A DNA stretch of 64,000 bases from Sideroxydans sp. (lineage in GTDB: Bacteria > Pseudomonadota > Gammaproteobacteria > Burkholderiales > Gallionellaceae): assembly GCA_028710605.1 (NCBI GenBank), contig JAQTTU010000011.1:1-64000 (forward strand), written 5' to 3'. Position 1 is the stretch's first letter. The number at the start of each line of letters is the position of its first letter. A program made the translations under genes and the position numbers. Under the pieces are notes generated by a model that worked only from the letters and a program-made list of their open reading frames with translations, searched no databases and was not told the DNA's origin. This document shows positions 1-64,000 of the stretch, piece by piece.

Positions 1-121
1 CTTCGCCTAAGCAAGCTCGGTCTGCCCAAGTGCAGATACCCACACTAATCGGTTGTTTCTTCTATCTTTTAAAGAACTTTTTGCCGCTTTCTTCTGCAAC
101 CGCAGCTGCGAAGAGGTGCGC
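1..121 (-). other. rRNA operon leader (5' part; 16S lies beyond the left edge)
   Basis: Read on the minus strand, this stretch carries a boxA-like antitermination element (GTTCTTTAAAA, 67-77) followed by the conserved ACCGATTAGTGTGGGT block typical of betaproteobacterial pre-16S leaders. It lies directly downstream of two strong tandem promoters. No part of mature 16S was recognised, so the gene must start left of base 1. The boxA-plus-leader pattern can also occur in 16S-23S spacers, but the promoters argue for the operon start. Confidence 0.75.
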
Positions 122-149
122 ATTATAGGGACTAAAAACTTCTTGTCAA
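122..149 (-). promoter_or_regulatory. rrn promoter, proximal (P2)
   Basis: On the minus strand a perfect TTGACA (144-149) is separated by 16 bp from a perfect TATAAT (122-127), followed by a GC-rich discriminator GCGCACCTC. This is a consensus sigma-70 promoter with the discriminator type expected for stringent control of rRNA operons. Confidence 0.85.
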
Positions 150-276
150 CTAAACTTTTGCACTTCGTTTTCTTGCTTGCAACCCGGCCTAAAACGCAAT
201 CATTTTATTGATTATTAAGCGACTTTCACCTTCAAATTTCGCTTCGTTTCAGCCCCGCCGCAGCGAAGAGGTGCGC

Positions 277-304
277 ATTATAGGGATAGAAAAAATCGCG
301 TCAA
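277..304 (-). promoter_or_regulatory. rrn promoter, distal (P1)
   Basis: A second minus-strand promoter has TTGACG (299-304), a 16-bp spacer and TATAAT (277-282). The bases after the -10 (GCGCACCTCTTCGC) repeat those of the proximal promoter exactly, so the two promoters look like a tandem duplication. The 127 bp between them are AT-rich. Confidence 0.8.
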
Positions 305-395
305 CACATTTGTGAAATATATTTGAAATCCGCATCAGATCACTTCGCATCACCGCATTCCTAACTACAATGCAACACCGTTTGAGAGGCTACAA

Positions 396-1421
396 ATGTC
401 ATTGATTACACTTGGGATCGAATCATCCTGCGACGAAACCGGCATCGCGCTGTATCACACCGAGCGCGGCTTGCTGGCGCATACACTGCACTCGCAGATC
501 GCATTACATAATGAGTATGGCGGTGTCGTACCCGAACTTGCCTCACGCGATCATGTACGTTATGCATTGCCACTGATACGTGCCGCCCTGCAAAAGGCCC
601 ACTGCACGTTACAAGACATTGATGCCATCGCTTACACACAAGGCCCCGGGCTTTCAGGTGCGCTGCTGGTCGGTGCCAGTGTCGCCTGCGCGTTAGCCTA
701 TACATTGAACCTACCCACCATCGGCGTGCATCATCTGGAAGGCCACCTGCTTTCGCCCCTGTTATCCGAGCCGGCACCGGAATTTCCTTTCGTCGCCTTG
801 CTGGTTTCCGGCGGGCACACGCAATTGATGCGCGTGGATGGCGTGGGGCGTTACACCTTATTAGGCGAATCGGTAGATGACGCGGCAGGCGAAGCCTTCG
901 ATAAAAGCGCCAAGCTTCTGGGGCTGGATTATCCCGGAGGCGCATTACTGTCCAAGCTGGCCCAAGGCGGCACTCCGGGGCGATTCAAATTGCCGCGCCC
1001 GATGTTGCATAGCGGCGATCTGGATTTCAGCTTCAGCGGCTTAAAGACAGCGGTGCTCACACTCACCCAGCAACACGAACTGGACGAACAGACTCGCGCC
1101 GACATCGCCCATGCCGCACAGGAAGCCATCGTGGACGTGCTGGCGAGCAAGGCTCTGTCAGCGCTCGTACAAAGCGGACTGGATCAATTGGTCGTGGCGG
1201 GCGGCGTGGGCGCGAACCGGCAGCTACGCAACCGGCTGAATGATGTCATCGGCAAACGCGGCGGCAAGGTGTTCTATCCCGATCTGGAGTTTTGTACCGA
1301 CAACGGTGCGATGATCGCCTTCGCAGGCGCGATGCGTTTACAGCATCAAGCGGGTCAGCGCGACTATCGCTTCAACGTCAGGCCGCGCTGGAATCTACAG
1401 GAACTGAACTACGCCGACTGA
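396..1421 (+). CDS. tsaD: tRNA N6-threonylcarbamoyladenosine transferase TsaD
   Basis: TsaD transfers the threonylcarbamoyl group from TC-AMP to A37 of ANN-decoding tRNAs, in the cytoplasm, as part of the TsaBDE complex. The 341-aa length is normal for the family. Visible marks are the N-terminal [10 protein letters not shown] (ASKHA fold phosphate loop), the metal-binding HHLEGH motif at about 112-117, SGGHTQL at 138-144 and the C-terminal [10 protein letters not shown] block. The gene diverges from the rrn promoters; a weak TACAAT -10 lies at 366-371. Its last 13 bases overlap the end of the convergent plsY. tcdA, which converts t6A to its cyclic form, lies 9 kb away. Confidence 0.97.
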
Positions 1422-2032
1422 GACTCGGTCTTCTTCTTGCTGCCGATCTTACTTTCTTTGCCTGTCATCAGTTTCTGGATGTTGATCTTGTGTCGCCAGA
1501 TCAGCAACGCGGAAATAGCCACAATCGCCACGATCAACTCGGGCATTAAATGCAATAGCATGGCATAAACCGGTGCGGCAATCGCCGCAACCAGCGCCGC
1601 CAAGGAAGAATAACGAAACACCGCCGCCACCAGCAACCAGGTTCCCAACACCGCCAACCCCATCCAGCCGCTGATCGCCAACAACACTCCCAGCGCCGTC
1701 GCCACACCTTTGCCGCCCTGGAACTTCAGGAATACCGGAAAAAGATGCCCGAGAAACACCGCTAGGGAAACAGAAGCAACCACCCACAAGCCGCCGCCAT
1801 CGTGCGTCGCAAAACGGATCGCCAGCCACACGGCAAGCCAGCCCTTCGCCGCGTCGCCCAACAGCGTCAATGCCGCCGCTGCCTTCTTGCCGCTGCGCAA
1901 CACATTCGTTGCGCCGGGATTGCCCGAACCGTAAGTGCGCGGATCGGCCAGGCCGAACGCCTTGCTCATCAACACCGCAAAAGATACCGAACCCAGCAGG
2001 TAGGCGCACACAACAAAAATAATAGCAGTCAT
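1409..2032 (-). CDS. plsY: Glycerol-3-phosphate acyltransferase PlsY
   Basis: PlsY is an integral membrane enzyme that acylates glycerol-3-phosphate with acyl-phosphate, the first step of phospholipid synthesis. The 207-aa protein has several hydrophobic segments and the family motifs GSGNPGATN (35-43) and a FQGGKGVAT block near 104-112. Its 3' end overlaps tsaD by 13 bp in convergent orientation. It is divergent from folB, as in many proteobacteria, with about 80 bp between the two starts. Confidence 0.96.
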
Positions 2033-2112
2033 CTGGAATACCTTAAAATGCAGAGCGGCGGATTCTACTCGAATGCGCCAACGTCACCAAACGACCAGCC
2101 CCACACCACACT

Positions 2113-2469
2113 ATGGACATCATCTTCCTGCGCGAACTCAAAGTCGTTACCCTGATTGGCATCTACGAGTGGGAAAAGCGCGTACCGCAGACCCTGCAAC
2201 TCGACCTCGACATCGCCCTACCCAACAGCCGCGCCTGCCAAAGCGACGACATCAAGGACGCGCTGGACTACGCCCAGGTCGCGCAACATATACAGACTGT
2301 GCTCAGTGACGGCCATTTTTCCCTGCTGGAAACCCTGGCCGAACACATCGCCCAGATCATCCTCAAGGATTTCAACGCCCCCTGGGTCAAGGTTAGCGTC
2401 GCCAAACTGCAAGCCATCCGCAACTGCAAACAGGTCGGCATCAGCATCGAACGCGGGCAAGTGCGCTAG
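2113..2469 (+). CDS. folB: Dihydroneopterin aldolase FolB
   Basis: FolB cleaves 7,8-dihydroneopterin to 6-hydroxymethyl-dihydropterin and glycolaldehyde in folate synthesis. The 118-aa length is typical. GIYEWEKR (16-23) is the pterin-binding start of the family, and the late SVAKLQAIRN segment carries the conserved lysine. Divergent from plsY; rpmE follows after a gap that holds its own promoter. Confidence 0.93.
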   Translation: MDIIFLRELKVVTLIGIYEWEKRVPQTLQLDLDIALPNSRACQSDDIKDALDYAQVAQHIQTVLSDGHFSLLETLAEHIAQIILKDFNAPWVKVSVAKLQAIRNCKQVGISIERGQVR

Positions 2470-2484
2470 CCTTGTCAAAACAAT

Positions 2485-2513
2485 TTGCCCAACCTACTCT
2501 TTTTATGGATAAT
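2485..2513 (+). promoter_or_regulatory. Putative sigma-70 promoter of rpmE
   Basis: TTGCCC (2485-2490), a 17-bp spacer and GATAAT (2508-2513) precede rpmE. The GC-rich GCGCGCC after the -10 would suit a growth-rate-controlled ribosomal protein gene. Predicted from pattern only. Confidence 0.5.
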
Positions 2514-2577
2514 GCGCGCCCTTATAGGTATCCGTGCGCGTACAACCGCCGCGCCCAATTTTAGTCAGGAACATAAA

Positions 2578-2799
2578 ATGAGAGCAGACATCCACCCCGC
2601 ATACAATGAAATTGCCGTCACTTGCAGTTGCGGCAATACCTTCACCACCCGCTCCACCATGAGCAAGCCCGCGCTGCACGTTGAAGTGTGCTCCGAGTGC
2701 CACCCGTTCTACACCGGCACCCAGAAGATCGTGGACACCGCTGGCCGCATCGAGAAATTCCGCAACAAGTACGGTACGAGCACCAAAGCTGCTGCTTAA
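2578..2799 (+). CDS. rpmE: 50S ribosomal protein L31, zinc-binding type
   Basis: L31 is a small protein of the large ribosomal subunit that forms the intersubunit bridge B1. The start is ATG 2578, preceded by AGGA, giving 73 aa and the standard [10 protein letters not shown]-terminus; an upstream in-frame start at 2485 would add unrelated residues that overlap the promoter. The cysteine pairs CSC (16-18) and CSEC (about 37-40) are the zinc site, so this is the C+ paralogue. A hairpin terminator follows. Confidence 0.96.
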
Positions 2800-2829
2800 T
2801 TGAGTTGAGTTAAGTATAGAGCCAAGATC

Positions 2830-2860
2830 AAAAGGCAGCGTTGGCTGCCTTTTTCTTTTG
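2830..2860 (+). terminator. Rho-independent terminator after rpmE
   Basis: A 10-bp stem AAAAGGCAGC/GCTGCCTTTT (2830-2839 and 2844-2853) with a GTTG loop is followed by a T-rich run. It lies 30 bp after the rpmE stop and just before the next gene start. Confidence 0.85.
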
Positions 2861-2873
2861 CGGAGCGACACCC

Positions 2874-4304
2874 ATGAAAAAATCGCTATTCCTCCTGCTT
2901 GCTGCCTGCTTTGCGCTGACCTTTTCCGGTTGCGCGCAGAACCCGGTTTCCGGCGGACAGGATTTTGTGATGATGTCGGAGTCGCAGGAAATCGCCATGG
3001 GGCGCAACGCGGACATTGACGTGCGCAAGCAATACAAGGTGTACGACAATCCCGCCTTGCAGAAATATGTGAACGATGTCGGACAGAAAATCGCCAGACA
3101 AAGCCACCGCCCCAATCTGAATTACCACTTCACCGTACTCGATTCTCCCGAGATCAACGCCTTCGCGTTGCCCGGCGGCTACGTGTATATCACGCGCGGC
3201 ATTCTGGCCTATCTCAATTCGGAAGCGGAAATGGCGGCGGTGCTGGGGCACGAGATCGGCCACGTCACCGCGCGCCACGGCGTGAAGCAGCAAAGCGCGG
3301 CGAAAGCCACCAGCATCGGCATTTCTCTCGTCTCGATTATGGTGCCGCAGCTCAACAACCAAGCATTCCACGATGCCGGCAATCTGCTGGGCGGCGCGCT
3401 GCTGTCCGGTTATGGGCGCGACCACGAACTGGAAGCCGACCGGCTGGGCGCGCAATATCTGGCGCGCACCGATTACGATCCGCAAGCGATGATCCGCGTG
3501 ATCGGCGTGTTGAAAAACCAAGAAGAATTCGATGCCGAAATCGCCAAGCAGGAAGGGCGCGAACCGCGCCGCTACCACGGCACTTTCGCCACCCACCCGG
3601 ACAACGACACGCGCTTGCAACAAGTGGTGGGCGAAGCAAAAAACCTGACGGTTACCAACCCCGTCGAGAACAAAGCCGAATTTATCAAACTCAGCTCGGG
3701 GCTGGTGTTCGGCGACAGCGTGGATGAAGGCGTGGTGCGCGACAACCAGTTCACCCACCGCGACCTCGGCATCGCGCTCACCTTCCCTCCCGAGTGGAGC
3801 GTGAAGAATTCGCCCGCGCAACTCATCGCGCTCAACCCGCAACGCGATGCCTCCATCGAATTCAAACTGGACAGCAAACCGTCCGGCACCACCGTCGAAT
3901 ACGCGCGCCGCCTGCTGGGCAATGAAGCCACCATCAACGCGCTGGAAATCGACAAGCATCCTGCGGCGATAGGCGCGGCCAGTGCGGCCGAGGCGGGAGT
4001 CATCTACAGCACGGGCAAAGCCTTCCTCATCCTGGGCGCGGCCAAAACGCCGCAGATCATGGCCGCACAGCGCGCGGCGATGGAAAACACCATACGCAGC
4101 TTCCGCATGTTGAGCGAGGAAGAGCGCAAGCAGATCAAGCCGCTGACCATACAACTTGCCACAGCAAAAACTGGCGACACCTACGCCAAGCTCGCGCAAC
4201 ATTCGCCGCTGGGAAAAAATGCGGATAAGTATCTGCGCCTCATCAACGAACAATATCCGCAAGGCGAGCCGGTCGCGGGACAAACAATAAAAACCGTCGA
4301 ATAA
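2874..4304 (+). CDS. M48 family metalloprotease, lipoprotein
   Basis: A predicted periplasmic, lipid-anchored zinc metalloprotease, probably in outer-membrane quality control as in the BepA/LoiP group. The ATG at 2874 is chosen because it starts a type II signal peptide with lipobox FSGC (Cys20); an upstream start would lie in the terminator. HEIGH at 126-130 supplies two zinc ligands and the catalytic Glu, and ELEAD near 185-189 supplies the third. The 476-aa protein has a long C-terminal region after about residue 260 without TPR motifs that I can recognise. The next gene starts immediately after its stop codon, so the two are probably cotranscribed. Confidence 0.88.
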   Translation: MKKSLFLLLAACFALTFSGCAQNPVSGGQDFVMMSESQEIAMGRNADIDVRKQYKVYDNPALQKYVNDVGQKIARQSHRPNLNYHFTVLDSPEINAFALPGGYVYITRGILAYLNSEAEMAAVLGHEIGHVTARHGVKQQSAAKATSIGISLVSIMVPQLNNQAFHDAGNLLGGALLSGYGRDHELEADRLGAQYLARTDYDPQAMIRVIGVLKNQEEFDAEIAKQEGREPRRYHGTFATHPDNDTRLQQVVGEAKNLTVTNPVENKAEFIKLSSGLVFGDSVDEGVVRDNQFTHRDLGIALTFPPEWSVKNSPAQLIALNPQRDASIEFKLDSKPSGTTVEYARRLLGNEATINALEIDKHPAAIGAASAAEAGVIYSTGKAFLILGAAKTPQIMAAQRAAMENTIRSFRMLSEEERKQIKPLTIQLATAKTGDTYAKLAQHSPLGKNADKYLRLINEQYPQGEPVAGQTIKTVE

Positions 4305-5945
4305 ATGTACGCCTACTACACCCAACTCAAAGAACCGGAAATCACGCCGTTCAAAGCGGGATTCCTGTTCCTGCTGTGCGCCGTCTGGATATTCACCGGG
4401 CTGATCGGTCACGACCCGTGGAAGCCGGATGAAGCCTACAGTTTCGGGCTGGTGTATCACATCATCCAGAGCGGCGATTGGCTGGTGCCGACGCTGGCGG
4501 GCGAACCCTATGTGGACAAACCGCCGCTGTATTACTGGACGGCGGCGATCTTCGCCAAAACGCTCGCGCCGCTGCTGCCGCTGCACGACGGTGCGCGGCT
4601 CGCATCGGGCTTCTACACCGTACTCACGCTGCTGTTCGCGGGAATGACCGGGCGCGAACTGTTCGGCAACAATCGCGGCTGGCCGGTCGCCATCATCCTC
4701 ATCGGCTGCCTCGGCATGCTGGTGCGCGCGCACGAAATCCTCACCGACAACGCGCTGCTCACCGGCTGCGCCATCATGCTCTACGGCTTCGCCCTCAGCC
4801 TGCGCCGCACCACGCTCGCGGGCGTATTTATCGGCCTCGGACTAGGGCTAGGCTTTCTCAGCAAAGGCTTCATCGCGCCGTTTTTATTTCTATTCATCAG
4901 CATCGCACTGCTGCTGTTCCGCAACTGGCGCACGCGCGAATATTTCACCGCGCTGGGCATCGCCGTTTTGTGCGCGCTGCCGCTGCTGGTCGTGTGGCCG
5001 CTGCTGCTGTACCTGCATTCGCCCGCGATGTTCATCGAATGGGCGTGGACGCGCAACATCGGACGCTGGTTCGGCTTCGCCGCCAGCGGCGATTTCCGCG
5101 AAGTGTTCTATTACCTGAAAGCCCTGCCGTGGCTGGCCTGGCCCGCCGCCCCCTTGGCCGCGTGGACGGTGTGGGAAGCGCGCAAACGGATATGGCGCGA
5201 GCCGGAATTCCAACTGCTGCTGACCAGTTTCCTCGTCATGTTCGCAGTGCTGAGTTTCGTGCCGGACATCAACGACCAGAACGCCATGCCCATGCTGCTG
5301 CCCATCGCGCTGCTGGCCACCGCATCGCTCTCCACCTTGCGGCGCGGCGCGGCCAACGCGCTCGACTGGTTCGCCATCATGACCTTCGCCCTGCTCGCCA
5401 TCGTCTTCTGGTGGGGCTGGGGCGGCCTGCTGCTCGACAACAAAGCCAAGATCACCTGGTGGTTGAAAAATTACCAGCCCGGCTTCGAACCGGATTTTTA
5501 CGCCGTCCCGTTCTGGATTGCCGCAGCCGCAACCGTGCTGTGGATCGCCATCGTGTGGCGCGTCGGCCGCTCCGTGCGCCGCTCGCTCATCAACTGGGCG
5601 GCCAGCATCAGCCTGCTGTGGATACTCGCCATGACCATCTGGCTGCCCTGGCTGGACACCGGCAAAAGCTACCGCTACATGGTGGTTGACCTGAAAAAAA
5701 ATCTGCCGCAAAAATACAAATGCATCGCCGGGGTCAACATCGGCGACAACCAGGCCGCCATGCTGCAATACTTCGGCGACATCAAACCGCGCACCCACGC
5801 CTCCTACGTCTGCGACCTGCTGCTGGTACAAGGCAACCGCATCTCCAAACCCATAGAAGACGAAATCGGCTGGGACAAAATCTGGGAAGGCGGACGCAAA
5901 GGCGACACCAACGAACGGTTCAGGTTGTATAAAAGGTTGAAGTGA
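4305..5945 (+). CDS. ArnT/PMT-family glycosyltransferase (GT39/GT83-like), membrane
   Basis: A polytopic inner-membrane glycosyltransferase that would move a sugar from a polyprenyl-phosphate carrier to an outside acceptor such as lipid A or a protein; the actual donor and acceptor are not known. The 546-aa protein has about 12 hydrophobic segments. DPWKPDEAY near 37-45 contains the acidic residue of the first periplasmic loop typical of this fold, followed by the VDKPPLYYW signature near 68-76. Its ATG abuts the stop of the M48 gene with no gap, which implies translational coupling. Confidence 0.85.
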   Translation: MYAYYTQLKEPEITPFKAGFLFLLCAVWIFTGLIGHDPWKPDEAYSFGLVYHIIQSGDWLVPTLAGEPYVDKPPLYYWTAAIFAKTLAPLLPLHDGARLASGFYTVLTLLFAGMTGRELFGNNRGWPVAIILIGCLGMLVRAHEILTDNALLTGCAIMLYGFALSLRRTTLAGVFIGLGLGLGFLSKGFIAPFLFLFISIALLLFRNWRTREYFTALGIAVLCALPLLVVWPLLLYLHSPAMFIEWAWTRNIGRWFGFAASGDFREVFYYLKALPWLAWPAAPLAAWTVWEARKRIWREPEFQLLLTSFLVMFAVLSFVPDINDQNAMPMLLPIALLATASLSTLRRGAANALDWFAIMTFALLAIVFWWGWGGLLLDNKAKITWWLKNYQPGFEPDFYAVPFWIAAAATVLWIAIVWRVGRSVRRSLINWAASISLLWILAMTIWLPWLDTGKSYRYMVVDLKKNLPQKYKCIAGVNIGDNQAAMLQYFGDIKPRTHASYVCDLLLVQGNRISKPIEDEIGWDKIWEGGRKGDTNERFRLYKRLK

Positions 5946-5961
5946 TTTTACAAAGGCAACG

Positions 5962-6037
5962 TGCCCGCAAGCCGCGTCAATAGGCGATCTACGTTATGCA
6001 ATGCTTGGAGATGCCCGTATTTGCTGGCTTGCGGGCA
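5962..6037. repeat. Family E hairpin repeat
   Basis: Outer arms TGCCCGCAAGCC (5962-5973) and GGCTTGCGGGCA (6026-6037) are perfectly complementary. Inside lie the family core words GTCAATAGGCGATCTACG and GATGCCCGTATTT. The same words recur near 17744, 21799-21880, 39548, 40725-40775, 49663-49770, 57352 and 59408-59487. It sits just past the 3' end of the DUF1439 gene. Confidence 0.8.
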
Positions 6038-6054
6038 ATATGGATTGAAAAATC

Positions 6055-6600
6055 CTACTTCTTGAACTTGAACCTGATACCGTTGCTGACCACATCCACC
6101 GCCTCGATCTCGAACGCAACCCCCTTGTAGCTCAACTCGTCCGGCTCGAAACGGTGCAAGGGATTTTCTTTCATGTAATCGTCCAGCATCCTGGTCAAAT
6201 GCGGACGCAACAACTCCAGCACCCCCGCAAAATCCTGGCGCATCTTCAGCGTGTTCACCTGCACATCGCGCAAATACAGCGCGCGCTGTGCCGGGACGTA
6301 ATACGGCGTGCCGCTCACCGCAACCAGCCCGTCCAGACTGACGCGCAGCGCGGTTGTCGCGGAATAATTCACCGCGAACGCCATGCGGTTCTGCTCCGCA
6401 GAAAACGCCAATGCCGGTGAACTCAACGTCACCCTATACCTCAACACCCCCTGCCCCGCCTCGCGCGACACCGGAAACTTCTGCGCCAACTTGTCGTTCA
6501 AGCGATCCTGCGTCAGCACATACTCCGACGGCAAAATGGTCGAGCACGCGCTAAGCAACAGCGCGACGGACAACAGCAACAGCGAAAGAAATTTGTTCAT
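6055..6600 (-). CDS. DUF1439 lipoprotein
   Basis: A small outer-membrane or periplasmic lipoprotein resembling the DUF1439 (YceB-like) family, whose function is not established. The start used is the ATG at 6600, five bases after AGGGG; the ATG at 6603 is equally in frame. The signal peptide ends in a lipobox LLSAC. The 181-aa mature part contains the lipid-binding-barrel-like pattern common to the family (LTQDRLNDKLAQKFP near the N-terminus). It stands alone between repeat blocks. Confidence 0.75.
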   Translation of the reverse strand: MNKFLSLLLLSVALLLSACSTILPSEYVLTQDRLNDKLAQKFPVSREAGQGVLRYRVTLSSPALAFSAEQNRMAFAVNYSATTALRVSLDGLVAVSGTPYYVPAQRALYLRDVQVNTLKMRQDFAGVLELLRPHLTRMLDDYMKENPLHRFEPDELSYKGVAFEIEAVDVVSNGIRFKFKK

Positions 6601-6603
6601 CAT

Positions 6604-7315
6604 CACCCCTAAATCAAACAACACCCGCCCTTGCAGATCACTCATACAGAGGCACGCAGGGTACGGCGTTCCCTCACCCCAACCCCTCTCCCGGAGGGAG
6701 AGGGACTTAACTCCCTTCTCCCGTAGGCAGGAGAAGGGCTGGGGATGAGGGTCGGTGCGTTGCAATGAAATTTGCTTCAACTCACCGCCCCTCACCCTAC
6801 CCCTCTGATGAAACTACTAGCCATTCGACTAGGCTGCAAAACCCGCAGCCAAGTCGCTGGTTATCCCGCCTGCGGGAGAGGGAATTTATAGCGGCAGAAA
6901 TCAAAATAGTTATACGGGTTGGGTGGAGCGTAGCGACACCCAACATCAAAACAAAAAAATGCGCGCAGCGCACAAAACCGCTTTTTTCTTTTTCCCCTGT
7001 GCGCCGCCGAGTAGCGCAGGCTGGTCAGGGGATTTCGGCGAGGACTGTCTGAGCGCGTAGCGCGAGTTCCGCAGCCGCCTGACCAGTCAAGCAACGCAGG
7101 GAACCGCGCAGCGGCGGCGCACCGGGGTCGCCTTTTCTTTGGTTACTTTCTTTTGGCGAAGCAAAAGAAAGTGACTAGCTGTCGGGCTACCCCCGACGGT
7201 TTTCCTTAAACCATACGGCGCAATGCCCGTTGGTTATTGCGCCCTACGCTTGCTGTCGGGCTACCCCCGAACGGTTTCCGATGGGTATCGCTGCGCTCAA
7301 CCCATCCTACGCTTG
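6604..7315. repeat. 712-bp gene-free block of stacked dispersed repeats
   Basis: No convincing gene is seen here. 6668-6800 holds a family G dyad (CCCTCACCCCAACCCC ... GGGGATGAGGG) that recurs at 10976-11094. 7125-7180 holds TTTTCTTTGGTTACTTTC with its complement GAAAGTGACT nearby. 7206-7245 holds GCGCAATGCCCGTTGGTT, whose inverted relative lies at 39441-39475. Around 6925-6950 the words GTTGGGTGGAGCG and CGACACCCAAC form another dyad. Confidence 0.7.
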
Positions 7316-7495
7316 CTAAGAATCCAAGTACTCCTTCGGCGCAAGGAATGGGACGGACGGATGTAGTTTCTCACGCATGCACTCGCCATGAGCCGAAAGA
7401 ACTTGGGTTGCATCATCAGGCAACCCAAGAATAATGCTCATTGGCGGCTCATCCACAATTGGTTCGGCACAAAAACAGCAAACGGGATTGGACAT
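7316..7495 (-). CDS. Small putative zinc-finger protein of unknown function
   Basis: A 59-aa ORF starting at MSNPV (ATG 7495), only 7 bp after the aroC stop codon on the same strand, so probably cotranscribed with it. It holds a CxxC pair (CFC at residues 6-8 region), then AHGEC and the LHPSVP segment, a C-C-H-C arrangement compatible with one bound zinc. I recall similar small unannotated proteins with an AHxxCL..LHP ending but cannot name a family. The codon pattern is like that of its neighbours. The longer reading frame would extend into aroC. Confidence 0.55.
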   Translation of the reverse strand: MSNPVCCFCAEPIVDEPPMSIILGLPDDATQVLSAHGECMREKLHPSVPFLAPKEYLDS

Positions 7496-7502
7496 GGGCG
7501 GC

Positions 7503-8597
7503 CTAACGAATTTTGGGAGTCCCACAAACCACATCCCCACACTGCCCCCTATGCCGCAGTGCATGGTCAATCAACACCAGCGCCAGCATCGCCTCCGCAA
7601 TCGGCGTGGCCCGAATCCCCACGCACGGGTCATGCCGCCCTTCGGTGGAAACCTTCACCGCCTCCCCCGCCTTGTTGATCGAATTGCGCTCAATGCGAAT
7701 ACTCGAAGTCGGTTTGATCGCGTAGCGGGCGACGATGTCCTGCCCGGTGGTGATGCCGCCGAGGATGCCGCCCGCGTTGTTCGACAAGAATCCGTTCGGC
7801 GTGAGTTCGTCGCCGTGTTCGCTGCCGCGCTGCGTGACGCAGCCAAAGCCCGCGCCTATCTCCACACCTTTCACCGCGTTGATGCCCATCAGCGCGTGGG
7901 CGATGTCGGCATCGATGCGGTCGAACACCGGCTCGCCCCAACCCACCGGCACGTTGTGCGCGACCACGGCGAGTTTCGCGCCAATGGAGTCGCCGGAATG
8001 GCGCAGCGCGTCCATGTATTCTTCCAGCCGCGCGACGTAGCTCGCGTCGGGCACGAAGAAGCTGTTGCCTTCTGCCGTCACGTCTTCCCAGCTTTTGAAC
8101 GGCACTTCGATCTCGCCGAGTTGCGCGAGGTAACCGCGCACGGTCACGCCGTACCGCTCGTGCAGCCATTTTTTCGCAATCGCTCCCGCCGCCACGCGCC
8201 CTGCCGTCTCGCGCGCCGAGGCGCGACCGCCGCCGCGATAATCGCGGATGCCGTATTTCTGCCAGTAGGTGTAGTCGGCGTGGCCGGGGCGGAAGGTGTC
8301 GGCGATGTTGCCGTAGTCCTTGCTGCGCTGGTCTTCGTTGCGGATCAGCAGCGCGATGGGCGTGCCGGTGGTCTTGCCTTCGAACACGCCGGAAAGAATC
8401 TCCACCGTGTCCGACTCGCGCCGCTGCGTGACATGGCGCGAGGTTCCGGGCTTGCGCCGGTCGAGGTCGCCCTGAATGTCGGCCTCGCTCAACGCCATCC
8501 CCGGCGGGCAGCCATCGACGATGCAACCGATGGCCGCGCCGTGCGATTCGCCAAAAGAAGTGACCGTAAACAGAGTGCCGAAAGTGTTTCCAGACAT
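7503..8597 (-). CDS. aroC: Chorismate synthase
   Basis: AroC makes chorismate from 5-enolpyruvylshikimate-3-phosphate with reduced FMN, the last step of the shikimate pathway. The 364-aa length is normal. SFGESHG near 14-20, [14 protein letters not shown] near 103-116 and the [18 protein letters not shown] block are the family signatures. Chorismate is the substrate of PabB, encoded at 50119. Confidence 0.97.
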
Positions 8598-8669
8598 GAT
8601 GTTGTCTCGCTAAATTGATGGGGCGAGTTTAACATGGCGACACTTCCCACAAACACCGTCATTCCCGCC

Positions 8670-8785
8670 GTCATTCCGGCGCAGGCCGGAATCCAGCGGG
8701 TTTGTTCAATATGCATTTAAGATTTTGTCTCCGCGTTGCGGAGAACCTTTTGATTGACTGGATTCCGGCCTGCGCCGGAATGACG
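8670..8785. repeat. Family A REP doublet, copy 1
   Basis: Inverted arms CGTCATTCCGGCGCAGGCCG and its complement bracket a conserved centre AAGATTTTGTCTCCGCGTTG with its own small hairpin. Total length is about 116 bp. Near-identical copies are at 10108-10226 and, inverted, at 44671-44785. Confidence 0.88.
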
Positions 8786-8802
8786 AAATTGGAGAGTTAT
8801 AG

Positions 8803-9228
8803 ATGAAAGCCATCCTCGCCACCGCCCCCGGCAACCCCGATGTCCTGCAACTGCGCGACATCCCCAAACCCGCGCTGCCCTCGCCACACCACCTGCGCGT
8901 AAAACTCGCCGCCGCTGGCGTGAACCCGATAGATACCAAACTGCGCGCCAAGCCGGTTTATTTTCCCGACAAACTGCCCGCCATTCTCGGCTGCGACGGC
9001 GCGGGTGTGGTCGAAGCCGTGGGCGAAAAAGTGACGCGTTTCAACGTTGGCGACGAGCCGGGCAACTACGCCGAATACACTACACTGCACGCAGAGCACT
9101 GCGCGAAGAAGCCCGTCAATACTGGCTTCGCAGAGAGCGCTGCACTGCCGCTGGAACAGGTTGCCGCAGCGCATCATTTGATCGAGGCGGGCGGCATGAT
9201 CGGCAAGATCGTGCTGACGATAGTATGA
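8803..9228 (+). pseudogene. Internally deleted zinc-type alcohol dehydrogenase/quinone oxidoreductase
   Basis: Reads in frame for 141 aa but should be about 330 aa. The first 80 residues are the GroES-like catalytic domain start (MKAILATAPGNPDVLQLRDI, LGCDGAGVVEAVG). A segment is missing after GDE, and after SAALPL the protein jumps to EQVAAAHHLIEAGGMIGKIV, the extreme C-terminus of the family. The whole Rossmann NAD(P) domain is gone. Because family members have an LPLE-like word at both junction points, the loss may have come from recombination between short repeats. Almost certainly not an active oxidoreductase. Confidence 0.82.
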
Positions 9229-9236
9229 AAACATTG

Positions 9237-9310
9237 TCCACGAAAAACACGAAAGGCACGAAAATGAACCCTTGGAATTTTTTTTGTGAGTTTCGTGTTT
9301 TTCGTGGACT
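9237..9310. repeat. Family D inverted repeat (CCACGAAAAACACGAAA type)
   Basis: The left arm TCCACGAAAAACACGAAAGG (from 9238) faces the complementary TTTCGTGTTTTTCGTGGA at its right end. This is one of several low-complexity inverted repeats scattered in the window. Confidence 0.8.
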
Positions 9311-9337
9311 GATGGTTTTCTGGAATTAAACCTGCCT

Positions 9338-10123
9338 ATGTTCATCGACACCCACTGCCACCTCGATGCCGCCGAATTCGGCGACCAGCAAGCCGACATC
9401 GTGCGCGATGCCACAGCGGCGGGCGTTAACCATCTCGTGATTCCGTCAGTGGAGCGCGCCAACTTCGAGACGGTGCGCGCACTGTGCCAGCGCTTCCCCA
9501 ACTGCGCGCCCGCTTACGGCATCCATCCGATGTACACCGACACAGCCGTGCCGCAGGATCTGGACGTGTTGCGCGACTACCTGCGCCTACACCAACCCGT
9601 CGCCATCGGCGAGATCGGCCTCGATTTTTTCATCCCGCATTACGACCAGACCCGGCAGAAACATTTCTTCGTCGAGCAACTGAAACTCGCGCGCGAGTTC
9701 GACCTGCCCGTGCTGCTGCACCTGCGCCGCGCGCAAGACACCCTCCTCAAACACCTGCGTCAGATCAAAGTGCGAGGCGGCATTGCCCACGCCTTCAACG
9801 GCAGCCGCCAGCAAGCGGACGAGTTCATCAAGCTCGGTTTCAAACTCGGCTTCGGCGGCGCGATGACCTATCCGCGCGCCACCAAGCTGCGCGAACTCGC
9901 CGCGACATTGCCGCTGGAAAGCATCGTGCTCGAAACCGATGCACCGGATATACAGCCGGATTTTCTTGAACGCGGCTTGCCCAACAAGCCGGAATACTTG
10001 GCGCGCATGGCGCAGACGCTGGCGGAGTTGCGCGGGGTGCCGCTGGAAGAGATTGCGCGCGCGACGACGGCGAATGCGCTTGCAGTGCTGCCGAAACTTA
10101 AATCATTCGTCATTCCGGCGTAG
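9338..10123 (+). CDS. TatD family metal-dependent hydrolase
   Basis: A TIM-barrel metal hydrolase related to TatD/YcfH/YjjV; family members are 3'-5' exonucleases or D-amino-acyl-tRNA deacylases. DTHCHLD (4-10) gives the first metal site, EIGLDFF near 96-102 the bridging Glu, and LETDAPD near 203-209 the last Asp. The 261-aa length is normal. The final residues VIPA and the TAG stop are encoded by the family A repeat that begins at 10108, so the original C-terminus has probably been replaced by an insertion. Confidence 0.9.
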   Translation: MFIDTHCHLDAAEFGDQQADIVRDATAAGVNHLVIPSVERANFETVRALCQRFPNCAPAYGIHPMYTDTAVPQDLDVLRDYLRLHQPVAIGEIGLDFFIPHYDQTRQKHFFVEQLKLAREFDLPVLLHLRRAQDTLLKHLRQIKVRGGIAHAFNGSRQQADEFIKLGFKLGFGGAMTYPRATKLRELAATLPLESIVLETDAPDIQPDFLERGLPNKPEYLARMAQTLAELRGVPLEEIARATTANALAVLPKLKSFVIPA

Positions 10124-10226
10124 GCCGGAATCCAGCGCTTGTATCCAAAAATGCTTTTAAGATTTTGTCTCCGCGTTGCGGAGAATCATTTTGATTGACT
10201 GGATTCCGGCCTGCGCCGGAATGACG
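10108..10226. repeat. Family A REP doublet, copy 2 (overlaps tatD 3' end)
   Basis: Same arms and centre as copy 1. A C-to-T difference in the left arm (GGCGTAGGCC instead of GGCGCAGGCC) creates the TAG used as the stop of the upstream gene. Confidence 0.88.
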
Positions 10227-10246
10227 GCAGCTTTATAATCCGCCCC

Positions 10247-10975
10247 ATGCCAAACACCACTCCACCCCAATTCACGCGTACCCACATCCTGCTTGGCGAC
10301 GCGGGCATCGCCAAGCTCAAAAGCAAACACATCTTCATCGCCGGACTCGGCGGTGTCGGTTCTTATTGCGCCGAGGCGATGGCGCGGGCGGGTATCGGTC
10401 GGCTGACGCTGCTCGATCACGATGTGGTGGCGGTCAGCAATATCAACCGCCAGTTGCCTGCGCTGCTTTCGACGGTGGGCAAATCCAAGGCCGATCTGAT
10501 GCGCGCGCGTATCGCGGACATCAACCCGGAATGCGAAGTGACGTTGTTGCACGATTTTCTCTCCATCGAAAACGTGAATGACCTCGTTCCCGCCGATGCG
10601 GATTACGTGATGGATTGCATCGACTCGTTGTCGTGCAAGGTGGCGCTGGTGGTGGAGAGCTACAAGCGCGGTTTGAAGGTGGCTTCCAGCATGGGTGCGG
10701 GCAATCGCCTCGATCCGACACGCATCAAAGTGGCGGACATCAGCAAGACCGACAAGTGCGCGCTGGCCGCCGCGATGCGCAAAAGATTGCGCGATGAGCA
10801 GGTGTACAAAGGCGTGTTGACGGTGTTTTCGGACGAGCATGCGGCTGCGCCGTTGCCGCCGGAGCCGACGGGGCGTGGCCGTCCGCGCGCGGTGAATGGG
10901 ACGATCAGTTATATGCCGCCGCTGTTCGGCTACATGCTGGCGGGAGCGGTGCTCAAGCGCTTGCTGGAGGAGTAG
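10247..10975 (+). CDS. tcdA: tRNA threonylcarbamoyladenosine dehydratase TcdA
   Basis: TcdA (formerly CsdL/YgdL) is an E1-like ATP-dependent enzyme that dehydrates t6A37 of tRNA to the cyclic oxazolone form ct6A. GLGGVGSYCAEAMARAGIG near 33-51 is the nucleotide-binding loop, DHDVV and the NRQ segment follow, and the SDE and PPLFGYMLAG stretches are typical of TcdA rather than ThiF/MoeB. The 242-aa length is near the family norm. It works on the product of tsaD. Confidence 0.92.
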   Translation: MPNTTPPQFTRTHILLGDAGIAKLKSKHIFIAGLGGVGSYCAEAMARAGIGRLTLLDHDVVAVSNINRQLPALLSTVGKSKADLMRARIADINPECEVTLLHDFLSIENVNDLVPADADYVMDCIDSLSCKVALVVESYKRGLKVASSMGAGNRLDPTRIKVADISKTDKCALAAAMRKRLRDEQVYKGVLTVFSDEHAAAPLPPEPTGRGRPRAVNGTISYMPPLFGYMLAGAVLKRLLEE

Positions 10976-11094
10976 CTCCCTTCTCCCGCAGGCGGGAGAA
11001 GGGTTGGGGATGAGGGTTTGTGCGATTCAACAAAATTGATTTTGCTCAACGCCCCTCACCCTAACCCTCTCCCGCCTGCTGGAGAGGGAACTCC
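10976..11094. repeat. Family G dyad repeat
   Basis: CTCCCTTCTCCCGCAGGCGG ... GGGGATGAGGG in the left half faces CCCCTCACCCTAACCC and GGAGAGGGAACTCC in the right half. It closely resembles 6668-6800, including the word GCCCCTCACCCTA. It fills the whole space between the two convergent genes. Confidence 0.78.
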
Positions 11095-11522
11095 TAAATC
11101 TTTTCCCAGTCTTCAACGCCCCCGCTGACCACGATGAACAGCGGGTGCACGGTCGGTCTTTCGACATGGGTCAGTCTTTCGTAAGCGGCTCTGTCGCGCT
11201 CTTTCAGTTTCTCGCGCAGGTGCTCCAACTCGTATCCGACTTGCCCCTCGGTGACGGATATTTTGTCGTCTGTCCCTTTGTGCAAAATCCTGCCCGCATC
11301 GAAACGATAGCCGCGCCGTTCGGCTTCGCGCTGCACTTCCAGCAGATATGCCGCGAGGGCGGCCAAGGGGTCGGTTTGGAGTTTGAAACGGGCGAGCTGG
11401 GGGTGATTGCGATAGCCCCCGGTTTCGCCGAGCAACACTTTCTGCGCCAACAAGGTCTCGCGCCACAGCGCGGTCAACCCTTTGTCGTCGAGGTATTGCG
11501 GATGTAAGGACCAAATGCGCAT
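11094..11522 (-). CDS. Pyrimidine dimer DNA glycosylase/endonuclease V-like protein
   Basis: The 142-aa protein starts with MRIWSLHPQYLDDKGLTALW and contains GYRNHPQLARF near 36-46, the pattern of the Pyr_excise family that includes T4 DenV. DenV incises DNA at cyclobutane dimers. Many bacterial members are annotated this way without biochemical proof, so the activity here is inferred. It lies 9 bp downstream of thpR on the same strand, suggesting cotranscription. Confidence 0.75.
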   Translation of the reverse strand: MRIWSLHPQYLDDKGLTALWRETLLAQKVLLGETGGYRNHPQLARFKLQTDPLAALAAYLLEVQREAERRGYRFDAGRILHKGTDDKISVTEGQVGYELEHLREKLKERDRAAYERLTHVERPTVHPLFIVVSGGVEDWEKI

Positions 11523-11531
11523 AGCAACCTC

Positions 11532-12074
11532 CTATAGTGGAAAACGCGCCAGCACTTCATAGCGCGCGCCGTGTTCGTCGCTCAACGATTGCACCAGCAC
11601 GAAGTCGCCGATTTGCCAGGATACGGCGGGCATCGTCGGCAATTCATCATCGCTCCATTGCGCGTGGCGCAACAGGGTGACATGCGGTTTGTAGGTACGG
11701 CGTTCAAAGCGGAAGCGATGCCGGGTGAGACTGTGCTCAAGGTCGGCCACCAATTGCAGCAGCTGCGGCGGCACGTTGCCGGGAGCGGCGAAGGCGATAT
11801 GATTATGTCCCCAATAGCGCGCCGTATCAAAACAAATTTTGAACGGTTTTGCGCCCACTTCCCGCGCGGCCAGTTGCGCCGCTTCCAGACGATGCGCCGC
11901 TATCTCGCCCAAAAATACCAGCGTGGCGTGCAGGGTATCGGGCCGCATCGCGCGCCCGCCGCACAAGCCGTGCAGCGCCGGCTGCCACGCGGCCAGCGCG
12001 CTGCGCTCGGACTGGCTTGGCCACAGGGCGAAGAAGACGCGTACACTTTTATCGGGCGGATTCATAGCGATCAT
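11532..12074 (-). CDS. thpR: RNA 2',3'-cyclic phosphodiesterase ThpR
   Basis: A 2H-phosphoesterase that opens 2',3'-cyclic phosphates on RNA ends and may ligate 2'-5' RNA. Both catalytic HxT motifs are present: HATLVF near 49-54 and HVTLLR near 130-135. The 180-aa length fits. An internal start at MNPPDK (12065) is possible. Confidence 0.9.
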
Positions 12075-12147
12075 TTTATCCGCTCACGAGTGGTCGAGCG
12101 ACAACGCGCGATGCGGTAGAATGCGCGCCTTGGAATCAAGGCTAACC

Positions 12148-15100
12148 ATGAACGCTCGGCTCCGCGAAATACCTTACAACTACACCTCATTCTCCGACCG
12201 CGAGATCGTGCTGCGCATCCTCGGCGACGAGGCTTGGGACATCATCAACACGTTGCGCGAGGAGCGCCGCACCGGGCGCTCGGCGCAGATGCTGTACGAA
12301 GTGCTGGGCGACATCTGGGTGCTGATGCGCAACCCGTATCTGGAAGACGATCTGCTGTCCAACCGCAAGCGGCGCGAAGCGCTGATCGGCGCGTTGCGCC
12401 ATCGTTTGAACGCCATCGAGGCGCGCCGCCAGGACAACCAAAAAGTTAAACGCCTGCTCGATTTGACCCATGAGGCGGTCGATCAATTCGCTGCCGAATT
12501 CGAGCACACACTGCAATTGCGCAAACGCGCGCTGCGCAGCCTGAGCCGTCACACCCGCCGCGACAACATCCAGTTCGACGGACTGGCGCGCGTGTCGCAT
12601 GTGACCGATGCCACCGACTGGCGCGTGGAATATCCGTTCGTGGTGCTGCACCCGGACACCGAACAGGAAGTAGCGCCGCTGGTGCGCGCCTGCATCGCCC
12701 TCGGCCTGACGCTGATCCCGCGCGGCGGCGGCACGGGCTACACCGGCGGCGCGATTCCGCTGACCAAATATTCCGCCGTCATCAACACCGAAAAACTGGA
12801 CACCATTTCGCCGGTTGAGCGCCTGACGCTGCCCGGCTTGAACGAGCCTTACGCCACGGTGCAATGCGGCGCGGGCGTGGTGACGCGGCGCGTGATGGAA
12901 GCGGCTGAACGCAACGGGCTGGTGTTTGCGGTCGATCCGACCTCCGCCGATGCTTCCTGCATAGGCGGCAACGTGGCGATGAACGCGGGCGGCAAGAAGG
13001 CCGTGCTGTGGGGTACGGCGCTGGACAATCTGGCCTCGTGGAAGATGGTCACGCCGGACGGGCTGTGGATGTTCGTCGAACGTCTCGACCACAACCTCGG
13101 CAAGATTCACGACGCGCCCACCGCGCATTTCCGCATTTCGCGCTTCGAAGCCGACGGCAAAACCGCACACGGCGAACCGGAGATTTTGACTGTCGCCGGA
13201 AGCTCTTTCCGCAAGGCCGGACTGGGCAAAGATGTGACCGACAAATTCCTGTCCGGCCTGCCCGGCATCCAGAAGGAAGGCTGCGACGGCATCATCACGT
13301 CGGCGCGCTTCATCCTGCATCGCGCGCATACCCACACGCGCACGGTGTGTCTGGAATTTTTCGGCCAGGTGCGCGAGGCCGTGCCCGCCATCGTCGAGAT
13401 CACCGGCCTGTTCGATAAACGCGGCGCTCACCCTTCCCCCTTCCCTCTTCACCCTTCCCCGGTGTTTCTGGCCGGACTGGAGCATCTGGACGAGCGCTAT
13501 CTGAAGGCCGTCGGCTATGCCACCAAGTCCAGGCGCGGCACGCGCCCGAAGATGGTGCTGATCGCCGATGTGGTGAGCGACGACGAACACGCCGTGGATG
13601 AAGCTGCTGCCGAAATCGTGCGCCTCGCCAGCCTGCGCCACGGCGAAGGCTTCATCGCCGTCTCCGCCGAAGCGCGCAAGAAATTCTGGCTGGACCGCGC
13701 GCGCACCGCCGCCATCGCCAAACACACCAACGCCTTCAAGGTGAACGAAGACGTGGTGATCCCGCTGCCGCGCATGGGCGATTATTGCGACGGCATCGAG
13801 CGCATCAACATCGAGTTGTCGCTGGGTAACAAGATCAAATTGCTGAACGAACTGGAGGAATTTTTCGGCGGCGAACTGCCGCTGCGCTACCAGGACGATG
13901 CGCAACTGGGCGACGACGAACTGCTCGGCAACCGGCGCGAAGCCGCGCAGCAATTGCTGGCGGATGCGCGCGCGAAGTGGGAGTGGTTGCTGGACAATTT
14001 GGATGAAAGCAGTCGTGACTCGGATATAAGCGTAGGTCGGGCTTCAGCCCGACATGTCGGGCTGAAGCCCGACCTACAGTCCGGCGAATCGACTGTCTTC
14101 CAAGCCTTGCAAGACCACACCCTGCGCGCCTCGTGGAAAAAAGAACTGCGCGAACCGTTGCGCCATATTTTCAGCGGCAGCACTTACCTGCCCATCCTGG
14201 AGCAGTGCGCCGCCATCCACCAGCGCGTGCTGAAGAGCCGCGTGTTCGTGGCGCTGCACATGCATGCGGGCGACGGCAATGTGCACACCAACATCCCGGT
14301 CAACTCCGACGATTACGCCATGCTGCAACAGGCTTACGGCGCGGTGCACCGCATCATGCATCTGGCGAAGGAGCTGGGCGGGGTAATTTCCGGCGAGCAC
14401 GGTATCGGCATCACCAAATTCGATTACCTCGAAGAGGCCGAGATCGCGCCGTTCATCGCATACAAAAACAAGGTTGATCCCGAGGGGCGTTTCAACAAGG
14501 GCAAGCTGCTCAAGGGCAGCAACCTGGATCGCGCTTACACGCCCAGCTTCAACTTGATGGAGCTGGAAAGTTTGATTCTGGAAAAGAGCGCGCTGGGCGA
14601 CATTTCCGACTCGATCAAGGATTGTCTGCGCTGCGGCAAATGCAAGCCGGTGTGCAGCACGCATGTGCCGCGCGCCAATCTGCTGTATTCCCCGCGCAAC
14701 AAGATTCTCGCCACTTCGCTGCTGATCGAAGCTTTCCTGTACGAGGAGCAAACGCGGCGCGGTGTGTCCATCGCGCACTTCGCCGAGTTCAACGACGTGG
14801 CCGACCACTGCACGGTGTGCCACAAGTGCATCAAGCCGTGTCCGGTCGATATCGACTTCGGCAACGTGTCGGTGGCGATGCGCAATTTCCTGCGCAAGCA
14901 GGGCAAAAAAACATTCAGCCCGGTCAGCGCGCTGTCCATGATGTATCTCAGCGCCACCGATCCGACCGCGACCAAACTGCTGCGCAAGGTGATGTTCGCG
15001 TGGAGCTACAAAGCACAACGTCTGGGTTATCGCATTGCAAAACATCTGGGCTTGTTCAGGCAGCAAGTGGCGCATCCGCCCGCCAGCGTGGGCAAACCGC

Positions 15101-16029
15101 CGCTGGTCGCGCACGTGATCCACTTCGTCAACAAACCGTTGCCCGGCAAACTGGCTTCGAAGACGGCGCGCGCTTTGCTAGCCATCGAAGACAAAGCCTT
15201 CGTGCCGGTGATACGCGATCCGCAAAAAACGAACGAGGATTCCGAGGCGGTGTTCTATTTCCCCGGTTGCGGTTCGGAGCGCATGTATTCGCAAATCAGT
15301 TTGGCCACGCAGGCGATGCTGTTCGATCTGGGCGCGACCACCGTGCTGCCGCCGGGCTATTTGTGCTGCGGCTATCCGCAAAGCGCTTCCGGCTTCGAGG
15401 ACAAGGGCACGCAGATCACCACCGACAACCGCGTGCTGTTCCACCGCGTGGCGAACACGCTGAACTATCTGGACATCAAGACAGTGATCGTGTCCTGCGG
15501 CACGTGCATGGACCAGTTGCTGGAATACCAGTTCGACAAGATTTTCCCCGGCTGCCGCCTGCTGGATATTCACGAGTACTTGCTGGAAAAGGGCGTAAAG
15601 CTTGGCTCTCCGACCAGTACGAAATACATGTATCACGACCCCTGCCATTCGCCGATGAAGACCCTCGCGCCGCTCAAGGTGGCGAATGAATTGATGGCGA
15701 CGACAGTCACATTGAGCGACCGCTGCTGCGGCGAAGCGGGAACCTTCGGCATGAACGTGCCGCATATCGCCACGCAAGTGCGCTTCCGCAAGGAAGAAGA
15801 AATCCGCAAAGGCGCGAGTGCCTTGCGCGCCGACGGTTATAGCGGCGAGGTGAAGATTCTCACTTCCTGTCCGGCTTGTTATCAGGGCTTGAACCGCTAT
15901 GCCGACGATGCCGACACCTCTACCGATTACATCGTGGTGGAAATGGCAAGGCATCTGCTCGGGCCGGACTGGCTGGAAAAATTTGTAGCAAAAGCGAATG
16001 ACGGCGGTATAGAACGCGTGTTGTTATAG
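12148..16029 (+). CDS. DUF3683-type FAD/Fe-S oxidoreductase (D-lactate/glycolate dehydrogenase-like fusion)
   Basis: A 1293-aa fusion enzyme. In order: an N-terminal DUF3683-like region (1-150), an FAD-binding type 4 domain (about 160-400, with the [14 protein letters not shown] loop), an FAD-oxidase C-terminal domain ending at GEHGIGITK, two 4Fe-4S motifs ([11 protein letters not shown] and [12 protein letters not shown]), and two CCG domains (FPGCG...CCGYP and PCH...CCGEAG). This fits a membrane-associated 2-hydroxyacid dehydrogenase feeding electrons to the respiratory chain; the substrate is not known. The start used is ATG 12148; the much longer upstream frame overlaps thpR. Two in-frame insertions are visible, near residues 428-440 and 629-644. 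Confidence 0.88.
13430..13466. repeat. Low-complexity CT-rich insertion inside the FAD oxidoreductase gene
   Basis: CACCCTTCCCCCTTCCC and CACCCTTCCCC words in tandem encode [11 protein letters not shown] between LFDKRG and VFLAGLEHL. Its composition resembles the intergenic family G repeats rather than the surrounding gene. Confidence 0.6.
14032..14077. repeat. Family F perfect 46-bp palindrome inside the FAD oxidoreductase gene
   Basis: GTAGGTCGGGCTTCAGCCCG begins the left 23-base arm, and the right 23 bases are its exact reverse complement. It is translated in frame as [16 protein letters not shown] without a stop. A relative with T/A changes flanks the end of the next gene at 17652-17719. 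Confidence 0.92.
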
Positions 16030-16038
16030 GAGGTAGAA

Positions 16039-17655
16039 ATGTTTTCCCAACAGCCTGCTGATGAACCTGTTACACCCGCATTTACCGATGCCGCGTCTTG
16101 CTCGGCATGGCTTGGTCAGTTGCAACTGACCAATCTGGGCATGGCGCAAAGCGCGCTGCGCAAACAGCTGGATGACCTGAATCGTTACCCGTTGAGCTGC
16201 GCCGAGCGCTTCCAGATTCTGGAATTATTGCGCGATACCGTCGCCATGGTACAGGGCGATTTCGCCAGGAAGTTGGGCGGCAAAAAGCTGCCGCTTTCCG
16301 AGGAGGAATTCGCTCCGCTGCTCGCGCTATCCAACCTGTGGCAAAGCATGCTCAACGGCTATTTGCGCTGCCTGCATACCGTCGCGGCCGATGAGGCGCA
16401 ACCCGCCGCGCAAACCGCCTTGATGTGCCAGCGCACGCTGTTGTATGCCAGCTTGCAGATCGACGATTTCGTGCAAGCCGGTAGCGAACCCGCCTCAAAA
16501 CTCTGGCTGCAATTGCATGCCGTTTTCGCGCATGCCGAAAAGCTGGGCGTGCATCTGGAAGCGGTGCAGGATGAATTGCATCAGCCCGGCCTGCCGGTCA
16601 GTTGCCGCACTTTATACGCCGCCACACTGCTGATGCATCGCGCGCGTCTGGCGGGCATCTCGCGCGGCCAATCGCAAATCGCCGGGCGCTGGCTGTGCCT
16701 GTGGAGCGACGCGCTGAGCGTCGAGCTGCGTTGCAGCGTGAGCAAACAGGACGCGCCGCCGCTGGCGGTTGACCTTACCTTGGCGCAGGGCTTGATGCCC
16801 TTGTCGCAAGCCCGCTCGCAAAACAGCGTGCGTTTTCTGGCGATGGTTCCGCTATCCAAGATGATCCGAGTGAAAACCATTTTGCTGCAACAGGGCAAAA
16901 CCCCGGCAGAGATCGATCTGGGCAACGACATTGGCGGCAAGGAATGCATAGAGCTGCTGAATAAACTGCATGCCCAATGGTGCGAACACCGCGAGCCTTC
17001 CCTGGCCGACACGCCGCGCCCGTGCCCCAGCGGTTTCATGTGCATCGGCATGGAACAAATCTATGCGCATATTTCGGGCAAGCCGTTCAAGCTACCCAAG
17101 GATGCTTCCAAAGCCAGCCAGGAAGCGCAACGCCAGATCGAAACTTTCGGTCGCGTGCTGAACAACACCGGCAAGCATGCTAAACAAACTCTGGGGTTCG
17201 AACCGGAAGAATGGCTGATTGATGAAGACAGCCTGATGCGCGGCCGCTTTCTGCGCTTGCTGACGACGGGCGAACGCCTCGCCCAGCACCAGCTCGTCAG
17301 CGTATTTCCGCCGGACACCGCCATTCACAAAGTCGCCATCATCGACATGGTGCGCGTCACCCAGCACGGCCAGCTCTACATCGCCGTGCATTACCTGCCC
17401 GGACAACCGCAAGCCATCATCGCTCGCGGCAGCACCGAAAACGACATGCTGAAATCCGGTGCAACCGCCGCCCTGCTGCTGCCCGCCATAGAAAAACTGC
17501 GCATCCCCGCCAGCCTGATCCTGCCGCGCGACTGGTTCAGCCCCGGACGCAAACTCGAACTCAACCTGCAGGATCAGAGCAAGCAAAGCGTGGTGCTGGG
17601 ATTCAGCGTGGAAAAAGGCGTGGACTGCGAACGGGTGAGTTTCAAGGCTGTGTAG
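16039..17655 (+). CDS. Conserved hypothetical protein, 538 aa
   Basis: Not recognised. The protein is soluble, mostly helical in its first 330 residues (a helical region rich in Leu, Ala and Gln), and ends with a probable beta-rich domain (about 410-530) that contains RGRFLRLLTTGERLA, a loose match to a PilZ-like entry, without clear c-di-GMP residues. It begins 9 bp after the oxidoreductase with its own GGAGG site, so the two are likely one operon. Its TAG stop is the GTAG that starts a family F repeat, so the native end may be lost. Confidence 0.6.
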   Translation: MFSQQPADEPVTPAFTDAASCSAWLGQLQLTNLGMAQSALRKQLDDLNRYPLSCAERFQILELLRDTVAMVQGDFARKLGGKKLPLSEEEFAPLLALSNLWQSMLNGYLRCLHTVAADEAQPAAQTALMCQRTLLYASLQIDDFVQAGSEPASKLWLQLHAVFAHAEKLGVHLEAVQDELHQPGLPVSCRTLYAATLLMHRARLAGISRGQSQIAGRWLCLWSDALSVELRCSVSKQDAPPLAVDLTLAQGLMPLSQARSQNSVRFLAMVPLSKMIRVKTILLQQGKTPAEIDLGNDIGGKECIELLNKLHAQWCEHREPSLADTPRPCPSGFMCIGMEQIYAHISGKPFKLPKDASKASQEAQRQIETFGRVLNNTGKHAKQTLGFEPEEWLIDEDSLMRGRFLRLLTTGERLAQHQLVSVFPPDTAIHKVAIIDMVRVTQHGQLYIAVHYLPGQPQAIIARGSTENDMLKSGATAALLLPAIEKLRIPASLILPRDWFSPGRKLELNLQDQSKQSVVLGFSVEKGVDCERVSFKAV

Positions 17656-17719
17656 GTCGGGTTTCAACCCGACATGCTTACGGAACTTGTCTGAGATGTC
17701 GGGTTTCAACCCGACCTAC
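17652..17719. repeat. Family F inverted repeat, copy 2
   Basis: Arms GTAGGTCGGGTTTCAACCCG and its complement are separated by a short spacer (GCTTACGGAACTTGTCTGAG). The stop codon of the 538-aa gene lies in the left arm. A family E fragment (GATGCCCGTATTT, 17744-17756) follows and runs into the phoR stop codon. Confidence 0.88.
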
Positions 17720-17754
17720 CAAACTCCAATGCAACACCTCGAAGATGCCCGTAT

Positions 17755-19056
17755 TTACTGGCTCAGCGCGATGCGTTTAACCGGAAATAGCAGTGCGAAG
17801 GTGCTGCCTTTGCCTTCTTCGCTGGTCACCTCCAGTTTGGCTTGATGGCGCATGGCGATGTGTTTGACGATGGCCAGTCCCAGGCCGGTGCCGCCGGTTT
17901 CGCGCGAGCGGCTGCGGTCAACGCGGTAGAAGCGTTCGGTGAGGCGCGGGATGTGTTGCGCGGCGATGCCGATGCCGCTGTCTTGCACGGCGAACGCGGG
18001 CTGCCCTTCGCGCTCCGTCCAGCGCAACGTGATCTCGCCGTGCTGCGGCGTGTAGCGGATGGCGTTGGTCAGCAGGTTGGTGAAGGCGCTGCGCAATTCT
18101 TCGCGGCAACCGAGCAGGTTCGCGTTGCTTTCAACCCGCAGTTGCAACAGGTGCTTGCCGTCGCTCAGCAATTGTCCCTGACGGAAAACTTCTTCCATCA
18201 GTGAACGGATTTCCACCGCCTCTTCGCGCAGCGGGTTCTGGTCGTTTTCCAGGCGCGACAAGGTAAGCAGGTCGTCCACCAGACTTTTCATGCGGTGCGT
18301 TTGTTCGCCCATCAATTGCAGGGCGCGGCGCGCCATGTCGTTTTCCAGATTGGGCATGTCGTGCAGGGTTTCGACGAAGCCGTTGACCACGGTGAGCGGC
18401 GTGCGCAGTTCGTGCGAGACGTTGGCCACGAAATCGCGGCGCATGTGTTCGATACGTTCCAGTTGGGTGATGTCGCGGCTGATGAGCAGGCGCTTGTTGT
18501 TGCCGTAGGCGATGAGTTTGACGGAAAGCACCAGTCCCTCGCGGCGCTTGTCGCGCAACACCAGCGGCTCGCTGAAATTGCGTGTCGCCAGATAATTCAC
18601 GAACTCGGGCTGGCGCGCGAGGTAGGTGATCTGCTGCCCGATGTCGCGTTCGCAATCCAAGCCGAAATGATTTTCGGCCAGCAGGTTGCACCATTCGATG
18701 TGGTCCGCCTCATCCAGAATCGCCACGCCTTCCGGCAAGGCCGAGGTGGCCTGCTCCATCTGCTGCAAGGCGCGCGAATTGAATTCGCATTCCTTGCGGT
18801 AGCGCTGGGTCATTTTGTTGAGTTGCGAGAATGCGTCTTCCCACAAGCCCGAGCCGTCCGGCACAGGCTGTTTTTCCGGCGCGGCCAGCCAGTTTTCCAA
18901 AGCCGCGAGATTGCGCAAATGGAAAAACGCGCGCAGCGCCATGCCGGTACCGAACACCAGCGCGGCCGGCAATGCGCCCGCCACCGCCCACAGCAGCAGG
19001 GCAAACACCAACATCACGGCGGGGAAAATAAAAGCGCGCTGCCAGAAATCGCTCAC
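17755..19056 (-). CDS. phoR: Phosphate regulon sensor histidine kinase PhoR
   Basis: PhoR phosphorylates PhoB when phosphate is scarce. The 433-aa protein has two N-terminal membrane segments (about 10-45), a PAS-like region (about 100-200), the HisKA phosphoacceptor in FVANVSHELRTPLTVV (His near 217), and the ATPase boxes DSGIGIAAQHIPRLTERFYR and GTGLGLAIVKH. It lies downstream of phoB but 254 bp away because repeats fill the gap. The TAA stop falls in a family E repeat. Confidence 0.9.
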   Translation of the reverse strand: MSDFWQRAFIFPAVMLVFALLLWAVAGALPAALVFGTGMALRAFFHLRNLAALENWLAAPEKQPVPDGSGLWEDAFSQLNKMTQRYRKECEFNSRALQQMEQATSALPEGVAILDEADHIEWCNLLAENHFGLDCERDIGQQITYLARQPEFVNYLATRNFSEPLVLRDKRREGLVLSVKLIAYGNNKRLLISRDITQLERIEHMRRDFVANVSHELRTPLTVVNGFVETLHDMPNLENDMARRALQLMGEQTHRMKSLVDDLLTLSRLENDQNPLREEAVEIRSLMEEVFRQGQLLSDGKHLLQLRVESNANLLGCREELRSAFTNLLTNAIRYTPQHGEITLRWTEREGQPAFAVQDSGIGIAAQHIPRLTERFYRVDRSRSRETGGTGLGLAIVKHIAMRHQAKLEVTSEEGKGSTFALLFPVKRIALSQ

Positions 19057-19123
19057 GGCAAAACCTCAAAAATTAACTGGCGGCATTATACGGGGGGATG
19101 CGCGCGAAGACGTTCGTTGGAAA

Positions 19124-19310
19124 AAACATTCAGCCACGGATATACACGGATGAAACACGGATAGCTCATTAGGCCGAGAGTTCTTGTAGGAGCGAGCTTG
19201 CTCGCGAAAGCGCTTTCGCGAGCAAGCTCGCTCCTACAATGAAAATACGGCTAATGGATAATCTGGGAAAAGCACTTCACCCATATCCGTGTTTCATCCG
19301 TGGCTAATAA
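19124..19310. repeat. Family C inverted repeat with a nested REP palindrome, between phoB and phoR
   Basis: Outer arms are CACGGATGAAACACGGAT (left, near 19146) and ATCCGTGTTTCATCCGTG (right, 19285-19302). Inside, about 19186-19239, sits a long palindrome TGTAGGAGCGAGCTTGCTCG with its complement, a word well known from Pseudomonas REP elements. One repeat appears to have landed in another. Confidence 0.85.
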
Positions 19311-20000
19311 TTACTCTTTGGAAAACCGATACCCGCTGCCGCGCACGGTCTGCACCAGATTGTCCAGACCGGAGGCTTCCAGCGCCTGGCGCAGACGGCG
19401 GATGTGGACATCGACGGTGCGTTCTTCCACGAACACGTGGTCGCCCCACACCTGGTCGAGCAGTTGCGCGCGGCTGTACACGCGCTCGACGTGGGTCATG
19501 AAAAAATGCAGCAAACGAAACTCTGTGGGGCCGAGATCAATATTCTCGCCCTTGGCGCTGACGCGGTGCGTGGTGGGCGACAGTTCCAGCCCTTCGACCT
19601 TGATCGTCTCGTCGCTCATCTGCGGCGCGCGGCGGCGCAGCACGGCGCGGATGCGCGCCATCAGTTCGCGCGGCGAGAACGGTTTGGTGATGTAGTCGTC
19701 GGCTCCGGCTTCCAGGCCTTGAATCTTGTCGCGCTCGTCGGTGCGCGCGGTGAGCATGATGATGGGGATGTCGCGCGTGCGCGAGTCGGCGCGCAGCCGC
19801 CGCGCCAGCTCGATGCCGGACGCGCCGGGCAGCATCCAGTCGAGCAGGATGAGGTCGGGCAGGGCGCGGTTGATGTGCGCCATCGCCGCCTCGGCATCAA
19901 AAGCCTGTATCGCGCGAAAGCCGCATTGCGCCACGTTGAATGCCAGCAGTTCCTGAATCGCCGGCTCGTCTTCCACCAATAAAATGTTCGCTGTCGTCAT
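19311..20000 (-). CDS. phoB: Phosphate regulon response regulator PhoB
   Basis: An OmpR-type transcription factor for phosphate starvation genes. The start MTTANILL (ATG 20000) follows GGAGG by five A's; the upstream ATG at 20012 overlaps that ribosome site. The receiver domain has the acidic pocket VEDE, phospho-Asp in LLDWMLPG (near 54) and Lys in ITKPFS (near 105). The DNA-binding winged helix spans about 130-225, ending YRFSKE. A Pho box lies 50 bp upstream. Confidence 0.95.
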
Positions 20001-20049
20001 TTTTTCCTCCATCTCTCTTTTCTCGTGGTTGCGATGGTATGAAAGAATT

Positions 20050-20067
20050 GTGACAGCAACATGACAG
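20050..20067 (-). promoter_or_regulatory. Pho box upstream of phoB
   Basis: On the minus strand, CTGTCATGTTGCTGTCAC contains two CTGTCA direct repeats 11 bp apart, matching the PhoB-binding consensus. It is placed to serve as an activator site for phoB itself, with a CATACC -10 candidate about 10 bp downstream. Confidence 0.85.
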
Positions 20068-20091
20068 TCATTTCATAAAAATCAAAAACAT

Positions 20092-20229
20092 TTTTGCCAC
20101 AGAGAACACAGAGATCACAGAGAAAGACAAAACCCAAAAAGCGAGCAGTTCATATTTTCGTGACGATGCTTAAGTTATCACCTTGCGTTTCTCTCTGTGT
20201 CCTCTGTGTTCTCTGTGGCAAATAGGTTT
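20092..20229. repeat. Family B inverted repeat (CCACAGAGAACACAGAG type)
   Basis: The left arm GCCACAGAGAACACAGAGAT faces CTGTGTTCTCTGTGGC at the right end, with about 80 bp between the arms. Relatives are at 41497-41629 and 43501-43735. Confidence 0.85.
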
Positions 20230-20237
20230 TGCTTGGG

Positions 20238-21692
20238 TCATGTTGAGGAATGTTGATGGTGGTGCGACACGCCGTGCTTGCCGATCAGGTTGGGCATCGT
20301 TGAGCCCAGCAGCATGCCGCAGATACTGAACAGCAAGCCGATCAGTTGCGGCGGCCAGTAGGTGTCCGGCTGCAATACCTCCATCAGCAGCCACGACCCC
20401 AGCCCCAGCGCGATGGAAAGCAGCGCGCCCTGATTGTTGGCGCGCTTCCAGTACAGGCCGAACGCCAGCGGCACAAACGCGCCCACCAGGGTGACCTTGT
20501 AGGCATTTTCGACCATGTGAAAAATGCTGGATTCGGAATGCAGCGCAAACCACAACACCATGCCGCCGAAAGTAATCAGGATGATGCGCATGGTGCGCAG
20601 CATTTGCTGGTCGCTCATGTGTTTGAGCGCAAAGTGTTTCAAAATGTTTTCGGTGAACATCACCGAAGGCGCGAGCAGCGTGGCCGATGCGGTGCTCATG
20701 ATGGCCGACAGCAGCGCGCCGAAAAACAGCACCTGCGCGACCAGCGGCGTATGGTTCAAAATCAGGCTGGGCAGGATCATTTGCGAATCGCTATCGACCA
20801 GATCGCCGAACACCTTGGGGTCGATCAGCGTGGCGGAGTAGGCCAGAAACATCGGGATGAAGGCGAAGCCGAAATACAGCAGACCGCCCGACACCGAACC
20901 GCGCACGGCGGTTTTTTCATCCTTGGCCGAAGTCATGCGCTGGAACACATCCTGTTGCGGGATGGAGCCCAGCATCATGGTCAGCGCCGCGCCGATGAAG
21001 GGTATCCAGGCATCCATGCCGCCGCTGGGGAACAGTTGCAATTTGCCGGCGGCTTGCGCGTGACTCACCACATTTCCCACACCGCCCGCGTCACCGTTGA
21101 TGAGCACCGCGATCAGCAACAACGCCGCCATGATGACGGTCATCTGCACAAAATCCAGCAGCGCCACCGACCACATGCCGCCGAAAATGGTATAGGTCAG
21201 CACCACGGAAATGCCCAGCACCATGCCGATCTGCTGCGTCACCGCGCCGTCGCTGACCACGTTGAACACCAGCCCCAGCGCCACCACCTGCGCCGACACC
21301 CAGCCCAGATACGAGATCATGATGCACACCGTCATAATCAGTTCGACCGCGCGGTTGTAGCGCGCGCGGTAATAGTCGCCGATGGTGAGCAGATTCATGC
21401 GGTACAGCAGCGGCGCAAAAAACAATCCGGCAATTACCAGGCACAGACTCGCGCCGAACGGATCGGCCACCACTCCGGCCAAACCTTCCTTGACGAACGT
21501 GGCCGAAATGCCCAGCACCGTTTCCGCGCCGAACCACGTGGCGAACACCGTCGCCGTGACGATGGGCAGCGGCAGATTGCGCCCCGCCACCACAAAGTCG
21601 CGCGAATTGTGTACCCGTGTCGAAGCGTAAAGACCGATACCGACCGAAACCAACAGATAGCACACGACGAACCAGATCAACATGATGGGCAT
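20238..21692 (-). CDS. Sodium:solute symporter (SSS family)
   Basis: A 484-aa inner-membrane transporter with about 13 hydrophobic segments and the LeuT-like SSS pattern (SRDFVVAGRNLPLPIVTATVF near the start, GGMWSVALLDFVQM in the middle). It would import an organic solute with sodium; the substrate cannot be told from sequence. The histidine-rich tail HGVSHHHQHSST is unusual. The start is ATG 21692; an internal ATG three codons later is possible. No clear operon partner. Confidence 0.85.
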   Translation of the reverse strand: MPIMLIWFVVCYLLVSVGIGLYASTRVHNSRDFVVAGRNLPLPIVTATVFATWFGAETVLGISATFVKEGLAGVVADPFGASLCLVIAGLFFAPLLYRMNLLTIGDYYRARYNRAVELIMTVCIMISYLGWVSAQVVALGLVFNVVSDGAVTQQIGMVLGISVVLTYTIFGGMWSVALLDFVQMTVIMAALLLIAVLINGDAGGVGNVVSHAQAAGKLQLFPSGGMDAWIPFIGAALTMMLGSIPQQDVFQRMTSAKDEKTAVRGSVSGGLLYFGFAFIPMFLAYSATLIDPKVFGDLVDSDSQMILPSLILNHTPLVAQVLFFGALLSAIMSTASATLLAPSVMFTENILKHFALKHMSDQQMLRTMRIILITFGGMVLWFALHSESSIFHMVENAYKVTLVGAFVPLAFGLYWKRANNQGALLSIALGLGSWLLMEVLQPDTYWPPQLIGLLFSICGMLLGSTMPNLIGKHGVSHHHQHSST

Positions 21693-21798
21693 CCCGCAAG
21701 TTCAATAATGGCGGGCATTTTAGCAGCGTTCCCGAAAACGAAAAGGGCGCGGCGCAGAGTGCATTTATCATTGCGCAAGAGCTATTGACCAGCGCACC

Positions 21799-21880
21799 TT
21801 GCCCGCAAGCCAACAAATACGGCCATCTCCATCAAGCGCATGATGCGGATCGCCTATTGACGGGCGTTTCCACGAGGTTG
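21799..21880. repeat. Family E hairpin repeat, with flanking gene-free stretch
   Basis: TTGCCCGCAAGCCAACAAAT starts a copy containing ATACGGCCATCT and GGATCGCCTATTGACGGGCG, in the opposite order to the copy at 5962. Apart from this and the sigma-54-like promoter at 22032, nothing is seen in the roughly 400 bp between the divergent symporter and hemerythrin genes. Confidence 0.7.
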
Positions 21881-22031
21881 GCTTTTAACATCCATGCGCA
21901 ATACTGAATCAGAACATCTTCGCACCATAAATAAGCGTTTCCTTATTCAGCAAAACCCAATCTGGTGCATTCCGCGCCACCAATGGTTTAGTTCCCGCCA
22001 TATTTTCATTCATAAATCTGCAATATCCATC

Positions 22032-22047
22032 TGGCATGCTGCTTGCT
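22032..22047 (+). promoter_or_regulatory. Sigma-54 promoter of hemerythrin gene 1
   Basis: TGGCATGCTGCTTGCT matches the -24/-12 consensus TGGCAC-N5-TTGCW with one change, and GG and GC are exactly 10 bp apart. A start about 12 bp downstream would leave a short 5' leader with GGAGGTG before ATG 22093. Confidence 0.72.
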
Positions 22048-22092
22048 GAATAAACTTTGCATTCATCATTTTTGAAATTTTCGGAGGTGCTC

Positions 22093-22596
22093 ATGTCAAA
22101 CGAAGAAGTCTTTTTCAAGTGGTTGCCCGATTACAGCGTCAACATCCAGGCCATCGACGCTCAGCATAAAGAGTTGGTCAACATCCTCAACCGCCTGTTC
22201 ATCGCGGTATCCAAGCGCGAAGGCGACAGCGCCATCGCCGGGATTCTGGACTCGCTGATGAGTTATACCCAGACCCATTTCGCGCTGGAGGAAAGCCTGA
22301 TGCGTCAGGCGAATTACAAAGACCTGGAACCGCATATCGAAGAGCACCGCATGCTGATCGCCAAGCTGGACGCACTCACCAAGAAATATTTGCTGGAAGA
22401 AAAGCCGATCTATTTTGAAATGCTGAGTTTTCTCAAAAGCTGGCTGAGGGAACACATTCAGGGCGTGGATATGAAATACAGCGGAGCATTGCTGCAAGCG
22501 GGATTTTCGTTCGACTCGTGGGAACACGAGGCGAATACCGAATTGGCGCGCATGTCGAATTCGAAAAACTGGTGGAAGGTGTGGAAGGCGGCTTGA
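22093..22596 (+). CDS. Bacteriohemerythrin 1
   Basis: A 167-aa single-domain hemerythrin that would bind O2 reversibly at a di-iron centre. All seven usual ligands are present: His25, His62, Glu66, His81, His85, His121 and Asp126. ATG 22093 follows GGAGGTG. A C-terminal tail of about 35 residues with a KNWWKVWK end extends past the four-helix bundle and is shared with the paralogue at 31798. It converges on the chemosensory operon. Role inferred: oxygen delivery or sensing linked to motility. Confidence 0.93.
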   Translation: MSNEEVFFKWLPDYSVNIQAIDAQHKELVNILNRLFIAVSKREGDSAIAGILDSLMSYTQTHFALEESLMRQANYKDLEPHIEEHRMLIAKLDALTKKYLLEEKPIYFEMLSFLKSWLREHIQGVDMKYSGALLQAGFSFDSWEHEANTELARMSNSKNWWKVWKAA

Positions 22597-22609
22597 TGCG
22601 CCCGAGCGC

Positions 22610-23074
22610 TTACGCTTCGGGCGGACGGGAAAATATCCAGCCCGGATGCAGCACGGGAATCGCCGCGCCCTGATGCTCGAAACAGGAGCACGCGAATTGG
22701 CTCCAGCCTGCGGGCTGTTCCGGTAGCGGGCACGCTTGCGCGTCGGCGACCGCGATGACCAGCGGCGCGGAAGACAACAACAGCGCGCCGAAACGCACGG
22801 GTTCGTCTGGCTGTTCCTGATACCCGGCGACCACCAGATACTGCGCTGCTTGCGCCACGCCGGTCAGGCGCGCCGCCAAATCCATCACAGGCAACAAGCG
22901 GCCTTGCCACGGCAGCACGCTGTGGCAATACGGCGGCGTGCACGGCACTTCATGCAGTTTCGGCTTGTCGATAATTTGCAGCAGAACGCGCGCGCCCACG
23001 GCGGCACGGAGGGACTGGCCGAAATCCAGCAACCATGCGTTGGGAACTTGCGCGGATAATTTTTCCTGTGCCAT
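22610..23074 (-). CDS. CheW-like coupling protein (last gene of the Chp operon)
   Basis: A 154-aa CheW-domain protein. The start MAQEKLSAQV (ATG 23074) overlaps the TGA of the preceding gene in a TGATG junction, showing translational coupling. LPWQGRLLPVMDLAARLTG near 65-85 is the CheW core motif. The N-terminus DFGQSLRAAVG differs from classic CheW. By position it would correspond to ChpC of Pseudomonas, or be a second adaptor between a receptor and ChpA. Confidence 0.72.
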   Translation of the reverse strand: MAQEKLSAQVPNAWLLDFGQSLRAAVGARVLLQIIDKPKLHEVPCTPPYCHSVLPWQGRLLPVMDLAARLTGVAQAAQYLVVAGYQEQPDEPVRFGALLLSSAPLVIAVADAQACPLPEQPAGWSQFACSCFEHQGAAIPVLHPGWIFSRPPEA

Positions 23075-23538
23075 CACATCCCCGCCAGACGCGTCACGTG
23101 CGCGATCAGTTGCTCCGCACTGGTGATACACGCGATGCCTTCGTCGCCGGTTGCCACCAGCCCCAGCACCGGCGTTTGCGCCAAGCGCATGGCGGGCGGC
23201 AATTCGTGCGGTTGATTTTGCGACGGCTGGGAAATGCTCACGTCGTCGCACAGGATGCCGACAAAGCTGTTGCCCGCCCCCAGCAACACGCAGGCGCGGC
23301 GCTCTGCGGGCACGGTGTCGAACAGCGTCAGATTCTGCGACAGGCAATACACCGGCCAGCGTTGTCGCGCATGTTGCAGCCAGCCGATGCTGTGCGGCTG
23401 CACATCTTGCTTCACCACGGAGTCTGCGGTTTCCAGCGCGCTGATTTCTTTTTGCGGCAACTGCAAACGCAGGCCGGAAATTTTCAGCAGCGCCGAAGTG
23501 GCGCTGGCGGCGGGACGGGCGAGTGCGGTGGTATTCAT
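23074..23538 (-). CDS. Divergent CheW-like protein
   Basis: A 154-aa protein that starts in an ATGA overlap with the chpA stop. LKISGLRLQLPQKEISALET is the CheW-like first strand pair, and FVGILCDDVSI the middle; the usual NLRG-type binding loop is not evident. Probably a diverged coupling or scaffold protein of the same array. Confidence in the CheW fold is moderate. Confidence 0.6.
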   Translation of the reverse strand: MNTTALARPAASATSALLKISGLRLQLPQKEISALETADSVVKQDVQPHSIGWLQHARQRWPVYCLSQNLTLFDTVPAERRACVLLGAGNSFVGILCDDVSISQPSQNQPHELPPAMRLAQTPVLGLVATGDEGIACITSAEQLIAHVTRLAGM

Positions 23539-26500
23539 TTGCCGGTCAGCCGCATGACATGCTGCAACAACACATCGTCGCTGAACGGCTTGATGAGGTG
23601 CACATCCACTCCCGCCGCCGCGCTCATCTGGCGGTGCTTTTCGGTGGAGCGCGAGGTAATCATGATGATGGGAACATTTCTGGTGCGTTCGGTGTGGCGC
23701 ACGTTGGCCGTCAATTCCAGACCGTTCATGCGCGGCATTTCCATGTCGGTCAAAATGATGTCGGGCACAAATCCTTCCAGCACGCTCACCGCTTCCATGC
23801 CGTCGTTGGCGGTGCGCACTTCAAATTCCGCATCTTTCAACACCTGCACCAACGAGCGCAACGCGGACAGCGAATCGTCCACCACCAGCGCGCGCAGCGC
23901 TTTGTGCTCGGCTTGCGGTTCGGCATCGGCAACAGCTTCAGCCTGCACCACGTTCAACATCGGTTGCATCGAAACATGCTGTAGCTCGACCAGGTCGATC
24001 ACCGGAGCCACACTGCCGTCGCCCAGAATCACCGCGCCGATCACGCCTTGCGTGCGCGGCACATAGCGGCCAAATTTTTTCATCACCACTTCGCGGCTGT
24101 CGATGATCTCCTGCACCAGCACCGCGCTGATCGAACCGTCATCCAGCCGCGTCAGCAATACCGGAAAACCCTGTTTGTCGCGGGAGCGCTGGTCTTGCGT
24201 CAGCGACAATAATTTTTCCAGTTTGACCAGCCCGTAAATTTCATCGCCTTCGCGGAAATACTGGCGCTGGCCAATCTCCGAAATTTGTTCACGCGCAACG
24301 TAGCGGATGTCTTCCACGCCGCGACTGGAAATCGCCAGCAGTTTTTTATGTTGGCGCACGATCAGGGTGTGCGCGGAAAGCAAGGTGGCGGGCAGACGCA
24401 GCTCGACCATCAGCCCTTGGCCGCGCCGCGAGTTGAGCGCCAGCATGCCTTTCATTTCCAGCACGCGGCTGTACACCACGTCCATGCCGACACCGCGACC
24501 GGACACCTGCGAGGCGTGCTCGCGCGTGGAAAATCCCGGAGCGAGAATCAGCCGCGCGAGTTCTTCTTCGGTGTGTTCGTGCTCGGGACTGAGCATGCCT
24601 TTGCGTTCGGCGAAGTCGCGTATGGCCGCGTAATCCAGCCCCGCGCCGTCGTCGCTACAGCGCACCACGATGGAATTGCCTTCGCGCGCGAAGGACAGTT
24701 CGATACGTCCCTGCTGCGGTTTGCATGCGGCAAGGCGCGCTTCCGGCGACTCGATGCCGTGATCCACGGCGTTGCGCAAAATGTGCATCAGCGGGTCGAT
24801 CAAATCGTTCAGCACGTTGCTGTCTATGGTGGTGTTCTCGCCCTTGATGGTGAGCTCCACCGGTTTGTCCAGCAGTCGTCCGGTTTGCCGCACGCCGCGT
24901 TGCAGGCGCGAAACCACGGTGCTCACCGCCACCATACGCGTGCGCATCAGCGCGTGCTGGCTGCCCATGTGCAAACGGTGCTGCTCTTCCAGCAAATCTT
25001 CCAGCGTGGTCAGTTGACCTTCCGCCGTGCCGGTCATTTCCTGCGCGTCGGTAGCCGCCTCGATCAAGCGCCGGGTAACCGTGTGCAGTTCGCTGTAATG
25101 CTCGAACTCCAGCGTATCGAAACCGTCGTCCTTGCGCGCCGCCGCCTGCGGCGACGAGGTGACTCCGCGTATATCGACCAGCTCTTCCAGCTCCGCCACC
25201 AGTTGCTGGATCAAGTTGTGCTGTTTGCGGATGATTTCCGCCTGGCTGACGGACTGGCGCAAATGCTCCTGAATCTGCGAATTGGAAATCAGCGTTTCGC
25301 CTGCCAGCCGCAGCAACTCGTCCACCACCGGCGCTGGCACGCGCAACGTTTGCTCGGCATGCGGCGGTGCCATGGGTGCCGCCTGTTGTTTCGGTTGCGG
25401 CTCCGCCAGTTGTTGTTGCGGTATAGCCCATGCGGGTGCGGCCTGCACCGCGTCGGCGCTCACGCCTTCGCGGTCGATCCGGTTGGCGCAATCCAGCACT
25501 TGTTGCAGCACCTGCAGCGATTGTTCGGGCGCGGGCCCCAGACTCAACAGGTATTCGCTCATCGCCTCCAGACAATCGCCCGCGTTAATCAATACATCGG
25601 CCAGCGCATGCTGCGGCAGTTTTTCCTCGTCGATCAGCGCGACCAGAATGTCTTCCAACTGGTGGGTGAGATTGGCGATGCCGGGCACGCCCACGGTATT
25701 GGCAGCACCTTTGAGCGTGTGGGCGGCGCGCATCGCGCGCTCGGCATCTTTCATGCCGCCCTCGCCGCCCGCGATACGCCCGATCGCGGCGGTAAACGCG
25801 CCCACCTGCACCGGCAATTCCTGCAACAAGCCGTCGAGCAATTCACGGTTGACATCGGAAGGCAATTCCAGCGAAACATCTTCCCAGGTGGCGGTGGTCT
25901 GGCGCTGCGCGCTTTGCCCGCTTTCATCGGTCAGTTGCACGTTGCACAGCGCCTCTTGCCACAGGGAAAGCGCGTCCTGATCGACGGGCGACGACCATGC
26001 CATATCGGCCAGCAAGGCGGCCAATGCGGCACAGGCTTGTTCATCGTTAGGGGCGGCAAGATAGGCCGCGAGATGCCCGGGCAATTGTTGCAGCAGCGTT
26101 TGTTGCTGCTCCGACAAGCCTTCGCCGAGCGGAGCGAGATGTTTTTCGAACTGCTCGAACAGTGCGGCCAGCGCGCTCAGTCCGACCGATCCCAATGTCG
26201 CCCCCATCCGCCGCATCAGCTCGCGAAAATCCTCCAGCGCCGCCTGGCGCTGTTGCGGCGTACCGGCAGTGGTTGCGTCCAGATCGGCATGAAACTGCTC
26301 GGCCATTTGCGCCAGCTCGTCGGACAGCACGCCCAGCATTTCGCGCTCGACTTGCTGGGTTTCGATGTTGAGCAGCGCATCGTCGAACAAGTCTTCTTCA
26401 ACAGCGGGGGCTGCCTGTACCTGGATTGTCGTCAGGCGTTGCAGCTCTTCCGCCACCGATTCTTCGGGCAACGGCATGGGCCAGGTGGTTGACAGGCTTT

Positions 26501-26870
26501 GCAGCAAGGCCGTGCTGGATTCGGTGTCTGCGCGGTTGGCCATGTAGCCGAACAGCAGCATCGGCCAGCCTTCCAGCAGCGCGATCTCGTCGGCGCTGAG
26601 CGGCCTCGCTTCGCTTTGCAGCAGCATCAGATTGGATTCAACCTGCACACAAACGGAGTGCAGTCCTTCCAGTCCCGAGTCCCAGGCAAATTGCGCAATG
26701 CTCTGCACCAGTTCGCTGTAGCGCTGCAACAGTTGCCCGGCCGCGTCGGCATCCTCCGCCACGGACTGGCTGGCCGGCATCAGCGCCATCAACCCGTCGA
26801 TCGCATCGGCGGCGACTTCGCCGAACTGCTGTAGCCTATCCTCTAACGTAGCCATGAAGATGTTAGTCAC
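23535..26870 (-). CDS. chpA: Hybrid chemotaxis histidine kinase ChpA/PilL
   Basis: The 1111-aa central kinase of the type IV pilus chemosensory system. In order: an N-terminal region without canonical phosphoacceptors (1-340), one HPt domain with RAAHTLKGAANTVG (near 390), the dimerisation segment, the HATPase with ILRNAVDHGIESPEAR and GRGVGMDVV (about 700-860), a CheW-like domain (about 870-970) and a C-terminal receiver with VVDDS, LTDMEMPR and IKPFS. It would phosphorylate PilG and PilH. It starts at GTG 26870 or ATG 26855. Pseudomonas ChpA has several more Xpt domains; only one clear HPt is seen here. Confidence 0.9.
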   Translation of the reverse strand: MTNIFMATLEDRLQQFGEVAADAIDGLMALMPASQSVAEDADAAGQLLQRYSELVQSIAQFAWDSGLEGLHSVCVQVESNLMLLQSEARPLSADEIALLEGWPMLLFGYMANRADTESSTALLQSLSTTWPMPLPEESVAEELQRLTTIQVQAAPAVEEDLFDDALLNIETQQVEREMLGVLSDELAQMAEQFHADLDATTAGTPQQRQAALEDFRELMRRMGATLGSVGLSALAALFEQFEKHLAPLGEGLSEQQQTLLQQLPGHLAAYLAAPNDEQACAALAALLADMAWSSPVDQDALSLWQEALCNVQLTDESGQSAQRQTTATWEDVSLELPSDVNRELLDGLLQELPVQVGAFTAAIGRIAGGEGGMKDAERAMRAAHTLKGAANTVGVPGIANLTHQLEDILVALIDEEKLPQHALADVLINAGDCLEAMSEYLLSLGPAPEQSLQVLQQVLDCANRIDREGVSADAVQAAPAWAIPQQQLAEPQPKQQAAPMAPPHAEQTLRVPAPVVDELLRLAGETLISNSQIQEHLRQSVSQAEIIRKQHNLIQQLVAELEELVDIRGVTSSPQAAARKDDGFDTLEFEHYSELHTVTRRLIEAATDAQEMTGTAEGQLTTLEDLLEEQHRLHMGSQHALMRTRMVAVSTVVSRLQRGVRQTGRLLDKPVELTIKGENTTIDSNVLNDLIDPLMHILRNAVDHGIESPEARLAACKPQQGRIELSFAREGNSIVVRCSDDGAGLDYAAIRDFAERKGMLSPEHEHTEEELARLILAPGFSTREHASQVSGRGVGMDVVYSRVLEMKGMLALNSRRGQGLMVELRLPATLLSAHTLIVRQHKKLLAISSRGVEDIRYVAREQISEIGQRQYFREGDEIYGLVKLEKLLSLTQDQRSRDKQGFPVLLTRLDDGSISAVLVQEIIDSREVVMKKFGRYVPRTQGVIGAVILGDGSVAPVIDLVELQHVSMQPMLNVVQAEAVADAEPQAEHKALRALVVDDSLSALRSLVQVLKDAEFEVRTANDGMEAVSVLEGFVPDIILTDMEMPRMNGLELTANVRHTERTRNVPIIMITSRSTEKHRQMSAAAGVDVHLIKPFSDDVLLQHVMRLTGK

Positions 26871-27034
26871 CTCTAAAAATCCAAATTTCGTCGCAATACT
26901 GCGTTGCTCACAAAAAATTACTCCTTACATATCCGACATATGCTGCGTCGCAATTTTCTGCTCGCGCCTTGTCTTGCTTAGAACTTTGAATTTTTTGAGG
27001 CGACCTATTGTCAGTTCAGATGAATCGGACAACA

Positions 27035-28864
27035 TCAGCCGGGCAGCTTGAACACGCGCACCGTCGCCAGAAGCTGTTTGGCGTATTCCACCAGACTGTC
27101 GGTGTTGCTGGATTGGTCTTTCAGCTTTTCACTGGTCATTTCGCTGCTGATTTTGAGCACCGCAGCCAGCTCGATCAATTCCTGTCCGGTCTTGGCCTGC
27201 TCTTCCGAGTTGTTCGCGATCTGCCGCACCGAAGCCACCAGTTCGGCGGTGTTGTGCTGGGTTTGCTGCATCTGTTGCCCCGCTTGTTCGGCCAGGCGGG
27301 TGCCTTCGACGATCTGCGAGATCGCGTCGTTCATGGTATTCACCGTGTCCGCCGTTTCGACCTGGATGTTGTTGACCAGCGCGGCGATCTGCTGCGTGGC
27401 CTGGCGCGAGTTTTCCGCCAAGCGCTGCACTTCGTCCGCCACCACCGCGAAGCCGCGACCCGCTTCACCGGCTGAGGCCGCGTGCATACTCGCGTTCAGC
27501 GCCAGAATGTGGGTACGTTCGGCAATCACATTAATCAGGTTCACCGCGCCGGAAATTTCCTGCGAACGTTCGCCCAAGCGCTTGATCCGTTTTTCCGTTT
27601 CGCGGATCACGTCGCGCGTGTTGTTAATGCCGGTGACGGTATTGTTCACCGAGGTCAGCGCCAGCTGGGTTGATTTGATGGCAACGTCCGCCACGAGGTT
27701 ACATTGCTGCGCCAGCTTGGCGATCTCGCCCAGCGAACGCGCCGTGGCGGAGAGCGTCTGCGCGGTATGCTCCACTTCGCCGCGTTCTTCCTCCGCCGTT
27801 TGCATCATGCCCGTTGCTTGCTGCTGCACTTTCAGCGAAGCCGAAGTCACATCCGCCGAAATGTTCGACACGTCCAGCATCACCTTGGCGGTTTCGCTTG
27901 AAAACAGGTTCAACGCGTCCGACACCGCGCCCGTCACGTCTTCGGAAACCGGCACCTTCACCGTCAAATCTTTTCTGGCAAGCTGGGCCACCGCGCGCAA
28001 CAGCACCAGCACCGAGTCGTTGAGCTGTTCGTTTTCCTTCTCGATCTTGGCCAATGTCGCCACGCGGCTGTCCAGCAGTTCGTTGAACGCCTTGGACAAG
28101 TCCACCAGTTCGTCGTTGCCCGCGATCTGGGCGCGCACATCGAAGTCGCCCTTGTTGATGTCGTTAACCGTCTTCTGGAACGAAGCCAGATTGCGAATAA
28201 TGCCGCGCGCAATATACAGGCTCAGCAACACCAGCAGCGGCAAGGACAACCCAAGCGCTGCCATAGTCTGCCATCTGGAGGCACTTTCCTTTGCGGCCAC
28301 TTCCTGAGTCGCCGTTTCGGACGCTTTAACGGAGAAGCTCACGATGTCTTGCGACAGTTTGTCCAGCGCGACCGACGTGGCGCGGTCAACGCCGCGCACC
28401 AGCTTATCCACTTCCTGACCCGCAGTGGCATGGGTGCGGTTGTAATTCTTCAGCGCTTCGAGATAAGTGCCGTGCAGTTCCACGTGTGCCGCGAGCAGGG
28501 TGTCAATGTTCTTGGTATCCAAGCCCAGCTCCGCCGCCTGTTTGCGCATGTCCGACAAACCCAAGCCCACATCGGCGGAACGCTTTTCGAAGGCATCGTA
28601 ATATTTGGCATACAAGTCGGGATCATTGCCGCGCAACAGAATGTCCTTCCATTCCTGCACTTCGCGCTGGAAGTTGGTTTGCACCTTGCGCAACGAATCC
28701 ATCAGCTTGAGCACTTTGCCGTCCGTGCTCACCGTGCTGGTCGCCTGAGTCGCCAGCCCGTTCACAGAAAAGATGGATGCCACTCCGACGAAGACGAGAA
28801 ATACTAGGCCGATAATCGCCAGCAACGCGATCTTGGCCTTGATGGTAAAACGGTTAGCTTTCAT
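27035..28864 (-). CDS. pilJ: Methyl-accepting chemotaxis receptor PilJ
   Basis: The 609-aa receptor of the Chp system. TM1 lies at about 10-33, a periplasmic PilJ-type helical region follows to about 200, then TM2 (about 203-220), HAMP and a cytoplasmic signalling domain. The hairpin tip is IAERTHILALNASMHAASAGEAGRGFAVVADEV in outline, the standard MCP core. In Pseudomonas PilJ senses pilus/pilin status. 165 bp separate it from chpA, with no gene there. Confidence 0.9.
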   Translation of the reverse strand: MKANRFTIKAKIALLAIIGLVFLVFVGVASIFSVNGLATQATSTVSTDGKVLKLMDSLRKVQTNFQREVQEWKDILLRGNDPDLYAKYYDAFEKRSADVGLGLSDMRKQAAELGLDTKNIDTLLAAHVELHGTYLEALKNYNRTHATAGQEVDKLVRGVDRATSVALDKLSQDIVSFSVKASETATQEVAAKESASRWQTMAALGLSLPLLVLLSLYIARGIIRNLASFQKTVNDINKGDFDVRAQIAGNDELVDLSKAFNELLDSRVATLAKIEKENEQLNDSVLVLLRAVAQLARKDLTVKVPVSEDVTGAVSDALNLFSSETAKVMLDVSNISADVTSASLKVQQQATGMMQTAEEERGEVEHTAQTLSATARSLGEIAKLAQQCNLVADVAIKSTQLALTSVNNTVTGINNTRDVIRETEKRIKRLGERSQEISGAVNLINVIAERTHILALNASMHAASAGEAGRGFAVVADEVQRLAENSRQATQQIAALVNNIQVETADTVNTMNDAISQIVEGTRLAEQAGQQMQQTQHNTAELVASVRQIANNSEEQAKTGQELIELAAVLKISSEMTSEKLKDQSSNTDSLVEYAKQLLATVRVFKLPG

Positions 28865-28904
28865 GTGCAGCCCCCTCTTGTTTTAATTTAACTTCCTGTC
28901 GTGA

Positions 28905-29441
28905 TCAACGGATGTCACGGCACACTTCATCGAAAAACGAGCCGTGGTCAAATTCCAGCCAAACCGTTTCGTCCTGCACGAAACCGGCAGACACGTGTTT
29001 TCGCAATGTCTCGGGCAATTGCGGCAGATTGGTCAACGGGCGCAAGGCCAACAATGCCGTGGGATAACCTTCGATTTTCACCCCCACCGCCAATTCGCCC
29101 TGGCCGAACACCAGCACCAGATTTCCGCTGCGGCGCGAACCTGTGCCGAGCAGGTCGCCGAGTTCGTATAACGGCACCAGATTGCCGCGCAAATTGATCA
29201 GTCCCAGAAACCCCGGCGGTGTTCCCGGCAGCGTGGCGATGACGGGCATGGCCAGCACTTCGCTACCCGCGTCCGGGTCGATCAGCAGCCCCAGGTCGCC
29301 GACGCGAAAACCGTAGCGCGCGCGCACTTCCTTGCGCACTTCTCCGCCAGCTGCAAGGTGCGCGCCCTCGGGCGGCTCAAATTGCGCCAAGGCTGCGCTT
29401 GGCGGCATCCATCCGGTTTCCGGGGTGTCTGGCTGATCCAT
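28905..29441 (-). CDS. pilI: CheW-type adaptor PilI
   Basis: The 178-aa CheW-domain protein links PilJ to the kinase. YGFRVGDLGLLIDPDAGSEV near 43-62 begins the domain, and GFLGLINLRGNLVPLYELGD carries the NLRG loop that binds receptor and kinase. It stands between pilH (14 bp) and pilJ (40 bp) on the same strand. Confidence 0.88.
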   Translation of the reverse strand: MDQPDTPETGWMPPSAALAQFEPPEGAHLAAGGEVRKEVRARYGFRVGDLGLLIDPDAGSEVLAMPVIATLPGTPPGFLGLINLRGNLVPLYELGDLLGTGSRRSGNLVLVFGQGELAVGVKIEGYPTALLALRPLTNLPQLPETLRKHVSAGFVQDETVWLEFDHGSFFDEVCRDIR

Positions 29442-29455
29442 GAGAACTGATTGGA

Positions 29456-29818
29456 TCAGGTCAGATTTTTCAGCTGATCAATGATCTGGTCGGCAGTGTA
29501 AGGCTTGCTTACATGGCCTTTCGCCCCTTGCAACTCGCCCCAGACCTTGTCGGCTTTTTGCCCCTTGCTGGTGACGAATACAATCGGGATGGCTTTGGTA
29601 TCGCCGTCCGCAGCCAGAAGGCGGCAGGCTTCGTATCCGTCCATGTCCGACATCACCACATCCAGAAAAATGATGGTTGGCTTCTCGGACTTGGCCTTGG
29701 CGATAGCTTCAGTGCCGCTCGTTGCGGTAACGACGATACAACCGGCATCGCTCAATACGGCCTTGATATTGGCCAGGTCTGCTGCGGAATCATCAACTAC
29801 CAGTGCTTTCTTTGCCAT
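29456..29818 (-). CDS. pilH: Response regulator PilH
   Basis: A 120-aa single receiver domain. VVDDS (7-11) forms the acidic pocket, Asp near 53 in FLDVVMSDMDGYE is the phosphorylation site, and Lys near 104 in VSKPYT completes the site. With no output domain it acts on pilus retraction control or as a phosphate sink, as in Pseudomonas. Confidence 0.9.
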   Translation of the reverse strand: MAKKALVVDDSAADLANIKAVLSDAGCIVVTATSGTEAIAKAKSEKPTIIFLDVVMSDMDGYEACRLLAADGDTKAIPIVFVTSKGQKADKVWGELQGAKGHVSKPYTADQIIDQLKNLT

Positions 29819-29902
29819 TTGTTCTTACCTCCAAAGCTGATTAAAAATACGTCTCATTTGTTGCCTGCGATTCCGTTTTGCGCTACGACTGCCTATCGGG
29901 GC

Positions 29903-30667
29903 TCAAACATATTTGCCGACAGTCTCGCGAAACTCCTTGTAGTCCACCGGCTTGGTCAGATAGCTGCTGCAACCCACCAGTGTTCCTCGTACCCGGTCGA
30001 ACGGGGAAGATTTGCTGGTCAGCATAATCACCGGGATTTGTTTGGTTCTCTGGTTTTTCCTGATGTCTTTGCACACCTGGTAGCCGCCCGCCCCCGGCAA
30101 CACCACATCCAGAAAAATCATGTCGTATGCATTCTGTTCAAGCAATTCCAAACCGCGCTCCCCGGTTTCAGCCAGATCCGCCTGAATGTTCAAATTGCGC
30201 AACTCTAGTTCAAGCTGCTTGCACACCGTCGGACTATCATCAACCACCAGCGCCCGCCGCGCCGAGGTATTGGCAGGCATCGCTGTTGCCTGTGATAAAA
30301 CCGGTTTTTTCCAGACCTGCGCCGATTCGCGCAGCCCGTTGGAAATACGATCGAGTAAGGCCAGCACTTTGGACGGACCGATAGGACGCAACAAAAAGGG
30401 CTGATTGAGATCGGCGGGTTGCTCTCTGGTATAGAGCACCATCACCGGGGGTCTTGGCATCACCGCCAGCGTGCGCCACTGGATGGTCGCATTGACATCG
30501 TCCACATTGACGATGACGATGTCGCTATTGGCGATTTCCAATTCCGTGTTCACCACGTAACAGCCGTGGGATCGCCCGCGCGTCATGCTGGCAATACTTT
30601 TCAATACATTTTCTTCCGGCTTTGTGAGTCCCAGCGCGCCAACCGTCACTATGCTGCCTTGTTCCAT
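29903..30667 (-). CDS. pilG: PilG-type response regulator with N-terminal pseudo-receiver
   Basis: A 254-aa protein. Residues about 135-254 are an active-looking receiver (VVDDSPTVCKQ, FLDVVLPGAGGYQ, TKPVD), matching PilG. Residues 1-115 look like a degenerate receiver: alternating strands, an IVIVNVDDVNAT segment where the acidic site should be, and LRPIGPSKVLALLDRI where a KP-loop would be. Ordinary PilG lacks this extension. First gene of the operon; its promoter was not identified. Confidence 0.8.
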   Translation of the reverse strand: MEQGSIVTVGALGLTKPEENVLKSIASMTRGRSHGCYVVNTELEIANSDIVIVNVDDVNATIQWRTLAVMPRPPVMVLYTREQPADLNQPFLLRPIGPSKVLALLDRISNGLRESAQVWKKPVLSQATAMPANTSARRALVVDDSPTVCKQLELELRNLNIQADLAETGERGLELLEQNAYDMIFLDVVLPGAGGYQVCKDIRKNQRTKQIPVIMLTSKSSPFDRVRGTLVGCSSYLTKPVDYKEFRETVGKYV

Positions 30668-30833
30668 AGCCCTTCCCTGACATTTCTGCGGTTAGTTGAC
30701 TCCGCTTGTAATGTTTTTATGCTATCAGCTTTTCTTTCGGCCGTGCAGTTTAGAACGCAAAACTGGTCTTTAAAGACCACATGGCATCTCTGCATATAAA
30801 GGGTTCGGCGAATATATTCGCACCCCGGAATTA

Positions 30834-30860
30834 CAAAAGGCTCCTTTGAGGAGCCTTTTG
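30834..30860 (-). terminator. Hairpin terminator after the peroxiredoxin gene
   Basis: The stem CAAAAGGCTCC/GGAGCCTTTTG with a 5-base loop lies 23 bp after the stop. The arms are near-perfect, and A/T tracts on both sides allow bidirectional use. Confidence 0.75.
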
Positions 30861-30882
30861 TCCCTGCCGCAAACCAAATTGC

Positions 30883-31482
30883 TTACAATTCCTTTGCGTG
30901 CGATGCCAGATATTTTGCTACGCCTTCCGTCGAAGCATTCATACCAGCCTTACCTTTACTCCAGCCAGCCGGGCAGACTTCGCCATGCTCTTCGGTGAAT
31001 TGCAGCGCATCGACCATGCGCAGCATTTCGTCGATGTTGCGACCCAGCGGCAGATTGTTCACTACCTGGTGTTGCACCACGCCCTTCTTGTCGATCAGGA
31101 AGGAGCCTCGGAATGCCACACCGCCGTCGGCTTCAACGTCGTAAGCTTTGGCGATTTCGTGCTTGATGTCGGCAACCAGCGTGTAGCGCACTTGGCCGAT
31201 GCCGCCTTTTTCAATCGGAGTGTTTTTCCAGGCCAGATGGGTGAATTGCGAGTCGATGGAGCAGCCGATCACTTCCACATTGCGCTTCTTGAATTCGTCC
31301 AGACGATGATCGAAGGCGATCAGCTCGGACGGACAAACGAAGGTGAAGTCCAGCGGGTAGAAGAACAGCACCGCATGCTTGCCTTTGGTGAGTTCGGAAA
31401 AAGTGACGGATTGGATTTCATTGTTGCCGAGAACGGCATTGGCGGTGAAATCCGGGGCTTGCTTACCTACGAGTACGGCCAT
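30883..31482 (-). CDS. Typical 2-Cys peroxiredoxin (AhpC/Prx1 type)
   Basis: A cytoplasmic peroxidase of 199 aa that reduces H2O2 and organic peroxides. The peroxidatic Cys50 is in DFTFVCPSE, the resolving Cys near 170 is in GEVCPAGW. The GGIG and C-terminal features suggest the over-oxidation-sensitive Prx1-type. It stands alone between the pil operon and hemerythrin 2. A reductase such as AhpF is not seen nearby. Confidence 0.94.
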   Translation of the reverse strand: MAVLVGKQAPDFTANAVLGNNEIQSVTFSELTKGKHAVLFFYPLDFTFVCPSELIAFDHRLDEFKKRNVEVIGCSIDSQFTHLAWKNTPIEKGGIGQVRYTLVADIKHEIAKAYDVEADGGVAFRGSFLIDKKGVVQHQVVNNLPLGRNIDEMLRMVDALQFTEEHGEVCPAGWSKGKAGMNASTEGVAKYLASHAKEL

Positions 31483-31737
31483 GTTGATCTCCTAATAAAT
31501 GGGGTTGAGCTTTTCTTGAGTGAAATGCTAGGGATTGAAATTTACCAGAAGCATCCCGACTGTCAACTAAATGATGCAAAAATAGTTGCGCCTTTTTGAC
31601 TCATTCGAATTCATGGCGTTGAATATGCCTCACAGTGGTGCAAGAAAACAAAGGGGGGGGCAATTCTCCCATTCAATTTAACGCATTCTTAACACTCATT
31701 TAAACAGAACCCCTACAATATCCAGGTCACAAAGCGG

Positions 31738-31753
31738 TGGCACGCTAATCGCT
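31738..31753 (+). promoter_or_regulatory. Sigma-54-like promoter of hemerythrin gene 2
   Basis: TGGCACGCTAATCGCT has a perfect -24 (TGGCACG), and GC 10 bp after GG, with TC instead of TT at -12. The position about 45 bp before ATG 31798 parallels gene 1. The rest of the 315-bp gap holds a run of eight or nine G's near 31653 and nothing else recognised. Confidence 0.6.
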
Positions 31754-31797
31754 TGGATAGCGCCATAATGCTCGGTCAACCAACCCGGAGGTGAGAT

Positions 31798-32298
31798 ATG
31801 TCAAACGATGATGAAGTGTTTTTTAAATGGTCGCCCGAATATAGCGTCCAGATCAAAACGATCGACGACCAGCACAAAGTGCTGGTCGATATTCTCAATC
31901 GGCTGTTCGTCGCGGTATCCAAGCGCGAAGGCGATAAAGCCATTGCCGGAATACTGGATGCGCTGATGAGCTACACCCAGAAACACTTCTCGCTGGAAGA
32001 ACGCCTGATGTATCAGGCGCATTACCCCGACCTCGAAGCGCACATGGAAGAGCATCGCAAGCTGATCGAAAAGCTCGACATGCTTTCCAAAAAATACCTG
32101 CTGGAAGACAAACCCATATATTTTGAAATGCTGAGCTTCCTCAAGACCTGGCTCAGGGAACACATCATGGGCGTGGACCAGCGCTACAGCGCCGCATTGA
32201 GAGATGTCGGCTTCTCGGCTGAAGCATGGGAACAAGAGGCCACCGCAGAATTCGCGGTCATGTCGGAATCCAAAAAGTGGTGGGAACTCTGGAAATAG
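31798..32298 (+). CDS. Bacteriohemerythrin 2
   Basis: A 166-aa paralogue of the protein at 22093, about three quarters identical over its length, with the same ligand pattern (His25, HxxxE, HxxxH, HxxxxD). Its start follows GGAGGTGAG. The two genes share orientation, tail motif (KKWWELWK here) and promoter type, so they are a recent duplication now separated by 9 kb of chemosensory and peroxiredoxin genes. Confidence 0.93.
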   Translation: MSNDDEVFFKWSPEYSVQIKTIDDQHKVLVDILNRLFVAVSKREGDKAIAGILDALMSYTQKHFSLEERLMYQAHYPDLEAHMEEHRKLIEKLDMLSKKYLLEDKPIYFEMLSFLKTWLREHIMGVDQRYSAALRDVGFSAEAWEQEATAEFAVMSESKKWWELWK

Positions 32299-32304
32299 CC
32301 CGGT

Positions 32305-34155
32305 TTAAACCTGCTCCATCATCGCTGTCGCGCTGAACTGAATGCGGTGCAGTTGCGCGTAAACACCGCCCTGCGCCAGCAATTCTGCATGCGTGCCGGT
32401 TTCGACGATCTGGCCTTTTTGCAGCACCACGATGCGATCCGCTTTCTCGATAGTGGAAAGCCGGTGCGCGATCACCAGCGTGGTGGGCCCGCGACGCGGT
32501 GGTGCGGAGTCCTCCGGTGCGGGAGCGAGCCCATCGCACCCCCTCCCGCAATCGGCCGACTCCGTCGGTAACGTGTCGGAGGTGCGTCCTTGCATCAAGG
32601 TCTCCAGCGCCGCCTGCACGTAACGTTCCGATTCGCTGTCCAGCGCGGAAGTCGCCTCATCCAGAATCAATATCGGCGCGTCTTTGAGAATGGCGCGCGC
32701 AATGGCGATGCGCTGGCGTTGTCCGCCGGATAAGCGCACGCCTTTTTCCCCCACCAGCGTCTGCAAACCCTGCGGCAAGTCGCGGATGAATTCCATGGCA
32801 TGCGCTGCGGTTGCGGCGGCGATGATCTCTGCCTCCGGCACTTCGCGCATCTGCCCGTAGGCGATGTTGGCGGCGATGGTGTCGTTGAACAGCACCACTT
32901 CCTGACTCACCAGCGCGATGTTGGCGCGCAAACTGGCCAGCGTGACATCGGCCAGATCGTGCCCGTCCAGCGTGATTCGTCCCGCAGTCGGCAAATAGAA
33001 TCGCGGCAACAGATTGGCCATCGTGCTTTTGCCGCTGCCGGATGCGCCGACTAGCGCCACGGATTGTCCGGCGGGTATATCCAGACAAATATCGTTCAGC
33101 GCCAACCTGTCATCTTCCTGATACGACAGGCTGATGTGCTCGAACGCCAGCGCGCCCGTGGCACGCGGCATCACTTTTTTCCCGGTGTCGGTTTCGCTCG
33201 GCGTGTCGATCAGTTCAAACACGCTCTCCGCCGCCGCCAGGCCGCGCTGCACGAATTCGTTAATGCTGGTGATGCGCTTGATCGGCGTGGTCAGCATCAG
33301 CATGGCGGTGACAAACGACAGAAAACTGCCGACCGTGGTGGCATCGCTTTTGGCCTGGTTGATGGCCAGATAGATCACCAGCGACAGCGCGATCGCCGCC
33401 ACCATCTGCACGATGGGCACGTTGGCCACCGCCGCCGTCGCCTGCTTCATCATGTGACGGCGCACCCAGTTGATCTCTTCGCCGAAACGCTCCCGCTCAT
33501 AACGCTGCCCGCCGAACAGTTTGACCACTTTGTGCGCGGTGACGCTTTCTTCGATGACCTGCGTGATGCTGCCCATGGCTTTCTGCGTGTCGCGGCTGGC
33601 GCTGCGCAAGCGTCTGTTGATGGTCTGAATGACCCATGCCACGATGGGTGCGATAGTGAGCGACAGCAGCGTCAGTTTCCAGTCCAGATAAAACAGCCAA
33701 CCGAGCAAACCCAGAATGACGATGGAATCGCGGATGGCGATGGTCACCACGTTGGTGGCAGCGGCGGTCACGTTGGTGACATCGTAGGTGAGCTTGGAAA
33801 TGAGCGAGCCGGTGGCGTGATCGTCGTAATAGCGCGTGGGCAACGACAGCAGCTTGGCAAACATCTCTGCGCGCAAATCCATCACCACTTTGTTGCTCAC
33901 CCAATGGATGGCATACGAGCCGAAGAAACCCGCCAGGCCGCGCACGAAGAAGATCACCAGAATCAGGATTGGCGCCCAATGCATCACTGCACTGTCCTGA
34001 TTGACGAATGTGCCGTCGATAAAGGGTTTCAGCAGCGCGGGCAGCAACGGCTCGGTCGCCGCACCCACCACCATACCAAGAATCGAGACTGCAAACACCC
34101 GCCAATGGGGGCGGACGTAGCGCAGCAAGCGCAGATACAGTTGGGCGCTAGTCAT
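32305..34155 (-). CDS. msbA: Lipid A export ATP-binding/permease protein MsbA
   Basis: An ABC exporter that flips lipid A-core across the inner membrane. The 616-aa half-transporter has six membrane segments (about 20-320) and a C-terminal ATPase with Walker A GASGSGKS, signature LSGGQRQRIAIARA and Walker B ILILDEATSALDSE. About 33 extra residues (SDTLPTESADCGRGCDGLAP and onward) lie between LMQGRT and the H-loop TTLVIAHRLST, where relatives have none. The reading frame is intact. Normal family length is about 580, so the insertion accounts for the excess. Confidence 0.9.
   Translation of the reverse strand: MTSAQLYLRLLRYVRPHWRVFAVSILGMVVGAATEPLLPALLKPFIDGTFVNQDSAVMHWAPILILVIFFVRGLAGFFGSYAIHWVSNKVVMDLRAEMFAKLLSLPTRYYDDHATGSLISKLTYDVTNVTAAATNVVTIAIRDSIVILGLLGWLFYLDWKLTLLSLTIAPIVAWVIQTINRRLRSASRDTQKAMGSITQVIEESVTAHKVVKLFGGQRYERERFGEEINWVRRHMMKQATAAVANVPIVQMVAAIALSLVIYLAINQAKSDATTVGSFLSFVTAMLMLTTPIKRITSINEFVQRGLAAAESVFELIDTPSETDTGKKVMPRATGALAFEHISLSYQEDDRLALNDICLDIPAGQSVALVGASGSGKSTMANLLPRFYLPTAGRITLDGHDLADVTLASLRANIALVSQEVVLFNDTIAANIAYGQMREVPEAEIIAAATAAHAMEFIRDLPQGLQTLVGEKGVRLSGGQRQRIAIARAILKDAPILILDEATSALDSESERYVQAALETLMQGRTSDTLPTESADCGRGCDGLAPAPEDSAPPRRGPTTLVIAHRLSTIEKADRIVVLQKGQIVETGTHAELLAQGGVYAQLHRIQFSATAMMEQV
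32505..32564. repeat. Palindromic repeat inserted in frame in msbA
   Basis: Outer arms CGGAGTC/GACTCCG (32505-32511, 32558-32564) and inner arms TGCGGGAG/CTCCCGCA (32518-32525, 32543-32550) give a two-step hairpin. The inserted block as judged from the protein spans about 32485-32583. Confidence 0.8.
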
Positions 34156-34179
34156 TCAGAATGGTGCGACAGATCAAAA

Positions 34180-34767
34180 TCAGGCCGCATCTTTTTCCTG
34201 GCGATGTTTGTTTTCAAGCAGCGCATACACCATCTGCCCGCTCACCGCGACCCCGATATACAGCACGGCCACCGAGACATACGAGCCAAAATATTGCGCC
34301 ACGCCGGACACATAATCGACCACGCTCATGCTGTCGAAATAACCCGCGAGCAGATAGAAACTCACGTTGGCGATAACAAAGGCCGCGCTGCCTGCGACCA
34401 CTGCCGCTGCCAACAAACCGGCAAATCCTTTGAGCGTAAGATCGTGGCGCGGCGCATACCAGCGCCCGACGAACCACAGCGCGCCGTAGGCAACAACCAG
34501 AAACGAATACGCCGAAGTCACGCACCAGCCGCTCACGCCGCTGTAATTGATCGCGTAGAAATCCACCAGCGCCGCTTCCAGCAACAACAGCGCCAATACC
34601 GGCAGCGCACCGCGCGCGCGCCCGAGAAACAAGCCGCCCAGAAAAAATACCGCGTAAGACGCATCGGGCAAACTCAGCGCCGAGCCGAAATGGTTGTAGC
34701 GCGTCGCGGCCATCAGCAGCGCCAGCGCCGCAGCGATCCAGAATGATTTGTTTTGCAGCATGTTCAT
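34180..34767 (-). CDS. btuM: Vitamin B12 transporter BtuM (solitary ECF S-component type)
   Basis: A 195-aa protein with six predicted membrane segments. It matches the BtuM family, cobalamin importers first studied in Thiobacillus denitrificans, which work without an ECF module and decyanate B12 through one conserved cysteine near residue 80. Here the sole comparable cysteine is Cys82 in SGWCVTSAYSF. Its position directly downstream of riboswitch-controlled btuB supports the assignment. It would carry B12 over the inner membrane after BtuB brings it through the outer one. Confidence 0.78.
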   Translation of the reverse strand: MNMLQNKSFWIAAALALLMAATRYNHFGSALSLPDASYAVFFLGGLFLGRARGALPVLALLLLEAALVDFYAINYSGVSGWCVTSAYSFLVVAYGALWFVGRWYAPRHDLTLKGFAGLLAAAVVAGSAAFVIANVSFYLLAGYFDSMSVVDYVSGVAQYFGSYVSVAVLYIGVAVSGQMVYALLENKHRQEKDAA

Positions 34768-34845
34768 ATTGTTCTCCCGTGTTTCCCGCTAGTTTTCACC
34801 GGCGGGAACTTTAACAGAAACGGCGTTATTCCGCCGCGCGCATTG

Positions 34846-36675
34846 CTATTGCTTGTAGTTCAACCCGACAAACACGGTGCGTCCCAAAGTGTTGTAACCA
34901 TGCGCCAACATGTAGTCCCGTTTGAACAGGTTATCCACTCGCGCCGACAGATTGAAGTGTTTGTCCAACACGTAGCTTGCGGTGAGGTTCACTACATCGT
35001 ATGCGGCTAGTTCAAGACGTTGTGTGGGATACGCGGTGATGTGATTATCTTCGCGCGCACCGCTGTGTTGCCACTCTCCTCCCATTTTCAACGCGCCGAA
35101 CTGCCGATCAATACCGACGCTGGAGAAGCTCTTGGCCCTGCGCAACAAGGCCTGCCCGGTCTGGGTATCGCGCGGGTTTTGCCGGGTCGCCGCCAGCTTC
35201 ACCCCGGTATCGCCGAACTGTCCGTTGTAGTCCAATTCCAAACCATTGATACGCGCTTCATTCAAGTTCTGCATTACCCAGCTTGAATCGGCAACAATCA
35301 GATCACGAATCAGGTTGTCGAAATACACCGCGTTCAAGCGCTGCTCATTATTTTCATAATGCAATCCCAACTCGCTGTTGCGCGATTGCTCCGGCTTCAG
35401 ATTGGGGTTTGCCCCCCATGAAACAGGGGCATGCGAATCATTGAAAGTGGGGGTCTTGAATGCGGTGGAAGTGCTGGCAGTTGCACGCCAGGCCGGGGTC
35501 ACATCGAAGCCATAACCCAGCAACCAGGTATTCGCCGTGCCGAAATCCGAATATTTATCGCGTCGCAAATTGAGCTGCACCTGTTGCACACCGTAGTTAC
35601 CGGTGTAGCCAGCGAACAGGCTGTCATCTGTGCGATCAGTTCGCGTGTACAGTGTTTGGCTGGCAACTTGCTGCTTCAGTTTTTCCAGCCCGACAATCAG
35701 CACATTATGCTCTGCCAGATGCAGCGTGTTCTGCCATGTCAGCAGATTGTTGGTGCTTTTAAGCTCCGCACCGGCGACACCATTCAAAATATCCTGATAG
35801 TTGTCCACGCCCCGCGACAGCTGCAACTTGCTCTGCCAGTTAGCGCTCAGCCGATTGTCCGACACCACGGCGACCTTTTGAATGTGCGACTTGCTGTCGC
35901 TCACATTTGTTGCGGAAGCGAACGCGTTATCAAATTGGTTCGTCCCGTTGCTGTCAAAAACTGAGGCCGACAGGCTGTGCGCATCGCTGAAGGCATGGCG
36001 CACATTCGCCGATACGCTGTTATTCCGGTATCCGTCTTTGTCCGGGTTAACGCCGGGAACAATGCCGGGGCTGATCGCCGATACGCCATCTGTCTTGAAT
36101 TTCGAGAGTTGCAGATTAAATGCGGTATTGGCTACTTCACCGCCGAAACCTGCGGATGCGCGTTGCGTGTTATGCGACCCAGCGCCGATATTGGCATTGA
36201 AGGACGGCGTACCTTTACCGCGCTTGGTGAATATCTGAATCACCCCGCCAATCGCTTCCGAACCGTACAGACTACTAGCATTACCTCGCACCACTTCGAT
36301 GCGCTCGATCTGGTCTGGCATCAGTTGCTCGATTGCCGTAGCGCCGGTTGTCGCCGAGTTGATGCGCACCCCATCCAGCAATACCAGCGTTTGGTTGGAG
36401 TTCGTGCCACGCAAAAACAGGCTGCTCTGTTTGCCGATGCCGCCTTTCTGATAAACCTCTACTCCAGCCAAACCCTTCAACAACGCGGGCACATCGGCTG
36501 CCTGCGAAGCTTGTATTTCTTTCTGCGTAATGACCGTGGTATGCGACAAGGTTTGAGTCAGGGCTTGCTCTGAGCGCGTGGCAGTGACCACCACTTCGTC
36601 AAGACTATCGGTTGCGGCTTGCGCCAAGGGAATAGCCGCGAACAACAATGCGGCGAGAAAGAATTTTTGTTTCAT
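34846..36675 (-). CDS. btuB: TonB-dependent vitamin B12 receptor BtuB
   Basis: A 609-aa outer-membrane beta-barrel that imports cobalamin with energy from TonB. It has a signal peptide (cut after AQA), the TonB box-like DEVVVTATR (near 26-34), a plug domain with RIEVVRGNASSLYGSEAIGG (near 128-147), and ends in an aromatic-rich strand finishing FVGLNYKQ. A cobalamin riboswitch lies in its leader. btuM follows 78 bp downstream on the same strand. Confidence 0.93.
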   Translation of the reverse strand: MKQKFFLAALLFAAIPLAQAATDSLDEVVVTATRSEQALTQTLSHTTVITQKEIQASQAADVPALLKGLAGVEVYQKGGIGKQSSLFLRGTNSNQTLVLLDGVRINSATTGATAIEQLMPDQIERIEVVRGNASSLYGSEAIGGVIQIFTKRGKGTPSFNANIGAGSHNTQRASAGFGGEVANTAFNLQLSKFKTDGVSAISPGIVPGVNPDKDGYRNNSVSANVRHAFSDAHSLSASVFDSNGTNQFDNAFASATNVSDSKSHIQKVAVVSDNRLSANWQSKLQLSRGVDNYQDILNGVAGAELKSTNNLLTWQNTLHLAEHNVLIVGLEKLKQQVASQTLYTRTDRTDDSLFAGYTGNYGVQQVQLNLRRDKYSDFGTANTWLLGYGFDVTPAWRATASTSTAFKTPTFNDSHAPVSWGANPNLKPEQSRNSELGLHYENNEQRLNAVYFDNLIRDLIVADSSWVMQNLNEARINGLELDYNGQFGDTGVKLAATRQNPRDTQTGQALLRRAKSFSSVGIDRQFGALKMGGEWQHSGAREDNHITAYPTQRLELAAYDVVNLTASYVLDKHFNLSARVDNLFKRDYMLAHGYNTLGRTVFVGLNYKQ

Positions 36676-36799
36676 GATACTTCCTAATTAAAGTTCCAAG
36701 CGACCCCGTTGGAACATTGAACAAAATCAGGAATGCGGCGAGAAGTGAGAATGACCCTGAAGAACGAGCATTCATGCGCCCCACGCGCATTTCCTGAAC

Positions 36800-36987
36800 C
36801 ATACTTCGAGGCCGGTATCCGGGCTCACAAGTTTTGATTCGTCGCCTTCCCATGCTTGCGCACAGTGGCATTTCGACGAACCCACACTTGCTTACCGTTG
36901 CGGGGGCAGCACAGGCATTGGAGTTAATGCTTCCTCACCTGTTTCCCGTTTAACTGAAAGGCTCGCGCCCTTCTGCACCTTGAAGCG
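36800..36987 (-). ncRNA. Cobalamin riboswitch
   Basis: On the minus strand the order AAACGGGAAACAGGTGAGG, AATGCCTGTGCTGCCCCC GC, GCCACTG, GGGAAGGC and the B12 box AGCCCGGATACCGGCC (about 36810-36826) matches the AdoCbl riboswitch core. It ends about 130 bp before the btuB start. An extended -10 TGGTAGAAT (36994-36999) sits just upstream. B12 binding would reduce btuB expression, and probably btuM. Confidence 0.93.
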
Positions 36988-37052
36988 GACGGCATTCTAC
37001 CAGAGCTTGCGCATCAAAATTCCAAAGCACATGCAAAACACACTGTTACCGA

Positions 37053-37082
37053 TTGACTTAACAGGGTTTTTAAAATTATAGT
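37053..37082 (+). promoter_or_regulatory. Promoter placing the transcript start at the TIGR02449 gene ATG
   Basis: TTGACT (37053-37058) and TATAGT (37077-37082) with 18-bp spacing (or TTATAG with 17). A start 6-7 bp after the -10 falls at 37088-37089, the A of the ATG itself, and no ribosome site precedes that ATG. This predicts a leaderless mRNA. Confidence 0.6.
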
Positions 37083-37088
37083 GCAAGC

Positions 37089-37289
37089 ATGCATAACGAA
37101 CTCGACACCCTCGACCAAAAACTGGCGCAACTGGTACAACTCACGCAGCGTTTGCGCGCCGAGAATATCCAATTGCGTCAGGAAGTCGCGGCGGCGGTGA
37201 GCCAACAGCGCAAGAGTCAGGACAAGGTCAACGAAGCCGCACAACGTTTGGAAAACCTCCTCTCCCAACTCCCCGAAGGCGCGCAATGA
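37089..37289 (+). CDS. TIGR02449/ZapB-like coiled-coil protein
   Basis: A 66-aa protein that is almost entirely one coiled coil (LDTLDQKLAQLVQLTQRLRA and heptads after it). Proteins of this type precede zapA in many proteobacteria and resemble ZapB, which stabilises the FtsZ ring. The ATG of zapA overlaps its end by 4 bp. Translation start is probably leaderless. Confidence 0.82.
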   Translation: MHNELDTLDQKLAQLVQLTQRLRAENIQLRQEVAAAVSQQRKSQDKVNEAAQRLENLLSQLPEGAQ

Positions 37290-37594
37290 ACAAAGTCAGT
37301 TCACTCGATGTCACCATCCTCGACCGCGAAATGCGCGTCGCCTGCCCCGAGGATGAACGCGCTGAATTGCTGGATGCCGTGGCGTATCTGGACAAAAAAA
37401 TGCGCGAAATACGCGATGCCGGCAAGATCGCCTCGGTCGAACGCATCGCCATCATGGCCGCACTCAACATCACTCACGAACTGCTCACCACACGCCTCGG
37501 CGGCGGATTTGACCTCGCCGAATTCAAGCGTAGAATGCAAGGCATGCAGGCAACCATCGATGCCACATTGGCAGAACAGGATGAGTTGTTCTAG
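37286..37594 (+). CDS. zapA: Cell division protein ZapA
   Basis: A 102-aa FtsZ-ring protein that cross-links FtsZ filaments. LDVTILDREMRVACPEDERA and the AAYLDKKMREIRD-like helix start are family marks; MAALNITHELL follows in the coiled-coil half. It overlaps the preceding coiled-coil gene (ATGA), and the 6S RNA gene begins just 1-2 bp after its stop. Confidence 0.92.
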   Translation: MNKVSSLDVTILDREMRVACPEDERAELLDAVAYLDKKMREIRDAGKIASVERIAIMAALNITHELLTTRLGGGFDLAEFKRRMQGMQATIDATLAEQDELF

Positions 37595-37595
37595 G

Positions 37596-37775
37596 TTTGT
37601 CCCCTGCGGTGTTCGTCAGATTCATAATTCTTTGAACCAATGAGCTAATGCTTAGGTTGCGCCCCATTAAAGTTACTGTTGTGAGCGTCCTTAACGGATG
37701 CACCTGATGTAACCGGGAACCGACCCTCTTGAACCCCGGTTCAAGATATTGAGTCAACGGCACAGGCGGGGGACT
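37596..37775 (+). ncRNA. ssrS: 6S RNA
   Basis: The region directly after zapA shows the 6S pattern: 5' TTTGTCCCCTGCGGTGTTCG, a central bulge region, CTTGAACCCCGGTTCAAG near 37729-37746 and the 3' closing arm CAGGCGGGGGAC complementary to GTCCCCTGCG. zapA-ssrS adjacency is conserved in proteobacteria. The RNA would sequester sigma-70 RNA polymerase in stationary phase. End points are approximate. Confidence 0.88.
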
Positions 37776-37782
37776 TCATTCC

Positions 37783-37815
37783 AGTGCGATCTTTCGGGGT
37801 CGCACTTTTTATTTG
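37783..37815 (+). terminator. Terminator after 6S RNA
   Basis: AGTGCGATC/GGTCGCACT with a TTTCG loop followed by TTTTTATTT. It closes the zapA-6S transcript. Confidence 0.85.
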
Positions 37816-37831
37816 CGGAATCTCAAATACA

Positions 37832-37953
37832 TTTGAGCCACGGATGCACACGGATGAAACACGGATTGATAAGGCGACTTGCGATCTCAAGACACGTTCG
37901 TGGAGAACAGAATTTCAAATCCGTGTTTCATCCGTGTTAATCCGTGGCTGATT
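37832..37953. repeat. Family C inverted repeat
   Basis: GCCACGGATGCACACGGATG and GAAACACGGATT on the left face AATCCGTGTTTCATCCGTGT and ATCCGTGGC on the right. It ends 20 bp before the EVE gene start, so it probably carries that gene's leader or promoter. Confidence 0.85.
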
Positions 37954-37973
37954 CATTATTTTCTATTCACACC

Positions 37974-38438
<465 letters not shown>

Positions 38439-38460
38439 AGGATTAGCAACTCGACTCTGC

Positions 38461-38553
38461 TCTCCCCCTGACAAGGGGGAGTTGGAGGGGGTTGGTTTTT
38501 TTGCAGCCCCCCCAACCCCTCCCAGCCTCCCCTTGTCAGGGGAGGAGCAACAC
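38461..38553. repeat. Family G-like dyad repeat
   Basis: CTCCCCCTGACAAGGGGGAG and a run of GGAGGGGGTTGG on the left face CCCCCAACCCCTCCC and CCCCTTGTCAGGGGAG on the right. Likely folds into a long hairpin between the EVE and TauE genes. Confidence 0.8.
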
Positions 38554-38588
38554 CGTTTGGGTTGACAAAATTTTTGAGGTATTTCTAA

Positions 38589-39386
38589 ATGGAATGGTAT
38601 TTCGCATATTTAGTCTTGGGCGCAATCGCCGGATTCCTCGCCGGACTGTTCGGAGTCGGCGGCGGCCTGGTGTTAGTGCCCGTGCTGCTGATGCTGTTCG
38701 ACGCGCAACATTTTTCATCCGAGTATTCGATGCACCTCGCCCTCGGCACTTCGATGGCGACCATCGTCTTCACTTCGCTCGCCAGCATGCGCAAACATCA
38801 CCAGCACGGAGCGGTGAACTGGCAAGTCGTGCGCAACATCACCCCCGGCATCCTGCTCGGCACAGCACTGGGCGCACTGCTCGCCTCGCACATCCCCACG
38901 CGCGGACTGGCCATCTTCTTCACCCTGTTCGTGTATTTCGCCGCCGCGCAAATCCTCGTCAACAAACGCCCGCACGCCTCGCGCCAACTGCCCGGCATGG
39001 CAGGCATGACACTCACCGGCACGCTCACCGGCTGGCTCAGCAGCATGGTCTCCATCGGCGGCGGCACCATCGTCGTGCCCTTCCTGCTCTGGTGCAACGT
39101 GCCCATCCGCCACGCCATCGGCACCGCCTCCGCCATCGGCTTCCCCATCGCCGTCGGCGGCACACTGGGCTACATCGCCGTCGGCTCGCACCTCGACGCA
39201 TTACCCGAACCGCACCTCGGCTACGTCTATCTACCCGCCCTGCTCTGGGTCGCCCTGGCCACCGTACTCACCGCCCCGCTGGGCGCGAAGGCTGCACATC
39301 GCATGAAGGTGGAATTGCTGCGGAAGTTGTTTGCGGTGTTGCTGATTGTGCTGGCGACGAAGTTGCTGCTGAAAGTGTTGAGTTGA
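38589..39386 (+). CDS. TauE/SafE family sulfite/organic anion exporter
   Basis: A 265-aa membrane protein with about eight hydrophobic segments and two family repeats: GAIAGFLAGLFGVGGGLVLV near 11-30 and TGTLTGWLSSMVSIGGGTIV near 140-160. Members move sulfite, sulfoacetate or similar anions. Substrate here is unknown. Confidence 0.88.
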   Translation: MEWYFAYLVLGAIAGFLAGLFGVGGGLVLVPVLLMLFDAQHFSSEYSMHLALGTSMATIVFTSLASMRKHHQHGAVNWQVVRNITPGILLGTALGALLASHIPTRGLAIFFTLFVYFAAAQILVNKRPHASRQLPGMAGMTLTGTLTGWLSSMVSIGGGTIVVPFLLWCNVPIRHAIGTASAIGFPIAVGGTLGYIAVGSHLDALPEPHLGYVYLPALLWVALATVLTAPLGAKAAHRMKVELLRKLFAVLLIVLATKLLLKVLS

Positions 39387-39575
39387 CTCGATACCAAGCG
39401 ATACCAAGAAATATTTTTCTATAAACGGCGGAGCCAGCCCGGTAGGGCGCAATAACCAACGGACATTGCGCCGCATAAGGAATAACTAAACATCCGGTGC
39501 AATGCGCTACGCTTATTGCACCCTGCGAATTCAAAAACCAATTGCGTGAAGATGCCCGAATCTAGGGCGTTCCCA

Positions 39576-39860
39576 TCAAGCCCCCAGATACGCCCGCTGC
39601 ACCGCATCACCCCCCAGCAAGTCATTCGCCGCACCCGACAAGGTGCTCGCCCCGCTCTCCAGCACGTAGCCGCGTTGCGCGGCTTCGAGGGTGAGCTTGG
39701 CGTTTTGTTCGACCAGCAAAATCGTCACGCCTTGTGCGGAAATGTTGCGGATGGTTTCGAAGATTTTTTCCACCATCAGCGGCACGAGCCCCATGCTGGG
39801 TTCGTCGAGCATGAGCAAGGTGGGGCGGCTCATCAGGGCGCGCGCCATGGCATCCATATT
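39576..39860 (-). pseudogene. Duplicated 3' end of livF
   Basis: About 93 codons from MARALMSRPTLLMLDEPSMG (Walker B) to the AYLGA stop, nearly identical to the end of intact livF at 40777. Homology begins 28 bp after the stop (39548) and stops near 39857; the offset between copies is exactly 1201 bp. The Walker A and signature parts are absent, so it is not functional. A 104-aa frame that extends a few codons upstream is chance. Toxin-antitoxin genes lie between the copies. Confidence 0.9.
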
Positions 39861-39943
39861 GTTCGCCAGTGCTGAATGGTATTGACGCACGCATGATTGT
39901 CAGCGACGATGATCTATGCCATACAACATGATGGAGGTCAGTG

Positions 39944-40216
39944 ATGAACACTCTGAGCAACATTGAATCTGAAATAGCGGCGCTGCCGCCCAACCTGCGC
40001 GCGGAGGTGCTGGACTTTGTGCAGTTCGTCAAGCAGCGGCATGGGCTGACGGGTGCGCATAAGGCTGTTGTTACCACATCGGAATCGGGAGATTCGCCTT
40101 TTTTTCAAGCGTTGGATGCGGCGGGGTTGATCGGCTGTATCGAAAGCGATGAGCAGCTTTCTACCACTTACAAAAGCAAACTTGATTTTTCGACCAAGCA
40201 CGGAGTTCAGCCGTGA
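39944..40216 (+). CDS. DUF2281-like antitoxin
   Basis: A 90-aa protein whose first half, IESEIAALPPNLRAEVLDFV and then QFVKQRHG, matches the DUF2281/VapB-like family often paired with PIN toxins. ATG 39944 lies five bases after GGAGGT. The PIN gene's GTG overlaps its stop (GTGA). Base composition is lower in GC than neighbours, which suits acquired DNA. Confidence 0.75.
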   Translation: MNTLSNIESEIAALPPNLRAEVLDFVQFVKQRHGLTGAHKAVVTTSESGDSPFFQALDAAGLIGCIESDEQLSTTYKSKLDFSTKHGVQP

Positions 40217-40635
40217 TTCTGGTGGACACCGGGGCTTGGCTGGCTTTGCTGGATCGCGGCGATGCTTACCACACTCGCTGCCGCAAATTCTTTCAGCACA
40301 ATCGGGAGCCGCTGATTACAACGTATCCCGTGCTGGTTGAGTGCGTGCATCTGATGTTCAGCCGGATCGGTGTTGAGAAAACACTGGGTTGGTTGGAAAC
40401 ATTGCGTACTCAAGGCGTGAGCGTTTTTGCCATGGGGACGGAACATCTGCCCAGCCTCTCAGCCTTGATGCAGCAGTACGCTGATTTGCCGATGGACTTG
40501 GCGGATGCTTCGCTTGTGCTGTTGGCTGATGAGATCGGCGAAGGGCGTATTGTTAGCTCGGATGAGCGCGATTTTCACGCTTACCGCTGGAAAAATCAGC
40601 ATCCATTCCGCAATCTGCTGCTGGAGCAGGATTGA
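40213..40635 (+). CDS. PIN domain ribonuclease toxin (VapC-like)
   Basis: A 140-aa PIN protein. The acidic active site is complete: Asp5 (LVDTGAWLALLD), Glu near 43 (VLVECVHLM), Asp near 95-99 (MDLADASLVLLAD) and Asp near 117 (SSDERDF). It would cleave RNA and be held inactive by the upstream antitoxin, with which it overlaps by 4 bp. The GTG start is fixed by the overlap. Surrounded by two copies of the livF 3' end. Confidence 0.83.
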   Translation: MILVDTGAWLALLDRGDAYHTRCRKFFQHNREPLITTYPVLVECVHLMFSRIGVEKTLGWLETLRTQGVSVFAMGTEHLPSLSALMQQYADLPMDLADASLVLLADEIGEGRIVSSDERDFHAYRWKNQHPFRNLLLEQD

Positions 40636-40649
40636 GCCACTCACCTGCT

Positions 40650-40776
40650 CCGCAACGCCCGCAAGGGGTAGGCCGTGGTTTAAAGCCAACAAGTCGGCAA
40701 CAACCACGCACACGCCCGTCAATAGGCAATCTACACGCGACGTATATCGTAGATGCCCGTATTTAGGGCGTTCCCA
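40650..40776. repeat. Family X word plus family E hairpin between toxin gene and livF
   Basis: CCCGCAAGGGGTAGGCCGTG (40659 on) recurs at 43651. Then a family E copy: GCCCGTCAATAGGCAATCTA facing CGTAGATGCCCGTATTT, ending 20 bp before the livF stop. Confidence 0.8.
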
Positions 40777-41487
40777 TCAAGCGCCAAGATACGCCCGCTG
40801 CACCGCATCGCTCCCCAGCAAGTCACCCGCCGCACCTGACAAGGTGATCGTCCCGCTTTCCAGCACATAGCCGCGTTGCGCGGCTTCGAGGGCGAGTTTG
40901 GCATTCTGCTCGACCAGCAAAATGGTCATGCCCTGCGCGGAAATATTGCGAATGGTTTCGAAGATCTTTTCCACCATCAGCGGGGCGAGTCCCATGCTGG
41001 GTTCGTCCAGCATGAGCAAGGTGGGACAGCTCATCAGGGCGCGCGCCATGGCGACCATTTGCTGCTCACCGCCGGAGAGCGTGCCTGCGAGTTGTGCGCG
41101 GCGTTCGGCCAGGCGCGGGAACAATTCAAATTGGCGTGCGAGGTCGGTGGCGATTCCGGTTTTGTCGTGGCGAATGTAGGCGCCCATCAGCAGGTTCTCT
41201 TCCACGGTAAGCCGCGCGAATATACCGCGACCTTCGGGCACCAGCGCGATACCGTTCATCACGCGCTGATGCGCCAGGACGGGCAGCAGGGATTTTTCCT
41301 GATAGTGAACTTTGCCGGAGACGGGATGCAGCAAGCCCGCCAGCGCTTTGAGTGTGGTGGTTTTGCCCGCACCGTTGCTGCCGATGAGCGTGACCAGTTC
41401 GCCCTGGGCGATGGACAGGCTGATGCCTTTCAGGGCCTGAATGCCGCCGTAGGAGACTTTGAGGTTTTCGACTTCGAGCAGGTTCAT
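40777..41487 (-). CDS. livF: Branched-chain amino acid ABC transporter ATP-binding protein LivF
   Basis: The smaller ATPase of the HAAT-type importer, 236 aa from MNLLEVENLKVSYGGIQALK. Walker A GSNGAGKTTT, signature LSGGEQQM and Walker B LLMLDEPSMGL are all present. The ATG at 41487 lacks a clear ribosome site; an in-frame TTG at 41499 exists. Last gene of the liv set, separated from livG by a 142-bp repeat. Its 3' third is duplicated at 39576. Confidence 0.94.
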   Translation of the reverse strand: MNLLEVENLKVSYGGIQALKGISLSIAQGELVTLIGSNGAGKTTTLKALAGLLHPVSGKVHYQEKSLLPVLAHQRVMNGIALVPEGRGIFARLTVEENLLMGAYIRHDKTGIATDLARQFELFPRLAERRAQLAGTLSGGEQQMVAMARALMSCPTLLMLDEPSMGLAPLMVEKIFETIRNISAQGMTILLVEQNAKLALEAAQRGYVLESGTITLSGAAGDLLGSDAVQRAYLGA

Positions 41488-41496
41488 ATCAAAACC

Positions 41497-41629
41497 CAAA
41501 CTTTAGCCACAGAGATCACAGAGCACACAGAGAAATGCCCGAAAGTTTGAAGATTCAGCGTGCTTCGGATTCGCACCAGCGTTTTTCTCTGTGGCCTCTG
41601 TGTTCTCTGTGGCAAATTGTTTTTGATTT
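41497..41629. repeat. Family B inverted repeat between livG and livF
   Basis: TTAGCCACAGAGATCACAGA on the left faces CTCTGTGTTCTCTGTGGC on the right. It fills the gap between the two genes completely. Confidence 0.85.
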
Positions 41630-42409
41630 TCATGCCACCTCACCGCCAAGATACGCAGCGATCACTGCCTTGTCGCGCCGCACTTCTTCCGGCACACCTT
41701 CGGCGATCTTTTTGCCGTAGTCCAGCACGGCGACGCGGTCGCACAATCCCATGATGAGTTTCACGTCGTGTTCGATCAGCAACACGGTGATGCCGCTGGC
41801 GCGGATCTTTTGCAGCAGGGCTTTCAGCGCCACGGTTTCGGTGGCGTTCATGCCGGCGGCGGGTTCATCCAGCGCGAGCAGTTTGGGTTCGGTGGCAAGG
41901 GCGCGCGCGATTTCGAGCCGGCGCTGTTCGCCGTAGGAAAGATGTTTGGCCAGCGTCTGGTGCGCGCGGTCGATGCCGACGTAGTCCAGCAATTCGCGCG
42001 CGCGTTGCACCGTGGCGCGCTCTTCGGCGCGCGCGGCGGCGTGGCGGGTGAGTGCGCCCCAGATGCCGGTGTGCGTGCGCAGATGGCGGCCGACCATGAT
42101 GTTTTCCAGCGCGCTCATGTTGGCGAACAGGCGAATGTTCTGGAAGGTGCGCGCGATACCGGCTTGCGCCAGCAGGTGCGGTTTGCAATGGGTGTAGCGC
42201 TTGCCCGCAAAATCGAATGCGCCGCTGTCCAGTTGGTACAGCCCGGTGACGACGTTGAACAGCGTGGTTTTGCCCGCGCCGTTGGGGCCGATCAGGCCGT
42301 AGATCTCGCCCTGCTTGATGTGCAGCGAAACATCGGCCAGCGCCACCACGCCGCCGAAGTGTTTGCCGACGTTTCGGAGTTCAATCAGGTATTCACTTGG
42401 AGGCGTCAT
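41630..42409 (-). CDS. livG: Branched-chain amino acid ABC transporter ATP-binding protein LivG
   Basis: The larger ATPase of the pair, 259 aa. ATG 42409 follows GGAGACGGTGT and overlaps the last 17 bp of livM, so translation is coupled. Walker A GPNGAGKTTL, the GIARTFQNIRLF segment specific to LivG, signature LSYGEQRRLEIARALA and Walker B LLALDEPAAGMN are seen. Confidence 0.95.
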   Translation of the reverse strand: MTPPSEYLIELRNVGKHFGGVVALADVSLHIKQGEIYGLIGPNGAGKTTLFNVVTGLYQLDSGAFDFAGKRYTHCKPHLLAQAGIARTFQNIRLFANMSALENIMVGRHLRTHTGIWGALTRHAAARAEERATVQRARELLDYVGIDRAHQTLAKHLSYGEQRRLEIARALATEPKLLALDEPAAGMNATETVALKALLQKIRASGITVLLIEHDVKLIMGLCDRVAVLDYGKKIAEGVPEEVRRDKAVIAAYLGGEVA

Positions 42410-43493
42410 ACACCGTCTCCTGCTCTTGTTGCAGCACGCCGTCGTCGGCATCGAATTCGCGGCGGCGCTGGGTGGAAGGCCACAGTCCGGCGGGTCGCCA
42501 CAGCATGACCAAAATCAGCGCCAAACCGAACATCAGCATGCGCAAACTTTCGGGATCGACCACCACTTTGCCCAGCAGCGCCTGTTGCACCGGCCCCGCC
42601 GCGTTGCGGAACAGTTCCGGCAGCGCCACCAGTATCACGCCGCCCAACACCACGCCGCCGACGTTACCCATGCCGCCCAGCACCACCATGCACAAGACCA
42701 TGATGGATTCCATCAGGCTGAAACTTTCCGGGCTGACGAAGCCCTGAAAACCCGCGAACAAGCCGCCGGAAATGCCGCCGAACGTCGCGCCCATGGCGAA
42801 CGCCAGCAGCTTGATGTTGCGCGTGTTGACGCCCATCGCCGAGGCGGCGACTTCGTCTTCGCGTATCGCCACCCAGGCGCGACCGATGCGCGAATCTTCC
42901 AGACGGCGCGAGACGAAAATCACCAGCAGCGTGAAGGCGAGGAACAGGTAGTAATGCAGATGCACGTCATCAACGCGCATGCCCATCCATTCATACGAGT
43001 TGCCGAACGAAAAGCTGCCGATCTGCAACGGGTCGATGGCGCTGATGCCTTGCGGGCCGTTGGTGATGTTGACCGGCGCGTTCAGGTTATTGAGGAAGAT
43101 GCGGATGATCTCGCCGAAACCGAGCGTGACGATGGCGAGGTAATCGCCGCGCAGCTTGAGCGTGGGCGCGCCGAGCAACACGCCGAAGCCGCAAGCGATC
43201 AGCGCGCCCAGCGGCAGCGTGACAACCATCGGCCAGTGCAGGCCGAACTGCGGCGAACCGAGCAAAGCGTAGGTGTAGGCACCGACGGCGAAGAATGCGA
43301 TGTAGCCCAAGTCGAGCAAGCCCGCATAACCCACCACGATGTTCAGCCCCAGCGCCAGCATGATGTAGAGCAAGGCGAAGTCGGTGATGCGCACCCAGCC
43401 GTGACCGAACAGCGCGTCGATGATGAAGGGCAGCGCCAGCAGGGCGATGGCAATCGGCGCGTTGAATAATTTGGAGTTGAGGTTGATCTTCAT
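42393..43493 (-). CDS. livM: Branched-chain amino acid ABC transporter permease LivM
   Basis: A 366-aa inner-membrane permease with about ten hydrophobic segments. GLNIVVGYAGLLDLGYIAFF near 49-68 and WVAIREDEVAASAMGVN (the ATPase-coupling loop, near 210-226) are family marks. The C-terminal tail RREFDADDGVLQQEQETVYD is hydrophilic and overlaps the livG start. Confidence 0.94.
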   Translation of the reverse strand: MKINLNSKLFNAPIAIALLALPFIIDALFGHGWVRITDFALLYIMLALGLNIVVGYAGLLDLGYIAFFAVGAYTYALLGSPQFGLHWPMVVTLPLGALIACGFGVLLGAPTLKLRGDYLAIVTLGFGEIIRIFLNNLNAPVNITNGPQGISAIDPLQIGSFSFGNSYEWMGMRVDDVHLHYYLFLAFTLLVIFVSRRLEDSRIGRAWVAIREDEVAASAMGVNTRNIKLLAFAMGATFGGISGGLFAGFQGFVSPESFSLMESIMVLCMVVLGGMGNVGGVVLGGVILVALPELFRNAAGPVQQALLGKVVVDPESLRMLMFGLALILVMLWRPAGLWPSTQRRREFDADDGVLQQEQETVYDASK

Positions 43494-43500
43494 TTTAGAA

Positions 43501-43735
43501 AAACCTTTTTGCCACAGAGAACACAGAGGTCACAGAGAATGCGGTGGCACCACAACTAGCGGCGTGTTTTTCAACGCTTTTGGTTTTGCTACTTCTGATC
43601 GAAACCCCTCGAATCATTGAACTCCCACCAGTCATCTCTGTGACCTCTGCACCCGCAAGGGGTAGGCCGTGGTTGTAAGGGGCTAAAGCCCCAACAACAC
43701 ACGCACTGTTCTCTGTGGCTAATATTTTGGTTTTT
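43501..43735. repeat. Family B inverted repeat with nested family X insertion
   Basis: The left arm GCCACAGAGAACACAGAGGT (43511 on) should meet a right arm CTCTGTGACCTCTGTGTTCT, but that arm is split at about 43649-43707 by a block that starts CCCGCAAGGGGTAGGCCGTG and includes GGGGCTAAAGCCCC. The same block start occurs at 40659. Confidence 0.82.
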
Positions 43736-43739
43736 ACTA

Positions 43740-44663
43740 TCATGCGCGCTCCGCCAGTTTCTCGCCGAGCAAGCCGGACGGACGGAAGATCAGCACCGCG
43801 ATCAACACGAAGAACGCGAACACGTCCTGATAGTTGCTGCCGAGGAAGCCGCCGGTGAGGTCGCCGATGTAGCCCGCGCCCAGACTTTCGATCAAACCCA
43901 GCAACACGCCGCCCAGCATCGCCCCGCGCAGATTGCCGATGCCGCCGAGAACCGCAGCGGTAAAGGCTTTCAGGCCGAGCATGAAGCCCATGTAGTAATG
44001 CACGATGCCGTAGTTGGCGCTGACCATGAAGCCCGCGATGGCGGCCAGCGCCGAGCCGAGCATGAAGGTGAAGGAGATCACGCGATTGTTGTCCACACCC
44101 ATCAGCACCGACGCTGCCGGATTTTCCGCCACGGCGCGCATCGCCCTGCCCATGCGCGTGCGATGCACCAGCCACATCAAGCCCAGCATGATGACCAACG
44201 CGACGATAACGATACCGATCTGCACATCGTTCACGATTGCACCGCCGAACTGGTGCGAAACGCTGGTGAACGGCAACGGGAAGGAATGGTATTCGCGCCC
44301 CCAGATCATCATCGCCAGATTCTGCAGCACGATGGACACGCCGATGGCGGTGATCAGCGGTGCGAGGCGCGGTGCATTGCGCAGCGGGCGATAGGCGATG
44401 CGTTCGATGCTGTAGCCCAAGGCCATGCACACCGCCATGGCCGCCAGCAGGCTGAGCAACACCGCCAGCACGGGCGCGAATGCCGCCGCCAGCAACGCCT
44501 TCAACACGGTGAGCGCGATCATCGCGCCTATCATCACCACTTCGCCATGCGCGAAATTAATCAGGCCGAGGATGCCATACACCATGGTGTAGCCCAATGC
44601 CACCAGGGCATACACGCTGCCCTGCACCAGGCCGTTGATGATTTGCTGGAGAAGAATATCCAC
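43740..44663 (-). CDS. livH: Branched-chain amino acid ABC transporter permease LivH
   Basis: The 307-aa partner permease of LivM. GLVQGSVYALVALGYTMVYG near 11-30 and FAHGEVVMIGAM are the N-terminal signature, AVAENPAASVLMGVD near 190 is the ATPase contact, and AVLGGIGNLRGAMLGG is near 245. A family B repeat separates it from livM. Confidence 0.95.
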   Translation of the reverse strand: MDILLQQIINGLVQGSVYALVALGYTMVYGILGLINFAHGEVVMIGAMIALTVLKALLAAAFAPVLAVLLSLLAAMAVCMALGYSIERIAYRPLRNAPRLAPLITAIGVSIVLQNLAMMIWGREYHSFPLPFTSVSHQFGGAIVNDVQIGIVIVALVIMLGLMWLVHRTRMGRAMRAVAENPAASVLMGVDNNRVISFTFMLGSALAAIAGFMVSANYGIVHYYMGFMLGLKAFTAAVLGGIGNLRGAMLGGVLLGLIESLGAGYIGDLTGGFLGSNYQDVFAFFVLIAVLIFRPSGLLGEKLAERA

Positions 44664-44670
44664 GATTAGC

Positions 44671-44785
44671 CGTCATTCCGGCGCAGGCCGGAATCCAGTC
44701 AAAAAAACGATCCCCCGCAACGCGGGGACAAAATCAAAAGCATGTAGGATAGAACCACTGGATTCCGGCCTGCGCCGGAATGACG
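44671..44785. repeat. Family A REP doublet, copy 3 (inverted centre)
   Basis: The same CGTCATTCCGGCGCAGGCCG outer arms as the copies at 8670 and 10108, but the centre (CCCCGCAACGCGGGGACAAAA) is in the opposite orientation. It lies between livK and livH. Confidence 0.88.
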
Positions 44786-44803
44786 GACGCTTAAAAAGTG
44801 CCA

Positions 44804-45976
44804 TCAATGTGCTGCGGGCGCGCCGCCCATGGTCTGCACCACACTCCATTTCCCTTGGCGCACTTGATACACGGTGACTGCGCCGCCCTTGATGTCGCCT
44901 TTCTCATCGAACGCGATCTTCGAAGTCACGCCATTGAGTTCAACTTTGCCGATCTCCGGCAGATATTTGGCGGGTTCGGCTGATCCGGCTTTTTGCATGG
45001 CCGCGATCATCACGTTGACCGCGTCGTAGCAATACGGCGCGTAGAGCTGGATGGGTTGATGAAAGCGCGCTTCATAACGATTGGAGAAATCGCGCCCGCT
45101 CGGCATGTTGTCCAGCGGCACGCCGGGCAGGGAAGCGTAAGCGCCTTCCTCCGCGCCGCCGCCAAGTTCGATCAGCTTGGGCGTATAGCCGCCGTCGCCC
45201 ATCATGAACTGCGTCTTCATGCCCAGCGCGCGCAGTTGCTTGACCATCGGTACGCCCTGCGGGTCCATGCCGCCAAAAAACAGCAGGTCGGGCTGTTTGC
45301 CTTTGATCGAGGTCAGCACGGCGGTGAAGTCCACCGATTTGTCGGTGGTGTATTCGCGCGCGATGATTTGCGCGCCGTTGGCTTCCGCCGCTTTCGCAAA
45401 TTCATCGGCCAGCCCTTGTCCGTAAGCGGTACGGTCGTCGATCACCGCGATTTTCTTCAGGCCCAACACCTTGGTGGCGAATTCGCCCAGCGCACGGCCT
45501 TGCTGCGCGTCGTTGGTCATCACGCGGAACGCGGTGTTGTAACCCTGCGCGGTGAATTTGACGGCGGTGGCCGAAGGCGAAATTTGCGGGATGCCGTTCT
45601 TGAAATAGATGGCAGACGCGGGAATGCTGGTGCCGGAATTCATGTGGCCGATCACGCCGTTCACTTTGGCATCCACCAGTTTCTGCGCCACGATGGTGGC
45701 GGTCTTGGGGTCGGTCTGGTCGTCTTCGCTCAACAGCTCGAAGCGCGCCTTCTTGCCGCCTATCAGCACGCCTTTGGCATTCGCATCGTCGATGGCCATG
45801 CGCGTGCCGTTTTCATTGTCTTTGCCCACGTGCGCCTGCGGGCCGGTGAGCGGTGCGGCAGCACCGATTTTGACCACCAGTTCATCGGAGGAAGATGGCA
45901 GAGTTGTTTCGTTTTTTCCGCAAGCGGCGAGAGCGAGGCCAAGTACGGCAAGCGGGAATATTCTATTGATCAACAT
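44804..45976 (-). CDS. livK: Branched-chain amino acid ABC transporter substrate-binding lipoprotein LivK-like
   Basis: The periplasmic binding protein of the system, 390 aa. The start chosen is MLINRIF (ATG 45976), giving a signal peptide with lipobox LAAC, so it is predicted to be membrane anchored rather than free as in E. coli. KIGAAAPLTGPQAHVGKD begins the periplasmic-binding fold, and APYCYDAVNVMIAAM is near the end. Ligand could be leucine, another amino acid or an amide. First gene of the liv set. Confidence 0.9.
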   Translation of the reverse strand: MLINRIFPLAVLGLALAACGKNETTLPSSSDELVVKIGAAAPLTGPQAHVGKDNENGTRMAIDDANAKGVLIGGKKARFELLSEDDQTDPKTATIVAQKLVDAKVNGVIGHMNSGTSIPASAIYFKNGIPQISPSATAVKFTAQGYNTAFRVMTNDAQQGRALGEFATKVLGLKKIAVIDDRTAYGQGLADEFAKAAEANGAQIIAREYTTDKSVDFTAVLTSIKGKQPDLLFFGGMDPQGVPMVKQLRALGMKTQFMMGDGGYTPKLIELGGGAEEGAYASLPGVPLDNMPSGRDFSNRYEARFHQPIQLYAPYCYDAVNVMIAAMQKAGSAEPAKYLPEIGKVELNGVTSKIAFDEKGDIKGGAVTVYQVRQGKWSVVQTMGGAPAAH

Positions 45977-46055
45977 TGAAAAATCGGGCAAGTGGGTAGG
46001 ATGCCCAGATTATGCGTAGCCCTCTAACCCTTGTCAATTCAGGGTTTCAAGGCAA

Positions 46056-46088
46056 CAAAAAAGCCGACTCGCGTCGGCTTTTTTGTTT
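46056..46088 (-). terminator. Terminator after the first cytochrome c gene
   Basis: AAAAAAGCCGAC/GTCGGCTTTTTT with a TCGC loop and A/T tracts on both sides. It lies 17 bp after the cytochrome stop and may also stop transcription toward livK from the other side. Confidence 0.88.
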
Positions 46089-46104
46089 TGCGAAGCAATA
46101 TTAC

Positions 46105-46422
46105 TTACTTCAGACCCATCACGAAACCGATCAACTCTTTCATGTCGGCATCGCTAACAGTTGGGTTAGGCGGCATTGGCATTGTTCCCCAAACGCCTGC
46201 GCCACCCTTCTTGACCTTGGCGGACAGTGTGGCTTCAGCACCAGCAACACCTTTGTACTTGGCAGCAACATCTTTCCATGCCGGGCCAACCAGCTTCATG
46301 TCCACTTTGTGGCATGTGTTGCATTTGTTCTTCAAGGCAACAGCGGGCATATCCACTGCCATCGCGGAACCGGCGGTCATCAGACCGGCGGCTACGATCA
46401 TGCTAACAACGATTGATTTCAT
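46105..46422 (-). CDS. Class I cytochrome c (c551/c5 type)
   Basis: A periplasmic 105-aa electron carrier. A signal peptide is cut after AMA, the haem motif is CNTCH (near 34-38), and the axial Met is in GTMPMPPN (near 80). The VGPAWKDVAAKY segment is typical of cytochrome c-551/c5. It could serve terminal oxidases or iron-oxidation chains; which one cannot be told. Confidence 0.9.
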   Translation of the reverse strand: MKSIVVSMIVAAGLMTAGSAMAVDMPAVALKNKCNTCHKVDMKLVGPAWKDVAAKYKGVAGAEATLSAKVKKGGAGVWGTMPMPPNPTVSDADMKELIGFVMGLK

Positions 46423-46572
46423 GTTCTCTCCATTATTGAGTTTGACTACATCTGAGACGAGCGGAGCAATTACCCCGACCGCATTCTAAACAACCCCGAC
46501 AGATTTGCAAAATCGCGGGAGTTGGCATATCAACGCCATAGCGCAAAAAGCGTTGACACTCCCGCAGCAGGG

Positions 46573-46998
46573 TTATTTCAGCAACAGGATATAACCCACC
46601 AACGTTTGTATGTCTTTTTCGCTCACTTTGGGCGAATTCGGCGGCATCGCCACGTTGCCCCACACCCCGCCCCCGCCCTTGGCAACCTTGGCGACCAGCT
46701 TGGCTTCCGCGTCCTTTTGTCCGCGATATTTCGCCGCGACCTTGCTCCAAGCCGGCCCGACCAGATTGTTGTCTATGGTATGGCAGGTGAAACACAGACT
46801 CTTTTGTGCCAGCGCGCGCATGGCGGCATCTTCCGACACCGGTGCGGCTTTGACTTCCGCCACGGCTGCAGCTGGTGGCGGTGCAGCGACCACTGGCGCA
46901 GTTACTGCCGGAGACAGTTTGGGTTGCTGCGTTGGGGTATCCGGCTGGCATGCACCAAGCGCCAGCACCATCAAAACGGGAAATAGGTTTTTTTTCAT
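46573..46998 (-). CDS. Class I cytochrome c, lipoprotein form
   Basis: A 141-aa paralogue of the neighbour at 46105: CFTCH haem motif, VGPAWSKVAAKYRG, and AMPPN axial Met. It differs by a lipobox (LALGAC) in place of a cleavable signal and a proline/alanine-rich linker (residues about 25-58), so it is a tethered version of the same carrier. 150 bp separate the genes. Confidence 0.88.
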   Translation of the reverse strand: MKKNLFPVLMVLALGACQPDTPTQQPKLSPAVTAPVVAAPPPAAAVAEVKAAPVSEDAAMRALAQKSLCFTCHTIDNNLVGPAWSKVAAKYRGQKDAEAKLVAKVAKGGGGVWGNVAMPPNSPKVSEKDIQTLVGYILLLK

Positions 46999-47023
46999 GT
47001 CAGTCCTTTTATGTTGAGCGGAA

Positions 47024-47641
47024 TTATTCCGCGTGTTCCAGCCAATTTTTTAAATACGCCCATTGCTCCAGCTCGCGCTCCGCCAGCGACGGCGGCAAAT
47101 CAAACAGGGTCTTGCCCTCGAACGCAGCGTTGACATAAGCCTGCGCCTCTCGCAGATAGGCCAGTATCGGCACATCCAGCCCTTTCAGGAATTGTTCCAG
47201 CGTGAGCGCGGCGCGGGTGCGCGGGTCCATGCGCATGCCGACCACGCCGACGAATATTTTGCCTTTGCGCACGGTTTTTTCGTGATGCAGCGCTTCCAGA
47301 AAATCGCGGCTGGCCTGAATGTCGAACGCCGAGGGCGCGATGGGCACCACCACTTTGTGTACCAGCTTCAGCGTGTGCTCGAGATTCTTGCCGTGCAACC
47401 CGGCGGGAGAGTCGATCACCAGCCAATCCAGAGGTGCGCTTCTTTCTGCTTCCGAATGCATCAGTTCGATAGCGGGCAGAGACACCGGACGACCGGACAG
47501 CCATTGCGTCGCCGATTTTTGTCTATCCAAATCCAGGATCGCCACACGCTGCCCGCGCGAAGCCAGATAGCCCGCGATGTTGGTGGAAAGCGTGGTTTTG
47601 CCGCTACCGCCTTTGGGATTGGCAATCAGAATGGCTTTCAT
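47024..47641 (-). CDS. Orphan ParA-family ATPase
   Basis: A 205-aa deviant-Walker ATPase (KGGSGKTT near 10-17, DLDRQKS, VIDSPAG). It lacks the N-terminal HTH of plasmid ParA and there is no parB beside it. Such orphan ParA/MinD-like proteins position cargo such as chemoreceptor arrays, pili or microcompartments. A link to the chemosensory operon 20 kb away is only a guess. It is directly upstream of the cytochrome lipoprotein (25 bp). Confidence 0.85.
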   Translation of the reverse strand: MKAILIANPKGGSGKTTLSTNIAGYLASRGQRVAILDLDRQKSATQWLSGRPVSLPAIELMHSEAERSAPLDWLVIDSPAGLHGKNLEHTLKLVHKVVVPIAPSAFDIQASRDFLEALHHEKTVRKGKIFVGVVGMRMDPRTRAALTLEQFLKGLDVPILAYLREAQAYVNAAFEGKTLFDLPPSLAERELEQWAYLKNWLEHAE

Positions 47642-47682
47642 GGCATCTCCCTGTTGGATGAAACTCGAATTACCTGCCTACA

Positions 47683-49533
47683 TTATTTCTCCACTAACGA
47701 CACGTCGCGCACCGCGCCTTTATCGGCACTGGTCACCATCGCCGCATAAGCGCGCAGCGCTGCCGATATTTTGCGCGGACGTTCGCTCGCAGGTTTCCAC
47801 GCCTGCTTGCCCTTGGCTTCCATCGCCGCGCGACGTTGCGCCAGTTCGGCATCGCTAACCGCCAGCGTGATGCTGCGGTTCGGGATGTCGATCTCGATGC
47901 GGTCGCCTTCCTGCACCAAGCCAATTGCGCCGCCGCTGGCCGCTTCCGGCGAGACATGGCCGATGCTGAGACCCGAAGTACCGCCGGAAAAACGCCCGTC
48001 AGTGAGCAGCGCACAGGCTTTGCCCAGCCCTTTCGATTTCAGGTACGAAGTCGGGTACAGCATCTCCTGCATGCCGGGACCGCCGCGCGGACCTTCATAA
48101 CGAATGATGACCACATCGCCCGCCACGATCTGGTCGGCGAGAATGCCCGCCGAGGCCGCGTCCTGGCTTTCGAACACGCGCGCGCGTCCGCTGAATTTCA
48201 GGATGCTTTCGTCCACACCCGCAGTTTTCACGATGCAGCCGTCCAACGCGATGTTGCCGTGCAACACCGCCAGTCCGCCGTCCTGCGAATAGGCGTGCGC
48301 CTTGTCGCGGATGCAGCCCTTGACGCGATCCGCATCCAGCTCGGGATACAGCATGGATTGCGAAAAGGCGATGGTGGTGACGATGCCGCCGGGTGCGGCG
48401 CGGTAGAATTTTTTCACCTCTTCGCTTTGCGTCTGCGCGATGTCCCATTGCTTCAGTCCTTCGCGCAAATTCTTGCTGTGCACCGAACCGACTTCGCCGT
48501 GCAACAACCCGGCGCGATCCAGCTCACCGAGGATGGCCACGATGCCGCCCGCGCGGTGCACGTCTTCCATGTGGTATTCGGACGACGGCGCGACCTTGCA
48601 TAGCGTCGGCACTTTCAGCGACAGACGATCCATATCCTTCATAGTGAAGTTCACTTCGGCTTCGCGCGCGATGGCCAGCAAGTGCAACACGGTGTTGGTC
48701 GAACCGCCCATGGCGATGTCCAGCGTCATCGCATTCTCGAACGCATCGAAGGTGGCGATGCTGCGCGGCAGGATAGATGCGTCGTCCTGCTCGTAATAGC
48801 GTTTGCACAATTCGACGATCAGCCGTCCGGCGCGCAGGAATAGTTGCTTGCGCTCGGCGTGCGTCGCCACCAGCGAACCGTTGCCCGGCAGCGACAAGCC
48901 CAATGCTTCAGTCAGGCAGTTCATCGAGTTCGCGGTGAACATGCCGGAGCAGGAACCGCACGTCGGGCAAGCGGAACGCTCGATGGCTTCCACCTCTTCA
49001 TTGCTCACGCGGCTGTCGGCAGCGGCCACCATCGCATCGACCAGATCGAGACCTTTGACCTTGCCCTGCCAATTCACCTTGCCCGCCTCCATCGGCCCGC
49101 CGGAAACGAACACCACCGGGATATTCAGGCGCATCGCCGCCATCACCATGCCCGGCGTGATCTTGTCGCAATTGGAGATGCACACCAGCGCATCGGCGCA
49201 ATGCGCGTTGACCATGTATTCCACCGAATCGGCGATCAGGTCGCGCGAAGGCAGCGAATACAGCATACCGTCGTGACCCATGGCGATGCCGTCGTCAATC
49301 GCAATCGTGTTGAATTCCTTGGCGATGCCGCCCGCCTTCTCGATCTCGCGCGCCACCAGTTGCCCCATGTCCTTCAGGTGCACGTGCCCCGGCACGAACT
49401 GGGTGAACGAATTGGCGATGGCGATGATCGGCTTGCCGAAGTCGCCTTCGGCCATGCCGGTCGCGCGCCACAAAGAGCGCGCCCCGGCCATGTTGCGGCC
49501 ATGAGTGGAAGTGCGGGAACGGTATTGAGGCAT
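47683..49533 (-). CDS. ilvD: Dihydroxy-acid dehydratase
   Basis: IlvD makes the 2-keto acids for valine and isoleucine, using an iron-sulfur cluster. The start MPQYRSR (ATG 49533) gives 616 aa, the standard length. Cluster cysteines are in SNCDKITPG (near 122) and [15 protein letters not shown] (near 195-205). It stands alone on the strand and is followed by parA. Confidence 0.96.
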
Positions 49534-49559
49534 GGTGCGGATTCCGGTTAACAAAGTAG

Positions 49560-50110
49560 AGAGCGGATTCTAAACCAGTTGCGCAGGCGTGACATAGTTG
49601 CGTTCATGCTTCTTGCTGCGGCGGGAAGCGGGGTGATATTTTGGGATAGCATGATGGGAACGCCCGTGGATAGGCGATCTGCTATATGGATGCATGCGGA
49701 ACGCCTATTGACGGCCATCTTCAATGTGCATCTATGAAGATCGCCTATTGACGGGCGTTTCGGAACAACTGACTTAACTCCCTCTTCCACCGGAAGAAAA
49801 TTGGGGTGAGGAAACACTCTCCAAATTTCTGTTCGTGCTGAGCAACCACCTCAGACCGTTCATCCTGAGATTCTTGTCGAAGGATGGGCGAAGCCCGCTG
49901 GTTTATAAAATTCAAAACCAACCCCGTTCGTGGTGAGCCTGTCGAACCACAAGTTGCGGTGCGCAAAGATTGCCGGGGGTTGCCCGGCGGTGTTGGGTTT
50001 GAAATTGGTAAGTCCGTTCATGCTTCGACAAGCACGAGCAAAATATTTTGAGTATTCCCTCACCCTTGCCCTCTCCCAGAGGGAGAGGGAACTAAAGCGA
50101 ATGCTCGGCA
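49560..50110. repeat. Gene-free stretch filled with several repeat families
   Basis: No gene is seen. 49663-49770 holds two or three family E modules (GGCGATCTGCTATATGGATG, GATCGCCTATTGACGGGCG). 49770-49812 and 50058-50095 hold family G words (CTCTCCCAGAGGGAGAGG is a hairpin). 49858-50035 holds TTCATCCTGAGATTCTTGTC, GTGGTGAGCCTGTCGAACCA and CATGCTTCGACAAGC, a further family common in proteobacteria. Confidence 0.7.
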
Positions 50111-50118
50111 ACGCAAGC

Positions 50119-51486
50119 TTATTTGACGCTTACTCCGCCGCCGAATCTCCGCATCACCTCCAGCATCCCCGCCGCCTTATCCAGCGTCTCCTGGTACTCA
50201 GCTTCGCACACCGAATCGGCGACCAGCCCGCCGCCCGCGCAGCAGCGGATTTCATTCCCCGAATAGACGAGGGTACGGATGGCGATGTTGGTGTCCATGT
50301 TGCCGTCGAAGCCGAGGTAGCCGATGGCTCCGCAATAAATGCCGCGACGGTGCGGTTCTAGCTGTTCGATGATTTCCATCGCGCGCTGTTTGGGTGCGCC
50401 GGTGATGGAGCCGCCGGGGAAGCAGTCGCGCAGTACATCCAGCGCGTCGCAACCATTTTTCAACTGGCCTTCAACGGTGCTGACCAGATGGTGCACGTTG
50501 GTATAACTTTCCACCTCGAACAATTTCGGCGCTTTGATCGTTCCGGGTTGGCAGCTTTTGCCGAGGTCGTTGCGAAGCAGATCGACGATCATCAAATTTT
50601 CCGCGCGGTCTTTGGGATGGTGGCGCAGCTCTTTTTCCAGACGCGCATCTTCCTGCGCATCCGCGCTGCGCGGGCGCGTGCCCTTGATCGGTTTGGTTTC
50701 AACTCTGCCCTGGCGCACTTGCAGGAAACGCTCTGGAGAAGCGCATAGAATCTGGGCTTGCGGCCAATCGAGAAAGGCGGAATAAGGCGCTGGGCTCAAA
50801 CGGCGCAGTTCTTGATAGGCGCTCCAGGCATCGCCGTTTGCCTGCGCCGCATAGCGTTGCGCGAGGTTGACTTGATAGCAGTCGCCTTCTTGCAAAAATT
50901 TTTTTACGGCATTGAACGCGCTGCGGTAAGCATCCGGGGTGAAGTTGGACGCAATTTTTCCTCGCACTTGGAAAGTCGATGCGCTTGCAGCCGCTCTGCC
51001 TAGCCGCTCCAGAATTTGCGGCAACACGTTCGCGGTCTCGGCATAACGTTGGCGCGACACCAGGCGCGCGCTTTGCTCGCAATGGTCAACGATGAGCGCC
51101 CAGTCGTAGATGCCGAGCGCCATCTCGGGCAGGTGTTCAAAGTCTTGCGCGGTGTTGCTGATGCGATGGTAACGGCGCGCGAGGTCGTAGCTCCAATAGC
51201 CCAGCGCGCCTCCGGCAAATGGAATGTCCGGCATGGGCGCGAGCGGCTCGCCCAGATGCTGGCGCACGAGATCGAAGGGATCGAGTGTTGAGCGCTGAAC
51301 ATTGCCGCCACTTTCTATTTCAGTTTGCTCGCCTTGCGTAATCAGAGTCAGCACAGGCCGCGCGACCAGAATGTCATATTGCCCCATGCCGCCACTATCC
51401 AGCCAAGCCGCCCACGGCAAATCGCGGATTGCCGCGAAGTAGGCGCTGGCATCGGACTGGTAGGGGAGCGGAACGCTATACAACAT
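50119..51486 (-). CDS. pabB: Aminodeoxychorismate synthase component I
   Basis: PabB turns chorismate and ammonia into aminodeoxychorismate for p-aminobenzoate and folate. The start MLYSVPLPYQ (ATG 51486) follows AAGG and gives 455 aa. PIKGTRPR (Lys of the PIKGT loop marks PabB rather than TrpE), FPGGSITGAPKQRAMEII and the GGGLVADS region form the active site. No PabA or PabC domain is fused. Confidence 0.92.
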   Translation of the reverse strand: MLYSVPLPYQSDASAYFAAIRDLPWAAWLDSGGMGQYDILVARPVLTLITQGEQTEIESGGNVQRSTLDPFDLVRQHLGEPLAPMPDIPFAGGALGYWSYDLARRYHRISNTAQDFEHLPEMALGIYDWALIVDHCEQSARLVSRQRYAETANVLPQILERLGRAAASASTFQVRGKIASNFTPDAYRSAFNAVKKFLQEGDCYQVNLAQRYAAQANGDAWSAYQELRRLSPAPYSAFLDWPQAQILCASPERFLQVRQGRVETKPIKGTRPRSADAQEDARLEKELRHHPKDRAENLMIVDLLRNDLGKSCQPGTIKAPKLFEVESYTNVHHLVSTVEGQLKNGCDALDVLRDCFPGGSITGAPKQRAMEIIEQLEPHRRGIYCGAIGYLGFDGNMDTNIAIRTLVYSGNEIRCCAGGGLVADSVCEAEYQETLDKAAGMLEVMRRFGGGVSVK

Positions 51487-51936
51487 CAATAATCCTTGGA
51501 AAGCCAATTAGCAATTTGGAGAGCACGAATTATCCGTGTTTCATCCGCGCAAATCCGTGGCTGAACAGAATAATTTGTCTGGATTTTCTGGATTTTGGGA
51601 ACACAGGAACGAGTGCAGAAGCTGCTCTTTTTGCAGAGGGACAGAATCCCTCCAGAAATCTGGATAATATTTTGCCAACATTTTTGCAAGTGGCAACACA
51701 CCCTCCACATGCAGTGGAAATTTTCGGAATTTACCGTCCGAGAGCGGTGCGAGCCTTAACGCTATCAACTATCCGCCAACCTGAAACAGCACCAAGCTTT
51801 TTCAAGGGGACACGACCCTGCGCACTTTTTTCAAGCACGAAAACACTTTCTTCGAGCCTGCCCGGCCCGCCATCCGACAACCGTGAATCAGCCCCTTACA
51901 ACCTGTTCGGGGCCGCCTTCACAGCCTCCCGCCACA
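51487..51936. other. 450-bp stretch without a recognised gene
   Basis: A single family C arm (ATCCGTGTTTCATCCGCG, from 51534) lies near the pabB side. The remainder has no convincing reading frame, repeat or RNA; it is less GC-rich than the genes around it. Short frames here show no family features. Confidence 0.5.
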
Positions 51937-52578
51937 TCAGTTTGGCTTGCTGATACCTGGTGTGGGAAAAGGCCAAGTCGCAGCCGGACGCACAGGAGCC
52001 GGAGCGGATGGAGCCGGTGCCGCAGCTGCCGGAGCGGCTACTGGCTTGGCTACTACTGCTGCCGGTTTCTTCGCTACAGCTTTCTTGGCGGCGGGTTTCT
52101 TTGCTGCCGGTTTTGCTGCTGCCGGTGCCGCTGCCGGTTTCTTGGCAACTGCTTTCTTGGCAACTGCTTTCTTGGCTGCTGCCGGTTTTTTGGCTACAAC
52201 TTTCTTGGCTGCTGCCGGTTTCTTCGCTACAGCTTTTTTGGCAGCGGGTTTTGCTGCTACCTTTTTGGCTGCGGGCTTCTTGGCAACGACTTTCTTGGCT
52301 GCTGCCGGTTTCTTCGCTACAGCTTTTTTGGCAGCGGGTTTTGCTGCTACCTTTTTGGCTGCGGGCTTCTTGGCAACGACTTTCTTGGCTGCTGCCGGTT
52401 TCTTCGCTACAGCTTTTTTGGCAGCGGGTTTTGCTGCTGCTTTTTTAGCTGCGGGCTTCTTCGCAACGGCTTTCTTTGCAGCCGCTGGTTTCTTGGCTAC
52501 AACCTTTTTGGCAGCGGGAGCTGCTTTCTTGGCTGCGGGCTTCTTTGCTGCTGGTTTAGCTTTCTTTGCTGCTACCAT
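51937..52578 (-). CDS. Lysine/alanine-rich histone H1-like protein
   Basis: A 213-aa very basic DNA-binding protein made almost wholly of AKKPAAK and KKVVAKK repeats, like AlgP, HctB and eukaryotic H1 tails. No globular domain is seen; the last 40 residues turn proline-rich (AAAPAPSAPAPVRPAATW). GGAGG precedes ATG 52578. Probably compacts DNA or modulates transcription. Repeat number is likely to vary between strains. Confidence 0.85.
   Translation of the reverse strand: MVAAKKAKPAAKKPAAKKAAPAAKKVVAKKPAAAKKAVAKKPAAKKAAAKPAAKKAVAKKPAAAKKVVAKKPAAKKVAAKPAAKKAVAKKPAAAKKVVAKKPAAKKVAAKPAAKKAVAKKPAAAKKVVAKKPAAAKKAVAKKAVAKKPAAAPAAAKPAAKKPAAKKAVAKKPAAVVAKPVAAPAAAAPAPSAPAPVRPAATWPFPTPGISKPN
52201..52470. 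repeat. 90-bp tandem repeat, three copies, in the H1-like gene
   Basis: 52201-52290 and 52291-52380 are identical 90-bp units; 52381-52470 is a third copy with several changes at its end. Each unit encodes 30 residues, so copy changes keep the frame. Confidence 0.93.
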
Positions 52579-52683
52579 TTCAACCTCCTTGAGTGATGAA
52601 AGTTAACAAAAAACAACTCTGCACTAGACAACTACTACACCTCCAACACACCGCCTGAGCGGCGTGAATGAAGCCCTTGCAAC

Positions 52684-52705
52684 AGAGGCTGCCGAAGCAG
52701 CCTCT
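52684..52705 (-). terminator. UUCG-capped hairpin after nrdB
   Basis: AGAGGCTGC/GCAGCCTCT closes on TTCG on the minus strand, an exceptionally stable tetraloop, 11 bp past the nrdB stop. No T-run follows, so it may protect the mRNA end rather than terminate by itself. Confidence 0.6.
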
Positions 52706-52715
52706 ATCAACGATC

Positions 52716-53864
52716 TTAATCCCAGGACAGTGCACCGCCCGTTTGATATTCGGTAACTCGCGTCTCGAAGAAATTCTTTTCTTTCTTGAGGTCTATCATC
52801 TCCGCCATCCACGGGAAGGGGTTATTCGCCCCCTGATACAAAATATCAATACCGATTTGCTGGCAGCGGCGATTGGCGATGAAACGCAAATATTCCTTGA
52901 ACATGGTGGCATTCAGACCCAGCACGCCGCGCGGCATGGTGTCTTCGGCATAGCGGTATTCCAGTTCCACGCCTTTCAGGAACAGGCCGCGAATTTCTTC
53001 ACGGAAAGCGGGAGTCCACAAGTGCGGGTTTTCCAGCTTGATCTGGTTGATGACATCCACGCCGAAATTCAGGTGCATGGATTCGTCGCGCAAAATGTAT
53101 TGGTATTGTTCTGCCGCACCGGTCATCTTGTTCTGGCGACCCAACGCCAGAATTTGCACAAAACCGACATAGAAGAACAGACCTTCCATGATGCAGGCGA
53201 ACACGATCAGGCTGCGCAACAGTTTCTGGTCGTTTTCAGGCGTACCGGTTTTGAAGTCGGGATTGGTCAGCACATCAATGAACGGCAACAGGAATTCGTC
53301 CTTGTCGCGGATGCTGTCCACCTCGTGATACATGTTGAACACTTCGCCCTCGTCCAGCCCCAGACTTTCCACGATGTATTGGTAAGCGTGGGTGTGGATC
53401 GCTTCTTCAAACGCCTGGCGCAGCAGGTATTGGCGGCACTCGGGATTGGTGATGTGGCGGTAAGTGCCCAGCGCGATATTGTTCGCGGCCAAGCTGTCGG
53501 CGGTGCTGAAAAATCCCAGATTGCGCATCACCAGACGGCGCTCGTCGTCGGTCAACCCGTTCGGGTTCTTCCACAGCGCGATGTCGGCGGACATATTCAC
53601 TTCCTGCGGCATCCAATGATTGGCGCAACCGGCGATGTATTTTTCCCACGCCCATTTGTATTTGAACGGCACCAACTGGTTCACGTCGGCGGTGCTGTTG
53701 ATGATGCGCTTGTCTTCCACGCGGATGCGCCCGGTGGAGGTTGAAGCGATGGTGTAAGTGTGTGCGTTGGAATCGGCTTGCATGGCTGCGCCGATTCCCA
53801 TGGATGCCGCGCGCATGCCTGCCGCAGCGGGTATTGGTGCAATGTCGTCTTCAAAATTCAGCAT
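52716..53864 (-). CDS. nrdB: Class Ia ribonucleotide reductase, beta subunit
   Basis: NrdB holds the diiron-tyrosyl radical. The 382-aa length fits. Metal ligands appear in SADIALW (Asp), [10 protein letters not shown] (Glu, His, with the radical Tyr four residues after His), CIMEGLFF (Glu) and [11 protein letters not shown] (Glu, His). Encoded 176 bp downstream of nrdA on the same strand; nothing is recognised in that gap. Confidence 0.95.
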
Positions 53865-54040
53865 GGTATTCCTTTGTCACTTTTGTTCGCCGCACGATGC
53901 CACGAACCAATTTGTCATTGCGGCAATCGCCGCATATCAATGTATTTATTCCGCTCGCGCGGCTTACCCTGAATACGCAGGATTGTGGCTGCGGCATAAG
54001 CGGAAGGTCAGCCTGCGCTGCAATCCAGAATTCATGCCGG

Positions 54041-56917
54041 TCATTGGCATGCTTCGCACTCCGGGTTATCAATCGAGCAAAACTTGTTTTCTTCCACCGG
54101 TGCGGCTGACAGTTCGCCCATGCCGCCGCTGTTCGATACGGCATTCAACGCACCGGCGCGCGAGGTGGATTTTTCTGCCGAGGTTGCACCCATGGCACGC
54201 AGGTAATAGGTGGTCTTCAAACCGCGCACCCACGCCAGCTTGTAGGTTTCGTCCAGCTTGCGCCCGGACACACCGGACATGTAAATATTGAGCGATTGCG
54301 CCTGATCTATCCATTTCTGACGACGCGAGGCGGCTTCGATCAGCCACTGCGGCTCGACCTCGAACGCGGTGGCGTACAGCTCGCGCAAGTCGGCGGGAAT
54401 GCGGTCTATCTTGGCCAGGCTGCCATCGAAATATTTGAGGTCGGCAATCATCACTTCATCCCACAAGCCGAGCGCTTTCAGGTCTTTCACCAGATGCTCG
54501 TTGATGACGGTGAACTCGCCGGACAGATTCGATTTCACGAACAAGTTCTGGTAAGTCGGCTCGATGCAGGCCGACACGCCGATGATGTTGGAGATGGTCG
54601 CCGTGGGCGCAATCGCCACACAGTTCGAGTTGCGCATGCCGAATTGACGAATGCGCGCGCGCAACGCTTCCCAATCCATGCTGGACGACATATCCACTTC
54701 GACATAGCCGCCGCGCTGTTCGCGCAACATGTTCAAACTATCCTGCGGCAGAATGCCTTTATCCCACAAGCTGCCGCGATAGCTGGCGTAGCGTCCACGC
54801 TCTTCTGCCAGTTCGGAGGATGCTAGGTAGGCGTAATAACACACCGCCTCCATCGAACGGTCGGCGAACTCGACTGCCGCTTCCGACGAATAGGGAACGC
54901 GCAAATCGTGCAGGCAATCCTGGAAGCCCATGATGCCTAGGCCGACCGGACGGTGCTTGAGGTTGGCATTGCGCGCCTTGGCCACCGCGTAATAGTTGAT
55001 GTCGATCACGTTATCCAGCATGCGCATGGCAGTGCTCACCGTGCGTTTGAGCTTGTCGTGGTCTATCTGTCCCGCTTGCGCGTGCCCTTGCGGATACAGA
55101 TGCGCGGCCAGATTGACCGAGCCCAGATTGCACACCGCGATTTCGCTGTCCGACGTGTTCAACGTAATCTCGGTACACAGATTGGAACTGTGCACCACGC
55201 CCACATGCTGTTGCGGGCTGCGGATGTTGCACGGGTCCTTGAAAGTGACCCAAGGATGTCCGGTCTCGAACAGCATGGTCAACATCTTGCGCCACAGCGA
55301 CTGCGCCGGGACTTTCTTGAACAGCTTCAGTTCGCCGCTGGCAGCCTTGGCTTCATAAGCCACATAAGCCTTCTCGAATTCGGTGCCGAACTTGTCGTGC
55401 AGGTCGGGGCAGTTCGACGGCGAGAACAGCGTCCACTCCGCCCCTTCCATCACGCGCTTCATGAACAGGTCGGGAATCCAGTTCGAGGTATTCATGTCGT
55501 GCGTGCGGCGGCGGTCGTCGCCGGTGTTCTTGCGCAGTTCCAGAAACTCTTCGATGTCCAGATGCCAGGTTTCCAGATAAGCGCACACCGCGCCTTTGCG
55601 CTTGCCGCCCTGGTTCACCGCCACGGCGGTGTCGTTCACCACTTTCAGGAACGGCACCACGCCTTGCGATTTGCCGTTGGTACCTTTGATGTGGCTGCCC
55701 AAAGCGCGCACGTTGGACCAGTCGTTGCCCAGGCCGCCCGCAAACTTGGACAGCAGCGCATTCTCTTTCAACGCCTCATAGATGCCGTCCAGATCGTCCG
55801 CCACCGTGGTCAGATAGCACGATGACAACTGAGAGCGGCGCGTACCGGCATTGAACAAGGTCGGCGTGGAACTCATGAAGTCGAAGCTGGACAGCAGGCG
55901 GTAGAACTCGATAGCGCGCTCTTCGCGGTTGATCTCGTTCAAGCTCAAGCCCATCGCCACGCGCATGAAGAAAGCCTGCGGCAATTCGATGCGCTGACTG
56001 TCGATGTGCAGGAAATAGCGGTCGTACAGCGTTTGCAGCCCCAGATAGTTGAATTGCAGATCACGGCTGGCATCCAGCGCCTGGCCCAGACGTTCCAGAT
56101 CGAACTGCGCCATGTCTTCGTTCAGCAACTCTGCCGCTATGCCGCGCTTGATGAATTTCGGAAAATATTCGGCGTAGCGCGATGCCATGTCGGCTTGCAC
56201 CACCGGCTCGCCGATAATTTCGCAGCAAATGTTGTTGAGCAACAGACGCGCGGTGACAAAACTGTAGGCCGGATCTTGTTCGATCAGCGTGCGCGCGGAA
56301 AGGATGGCGCACTTGCGCACCTCCTCGATGGCGACACCGTCATACAAATCCTTGAGCGTGAGCTTGAGAATCTTCTCCGCATCAACCGCAGCCCCCAGGC
56401 CGATGCAGGCCGACTCGATTTGCGCCAACAGCTCCGCCACATCCAGCGGACGCACCACCTCACCGTCTTTCACGTTCAGCGCATGCGCTATCTCGGCCTT
56501 GGCTTTGGAACGCTCGCGGCTGCGCTGCTCGCGGTACAACACATAAGAGCGGGCAACATCATGCTCGCCGGAACGCATCAGCGACAGCTCGACCTGATCC
56601 TGAATATCCTCGATATGGAATGTCCCGCCATGCGGCTGGCGGCGCACCAATGCACCCACCACGGCAGCCGTCAACTGCTCGACCATCTCGCGCACGCGCG
56701 CCGAGGCCGCACCTTGGCCACCGTTCACCGCGAGGAACGCCTTGGTCATGGCGATAGAAATCTTTGACGGTTCAAACGCGGCAACCGAACCGTTGCGACG
56801 AATTATTTTATATTGGTCCAGAGACATGCCCGAAGATGAAGCGGCGGAGTCGGAATCTTTGTGCGTGAACACGGCGGCGGAAGCAGATGGAAAAACACCT
56901 TCAGAAGCATGCAACAT
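54041..56917 (-). CDS. nrdA: Class Ia ribonucleotide reductase, alpha subunit
   Basis: NrdA reduces ribonucleoside diphosphates. The start MLHASEGVFP (ATG 56917) follows AAGGGGAG and gives 958 aa, somewhat long because of an N-terminal extension before the ATP-cone (YKIIRRNGSVAAFEPSKI near 37-54). Active-site segments are QLSSCYLTT, NLCTEITLNT and the C-terminal redox pair CEAC in PECEACQ. Two NrdR boxes lie upstream. Confidence 0.95.
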   Translation of the reverse strand: MLHASEGVFPSASAAVFTHKDSDSAASSSGMSLDQYKIIRRNGSVAAFEPSKISIAMTKAFLAVNGGQGAASARVREMVEQLTAAVVGALVRRQPHGGTFHIEDIQDQVELSLMRSGEHDVARSYVLYREQRSRERSKAKAEIAHALNVKDGEVVRPLDVAELLAQIESACIGLGAAVDAEKILKLTLKDLYDGVAIEEVRKCAILSARTLIEQDPAYSFVTARLLLNNICCEIIGEPVVQADMASRYAEYFPKFIKRGIAAELLNEDMAQFDLERLGQALDASRDLQFNYLGLQTLYDRYFLHIDSQRIELPQAFFMRVAMGLSLNEINREERAIEFYRLLSSFDFMSSTPTLFNAGTRRSQLSSCYLTTVADDLDGIYEALKENALLSKFAGGLGNDWSNVRALGSHIKGTNGKSQGVVPFLKVVNDTAVAVNQGGKRKGAVCAYLETWHLDIEEFLELRKNTGDDRRRTHDMNTSNWIPDLFMKRVMEGAEWTLFSPSNCPDLHDKFGTEFEKAYVAYEAKAASGELKLFKKVPAQSLWRKMLTMLFETGHPWVTFKDPCNIRSPQQHVGVVHSSNLCTEITLNTSDSEIAVCNLGSVNLAAHLYPQGHAQAGQIDHDKLKRTVSTAMRMLDNVIDINYYAVAKARNANLKHRPVGLGIMGFQDCLHDLRVPYSSEAAVEFADRSMEAVCYYAYLASSELAEERGRYASYRGSLWDKGILPQDSLNMLREQRGGYVEVDMSSSMDWEALRARIRQFGMRNSNCVAIAPTATISNIIGVSACIEPTYQNLFVKSNLSGEFTVINEHLVKDLKALGLWDEVMIADLKYFDGSLAKIDRIPADLRELYATAFEVEPQWLIEAASRRQKWIDQAQSLNIYMSGVSGRKLDETYKLAWVRGLKTTYYLRAMGATSAEKSTSRAGALNAVSNSGGMGELSAAPVEENKFCSIDNPECEACQ

Positions 56918-56982
56918 GTAACTCCCCTTTGAATTACTGAAGCCGATCCGGCCGAGAAGCCAAAACCAGCCGGAAAACAAAA

Positions 56983-57032
56983 ACCACTACATCTAGTGGT
57001 CTGACCCTCGAATTGGCGCTAATTCTAGTGCC
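56983..57032 (-). promoter_or_regulatory. Two NrdR boxes upstream of nrdA
   Basis: ACCACTACATCTAGTGGT (56983-57000) and GGCGCTAATTCTAGTGCC (57015-57032) are 18-bp palindromes of the NrdR type. Their centres are 32 bp apart, three helical turns, the usual spacing for cooperative NrdR binding. They would repress nrdAB when dATP is high. Confidence 0.8.
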
Positions 57033-57059
57033 TGATGAAATTTATGCAAGAAGAATTTT

Positions 57060-57245
57060 GGCCTATATATTTTTTTGCGGCACTTGACGCGAGCGCCACC
57101 GCAAACGCGGGGCAGACGATCTCAAAAAACCCGTTGCCCGCAAAATTTTCAACGCAAAAATAAGCAGTCTTTTTGGACTACTCACTCATTTATTTCGGGG
57201 ATAGCATCTGGCCGCATCGAAAGCGGCGGATGGAGTTGCCGAGGA
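57060..57245. other. Gene-free stretch upstream of nrdA with a recurring AT-rich word
   Basis: GGCCTATATATTTTT occurs at 57060-57074 and again at 57465-57479 and 59266-59280, always on the plus strand. Nothing else is recognised in this stretch. The word surrounds the ampD remnant and the Sel1 gene. Confidence 0.6.
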
Positions 57246-57305
57246 TTACCTAGATTGTTTGAGATAGCGCACCCAGTCGAAAAACGGGCCGGGATCGGTT
57301 TGGCG
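57246..57305 (-). pseudogene. Remnant of the ampD 3' end
   Basis: Read on the minus strand this gives RQTDPGPFFDWVRYLKQSR and a stop, matching the last 20 residues of AmpD (KTDPGPFFDWVRYLKQVK) encoded at 59512. DNA identity is roughly 85 percent. Upstream codons do not match, and a stop lies just before. It is a duplicated gene end, separated from ampD by the Sel1 gene. A family E fragment (CCCTATTGACGCGCATCTTC) follows at 57361. No gene is seen from 57306 to 57660. Confidence 0.85.
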
Positions 57306-57670
57306 AGTTTGCGCCTGATGCTACGAAGCCAAACCCCGCGACTCCCATGCGTGGAGAAGCCCTATTGACGCGCATCTTCATCAAGTGGCGAGTTGGTTTT
57401 GTAAATTATTCGACCCTGAGGTCCCAAGACTTGACCTCCGGCTTTGGAAACGGGCAAAGCGGCAGGCCTATATATTTTTGAGCGTGGAAAGTTGCGGGGT
57501 TTGCTGATAGATTGCATGGACGGAAGCGGGAGGGGAAATGGCCTCAATATAAAATGTTGCAATGCAAGACCCCGTTGTTCAGTTGATTTACCCCAGAAAC
57601 CCAGTAACGAGCTTGGCAGGGCACTGGAGCGGGTCGGGGAAAAGTTTTTCTGCTCAGGAGGTTGATAACT

Positions 57671-59035
57671 TTGGGATGTCACAGGATGGTTGCAGCACGC
57701 TTTCTAATATTGCCTGTAGTGTTGTGGTTAACCGGCGTGGTGCCAACGACGCTGGCCCAAACAGCAGCAGAGGGCGCGCCGACACCGGAGAGCATCAATG
57801 CTGCCTTGGCGAGGCGTGCAGAATTTGAGCGCAAAGCACTTTCTGGTGATGTTTACGAGGCAAGCAGGTTGTGCCTGATAACGGGCGGCCCGCAACGAAT
57901 CAAATGGTGCAAGCTGTCTGCCGAATTGGGTGACTATGAAGCCCCGTTTATTCTTGCGCGGGAATATCTGTTTGGATGGCATGTTCCCGCCGATATCGTT
58001 GAGTCGATGCGCTGGGAACGTATCTCAGCCGAACGGGGTAGCGGCGTATCGCGTGCGCAGCTCGGTCAAGCCTATCTTTTCGGTATCGGCGTTGCACCTG
58101 ACGAAGCGCAAGCGGGATATTGGATCAAGCGTGCGGCACGTGCCGGACAGCGTTCTTCATTCTACTGGATGGGTTGGCTGGCAGAGAATGGCCGTGGCGA
58201 AGTCAAACAGGATTACTCGGAAGCTATACGCTGGTACCAGAAACTGGAATATGCTGATGGCGATCAACGCGCATTTTTTCGACTCGGTATGCTTTATGCG
58301 CGGGGACAGGGTGTTGCGGCTGATCCTGTCAAGGCACAGAAATATTTTACGACCGCTGAGCGGATGACACGTGCCTTCTCAAACTTTGTCAGCGGAGGAA
58401 CAAATAGCATCAGTATGTCTTACCGGGCAAGCGAATCGAGACCATTTTTTGCCGACGAACCCGGTCAGATCGCACAGGCGCGGGAACGCGCGATGCAACC
58501 GCAAGGCGATGCCGAAAGTGAGTTTTACCTAGGGCAGGTTTATGCCTCTGGCTTGAGTGTGGTCGAAAGTGAAGAGGAATCCTTCAAGTGGTTCATGCGC
58601 GCCGCTCAACATGGTCACATTGCCGCCCAATACAATGTAGGTCAGCTATATAAGAGCGGCGTTGGCACTGGTATCGGCCGCAATGAATTGGAAGCGATGT
58701 ATTGGTTTGGCAAAGCGAGCAAAGCAGGCGATACCCGCGCCACTTATGCGTGGGGAATGATGCGCCTATATCCCAAAGACACCAGTTTGCAAGATGCCGA
58801 TTTGGGTCTGCGCTTGGTGCGTGAGGCGGCAGACAAGGGTGAACCAGAGGCGCAAGAGATGCTGGCGAATTTTTATGCGCTGGGCAAGTTTGTTGGGCAA
58901 GACCTGAAGCTGGCCGAGCAATGGTGGCAACGCAGTGTCGAGCGCACGGTGGAAATGCGCAAGCAACAAATTGATCTTTGGGACATTAGAATCCCGCCGA
59001 TTTCCTTGCCACAAAGAATCAATGAAAATCAATAA
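57671..59035 (+). CDS. Sel1-repeat protein, periplasmic
   Basis: About 450 aa with a signal peptide (hydrophobic core LILPVVLWLTGVV, cut after LAQ) and at least seven Sel1-like repeats of 36 residues, for example RAQLGQAYLFGIGVAPDEAQ, AFFRLGMLYARGQGV and AQYNVGQLYKSGVGTG. Such proteins are scaffolds in the periplasm. The start is uncertain: GGAGG at 57657 best suits the TTG at 57671, while the ATG at 57686 begins the cleanest signal peptide. It lies between an ampD remnant and ampD and has no operon partner. Confidence 0.85.
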   Translation: MGCHRMVAARFLILPVVLWLTGVVPTTLAQTAAEGAPTPESINAALARRAEFERKALSGDVYEASRLCLITGGPQRIKWCKLSAELGDYEAPFILAREYLFGWHVPADIVESMRWERISAERGSGVSRAQLGQAYLFGIGVAPDEAQAGYWIKRAARAGQRSSFYWMGWLAENGRGEVKQDYSEAIRWYQKLEYADGDQRAFFRLGMLYARGQGVAADPVKAQKYFTTAERMTRAFSNFVSGGTNSISMSYRASESRPFFADEPGQIAQARERAMQPQGDAESEFYLGQVYASGLSVVESEEESFKWFMRAAQHGHIAAQYNVGQLYKSGVGTGIGRNELEAMYWFGKASKAGDTRATYAWGMMRLYPKDTSLQDADLGLRLVREAADKGEPEAQEMLANFYALGKFVGQDLKLAEQWWQRSVERTVEMRKQQIDLWDIRIPPISLPQRINENQ

Positions 59036-59511
59036 ATCAATGGGGGCGATTGATTCCTGGACAGCAGAAATGGGGTTCAGACTCGATTTCTTTTCCATCT
59101 AAATCAATATTGTTGTTTGGTGAGTTCGGCTTGGGTCTTGTCGAGTTTGTCACTGCGGCCACCGTTGACGCGATGAATGTGCGCGGAGGAATGTATGTTT
59201 ATGTGAGCCAGTTGGATCATGTCCTTACGTTAGCTTGTGCCCTTATCTGGGTCAATGTGAAAAATGGCCTATATATTTTTCCTCCTTTACCGCAACGCCT
59301 TCCAATCGGCGATTTATTTCATGCACTTGAGGGCGAAGACCATATTCATTGACTCGTGAGCTATTGAAATATCCGGGTTTTACTAGATTTTTAAACACCA
59401 CCTCCTCGGGAAGGCGCATGGATAGGCGATCTACGTGATGCACATAGCGTAGATTCCCTATCCATGCGCTTCTTCACGAGGTTGGCGTTTAAAAACGGAA
59501 AAAAATCGAAG
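59036..59511. other. Gene-free stretch with a recurring word and a family E hairpin
   Basis: Holds the third GGCCTATATATTTTT (59266-59280) and a family E hairpin at 59408-59487, with arms GCGCATGGATAGGCGATCTA and CCCTATCCATGCGC. A 100-codon frame at 59050-59352 shows no family features and is left out. Confidence 0.6.
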
Positions 59512-60048
59512 TTATTTGACTTGCTTGAGATACCGCACCCAGTCAAAAAACGGACCCGGATCGGTTTTGCGCACGGGCGCGATGTCGGAATGCCCGACGA
59601 TGTGGCGGATGGGATAGCGGCGTTTGAGATAGCGGGTCAATCTGGACAAGGCTTTATATTGCAGCGAATCGTAGGGGACGGAATCGCTTCCTTCCAGTTC
59701 GATGCCGATTGAAAAATCGTTGCAGCGGCTGCGCCCTTGCCATTCCGACGCGCCAGCGTGCCAGGCGCGGCGATTACATGGCACGAACTGGATAATGCCG
59801 CCGTCGCGCCGCACCAGAAAATGGGAGGAGACTTTCACGCCCTGCAACTGCGCATAATATGGATGGGCGGTGCAATCCAGCGTGTTGGTGAAAAATTGCG
59901 CGATAGCCGAGCCGCCGAACTCTTCCGGCGGCAGGCTGATGTTGTGGATCACCAGCATAGTAACGGGCGTATGCGCCGGGCGCGCATCATGGTTCGGGGA
60001 AGCGATGCGCCGCACGCCGCTCAACCAGCCCTGCGCATTGAATTTCAT
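59512..60048 (-). CDS. ampD: 1,6-anhydro-N-acetylmuramyl-L-alanine amidase AmpD
   Basis: AmpD cleaves anhydro-muropeptides in the cytoplasm during cell-wall recycling, and its loss induces AmpC in some species. The 178-aa length is normal. Zinc ligands His35 (VIHNISLP), His153 (GHSDIAP) and Asp163 (KTDPG) and catalytic Glu117 (GIELEG) are present. Its 3' end is duplicated at 57246. It lies downstream of pilR, separated by a repeat. Confidence 0.94.
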   Translation of the reverse strand: MKFNAQGWLSGVRRIASPNHDARPAHTPVTMLVIHNISLPPEEFGGSAIAQFFTNTLDCTAHPYYAQLQGVKVSSHFLVRRDGGIIQFVPCNRRAWHAGASEWQGRSRCNDFSIGIELEGSDSVPYDSLQYKALSRLTRYLKRRYPIRHIVGHSDIAPVRKTDPGPFFDWVRYLKQVK

Positions 60049-60078
60049 ACCAGATAATCCGGCAAAACCGATTCGCTC

Positions 60079-60176
60079 CTTCCCCCTTGCAGGGGGAAGG
60101 TTGGGATGGGGGTAGAGTTAAGGAACAGTAGCGTTTCTACCCCCACCCTAACCCTCCCCCTGCAAGGGGGAGGGGA
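60079..60176. repeat. Family G-like dyad repeat between pilR and ampD
   Basis: CCCCCTTGCAGGGGGAAGGT and GGGATGGGGGTAGA on the left face TCTACCCCCACCC and CCCCCTGCAAGGGGGAGGGG on the right, giving a hairpin of about 98 bp. Confidence 0.82.
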
Positions 60177-60202
60177 TGCGGCGACGATAGAAATATTTGG
60201 AT

Positions 60203-61555
60203 TCATTCCTGCTTGTCCTGCTCGGTGATGGACAACCTGTCCATGCGGTAGCGCAAGGCGCGGAAAGTAACCCCGAGTATCTTGGCGGCGGCGGTGCGGT
60301 TGAAATGCGTGCGCTGCAAGGCCTCCAGCAGCGCTTCGCGCTCTACCCTGTCCAGATAATCGGTGAGCGGATATTTGCCCGCGCTTTCGGCTTTGTCGGA
60401 TGGCGTGGTTGACCTGAGCGGTGCAAGTTGCAAATCGTCGGGCGTAATCACGCCGTCGGCACATAGCGCCACCGCCCGTTCGATAATGTTTTCCAGTTCG
60501 CGCACATTGCCCGGGAAGTCGTAACCCGCCAGCGCCTTCAGTGCCGCGCCGGAAAAATGCGCTTGGGACTCGCCGCACAAACGGTGCAGCATTTTCCCGG
60601 CAATTTCCGGCACATCCTCGCGCATCTCGCGCAACGACGGCATGTGCAGCGCGATCACATTCAGGCGGTAATACAAATCCTGGCGGAAGCTGCCATCGAT
60701 CACGCACTTGGCCAGATCTTTATGGGTTGCGCTCAGAATGCGCACATCCACCACTTCTTCTTCGGTCGCGCCGACGCGGCGCACCTTTTTTTCCTGAATC
60801 ACGCGCAGCAGCTTGACCTGCATCGCCAGCGGCAAATCGGCCACCTCGTCCAGCAGCAGCGTGCCTTGGTTGGCCGCCTGGAAAAAACCTTCCTTGTCTT
60901 TGTCCGCTCCGGTGAACGCGCCTTTGCGATAACCGAAGAACTCGCTCTCCATCAGATTTTCCGGGATCGCGCCGCAGTTCACCGCGACGAAAGGTTTGTC
61001 GCGCCGCGAACTTTTTTCCACGATCAGCCGCGCCGCCAATTCTTTGCCGCTGCCCGATTCGCCGTTGATATGCACCGGTGCTTGGCTGCGCGCCACACGC
61101 TCGACCAGGTCGCGCACTTGCTGCATCGCGGGCGAATTACCCAGCAACGAGGAGGTGCCCGCACTTTGCTTGTCCTGCTTGCCGGGCAGGCGCAACACGG
61201 AACTGACCAGCGCGCGCAGCTGATCCAGCGCCACCGGTTTGGACAGGTAATCGAACGCGCCCGCCTTGAGCACCGCCACCGCATTCTCCAGATTGCCGTG
61301 CGCGGTAATCACCGCCACCGGCACATCCAGATTGAGCTCGGCGATGTGGCGCACCACTTCCACGCCTTCGCCGTCCGGCATGCGCATATCGGTCAAACAC
61401 AAATCGAATTTTTGCGTATCCAGACAAGTGATCGCCTGCTTGACCCCGCTGGCGCGCACCACGTCCAGCCCCATGCGCGACAAAGCCAGCTCCAGCAATT
61501 CCAGAATATCCGGCTCATCATCGACAATCAGTACACGCGGAATAGCTGCTTTCAC
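60203..61555 (-). CDS. pilR: Type IV pilus sigma-54 response regulator PilR
   Basis: PilR activates pilA transcription with RpoN. The start is GTG 61555, which overlaps the pilS stop (GTGA) and follows GGAG; this gives 450 aa. Receiver (1-120; VDDEPD, LTDMRMPD, SKPVA), AAA+ domain (about 140-370) with GESGSGKE and the sigma-54 contact GAFTGA, and a Fis-type HTH at the end (NRTAAAKILGVTFRALRYRM). Upstream sites for it would be expected at pilA, which is not in this window. Confidence 0.95.
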   Translation of the reverse strand: MKAAIPRVLIVDDEPDILELLELALSRMGLDVVRASGVKQAITCLDTQKFDLCLTDMRMPDGEGVEVVRHIAELNLDVPVAVITAHGNLENAVAVLKAGAFDYLSKPVALDQLRALVSSVLRLPGKQDKQSAGTSSLLGNSPAMQQVRDLVERVARSQAPVHINGESGSGKELAARLIVEKSSRRDKPFVAVNCGAIPENLMESEFFGYRKGAFTGADKDKEGFFQAANQGTLLLDEVADLPLAMQVKLLRVIQEKKVRRVGATEEEVVDVRILSATHKDLAKCVIDGSFRQDLYYRLNVIALHMPSLREMREDVPEIAGKMLHRLCGESQAHFSGAALKALAGYDFPGNVRELENIIERAVALCADGVITPDDLQLAPLRSTTPSDKAESAGKYPLTDYLDRVEREALLEALQRTHFNRTAAAKILGVTFRALRYRMDRLSITEQDKQE

Positions 61556-63198
61556 TGCACTTCTCCATTTTCCGGGTTCGGTTTCGCCGCAAACGTGATG
61601 CGGAAACACGCCCCTTCATGTTCCCACTGGGAATAGTCAATGCGCGCGCCGTTGGCCTCGCACAGTTCGCGCGCAATATACAACCCGAGGCCGGTACCTC
61701 TGGCATCGGTGGTGTGGAAAGGCTCGAACAATTTCAGTATCGCCTCGGTCGCCACCCCCGGACCATCATCCTTCACCTCAAGCCAGACGCGCCCGTCCTC
61801 GCCCGTTGCCGCGAGCAAACGCACGCTTCCCGCCATTTTTTTGCTATAGCGCAAACCGTTGCGGCACAGATTCCACAGCACCTGCTCGAAATGTCCGCGA
61901 TCGAAATGGATGACGCACTCGCCCTTGACCTCCAGCGCAAAAACTTCGCGCGGCAGATCCTCGACCTGACACAGCGTGCCGATAAACTCGGGCAGGCGCA
62001 GTGCCAAATCTATCTGTTCGGCCTGCGCGCGGTCGCGCCGGTTGATCTGCATCACATCCTGCACGATGCGGTTCAAGCGCGACGTGTTATCCAGAATGAT
62101 TTGCAGCAAACGCAATTTGGCCGGATCTTGCGCGGTCTCTTTCAACAACTCGGCGGCGTAGCTGATGGACGACAAGGGATTGCGCACTTCATGCGCGATG
62201 TTCGCGGTCAGCCGCCCCAGTGCCGCCAGTTTGACCTGGCGCGCCTGCTCCTGCGCCCGCTGCATATCTTCCAGCACGACCACCGCACCCCAAAATCCCT
62301 GGCGCTCTACAGACAAGAATCGCACGCGCGCCAGTTGTTTGGTCACCGGCAGGCGCAACACCTCGTGCCCCAACGCCTTGTTCTGCCGCCACGCGGCGTA
62401 CATCGCCTCCAGCAAAGGCGAACACACGGCCAAACTCACTTGGGCGGATTTCGGAAAAACGTAACCGAGCAAGCGCTCCGCGCCCGGGTTGGATTGGCGC
62501 ACCAGCCCGCGCTCGTCCACCACCAGCACGCCGTCCGGCATATCCTGAATCATCAGGCGGTTGGCTTCGGCCATGTTGGACAAATCCACGCCGCGCATGA
62601 ACGCCAGCTTCTCGCTGGCCATGGCGTACTTGGACAAGGTATGCGCCAGCCAGGCCACGGCGAAATACGCCATGCACAGAATGCCCGCCTGCACGAACTG
62701 CCCCGCAGACGCTTCCCGCACCAGCGCCGCATAGCTGTGTTCCAGCAGAATGGCGATGCTGGCCAGCGCCGCATACAGCAAAGTAATGCGGCCGCGACTG
62801 ATCAACCCGGCGAAGGTCAGCGACACCAGCAGCAGCATGCCCAGATTGCTCTGGATACCGCCGCTGAAATAGATCAGCAGCGTGATGCAGGCAATATCGG
62901 AAATCACCTGAAACGCGAGCTGCCATCCCGGACGCGGCTTGCGCAACATGACCGCCACCACCGAAACAACCGTCAGCGCGGAGTAGCCGACGCTGATCCA
63001 GAAGAAAGTGGTCTGCTCGCCGATATTCAGCGACAACGCCACCGAAAACAGCGTGGCCATAAACATCAGCAGCCCGCCGAGGATCAGCCGGTACAGATTA
63101 TAAAAACGCAGGGAACGCCAAAGACTTTCCGGCGAGAGCGGTTCTGCCGTCGGCAAAACGGGGAACAACCTGGTGAAGGGGGATGGATTATCCCGCAT
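61552..63198 (-). CDS. pilS: Type IV pilus sensor kinase PilS
   Basis: PilS phosphorylates PilR. The start MRDNPSPF (ATG 63198) gives 548 aa; a longer frame overlaps PP0621. Six membrane segments (about 30-200), PAS-like region (about 225-330), HisKA in ANIAHEVRNPLSSISYAAEL (His near 350) and HATPase with DDGPGVATEAI and GTGLGLYIAREL. Coupled to pilR by a 4-bp overlap. Confidence 0.93.
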   Translation of the reverse strand: MRDNPSPFTRLFPVLPTAEPLSPESLWRSLRFYNLYRLILGGLLMFMATLFSVALSLNIGEQTTFFWISVGYSALTVVSVVAVMLRKPRPGWQLAFQVISDIACITLLIYFSGGIQSNLGMLLLVSLTFAGLISRGRITLLYAALASIAILLEHSYAALVREASAGQFVQAGILCMAYFAVAWLAHTLSKYAMASEKLAFMRGVDLSNMAEANRLMIQDMPDGVLVVDERGLVRQSNPGAERLLGYVFPKSAQVSLAVCSPLLEAMYAAWRQNKALGHEVLRLPVTKQLARVRFLSVERQGFWGAVVVLEDMQRAQEQARQVKLAALGRLTANIAHEVRNPLSSISYAAELLKETAQDPAKLRLLQIILDNTSRLNRIVQDVMQINRRDRAQAEQIDLALRLPEFIGTLCQVEDLPREVFALEVKGECVIHFDRGHFEQVLWNLCRNGLRYSKKMAGSVRLLAATGEDGRVWLEVKDDGPGVATEAILKLFEPFHTTDARGTGLGLYIARELCEANGARIDYSQWEHEGACFRITFAAKPNPENGEVQ

Positions 63199-63203
63199 AA
63201 GAA

Positions 63204-63422
63204 TTATTTTGCCTGGTGCTCGCGGCGATGCGCATCGCTGCAATAGAAATTGCCTCCGGCAAGAATGCTCTCGCTCTTCGGCAAATGCACCCCGCAGCGC
63301 ACGCAACGCACCATGTCTTCACTGGCGGCAGCGACATCCTGTTTGGGCGGCTGCTTGCGGTAAGACCTGAGCAGCAGGTACACCACAATAATGACTGCCA
63401 GTATAAAAAATAAGCGGCTCAT
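63204..63422 (-). CDS. PP0621 family small membrane zinc-ribbon protein
   Basis: A 72-aa protein, start MSRLFFILAV (ATG 63422, GGAG seven bases before). One N-terminal membrane segment (3-21), then CVRCGVHLP ... YCSDAHRREH, a CxxC/CxxxH zinc site. Its stop is 5 bp before pilS, so PP0621-pilS-pilR is one transcript, as in other betaproteobacteria. Function unknown. Confidence 0.85.
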   Translation of the reverse strand: MSRLFFILAVIIVVYLLLRSYRKQPPKQDVAAASEDMVRCVRCGVHLPKSESILAGGNFYCSDAHRREHQAK

Positions 63423-63593
63423 ACCAAAACTCCACAGAAATACGCGGGACACAGACGGATAAATTTCTCGAATTGATGATAGCACAACAGCCCGTCGCCA
63501 TCGGCTTCAGGGCGGATCGCTCCCGCCCCGCGACCGATGGCACGGACATTGCTGAACTTCGGGCTCCCTCATTCATATACGACAAGGTGCCCC

Positions 63594-64000
63594 ATGCTAT
63601 TCGATGCTTACGAACAAAAAGGTCTGCTGTTCAACATGAACTTCAAGGAATCCGAAGGTAGTTTTGCCGGGTATCGCGGCGATCTGGTGCTGGAGCTGGG
63701 CGAAGTCGGCGACCTGCACGGCCACCGCAAGCCGCCCACCGCCACCATCAAGAACACCATCGTGCTGGCCGAGAACGACAAGATCAAACTGTACGTCGGC
63801 AGCCTCGACGAACTCGCGCTGCTGCCCAAGGTGCTGGACTACTACCAGGCCGATTTTGCGCCGGACGTGCGCATCATCCTGTTCGTGGTCAACATCAACA
63901 AGCCGTTGGTGATCGAAGTTGGCGGCTTGAGCATCGCCGCCATCGGCATGCAGGAAGGCCTGATCTGGAACGAGCTGATCGACATCGCCGCGCTGGACAA
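63594..64000 (+). CDS. Hypothetical protein, 5' part (cut by right edge)
   Basis: The frame from ATG 63594 (AAGGTG five bases before) is open to the window end, at least 135 codons: MLFDAYEQKGLLFNMNFKES at the start and AAIGMQEGLIWNELIDIAAL near the edge. Codon use matches neighbouring genes. I do not recognise the family. Alternating strands and charged turns suggest a soluble alpha/beta protein. Divergent from PP0621. Confidence 0.7.
   Translation, partial: MLFDAYEQKGLLFNMNFKESEGSFAGYRGDLVLELGEVGDLHGHRKPPTATIKNTIVLAENDKIKLYVGSLDELALLPKVLDYYQADFAPDVRIILFVVNINKPLVIEVGGLSIAAIGMQEGLIWNELIDIAALD

What the first reader, a model, noticed from the sequence alone, without database searches (positions are those of the whole stretch)
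57246..59580. Second case of the same layout: Sel1 gene between ampD and a copy of the ampD 3' end
The last 18-20 codons of ampD recur at 57246-57305, and a Sel1-repeat gene fills the gap. Family E hairpins lie at 57352-57382 and 59408-59487. As at livF, the host gene is on the minus strand, cargo lies past its 3' end, and a duplicated end closes the cassette on the far side. Two cases in 64 kb suggest a common mechanism: family E-associated recombination at gene 3' ends, or a non-autonomous element that uses gene ends as attachment sites.
Basis: partly seen in the sequence, partly recalled or inferred. Interest (0 to 1): 0.8.

Follow-up and report, generated by a model that had tools for sequence, protein, structure and literature searches.

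The report
Foreign genes behind duplicated gene ends
In an iron-oxidising bacterium a foreign gene has been inserted just behind the gene ampD in a way that leaves ampD whole and strands a second copy of its last codons on the far side; the same arrangement recurs behind several other genes, where the passenger often looks like a toxin-antitoxin pair, and it looks like the scar of imported DNA that was anchored by homology at one gene end.

Summary
Confirmed: 57255-57305 repeats the ampD 3' end (51 nt, 88%), with a Sel1 gene between and a strong family E hairpin after the real ampD. It is a derived insertion: nrdA directly follows ampD in 17 of 20 relatives fetched; of 78 ampD loci tested elsewhere only the sister, Sideroxydans sp. 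DeMMO3_12, has the tail copy, with the same flanks but different cargo. The layout recurs in this genome at six other genes. Cargo there: Pfam-named toxins in three, a PIN protein in one, probable toxin-antitoxin parts in two. One mirror case duplicates a gene start, and no E arm was found at parC or mutS, so neither 3'-end attachment sites nor family E recombination explains it. At mutS of a relative, related species agree with the stranded copy at 15 of 17 differing sites: there the functional gene carries the imported tail. Elsewhere polarity is unclear or points to a decaying copy, and in the sister two cargoes lie behind parC and mutS without a detectable tail copy. Best explanation: one-ended homologous import (single crossover of a small circle, or homology-facilitated illegitimate recombination), a known mechanism; the recurrence behind core genes is the new part.

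The parts
59512..60048 (-). ampD, full-length host gene whose 3' end is duplicated
   Evidence: Amidase_2 E 2.7e-35; a match in 57 of 61 genomes searched, own included
59521..59571 (-). ampD tail, first copy of the direct repeat
   Evidence: 51 nt, 88% to 57255-57305
57255..57305 (-). stranded copy of the ampD tail on the nrdA side; reads on to a stop at the equivalent codon
59388..59495 (.). family E hairpin directly after ampD
57352..57382 (.). short degenerate E-like hairpin near the stranded copy
   Evidence: by eye; not found by the arm scan at <=4 mismatches
57420..59066 (.). segment that differs from the sister species, which has another gene here; flanks on both sides align
   Evidence: blastn blocks of 91% and 84% on either side
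57662..59035 (+). Sel1-repeat cargo gene (GC 0.535; contig 0.577)
   Evidence: in 60 relatives the best match by E-value is 38% over part of the protein
57445..57560 (+). promoter-like leader module upstream of the Sel1 gene, shared with other accessory genes of this genome and its sister; extent judged by eye
   Evidence: core at 57466-57491; 6 matches in G000, 8 in G017 at <=2 mismatches, reversed-pattern control 0
59073..59086 (+). copy (1 mismatch) of the motif GGGGTCAGACTCGA at the edge of the swapped segment
59104..59220 (-). 38-codon ORF between hairpin and cargo, conserved in the sister, no Pfam match for the sister's version
57060..57074 (-). AAAAATATATAGGCC box upstream of nrdA; marks the ancestral ampD-nrdA spacer
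   Evidence: box or a close variant with the following CTTGCAT in 18 of 20 fetched relatives, the two misses having no nrdA on the stretch
54041..56980 (-). nrdA (ribonucleotide reductase large subunit), the ancestral downstream neighbour of ampD
39550..39857 (-). stranded copy of the livF tail
   Evidence: 308 nt, 89%
39941..40635 (+). cargo of the livF case: DUF2281-like protein, below cut-off (39941-40216), and PIN-domain protein (40213-40635), a putative antitoxin and toxin

Best explanation
The ampD locus is the scar of an import of foreign DNA. A DNA molecule carrying the 3' end of an ampD gene followed by cargo entered the cell, recombined by homology inside the resident ampD tail, and was joined on its other side so that the resident tail stayed behind next to nrdA. 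Two routes give this product: single-crossover integration of a small circle that carried only part of the gene, or homology-facilitated illegitimate recombination with the illegitimate join upstream of the gene end. Either way the host gene stays whole, nrdA keeps its own promoter region, and a 5'-truncated gene end remains. Cargo was later exchanged at the same place (Sel1 gene here, another gene in the sister). The same process struck other genes in this genome, often with toxin-antitoxin-like cargo. Addiction may help to keep such cargo against loss by recombination between the two tails. Shown: the derived insertion, the duplication, its recurrence, a mirror case, and in one relative (mutS) the imported nature of the functional gene's tail. 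Inferred: the same polarity at ampD, the route of entry, the kind of join, and the role of addiction.
For: Empty site: nrdA follows ampD directly in 17 of 20 fetched relatives, and within 91-402 bp in 31 of the 37 named loci (of 80, partly the same genomes) that have nrdA downstream; tail copy in 1 of 78 tested, the sister. The stranded copy sits on the conserved nrdA-upstream side. The sister has the same flanks with different cargo. Other cases: livF, parC, mutS, purB, a GGDEF/EAL-like gene on C15, an alpha-2-macroglobulin-like gene on C7. Cargo by Pfam: PIN, BrnT+BrnA, Phd/YefM+ParE, DUF4160, ParE over cut-off; DUF2281, HTH and ribbon-helix-helix below cut-off; none for the 80-aa protein at parC. 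Polarity at mutS of G005: 17 differing sites, majority of four related species with the stranded copy at 15 and with the gene at 2, one of these a tie. Mirror case at a gene start. The purB cargo of this genome lies behind mutS in the sister (90% aa identity, 87% DNA over 704 nt). ComEC present (also in 10 of 14 control genomes). Precedent: in E. coli conjugation 56 of 60 Lac- clones gave the PCR product of a partial duplication of the homologous gene end, 14 were sequenced (109-950 bp), ascribed to single crossover of a partly degraded, re-circularised plasmid (PMC3240628, passages seen).
Against: Polarity is clear only at G005 mutS. At mutS of this genome relatives side with the gene (34 against 8), and at livF and parC also mostly with the gene, which equally fits a within-genome duplication followed by decay of the copy; at ampD, purB and the C7 gene the tails are too short to tell. 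In the sister, no tail copy was found downstream of mutS or of parC although both carry cargo there, the parC cargo being related to that of this genome; so a tail copy is not a constant mark. The excess of synonymous differences (59 of 95) does not decide, since a constrained gene plus a neutral copy would give much the same. No donor molecule was looked for beyond the relatives. Classical HFIR usually leaves a deletion, not a duplication (PMC3240628).
Confidence: 0.64

Rival explanations
1. A dedicated non-autonomous element, moved in trans by a recombinase encoded elsewhere, uses gene ends as attachment sites and carries a replacement gene end, as some integrase-borne islands do at tRNA genes (recalled).
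For: Topology is identical (gene completed by the incoming copy, old end left on the far side); repeated use of gene 3' ends; the same cargo behind purB here and behind mutS in the sister; a shared leader module in front of several accessory genes.
Against: Tail lengths differ and no shared sequence is seen by eye (no motif search was run); a mirror case at a gene start; no recombinase among the cargo proteins scanned; no tail copy behind the purB-type cargo at mutS of the sister in the 3 kb examined.
Confidence: 0.13
2. Local duplication of the gene end inside the genome, with cargo inserted later between the copies; the far copy then decays.
For: At mutS, livF and parC of this genome the far copy carries more of the derived changes; the mutS copy has gaps that break the frame and a stop codon.
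Against: Needs two events at each locus; opposite polarity at G005 mutS. I did not search separately for gene-end duplications without cargo.
Confidence: 0.16
3. Recombination between family E hairpins creates the cassettes.
For: E arms or hairpins at the ampD, livF, purB and C15 cassettes, at the mirror case and at C7.
Against: None at parC or mutS; E arms within 200 bp of 96 of 917 predicted gene 3' ends, so proximity is common; E-E recombination would not duplicate a coding tail of varying length.
Confidence: 0.04
4. Decayed tandem duplicate of the whole ampD gene, the Sel1 gene being ancestral here.
For: The copy retains reading frame and stop.
Against: Sel1 protein without a close match in 60 relatives; nrdA directly behind ampD in 17 of 20 relatives; tail copy in 1 of 78 loci, the sister.
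Confidence: 0.03

Closest known systems
Single-crossover (Campbell-type) integration of a partly degraded circle, and homology-facilitated illegitimate recombination (PMC3240628; passages seen)
   Same: One gene end supplies the homology, foreign DNA enters behind it, and a partial duplication of that gene end (109-950 bp in 14 sequenced clones) remains.
   Different: There it was a laboratory experiment at lacZ; here it is a recurrent natural pattern at several genes, often with toxin-antitoxin-like cargo.
Sequential displacement of T6SS effector-immunity modules in Vibrio cholerae (PMC5361080; passages seen)
   Same: A conserved stretch is proposed to anchor incoming DNA, older parts are shifted downstream, cargo is a toxin-immunity pair.
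   Different: There the host gene is the effector itself and is displaced; here an unrelated gene is kept whole and only an old end is stranded.
Minimal mobile elements of Neisseria (search listing only; the definition is recalled)
   Same: Different cargo between the same conserved genes in related organisms, without mobility genes.
   Different: A duplicated gene end is not part of the definition as I recall it.
Integrase-borne islands at gene or tRNA 3' ends (recalled, not looked up)
   Same: Same topology: the gene is completed by the incoming copy.
   Different: No integrase among the cargo proteins scanned, no common attachment core seen.

Membership tests
One-ended homologous import (single crossover or HFIR) | Derived insertion at a conserved junction | tested here: met
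   ampD-nrdA:
One-ended homologous import (single crossover or HFIR) | Functional gene carries the imported end and the stranded copy is native | tested here: inconclusive
   met at G005 mutS (15 of 17 sites); not resolved at ampD; G000 mutS 34 to 8 the other way, explicable by decay
One-ended homologous import (single crossover or HFIR) | Variable length of the duplicated end, no fixed site | tested here: met
   31 to 282 coding nt at six genes
One-ended homologous import (single crossover or HFIR) | Either gene end can be used | tested here: met
   mirror case with GNAT cargo at C22 319552
Minimal mobile element (definition recalled) | Different cargo at the same site in related organisms, no mobility genes | tested here: met
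   ampD locus of this genome against its sister; cargo proteins Sel1 and one without Pfam match
Site-specific integrative element at gene ends | Common attachment core at all sites | tested here: inconclusive
   tails of six genes share no sequence by eye and are cut at different distances from the stop; no motif search was run
Site-specific integrative element at gene ends | Recombinase in the element | tested here: not met
   none among the cargo proteins scanned; a recombinase acting in trans was not excluded
Family E repeat (hairpin) mobilisation | Hairpin at the cassette borders in every case | tested here: not met
   no arm at <=4 mismatches within 200 bp of the parC or mutS cassettes
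Integron gene cassette | attC site and integron integrase | not tested
   no dedicated search was made

The most novel reading that the evidence does not exclude
Small cassettes, often toxin-antitoxin pairs, spread among these bacteria as 'gene-end cassettes': each carries the 3' end of a core gene as its docking sequence, docks behind that gene without harming it, can be exchanged for other cargo in place, and is held there because its loss by tail-tail recombination is punished by the toxin. The shared leader in front of several of these accessory genes would be their common regulatory or docking module.
Probability: 0.15. Interest if true: 0.85.

Novelty: new variant of a known kind. Interest (0 to 1): 0.55.

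Why it matters
How small toxin-antitoxin modules without mobility genes reach new places in chromosomes is, to my knowledge, poorly understood. Here is a signature, a duplicated gene end beside such cargo, that can be searched for in any genome and that records the site and sometimes the direction of each import. It also predicts a precise reversal (tail-tail recombination restores the empty site), so the idea that addiction protects such cargo can be tested.

Tried and rejected
Synonymous-difference test: 59 of 95 differences between tails and copies in six genes are synonymous against 23-29% for random changes. I first read it as proof of a foreign tail; a constrained gene plus a neutral copy would give about the same, so I do not use it as proof.

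Tail-versus-relative comparison at six genes: inconclusive at ampD, purB and the C7 gene, leaning to the gene at livF, parC and mutS.

Raw repeat rows dropped by eye. Of 14 tail rows I accepted 5 (ampD, livF, parC, mutS, purB), and the single tail row. Dropped: tandem paralogues or tandem duplications (C22 15053, C22 396171, C17 112442), hairpins or dispersed repeats (C24 289297, C17 102780 twice), a reciprocal row (C24 285953); left open: C24 205953 (a sensor-kinase-like gene with a 743-nt match at 76%) and C24 27860 (a doubtful ORF). Of 8 head rows I accepted 1 (C22 319552); of 6 head rows one is possible (C15 68786); the others look like dispersed repeats, paralogues or small tandem duplications. 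Six accepted tails against one or two heads is too few to claim asymmetry. The C7 case came from the targeted stretches (scan), outside the sample; other rows whose copies touch ORF ends (L139, L142, L148, L152, L156) were not accepted: L148 is a dispersed hairpin repeat by its sequence, the others were not examined further.

Motif GGGGTCAGACTCGA as an end of RAYT-associated DNA (recalled lead): none of the ten loci around Y1_Tnp matches (L127-L136) holds it at <=2 mismatches. Rfam at E<=0.5: three matches, none reaching its family's gathering score. Paper searches on toxin-antitoxin with illegitimate recombination or duplication gave nothing on point in their listings, nor did the motif, 'putative mobile promoters' or Sideroxydans with toxin-antitoxin (three listings). 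The remaining paper listing is.

Full report
Names. ampD, nrdA, the Sel1 gene and the cargo families rest on Pfam searches. parC, mutS, purB, pbpC, tauE, the alpha-2-macroglobulin-like, GGDEF/EAL-like, FAD-oxidase-like, restriction-modification-like and glycosyltransferase-like genes are named from my reading of their sequences, without a family search. G000 is the window's genome, G017 its sister.

1. What is there. ampD (59512-60048, minus) is followed on its 3' side by a 108-nt hairpin (59388-59495; -60.9 kcal/mol, z -9.4), then about 2 kb holding a Sel1-repeat gene on the other strand (57662-59035), then a 51-nt direct repeat of the ampD end (57255-57305 against 59521-59571, 88%), then the upstream region of nrdA. 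The copy keeps the frame and ends in a stop at the equivalent codon (by eye). blastn gives 4.8e-11 for the pair within the 64-kb window, so it is no chance match.

2. It is a derived insertion. In 17 of 20 relatives whose ampD region I fetched, nrdA follows ampD directly; one, the sister G017, has a gap of about 2.4 kb, and two have no nrdA on the stretch. In 80 named ampD loci (partly the same genomes), 37 have nrdA downstream on the same strand: 31 within 91-402 bp, five at 1.1-1.3 kb, and the sister at 2.35 kb; of 78 loci with more than 300 nt downstream only the sister has a duplicated ampD tail. The sister is named there as Sideroxydans sp. DeMMO3_12. The box AAAAATATATAGGCC upstream of nrdA, or a close variant, stands before CTTGCAT in 18 of the 20, the two misses being those without nrdA, so the stranded copy sits beside the ancestral nrdA-upstream region. 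In 60 relatives the best match to the Sel1 protein by E-value is 38% over part of it.

3. The cargo has been exchanged. Sister and window genome align from ampD through the hairpin and about 300 bp (91%), and again from about 57419 to nrdA (84%), but the middle does not align: the Sel1 gene here, a gene of up to 318 aa without Pfam match there. The motif GGGGTCAGACTCGA lies at the edges of the exchanged part, exact and inverted in the sister (L103 3198 - and 4640 +, with a third, weaker copy at 4418), with one mismatch at one edge here (59073 +).

4. It recurs. I scanned 1,261,478 of 3,359,881 bases of the genome (scans 34 and 50) plus 20 stretches around hairpins and motifs. Accepted gene-end duplications with cargo between: livF (308 nt, 89%; PIN protein, and a DUF2281-like protein below cut-off), parC (151 nt, 84%; an 80-aa protein without Pfam match, whose relative in the sister lies behind a BrnT-like gene at the same place), mutS (205 against 201 nt, 88%; Phd/YefM and ParE), purB (31 coding nt, 70 nt in all; DUF4160 and a protein with an HTH match below cut-off; that such pairs are toxin-antitoxin is recalled), a 1510-aa GGDEF/EAL-like gene on C15 (50 nt, 92%; ParE and a ribbon-helix-helix-like protein below cut-off), and an alpha-2-macroglobulin-like gene on C7 (52 nt, 87%; BrnT and BrnA). 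The acceptance of rows was by eye; dropped rows are listed under Tried and rejected. For the C7 gene, three of six relatives have pbpC immediately behind it, two behind short repeats, one has other DNA; for livF one of nine relatives (G007) has tauE directly behind, the others differ or run out. For parC, mutS, purB and C15 I did not establish an empty site.

5. Both ends of genes can be involved. At C22 319552 the first part of a FAD-oxidase-like gene and 37 nt upstream (204 nt in all, 88%) are duplicated 1.1 kb upstream with a GNAT gene between. One more possible head case lies at C15 68786. So 3' ends are not required.

6. Which copy is foreign. At mutS of relative G005, a copy of the tail lies about 2.4 kb downstream behind two glycosyltransferase-like genes. 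Seventeen sites differ between gene tail and copy in the last 126 columns; the majority of four related species agrees with the copy at 15 and with the gene at 2, one of these a tie. The copy matches those species at 89-95% over 111 nt, the gene tail at 81-84%, while the gene body matches at 91-96%. In 60-column windows the drop is clear only in the last 60 nt (G005 gene to G027, G020, G015: 0.80, 0.77, 0.82; those three among each other 0.83-0.92); further up the gene end is variable in all. Here the functional gene carries an imported end and the stranded copy is native. At mutS of the window genome the count goes the other way (34 to 8; that alignment runs a little beyond the homologous part), and at livF and parC also mostly towards the gene; this fits decay of the stranded copy but does not prove import there. 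ampD itself cannot be polarised: six differing sites, split about evenly and differently by relative.

7. Mobility of cargo, and cargo without a scar. The DUF4160/HTH pair behind purB here is 90% identical in protein, and 87% over 704 nt of DNA, to a pair behind mutS in the sister. In the sister no mutS tail copy was found in the 3 kb behind mutS, nor a parC tail copy behind parC, although both places carry cargo and the parC cargo is related to that of this genome. A tail copy is thus not a constant mark; it may be lost, or other joins occur.

8. Family E. Arms matching at <=4 mismatches number 167 (142 clusters) in the sample against 28 for the reversed control; 96 of 917 predicted genes have a cluster within 200 bp of their 3' end and 63 near the 5' end. 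Five of seven cassettes tested (the mirror case included, C7 not) have one inside or within 200 bp; parC and mutS have none. The association is incidental or weak.

9. Mechanism. Imported DNA that shares only one gene end with the chromosome can join by homology there. A circle carrying part of the gene plus cargo integrates by one crossover and leaves this product; PMC3240628 (passages) reports that 56 of 60 Lac- E. coli clones gave the PCR product of such a duplication, with 109-950 bp in 14 sequenced clones, and ascribes them to single crossover. Linear DNA with an illegitimate second join usually leaves a deletion (same passages), but a join upstream of the gene end would leave a duplication too. 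Selection would explain what is seen: only products that keep both the host gene and its neighbour survive. ComEC is present, though it is also in 10 of 14 control genomes.

10. Known or new. One-ended import and toxin-immunity cargo shifted behind conserved anchors are known or proposed (PMC3240628, PMC5361080, PMC2884548; passages seen). Cargo exchange between conserved neighbours is known as minimal mobile elements (listing; definition recalled). In the searches I did not find a recurrent natural pattern of gene ends duplicated around toxin-antitoxin-like cargo. Those searches cover open-licence papers only and saw listings only.

Noticed in passing
57445-57560 (+), and loci L379, L381, L385, L387, L389 (G000), L377, L380, L382, L384, L386, L388, L390 (G017): A leader of about 90-120 nt (GGCCTATATATTCTTGAGCGTGGAAAGTTGCGGGGTTTGCTGTTAGATTG...) stands in front of accessory genes that look, by eye, like MazF, RhuM, DUF6883, PIN and HEPN proteins, and the Sel1 gene. 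At <=2 mismatches it has 6 matches in this genome, 8 in its sister, one each in G004 and G015, none in the other 33 of 37 genomes searched. It may be a shared promoter or a mobile regulatory element.
   Followed up: partly
57060-57074 (-) and relatives: A box AAAAATATATAGGCC (or close variant) sits just upstream of a promoter-like TTGCAT...TAGAAT in front of nrdA in 18 of 20 fetched relatives, followed by a palindrome CACTAGATGTAGTG that recalls an NrdR box (name recalled). A regulator site is likely.
   Followed up: partly
59104-59220 (-) and L103: A 38-codon ORF (MIQLAHINIHSS... here, MNQLAHINIHHS... in the sister) with a promoter-like upstream region lies between the hairpin and the cargo; the sister's version has no Pfam match.
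   Followed up: partly
L251/L267 (G017 mutS) and C24 300647-301314 (G000 purB): The same pair of genes (DUF4160 plus an HTH-like protein, 90% identity) lies behind different core genes in two sister species.
   Followed up: partly
L296/L104 (G025): ampD of the next-closest relative is followed by a protease-like gene, a lysA-like gene and a Lys/Ala-rich protein (names by eye) instead of nrdA; nrdA is not on the stretch.
   Followed up: no
C24 25916-29029: A 175-nt direct repeat (79%) flanks 1.7 kb with ORFs of 310 and 154 aa; not resolved.
   Followed up: no
52026-52557: A tandem-repeat region that seems to encode a Lys/Ala-rich histone-like protein (reading by eye).
   Followed up: no
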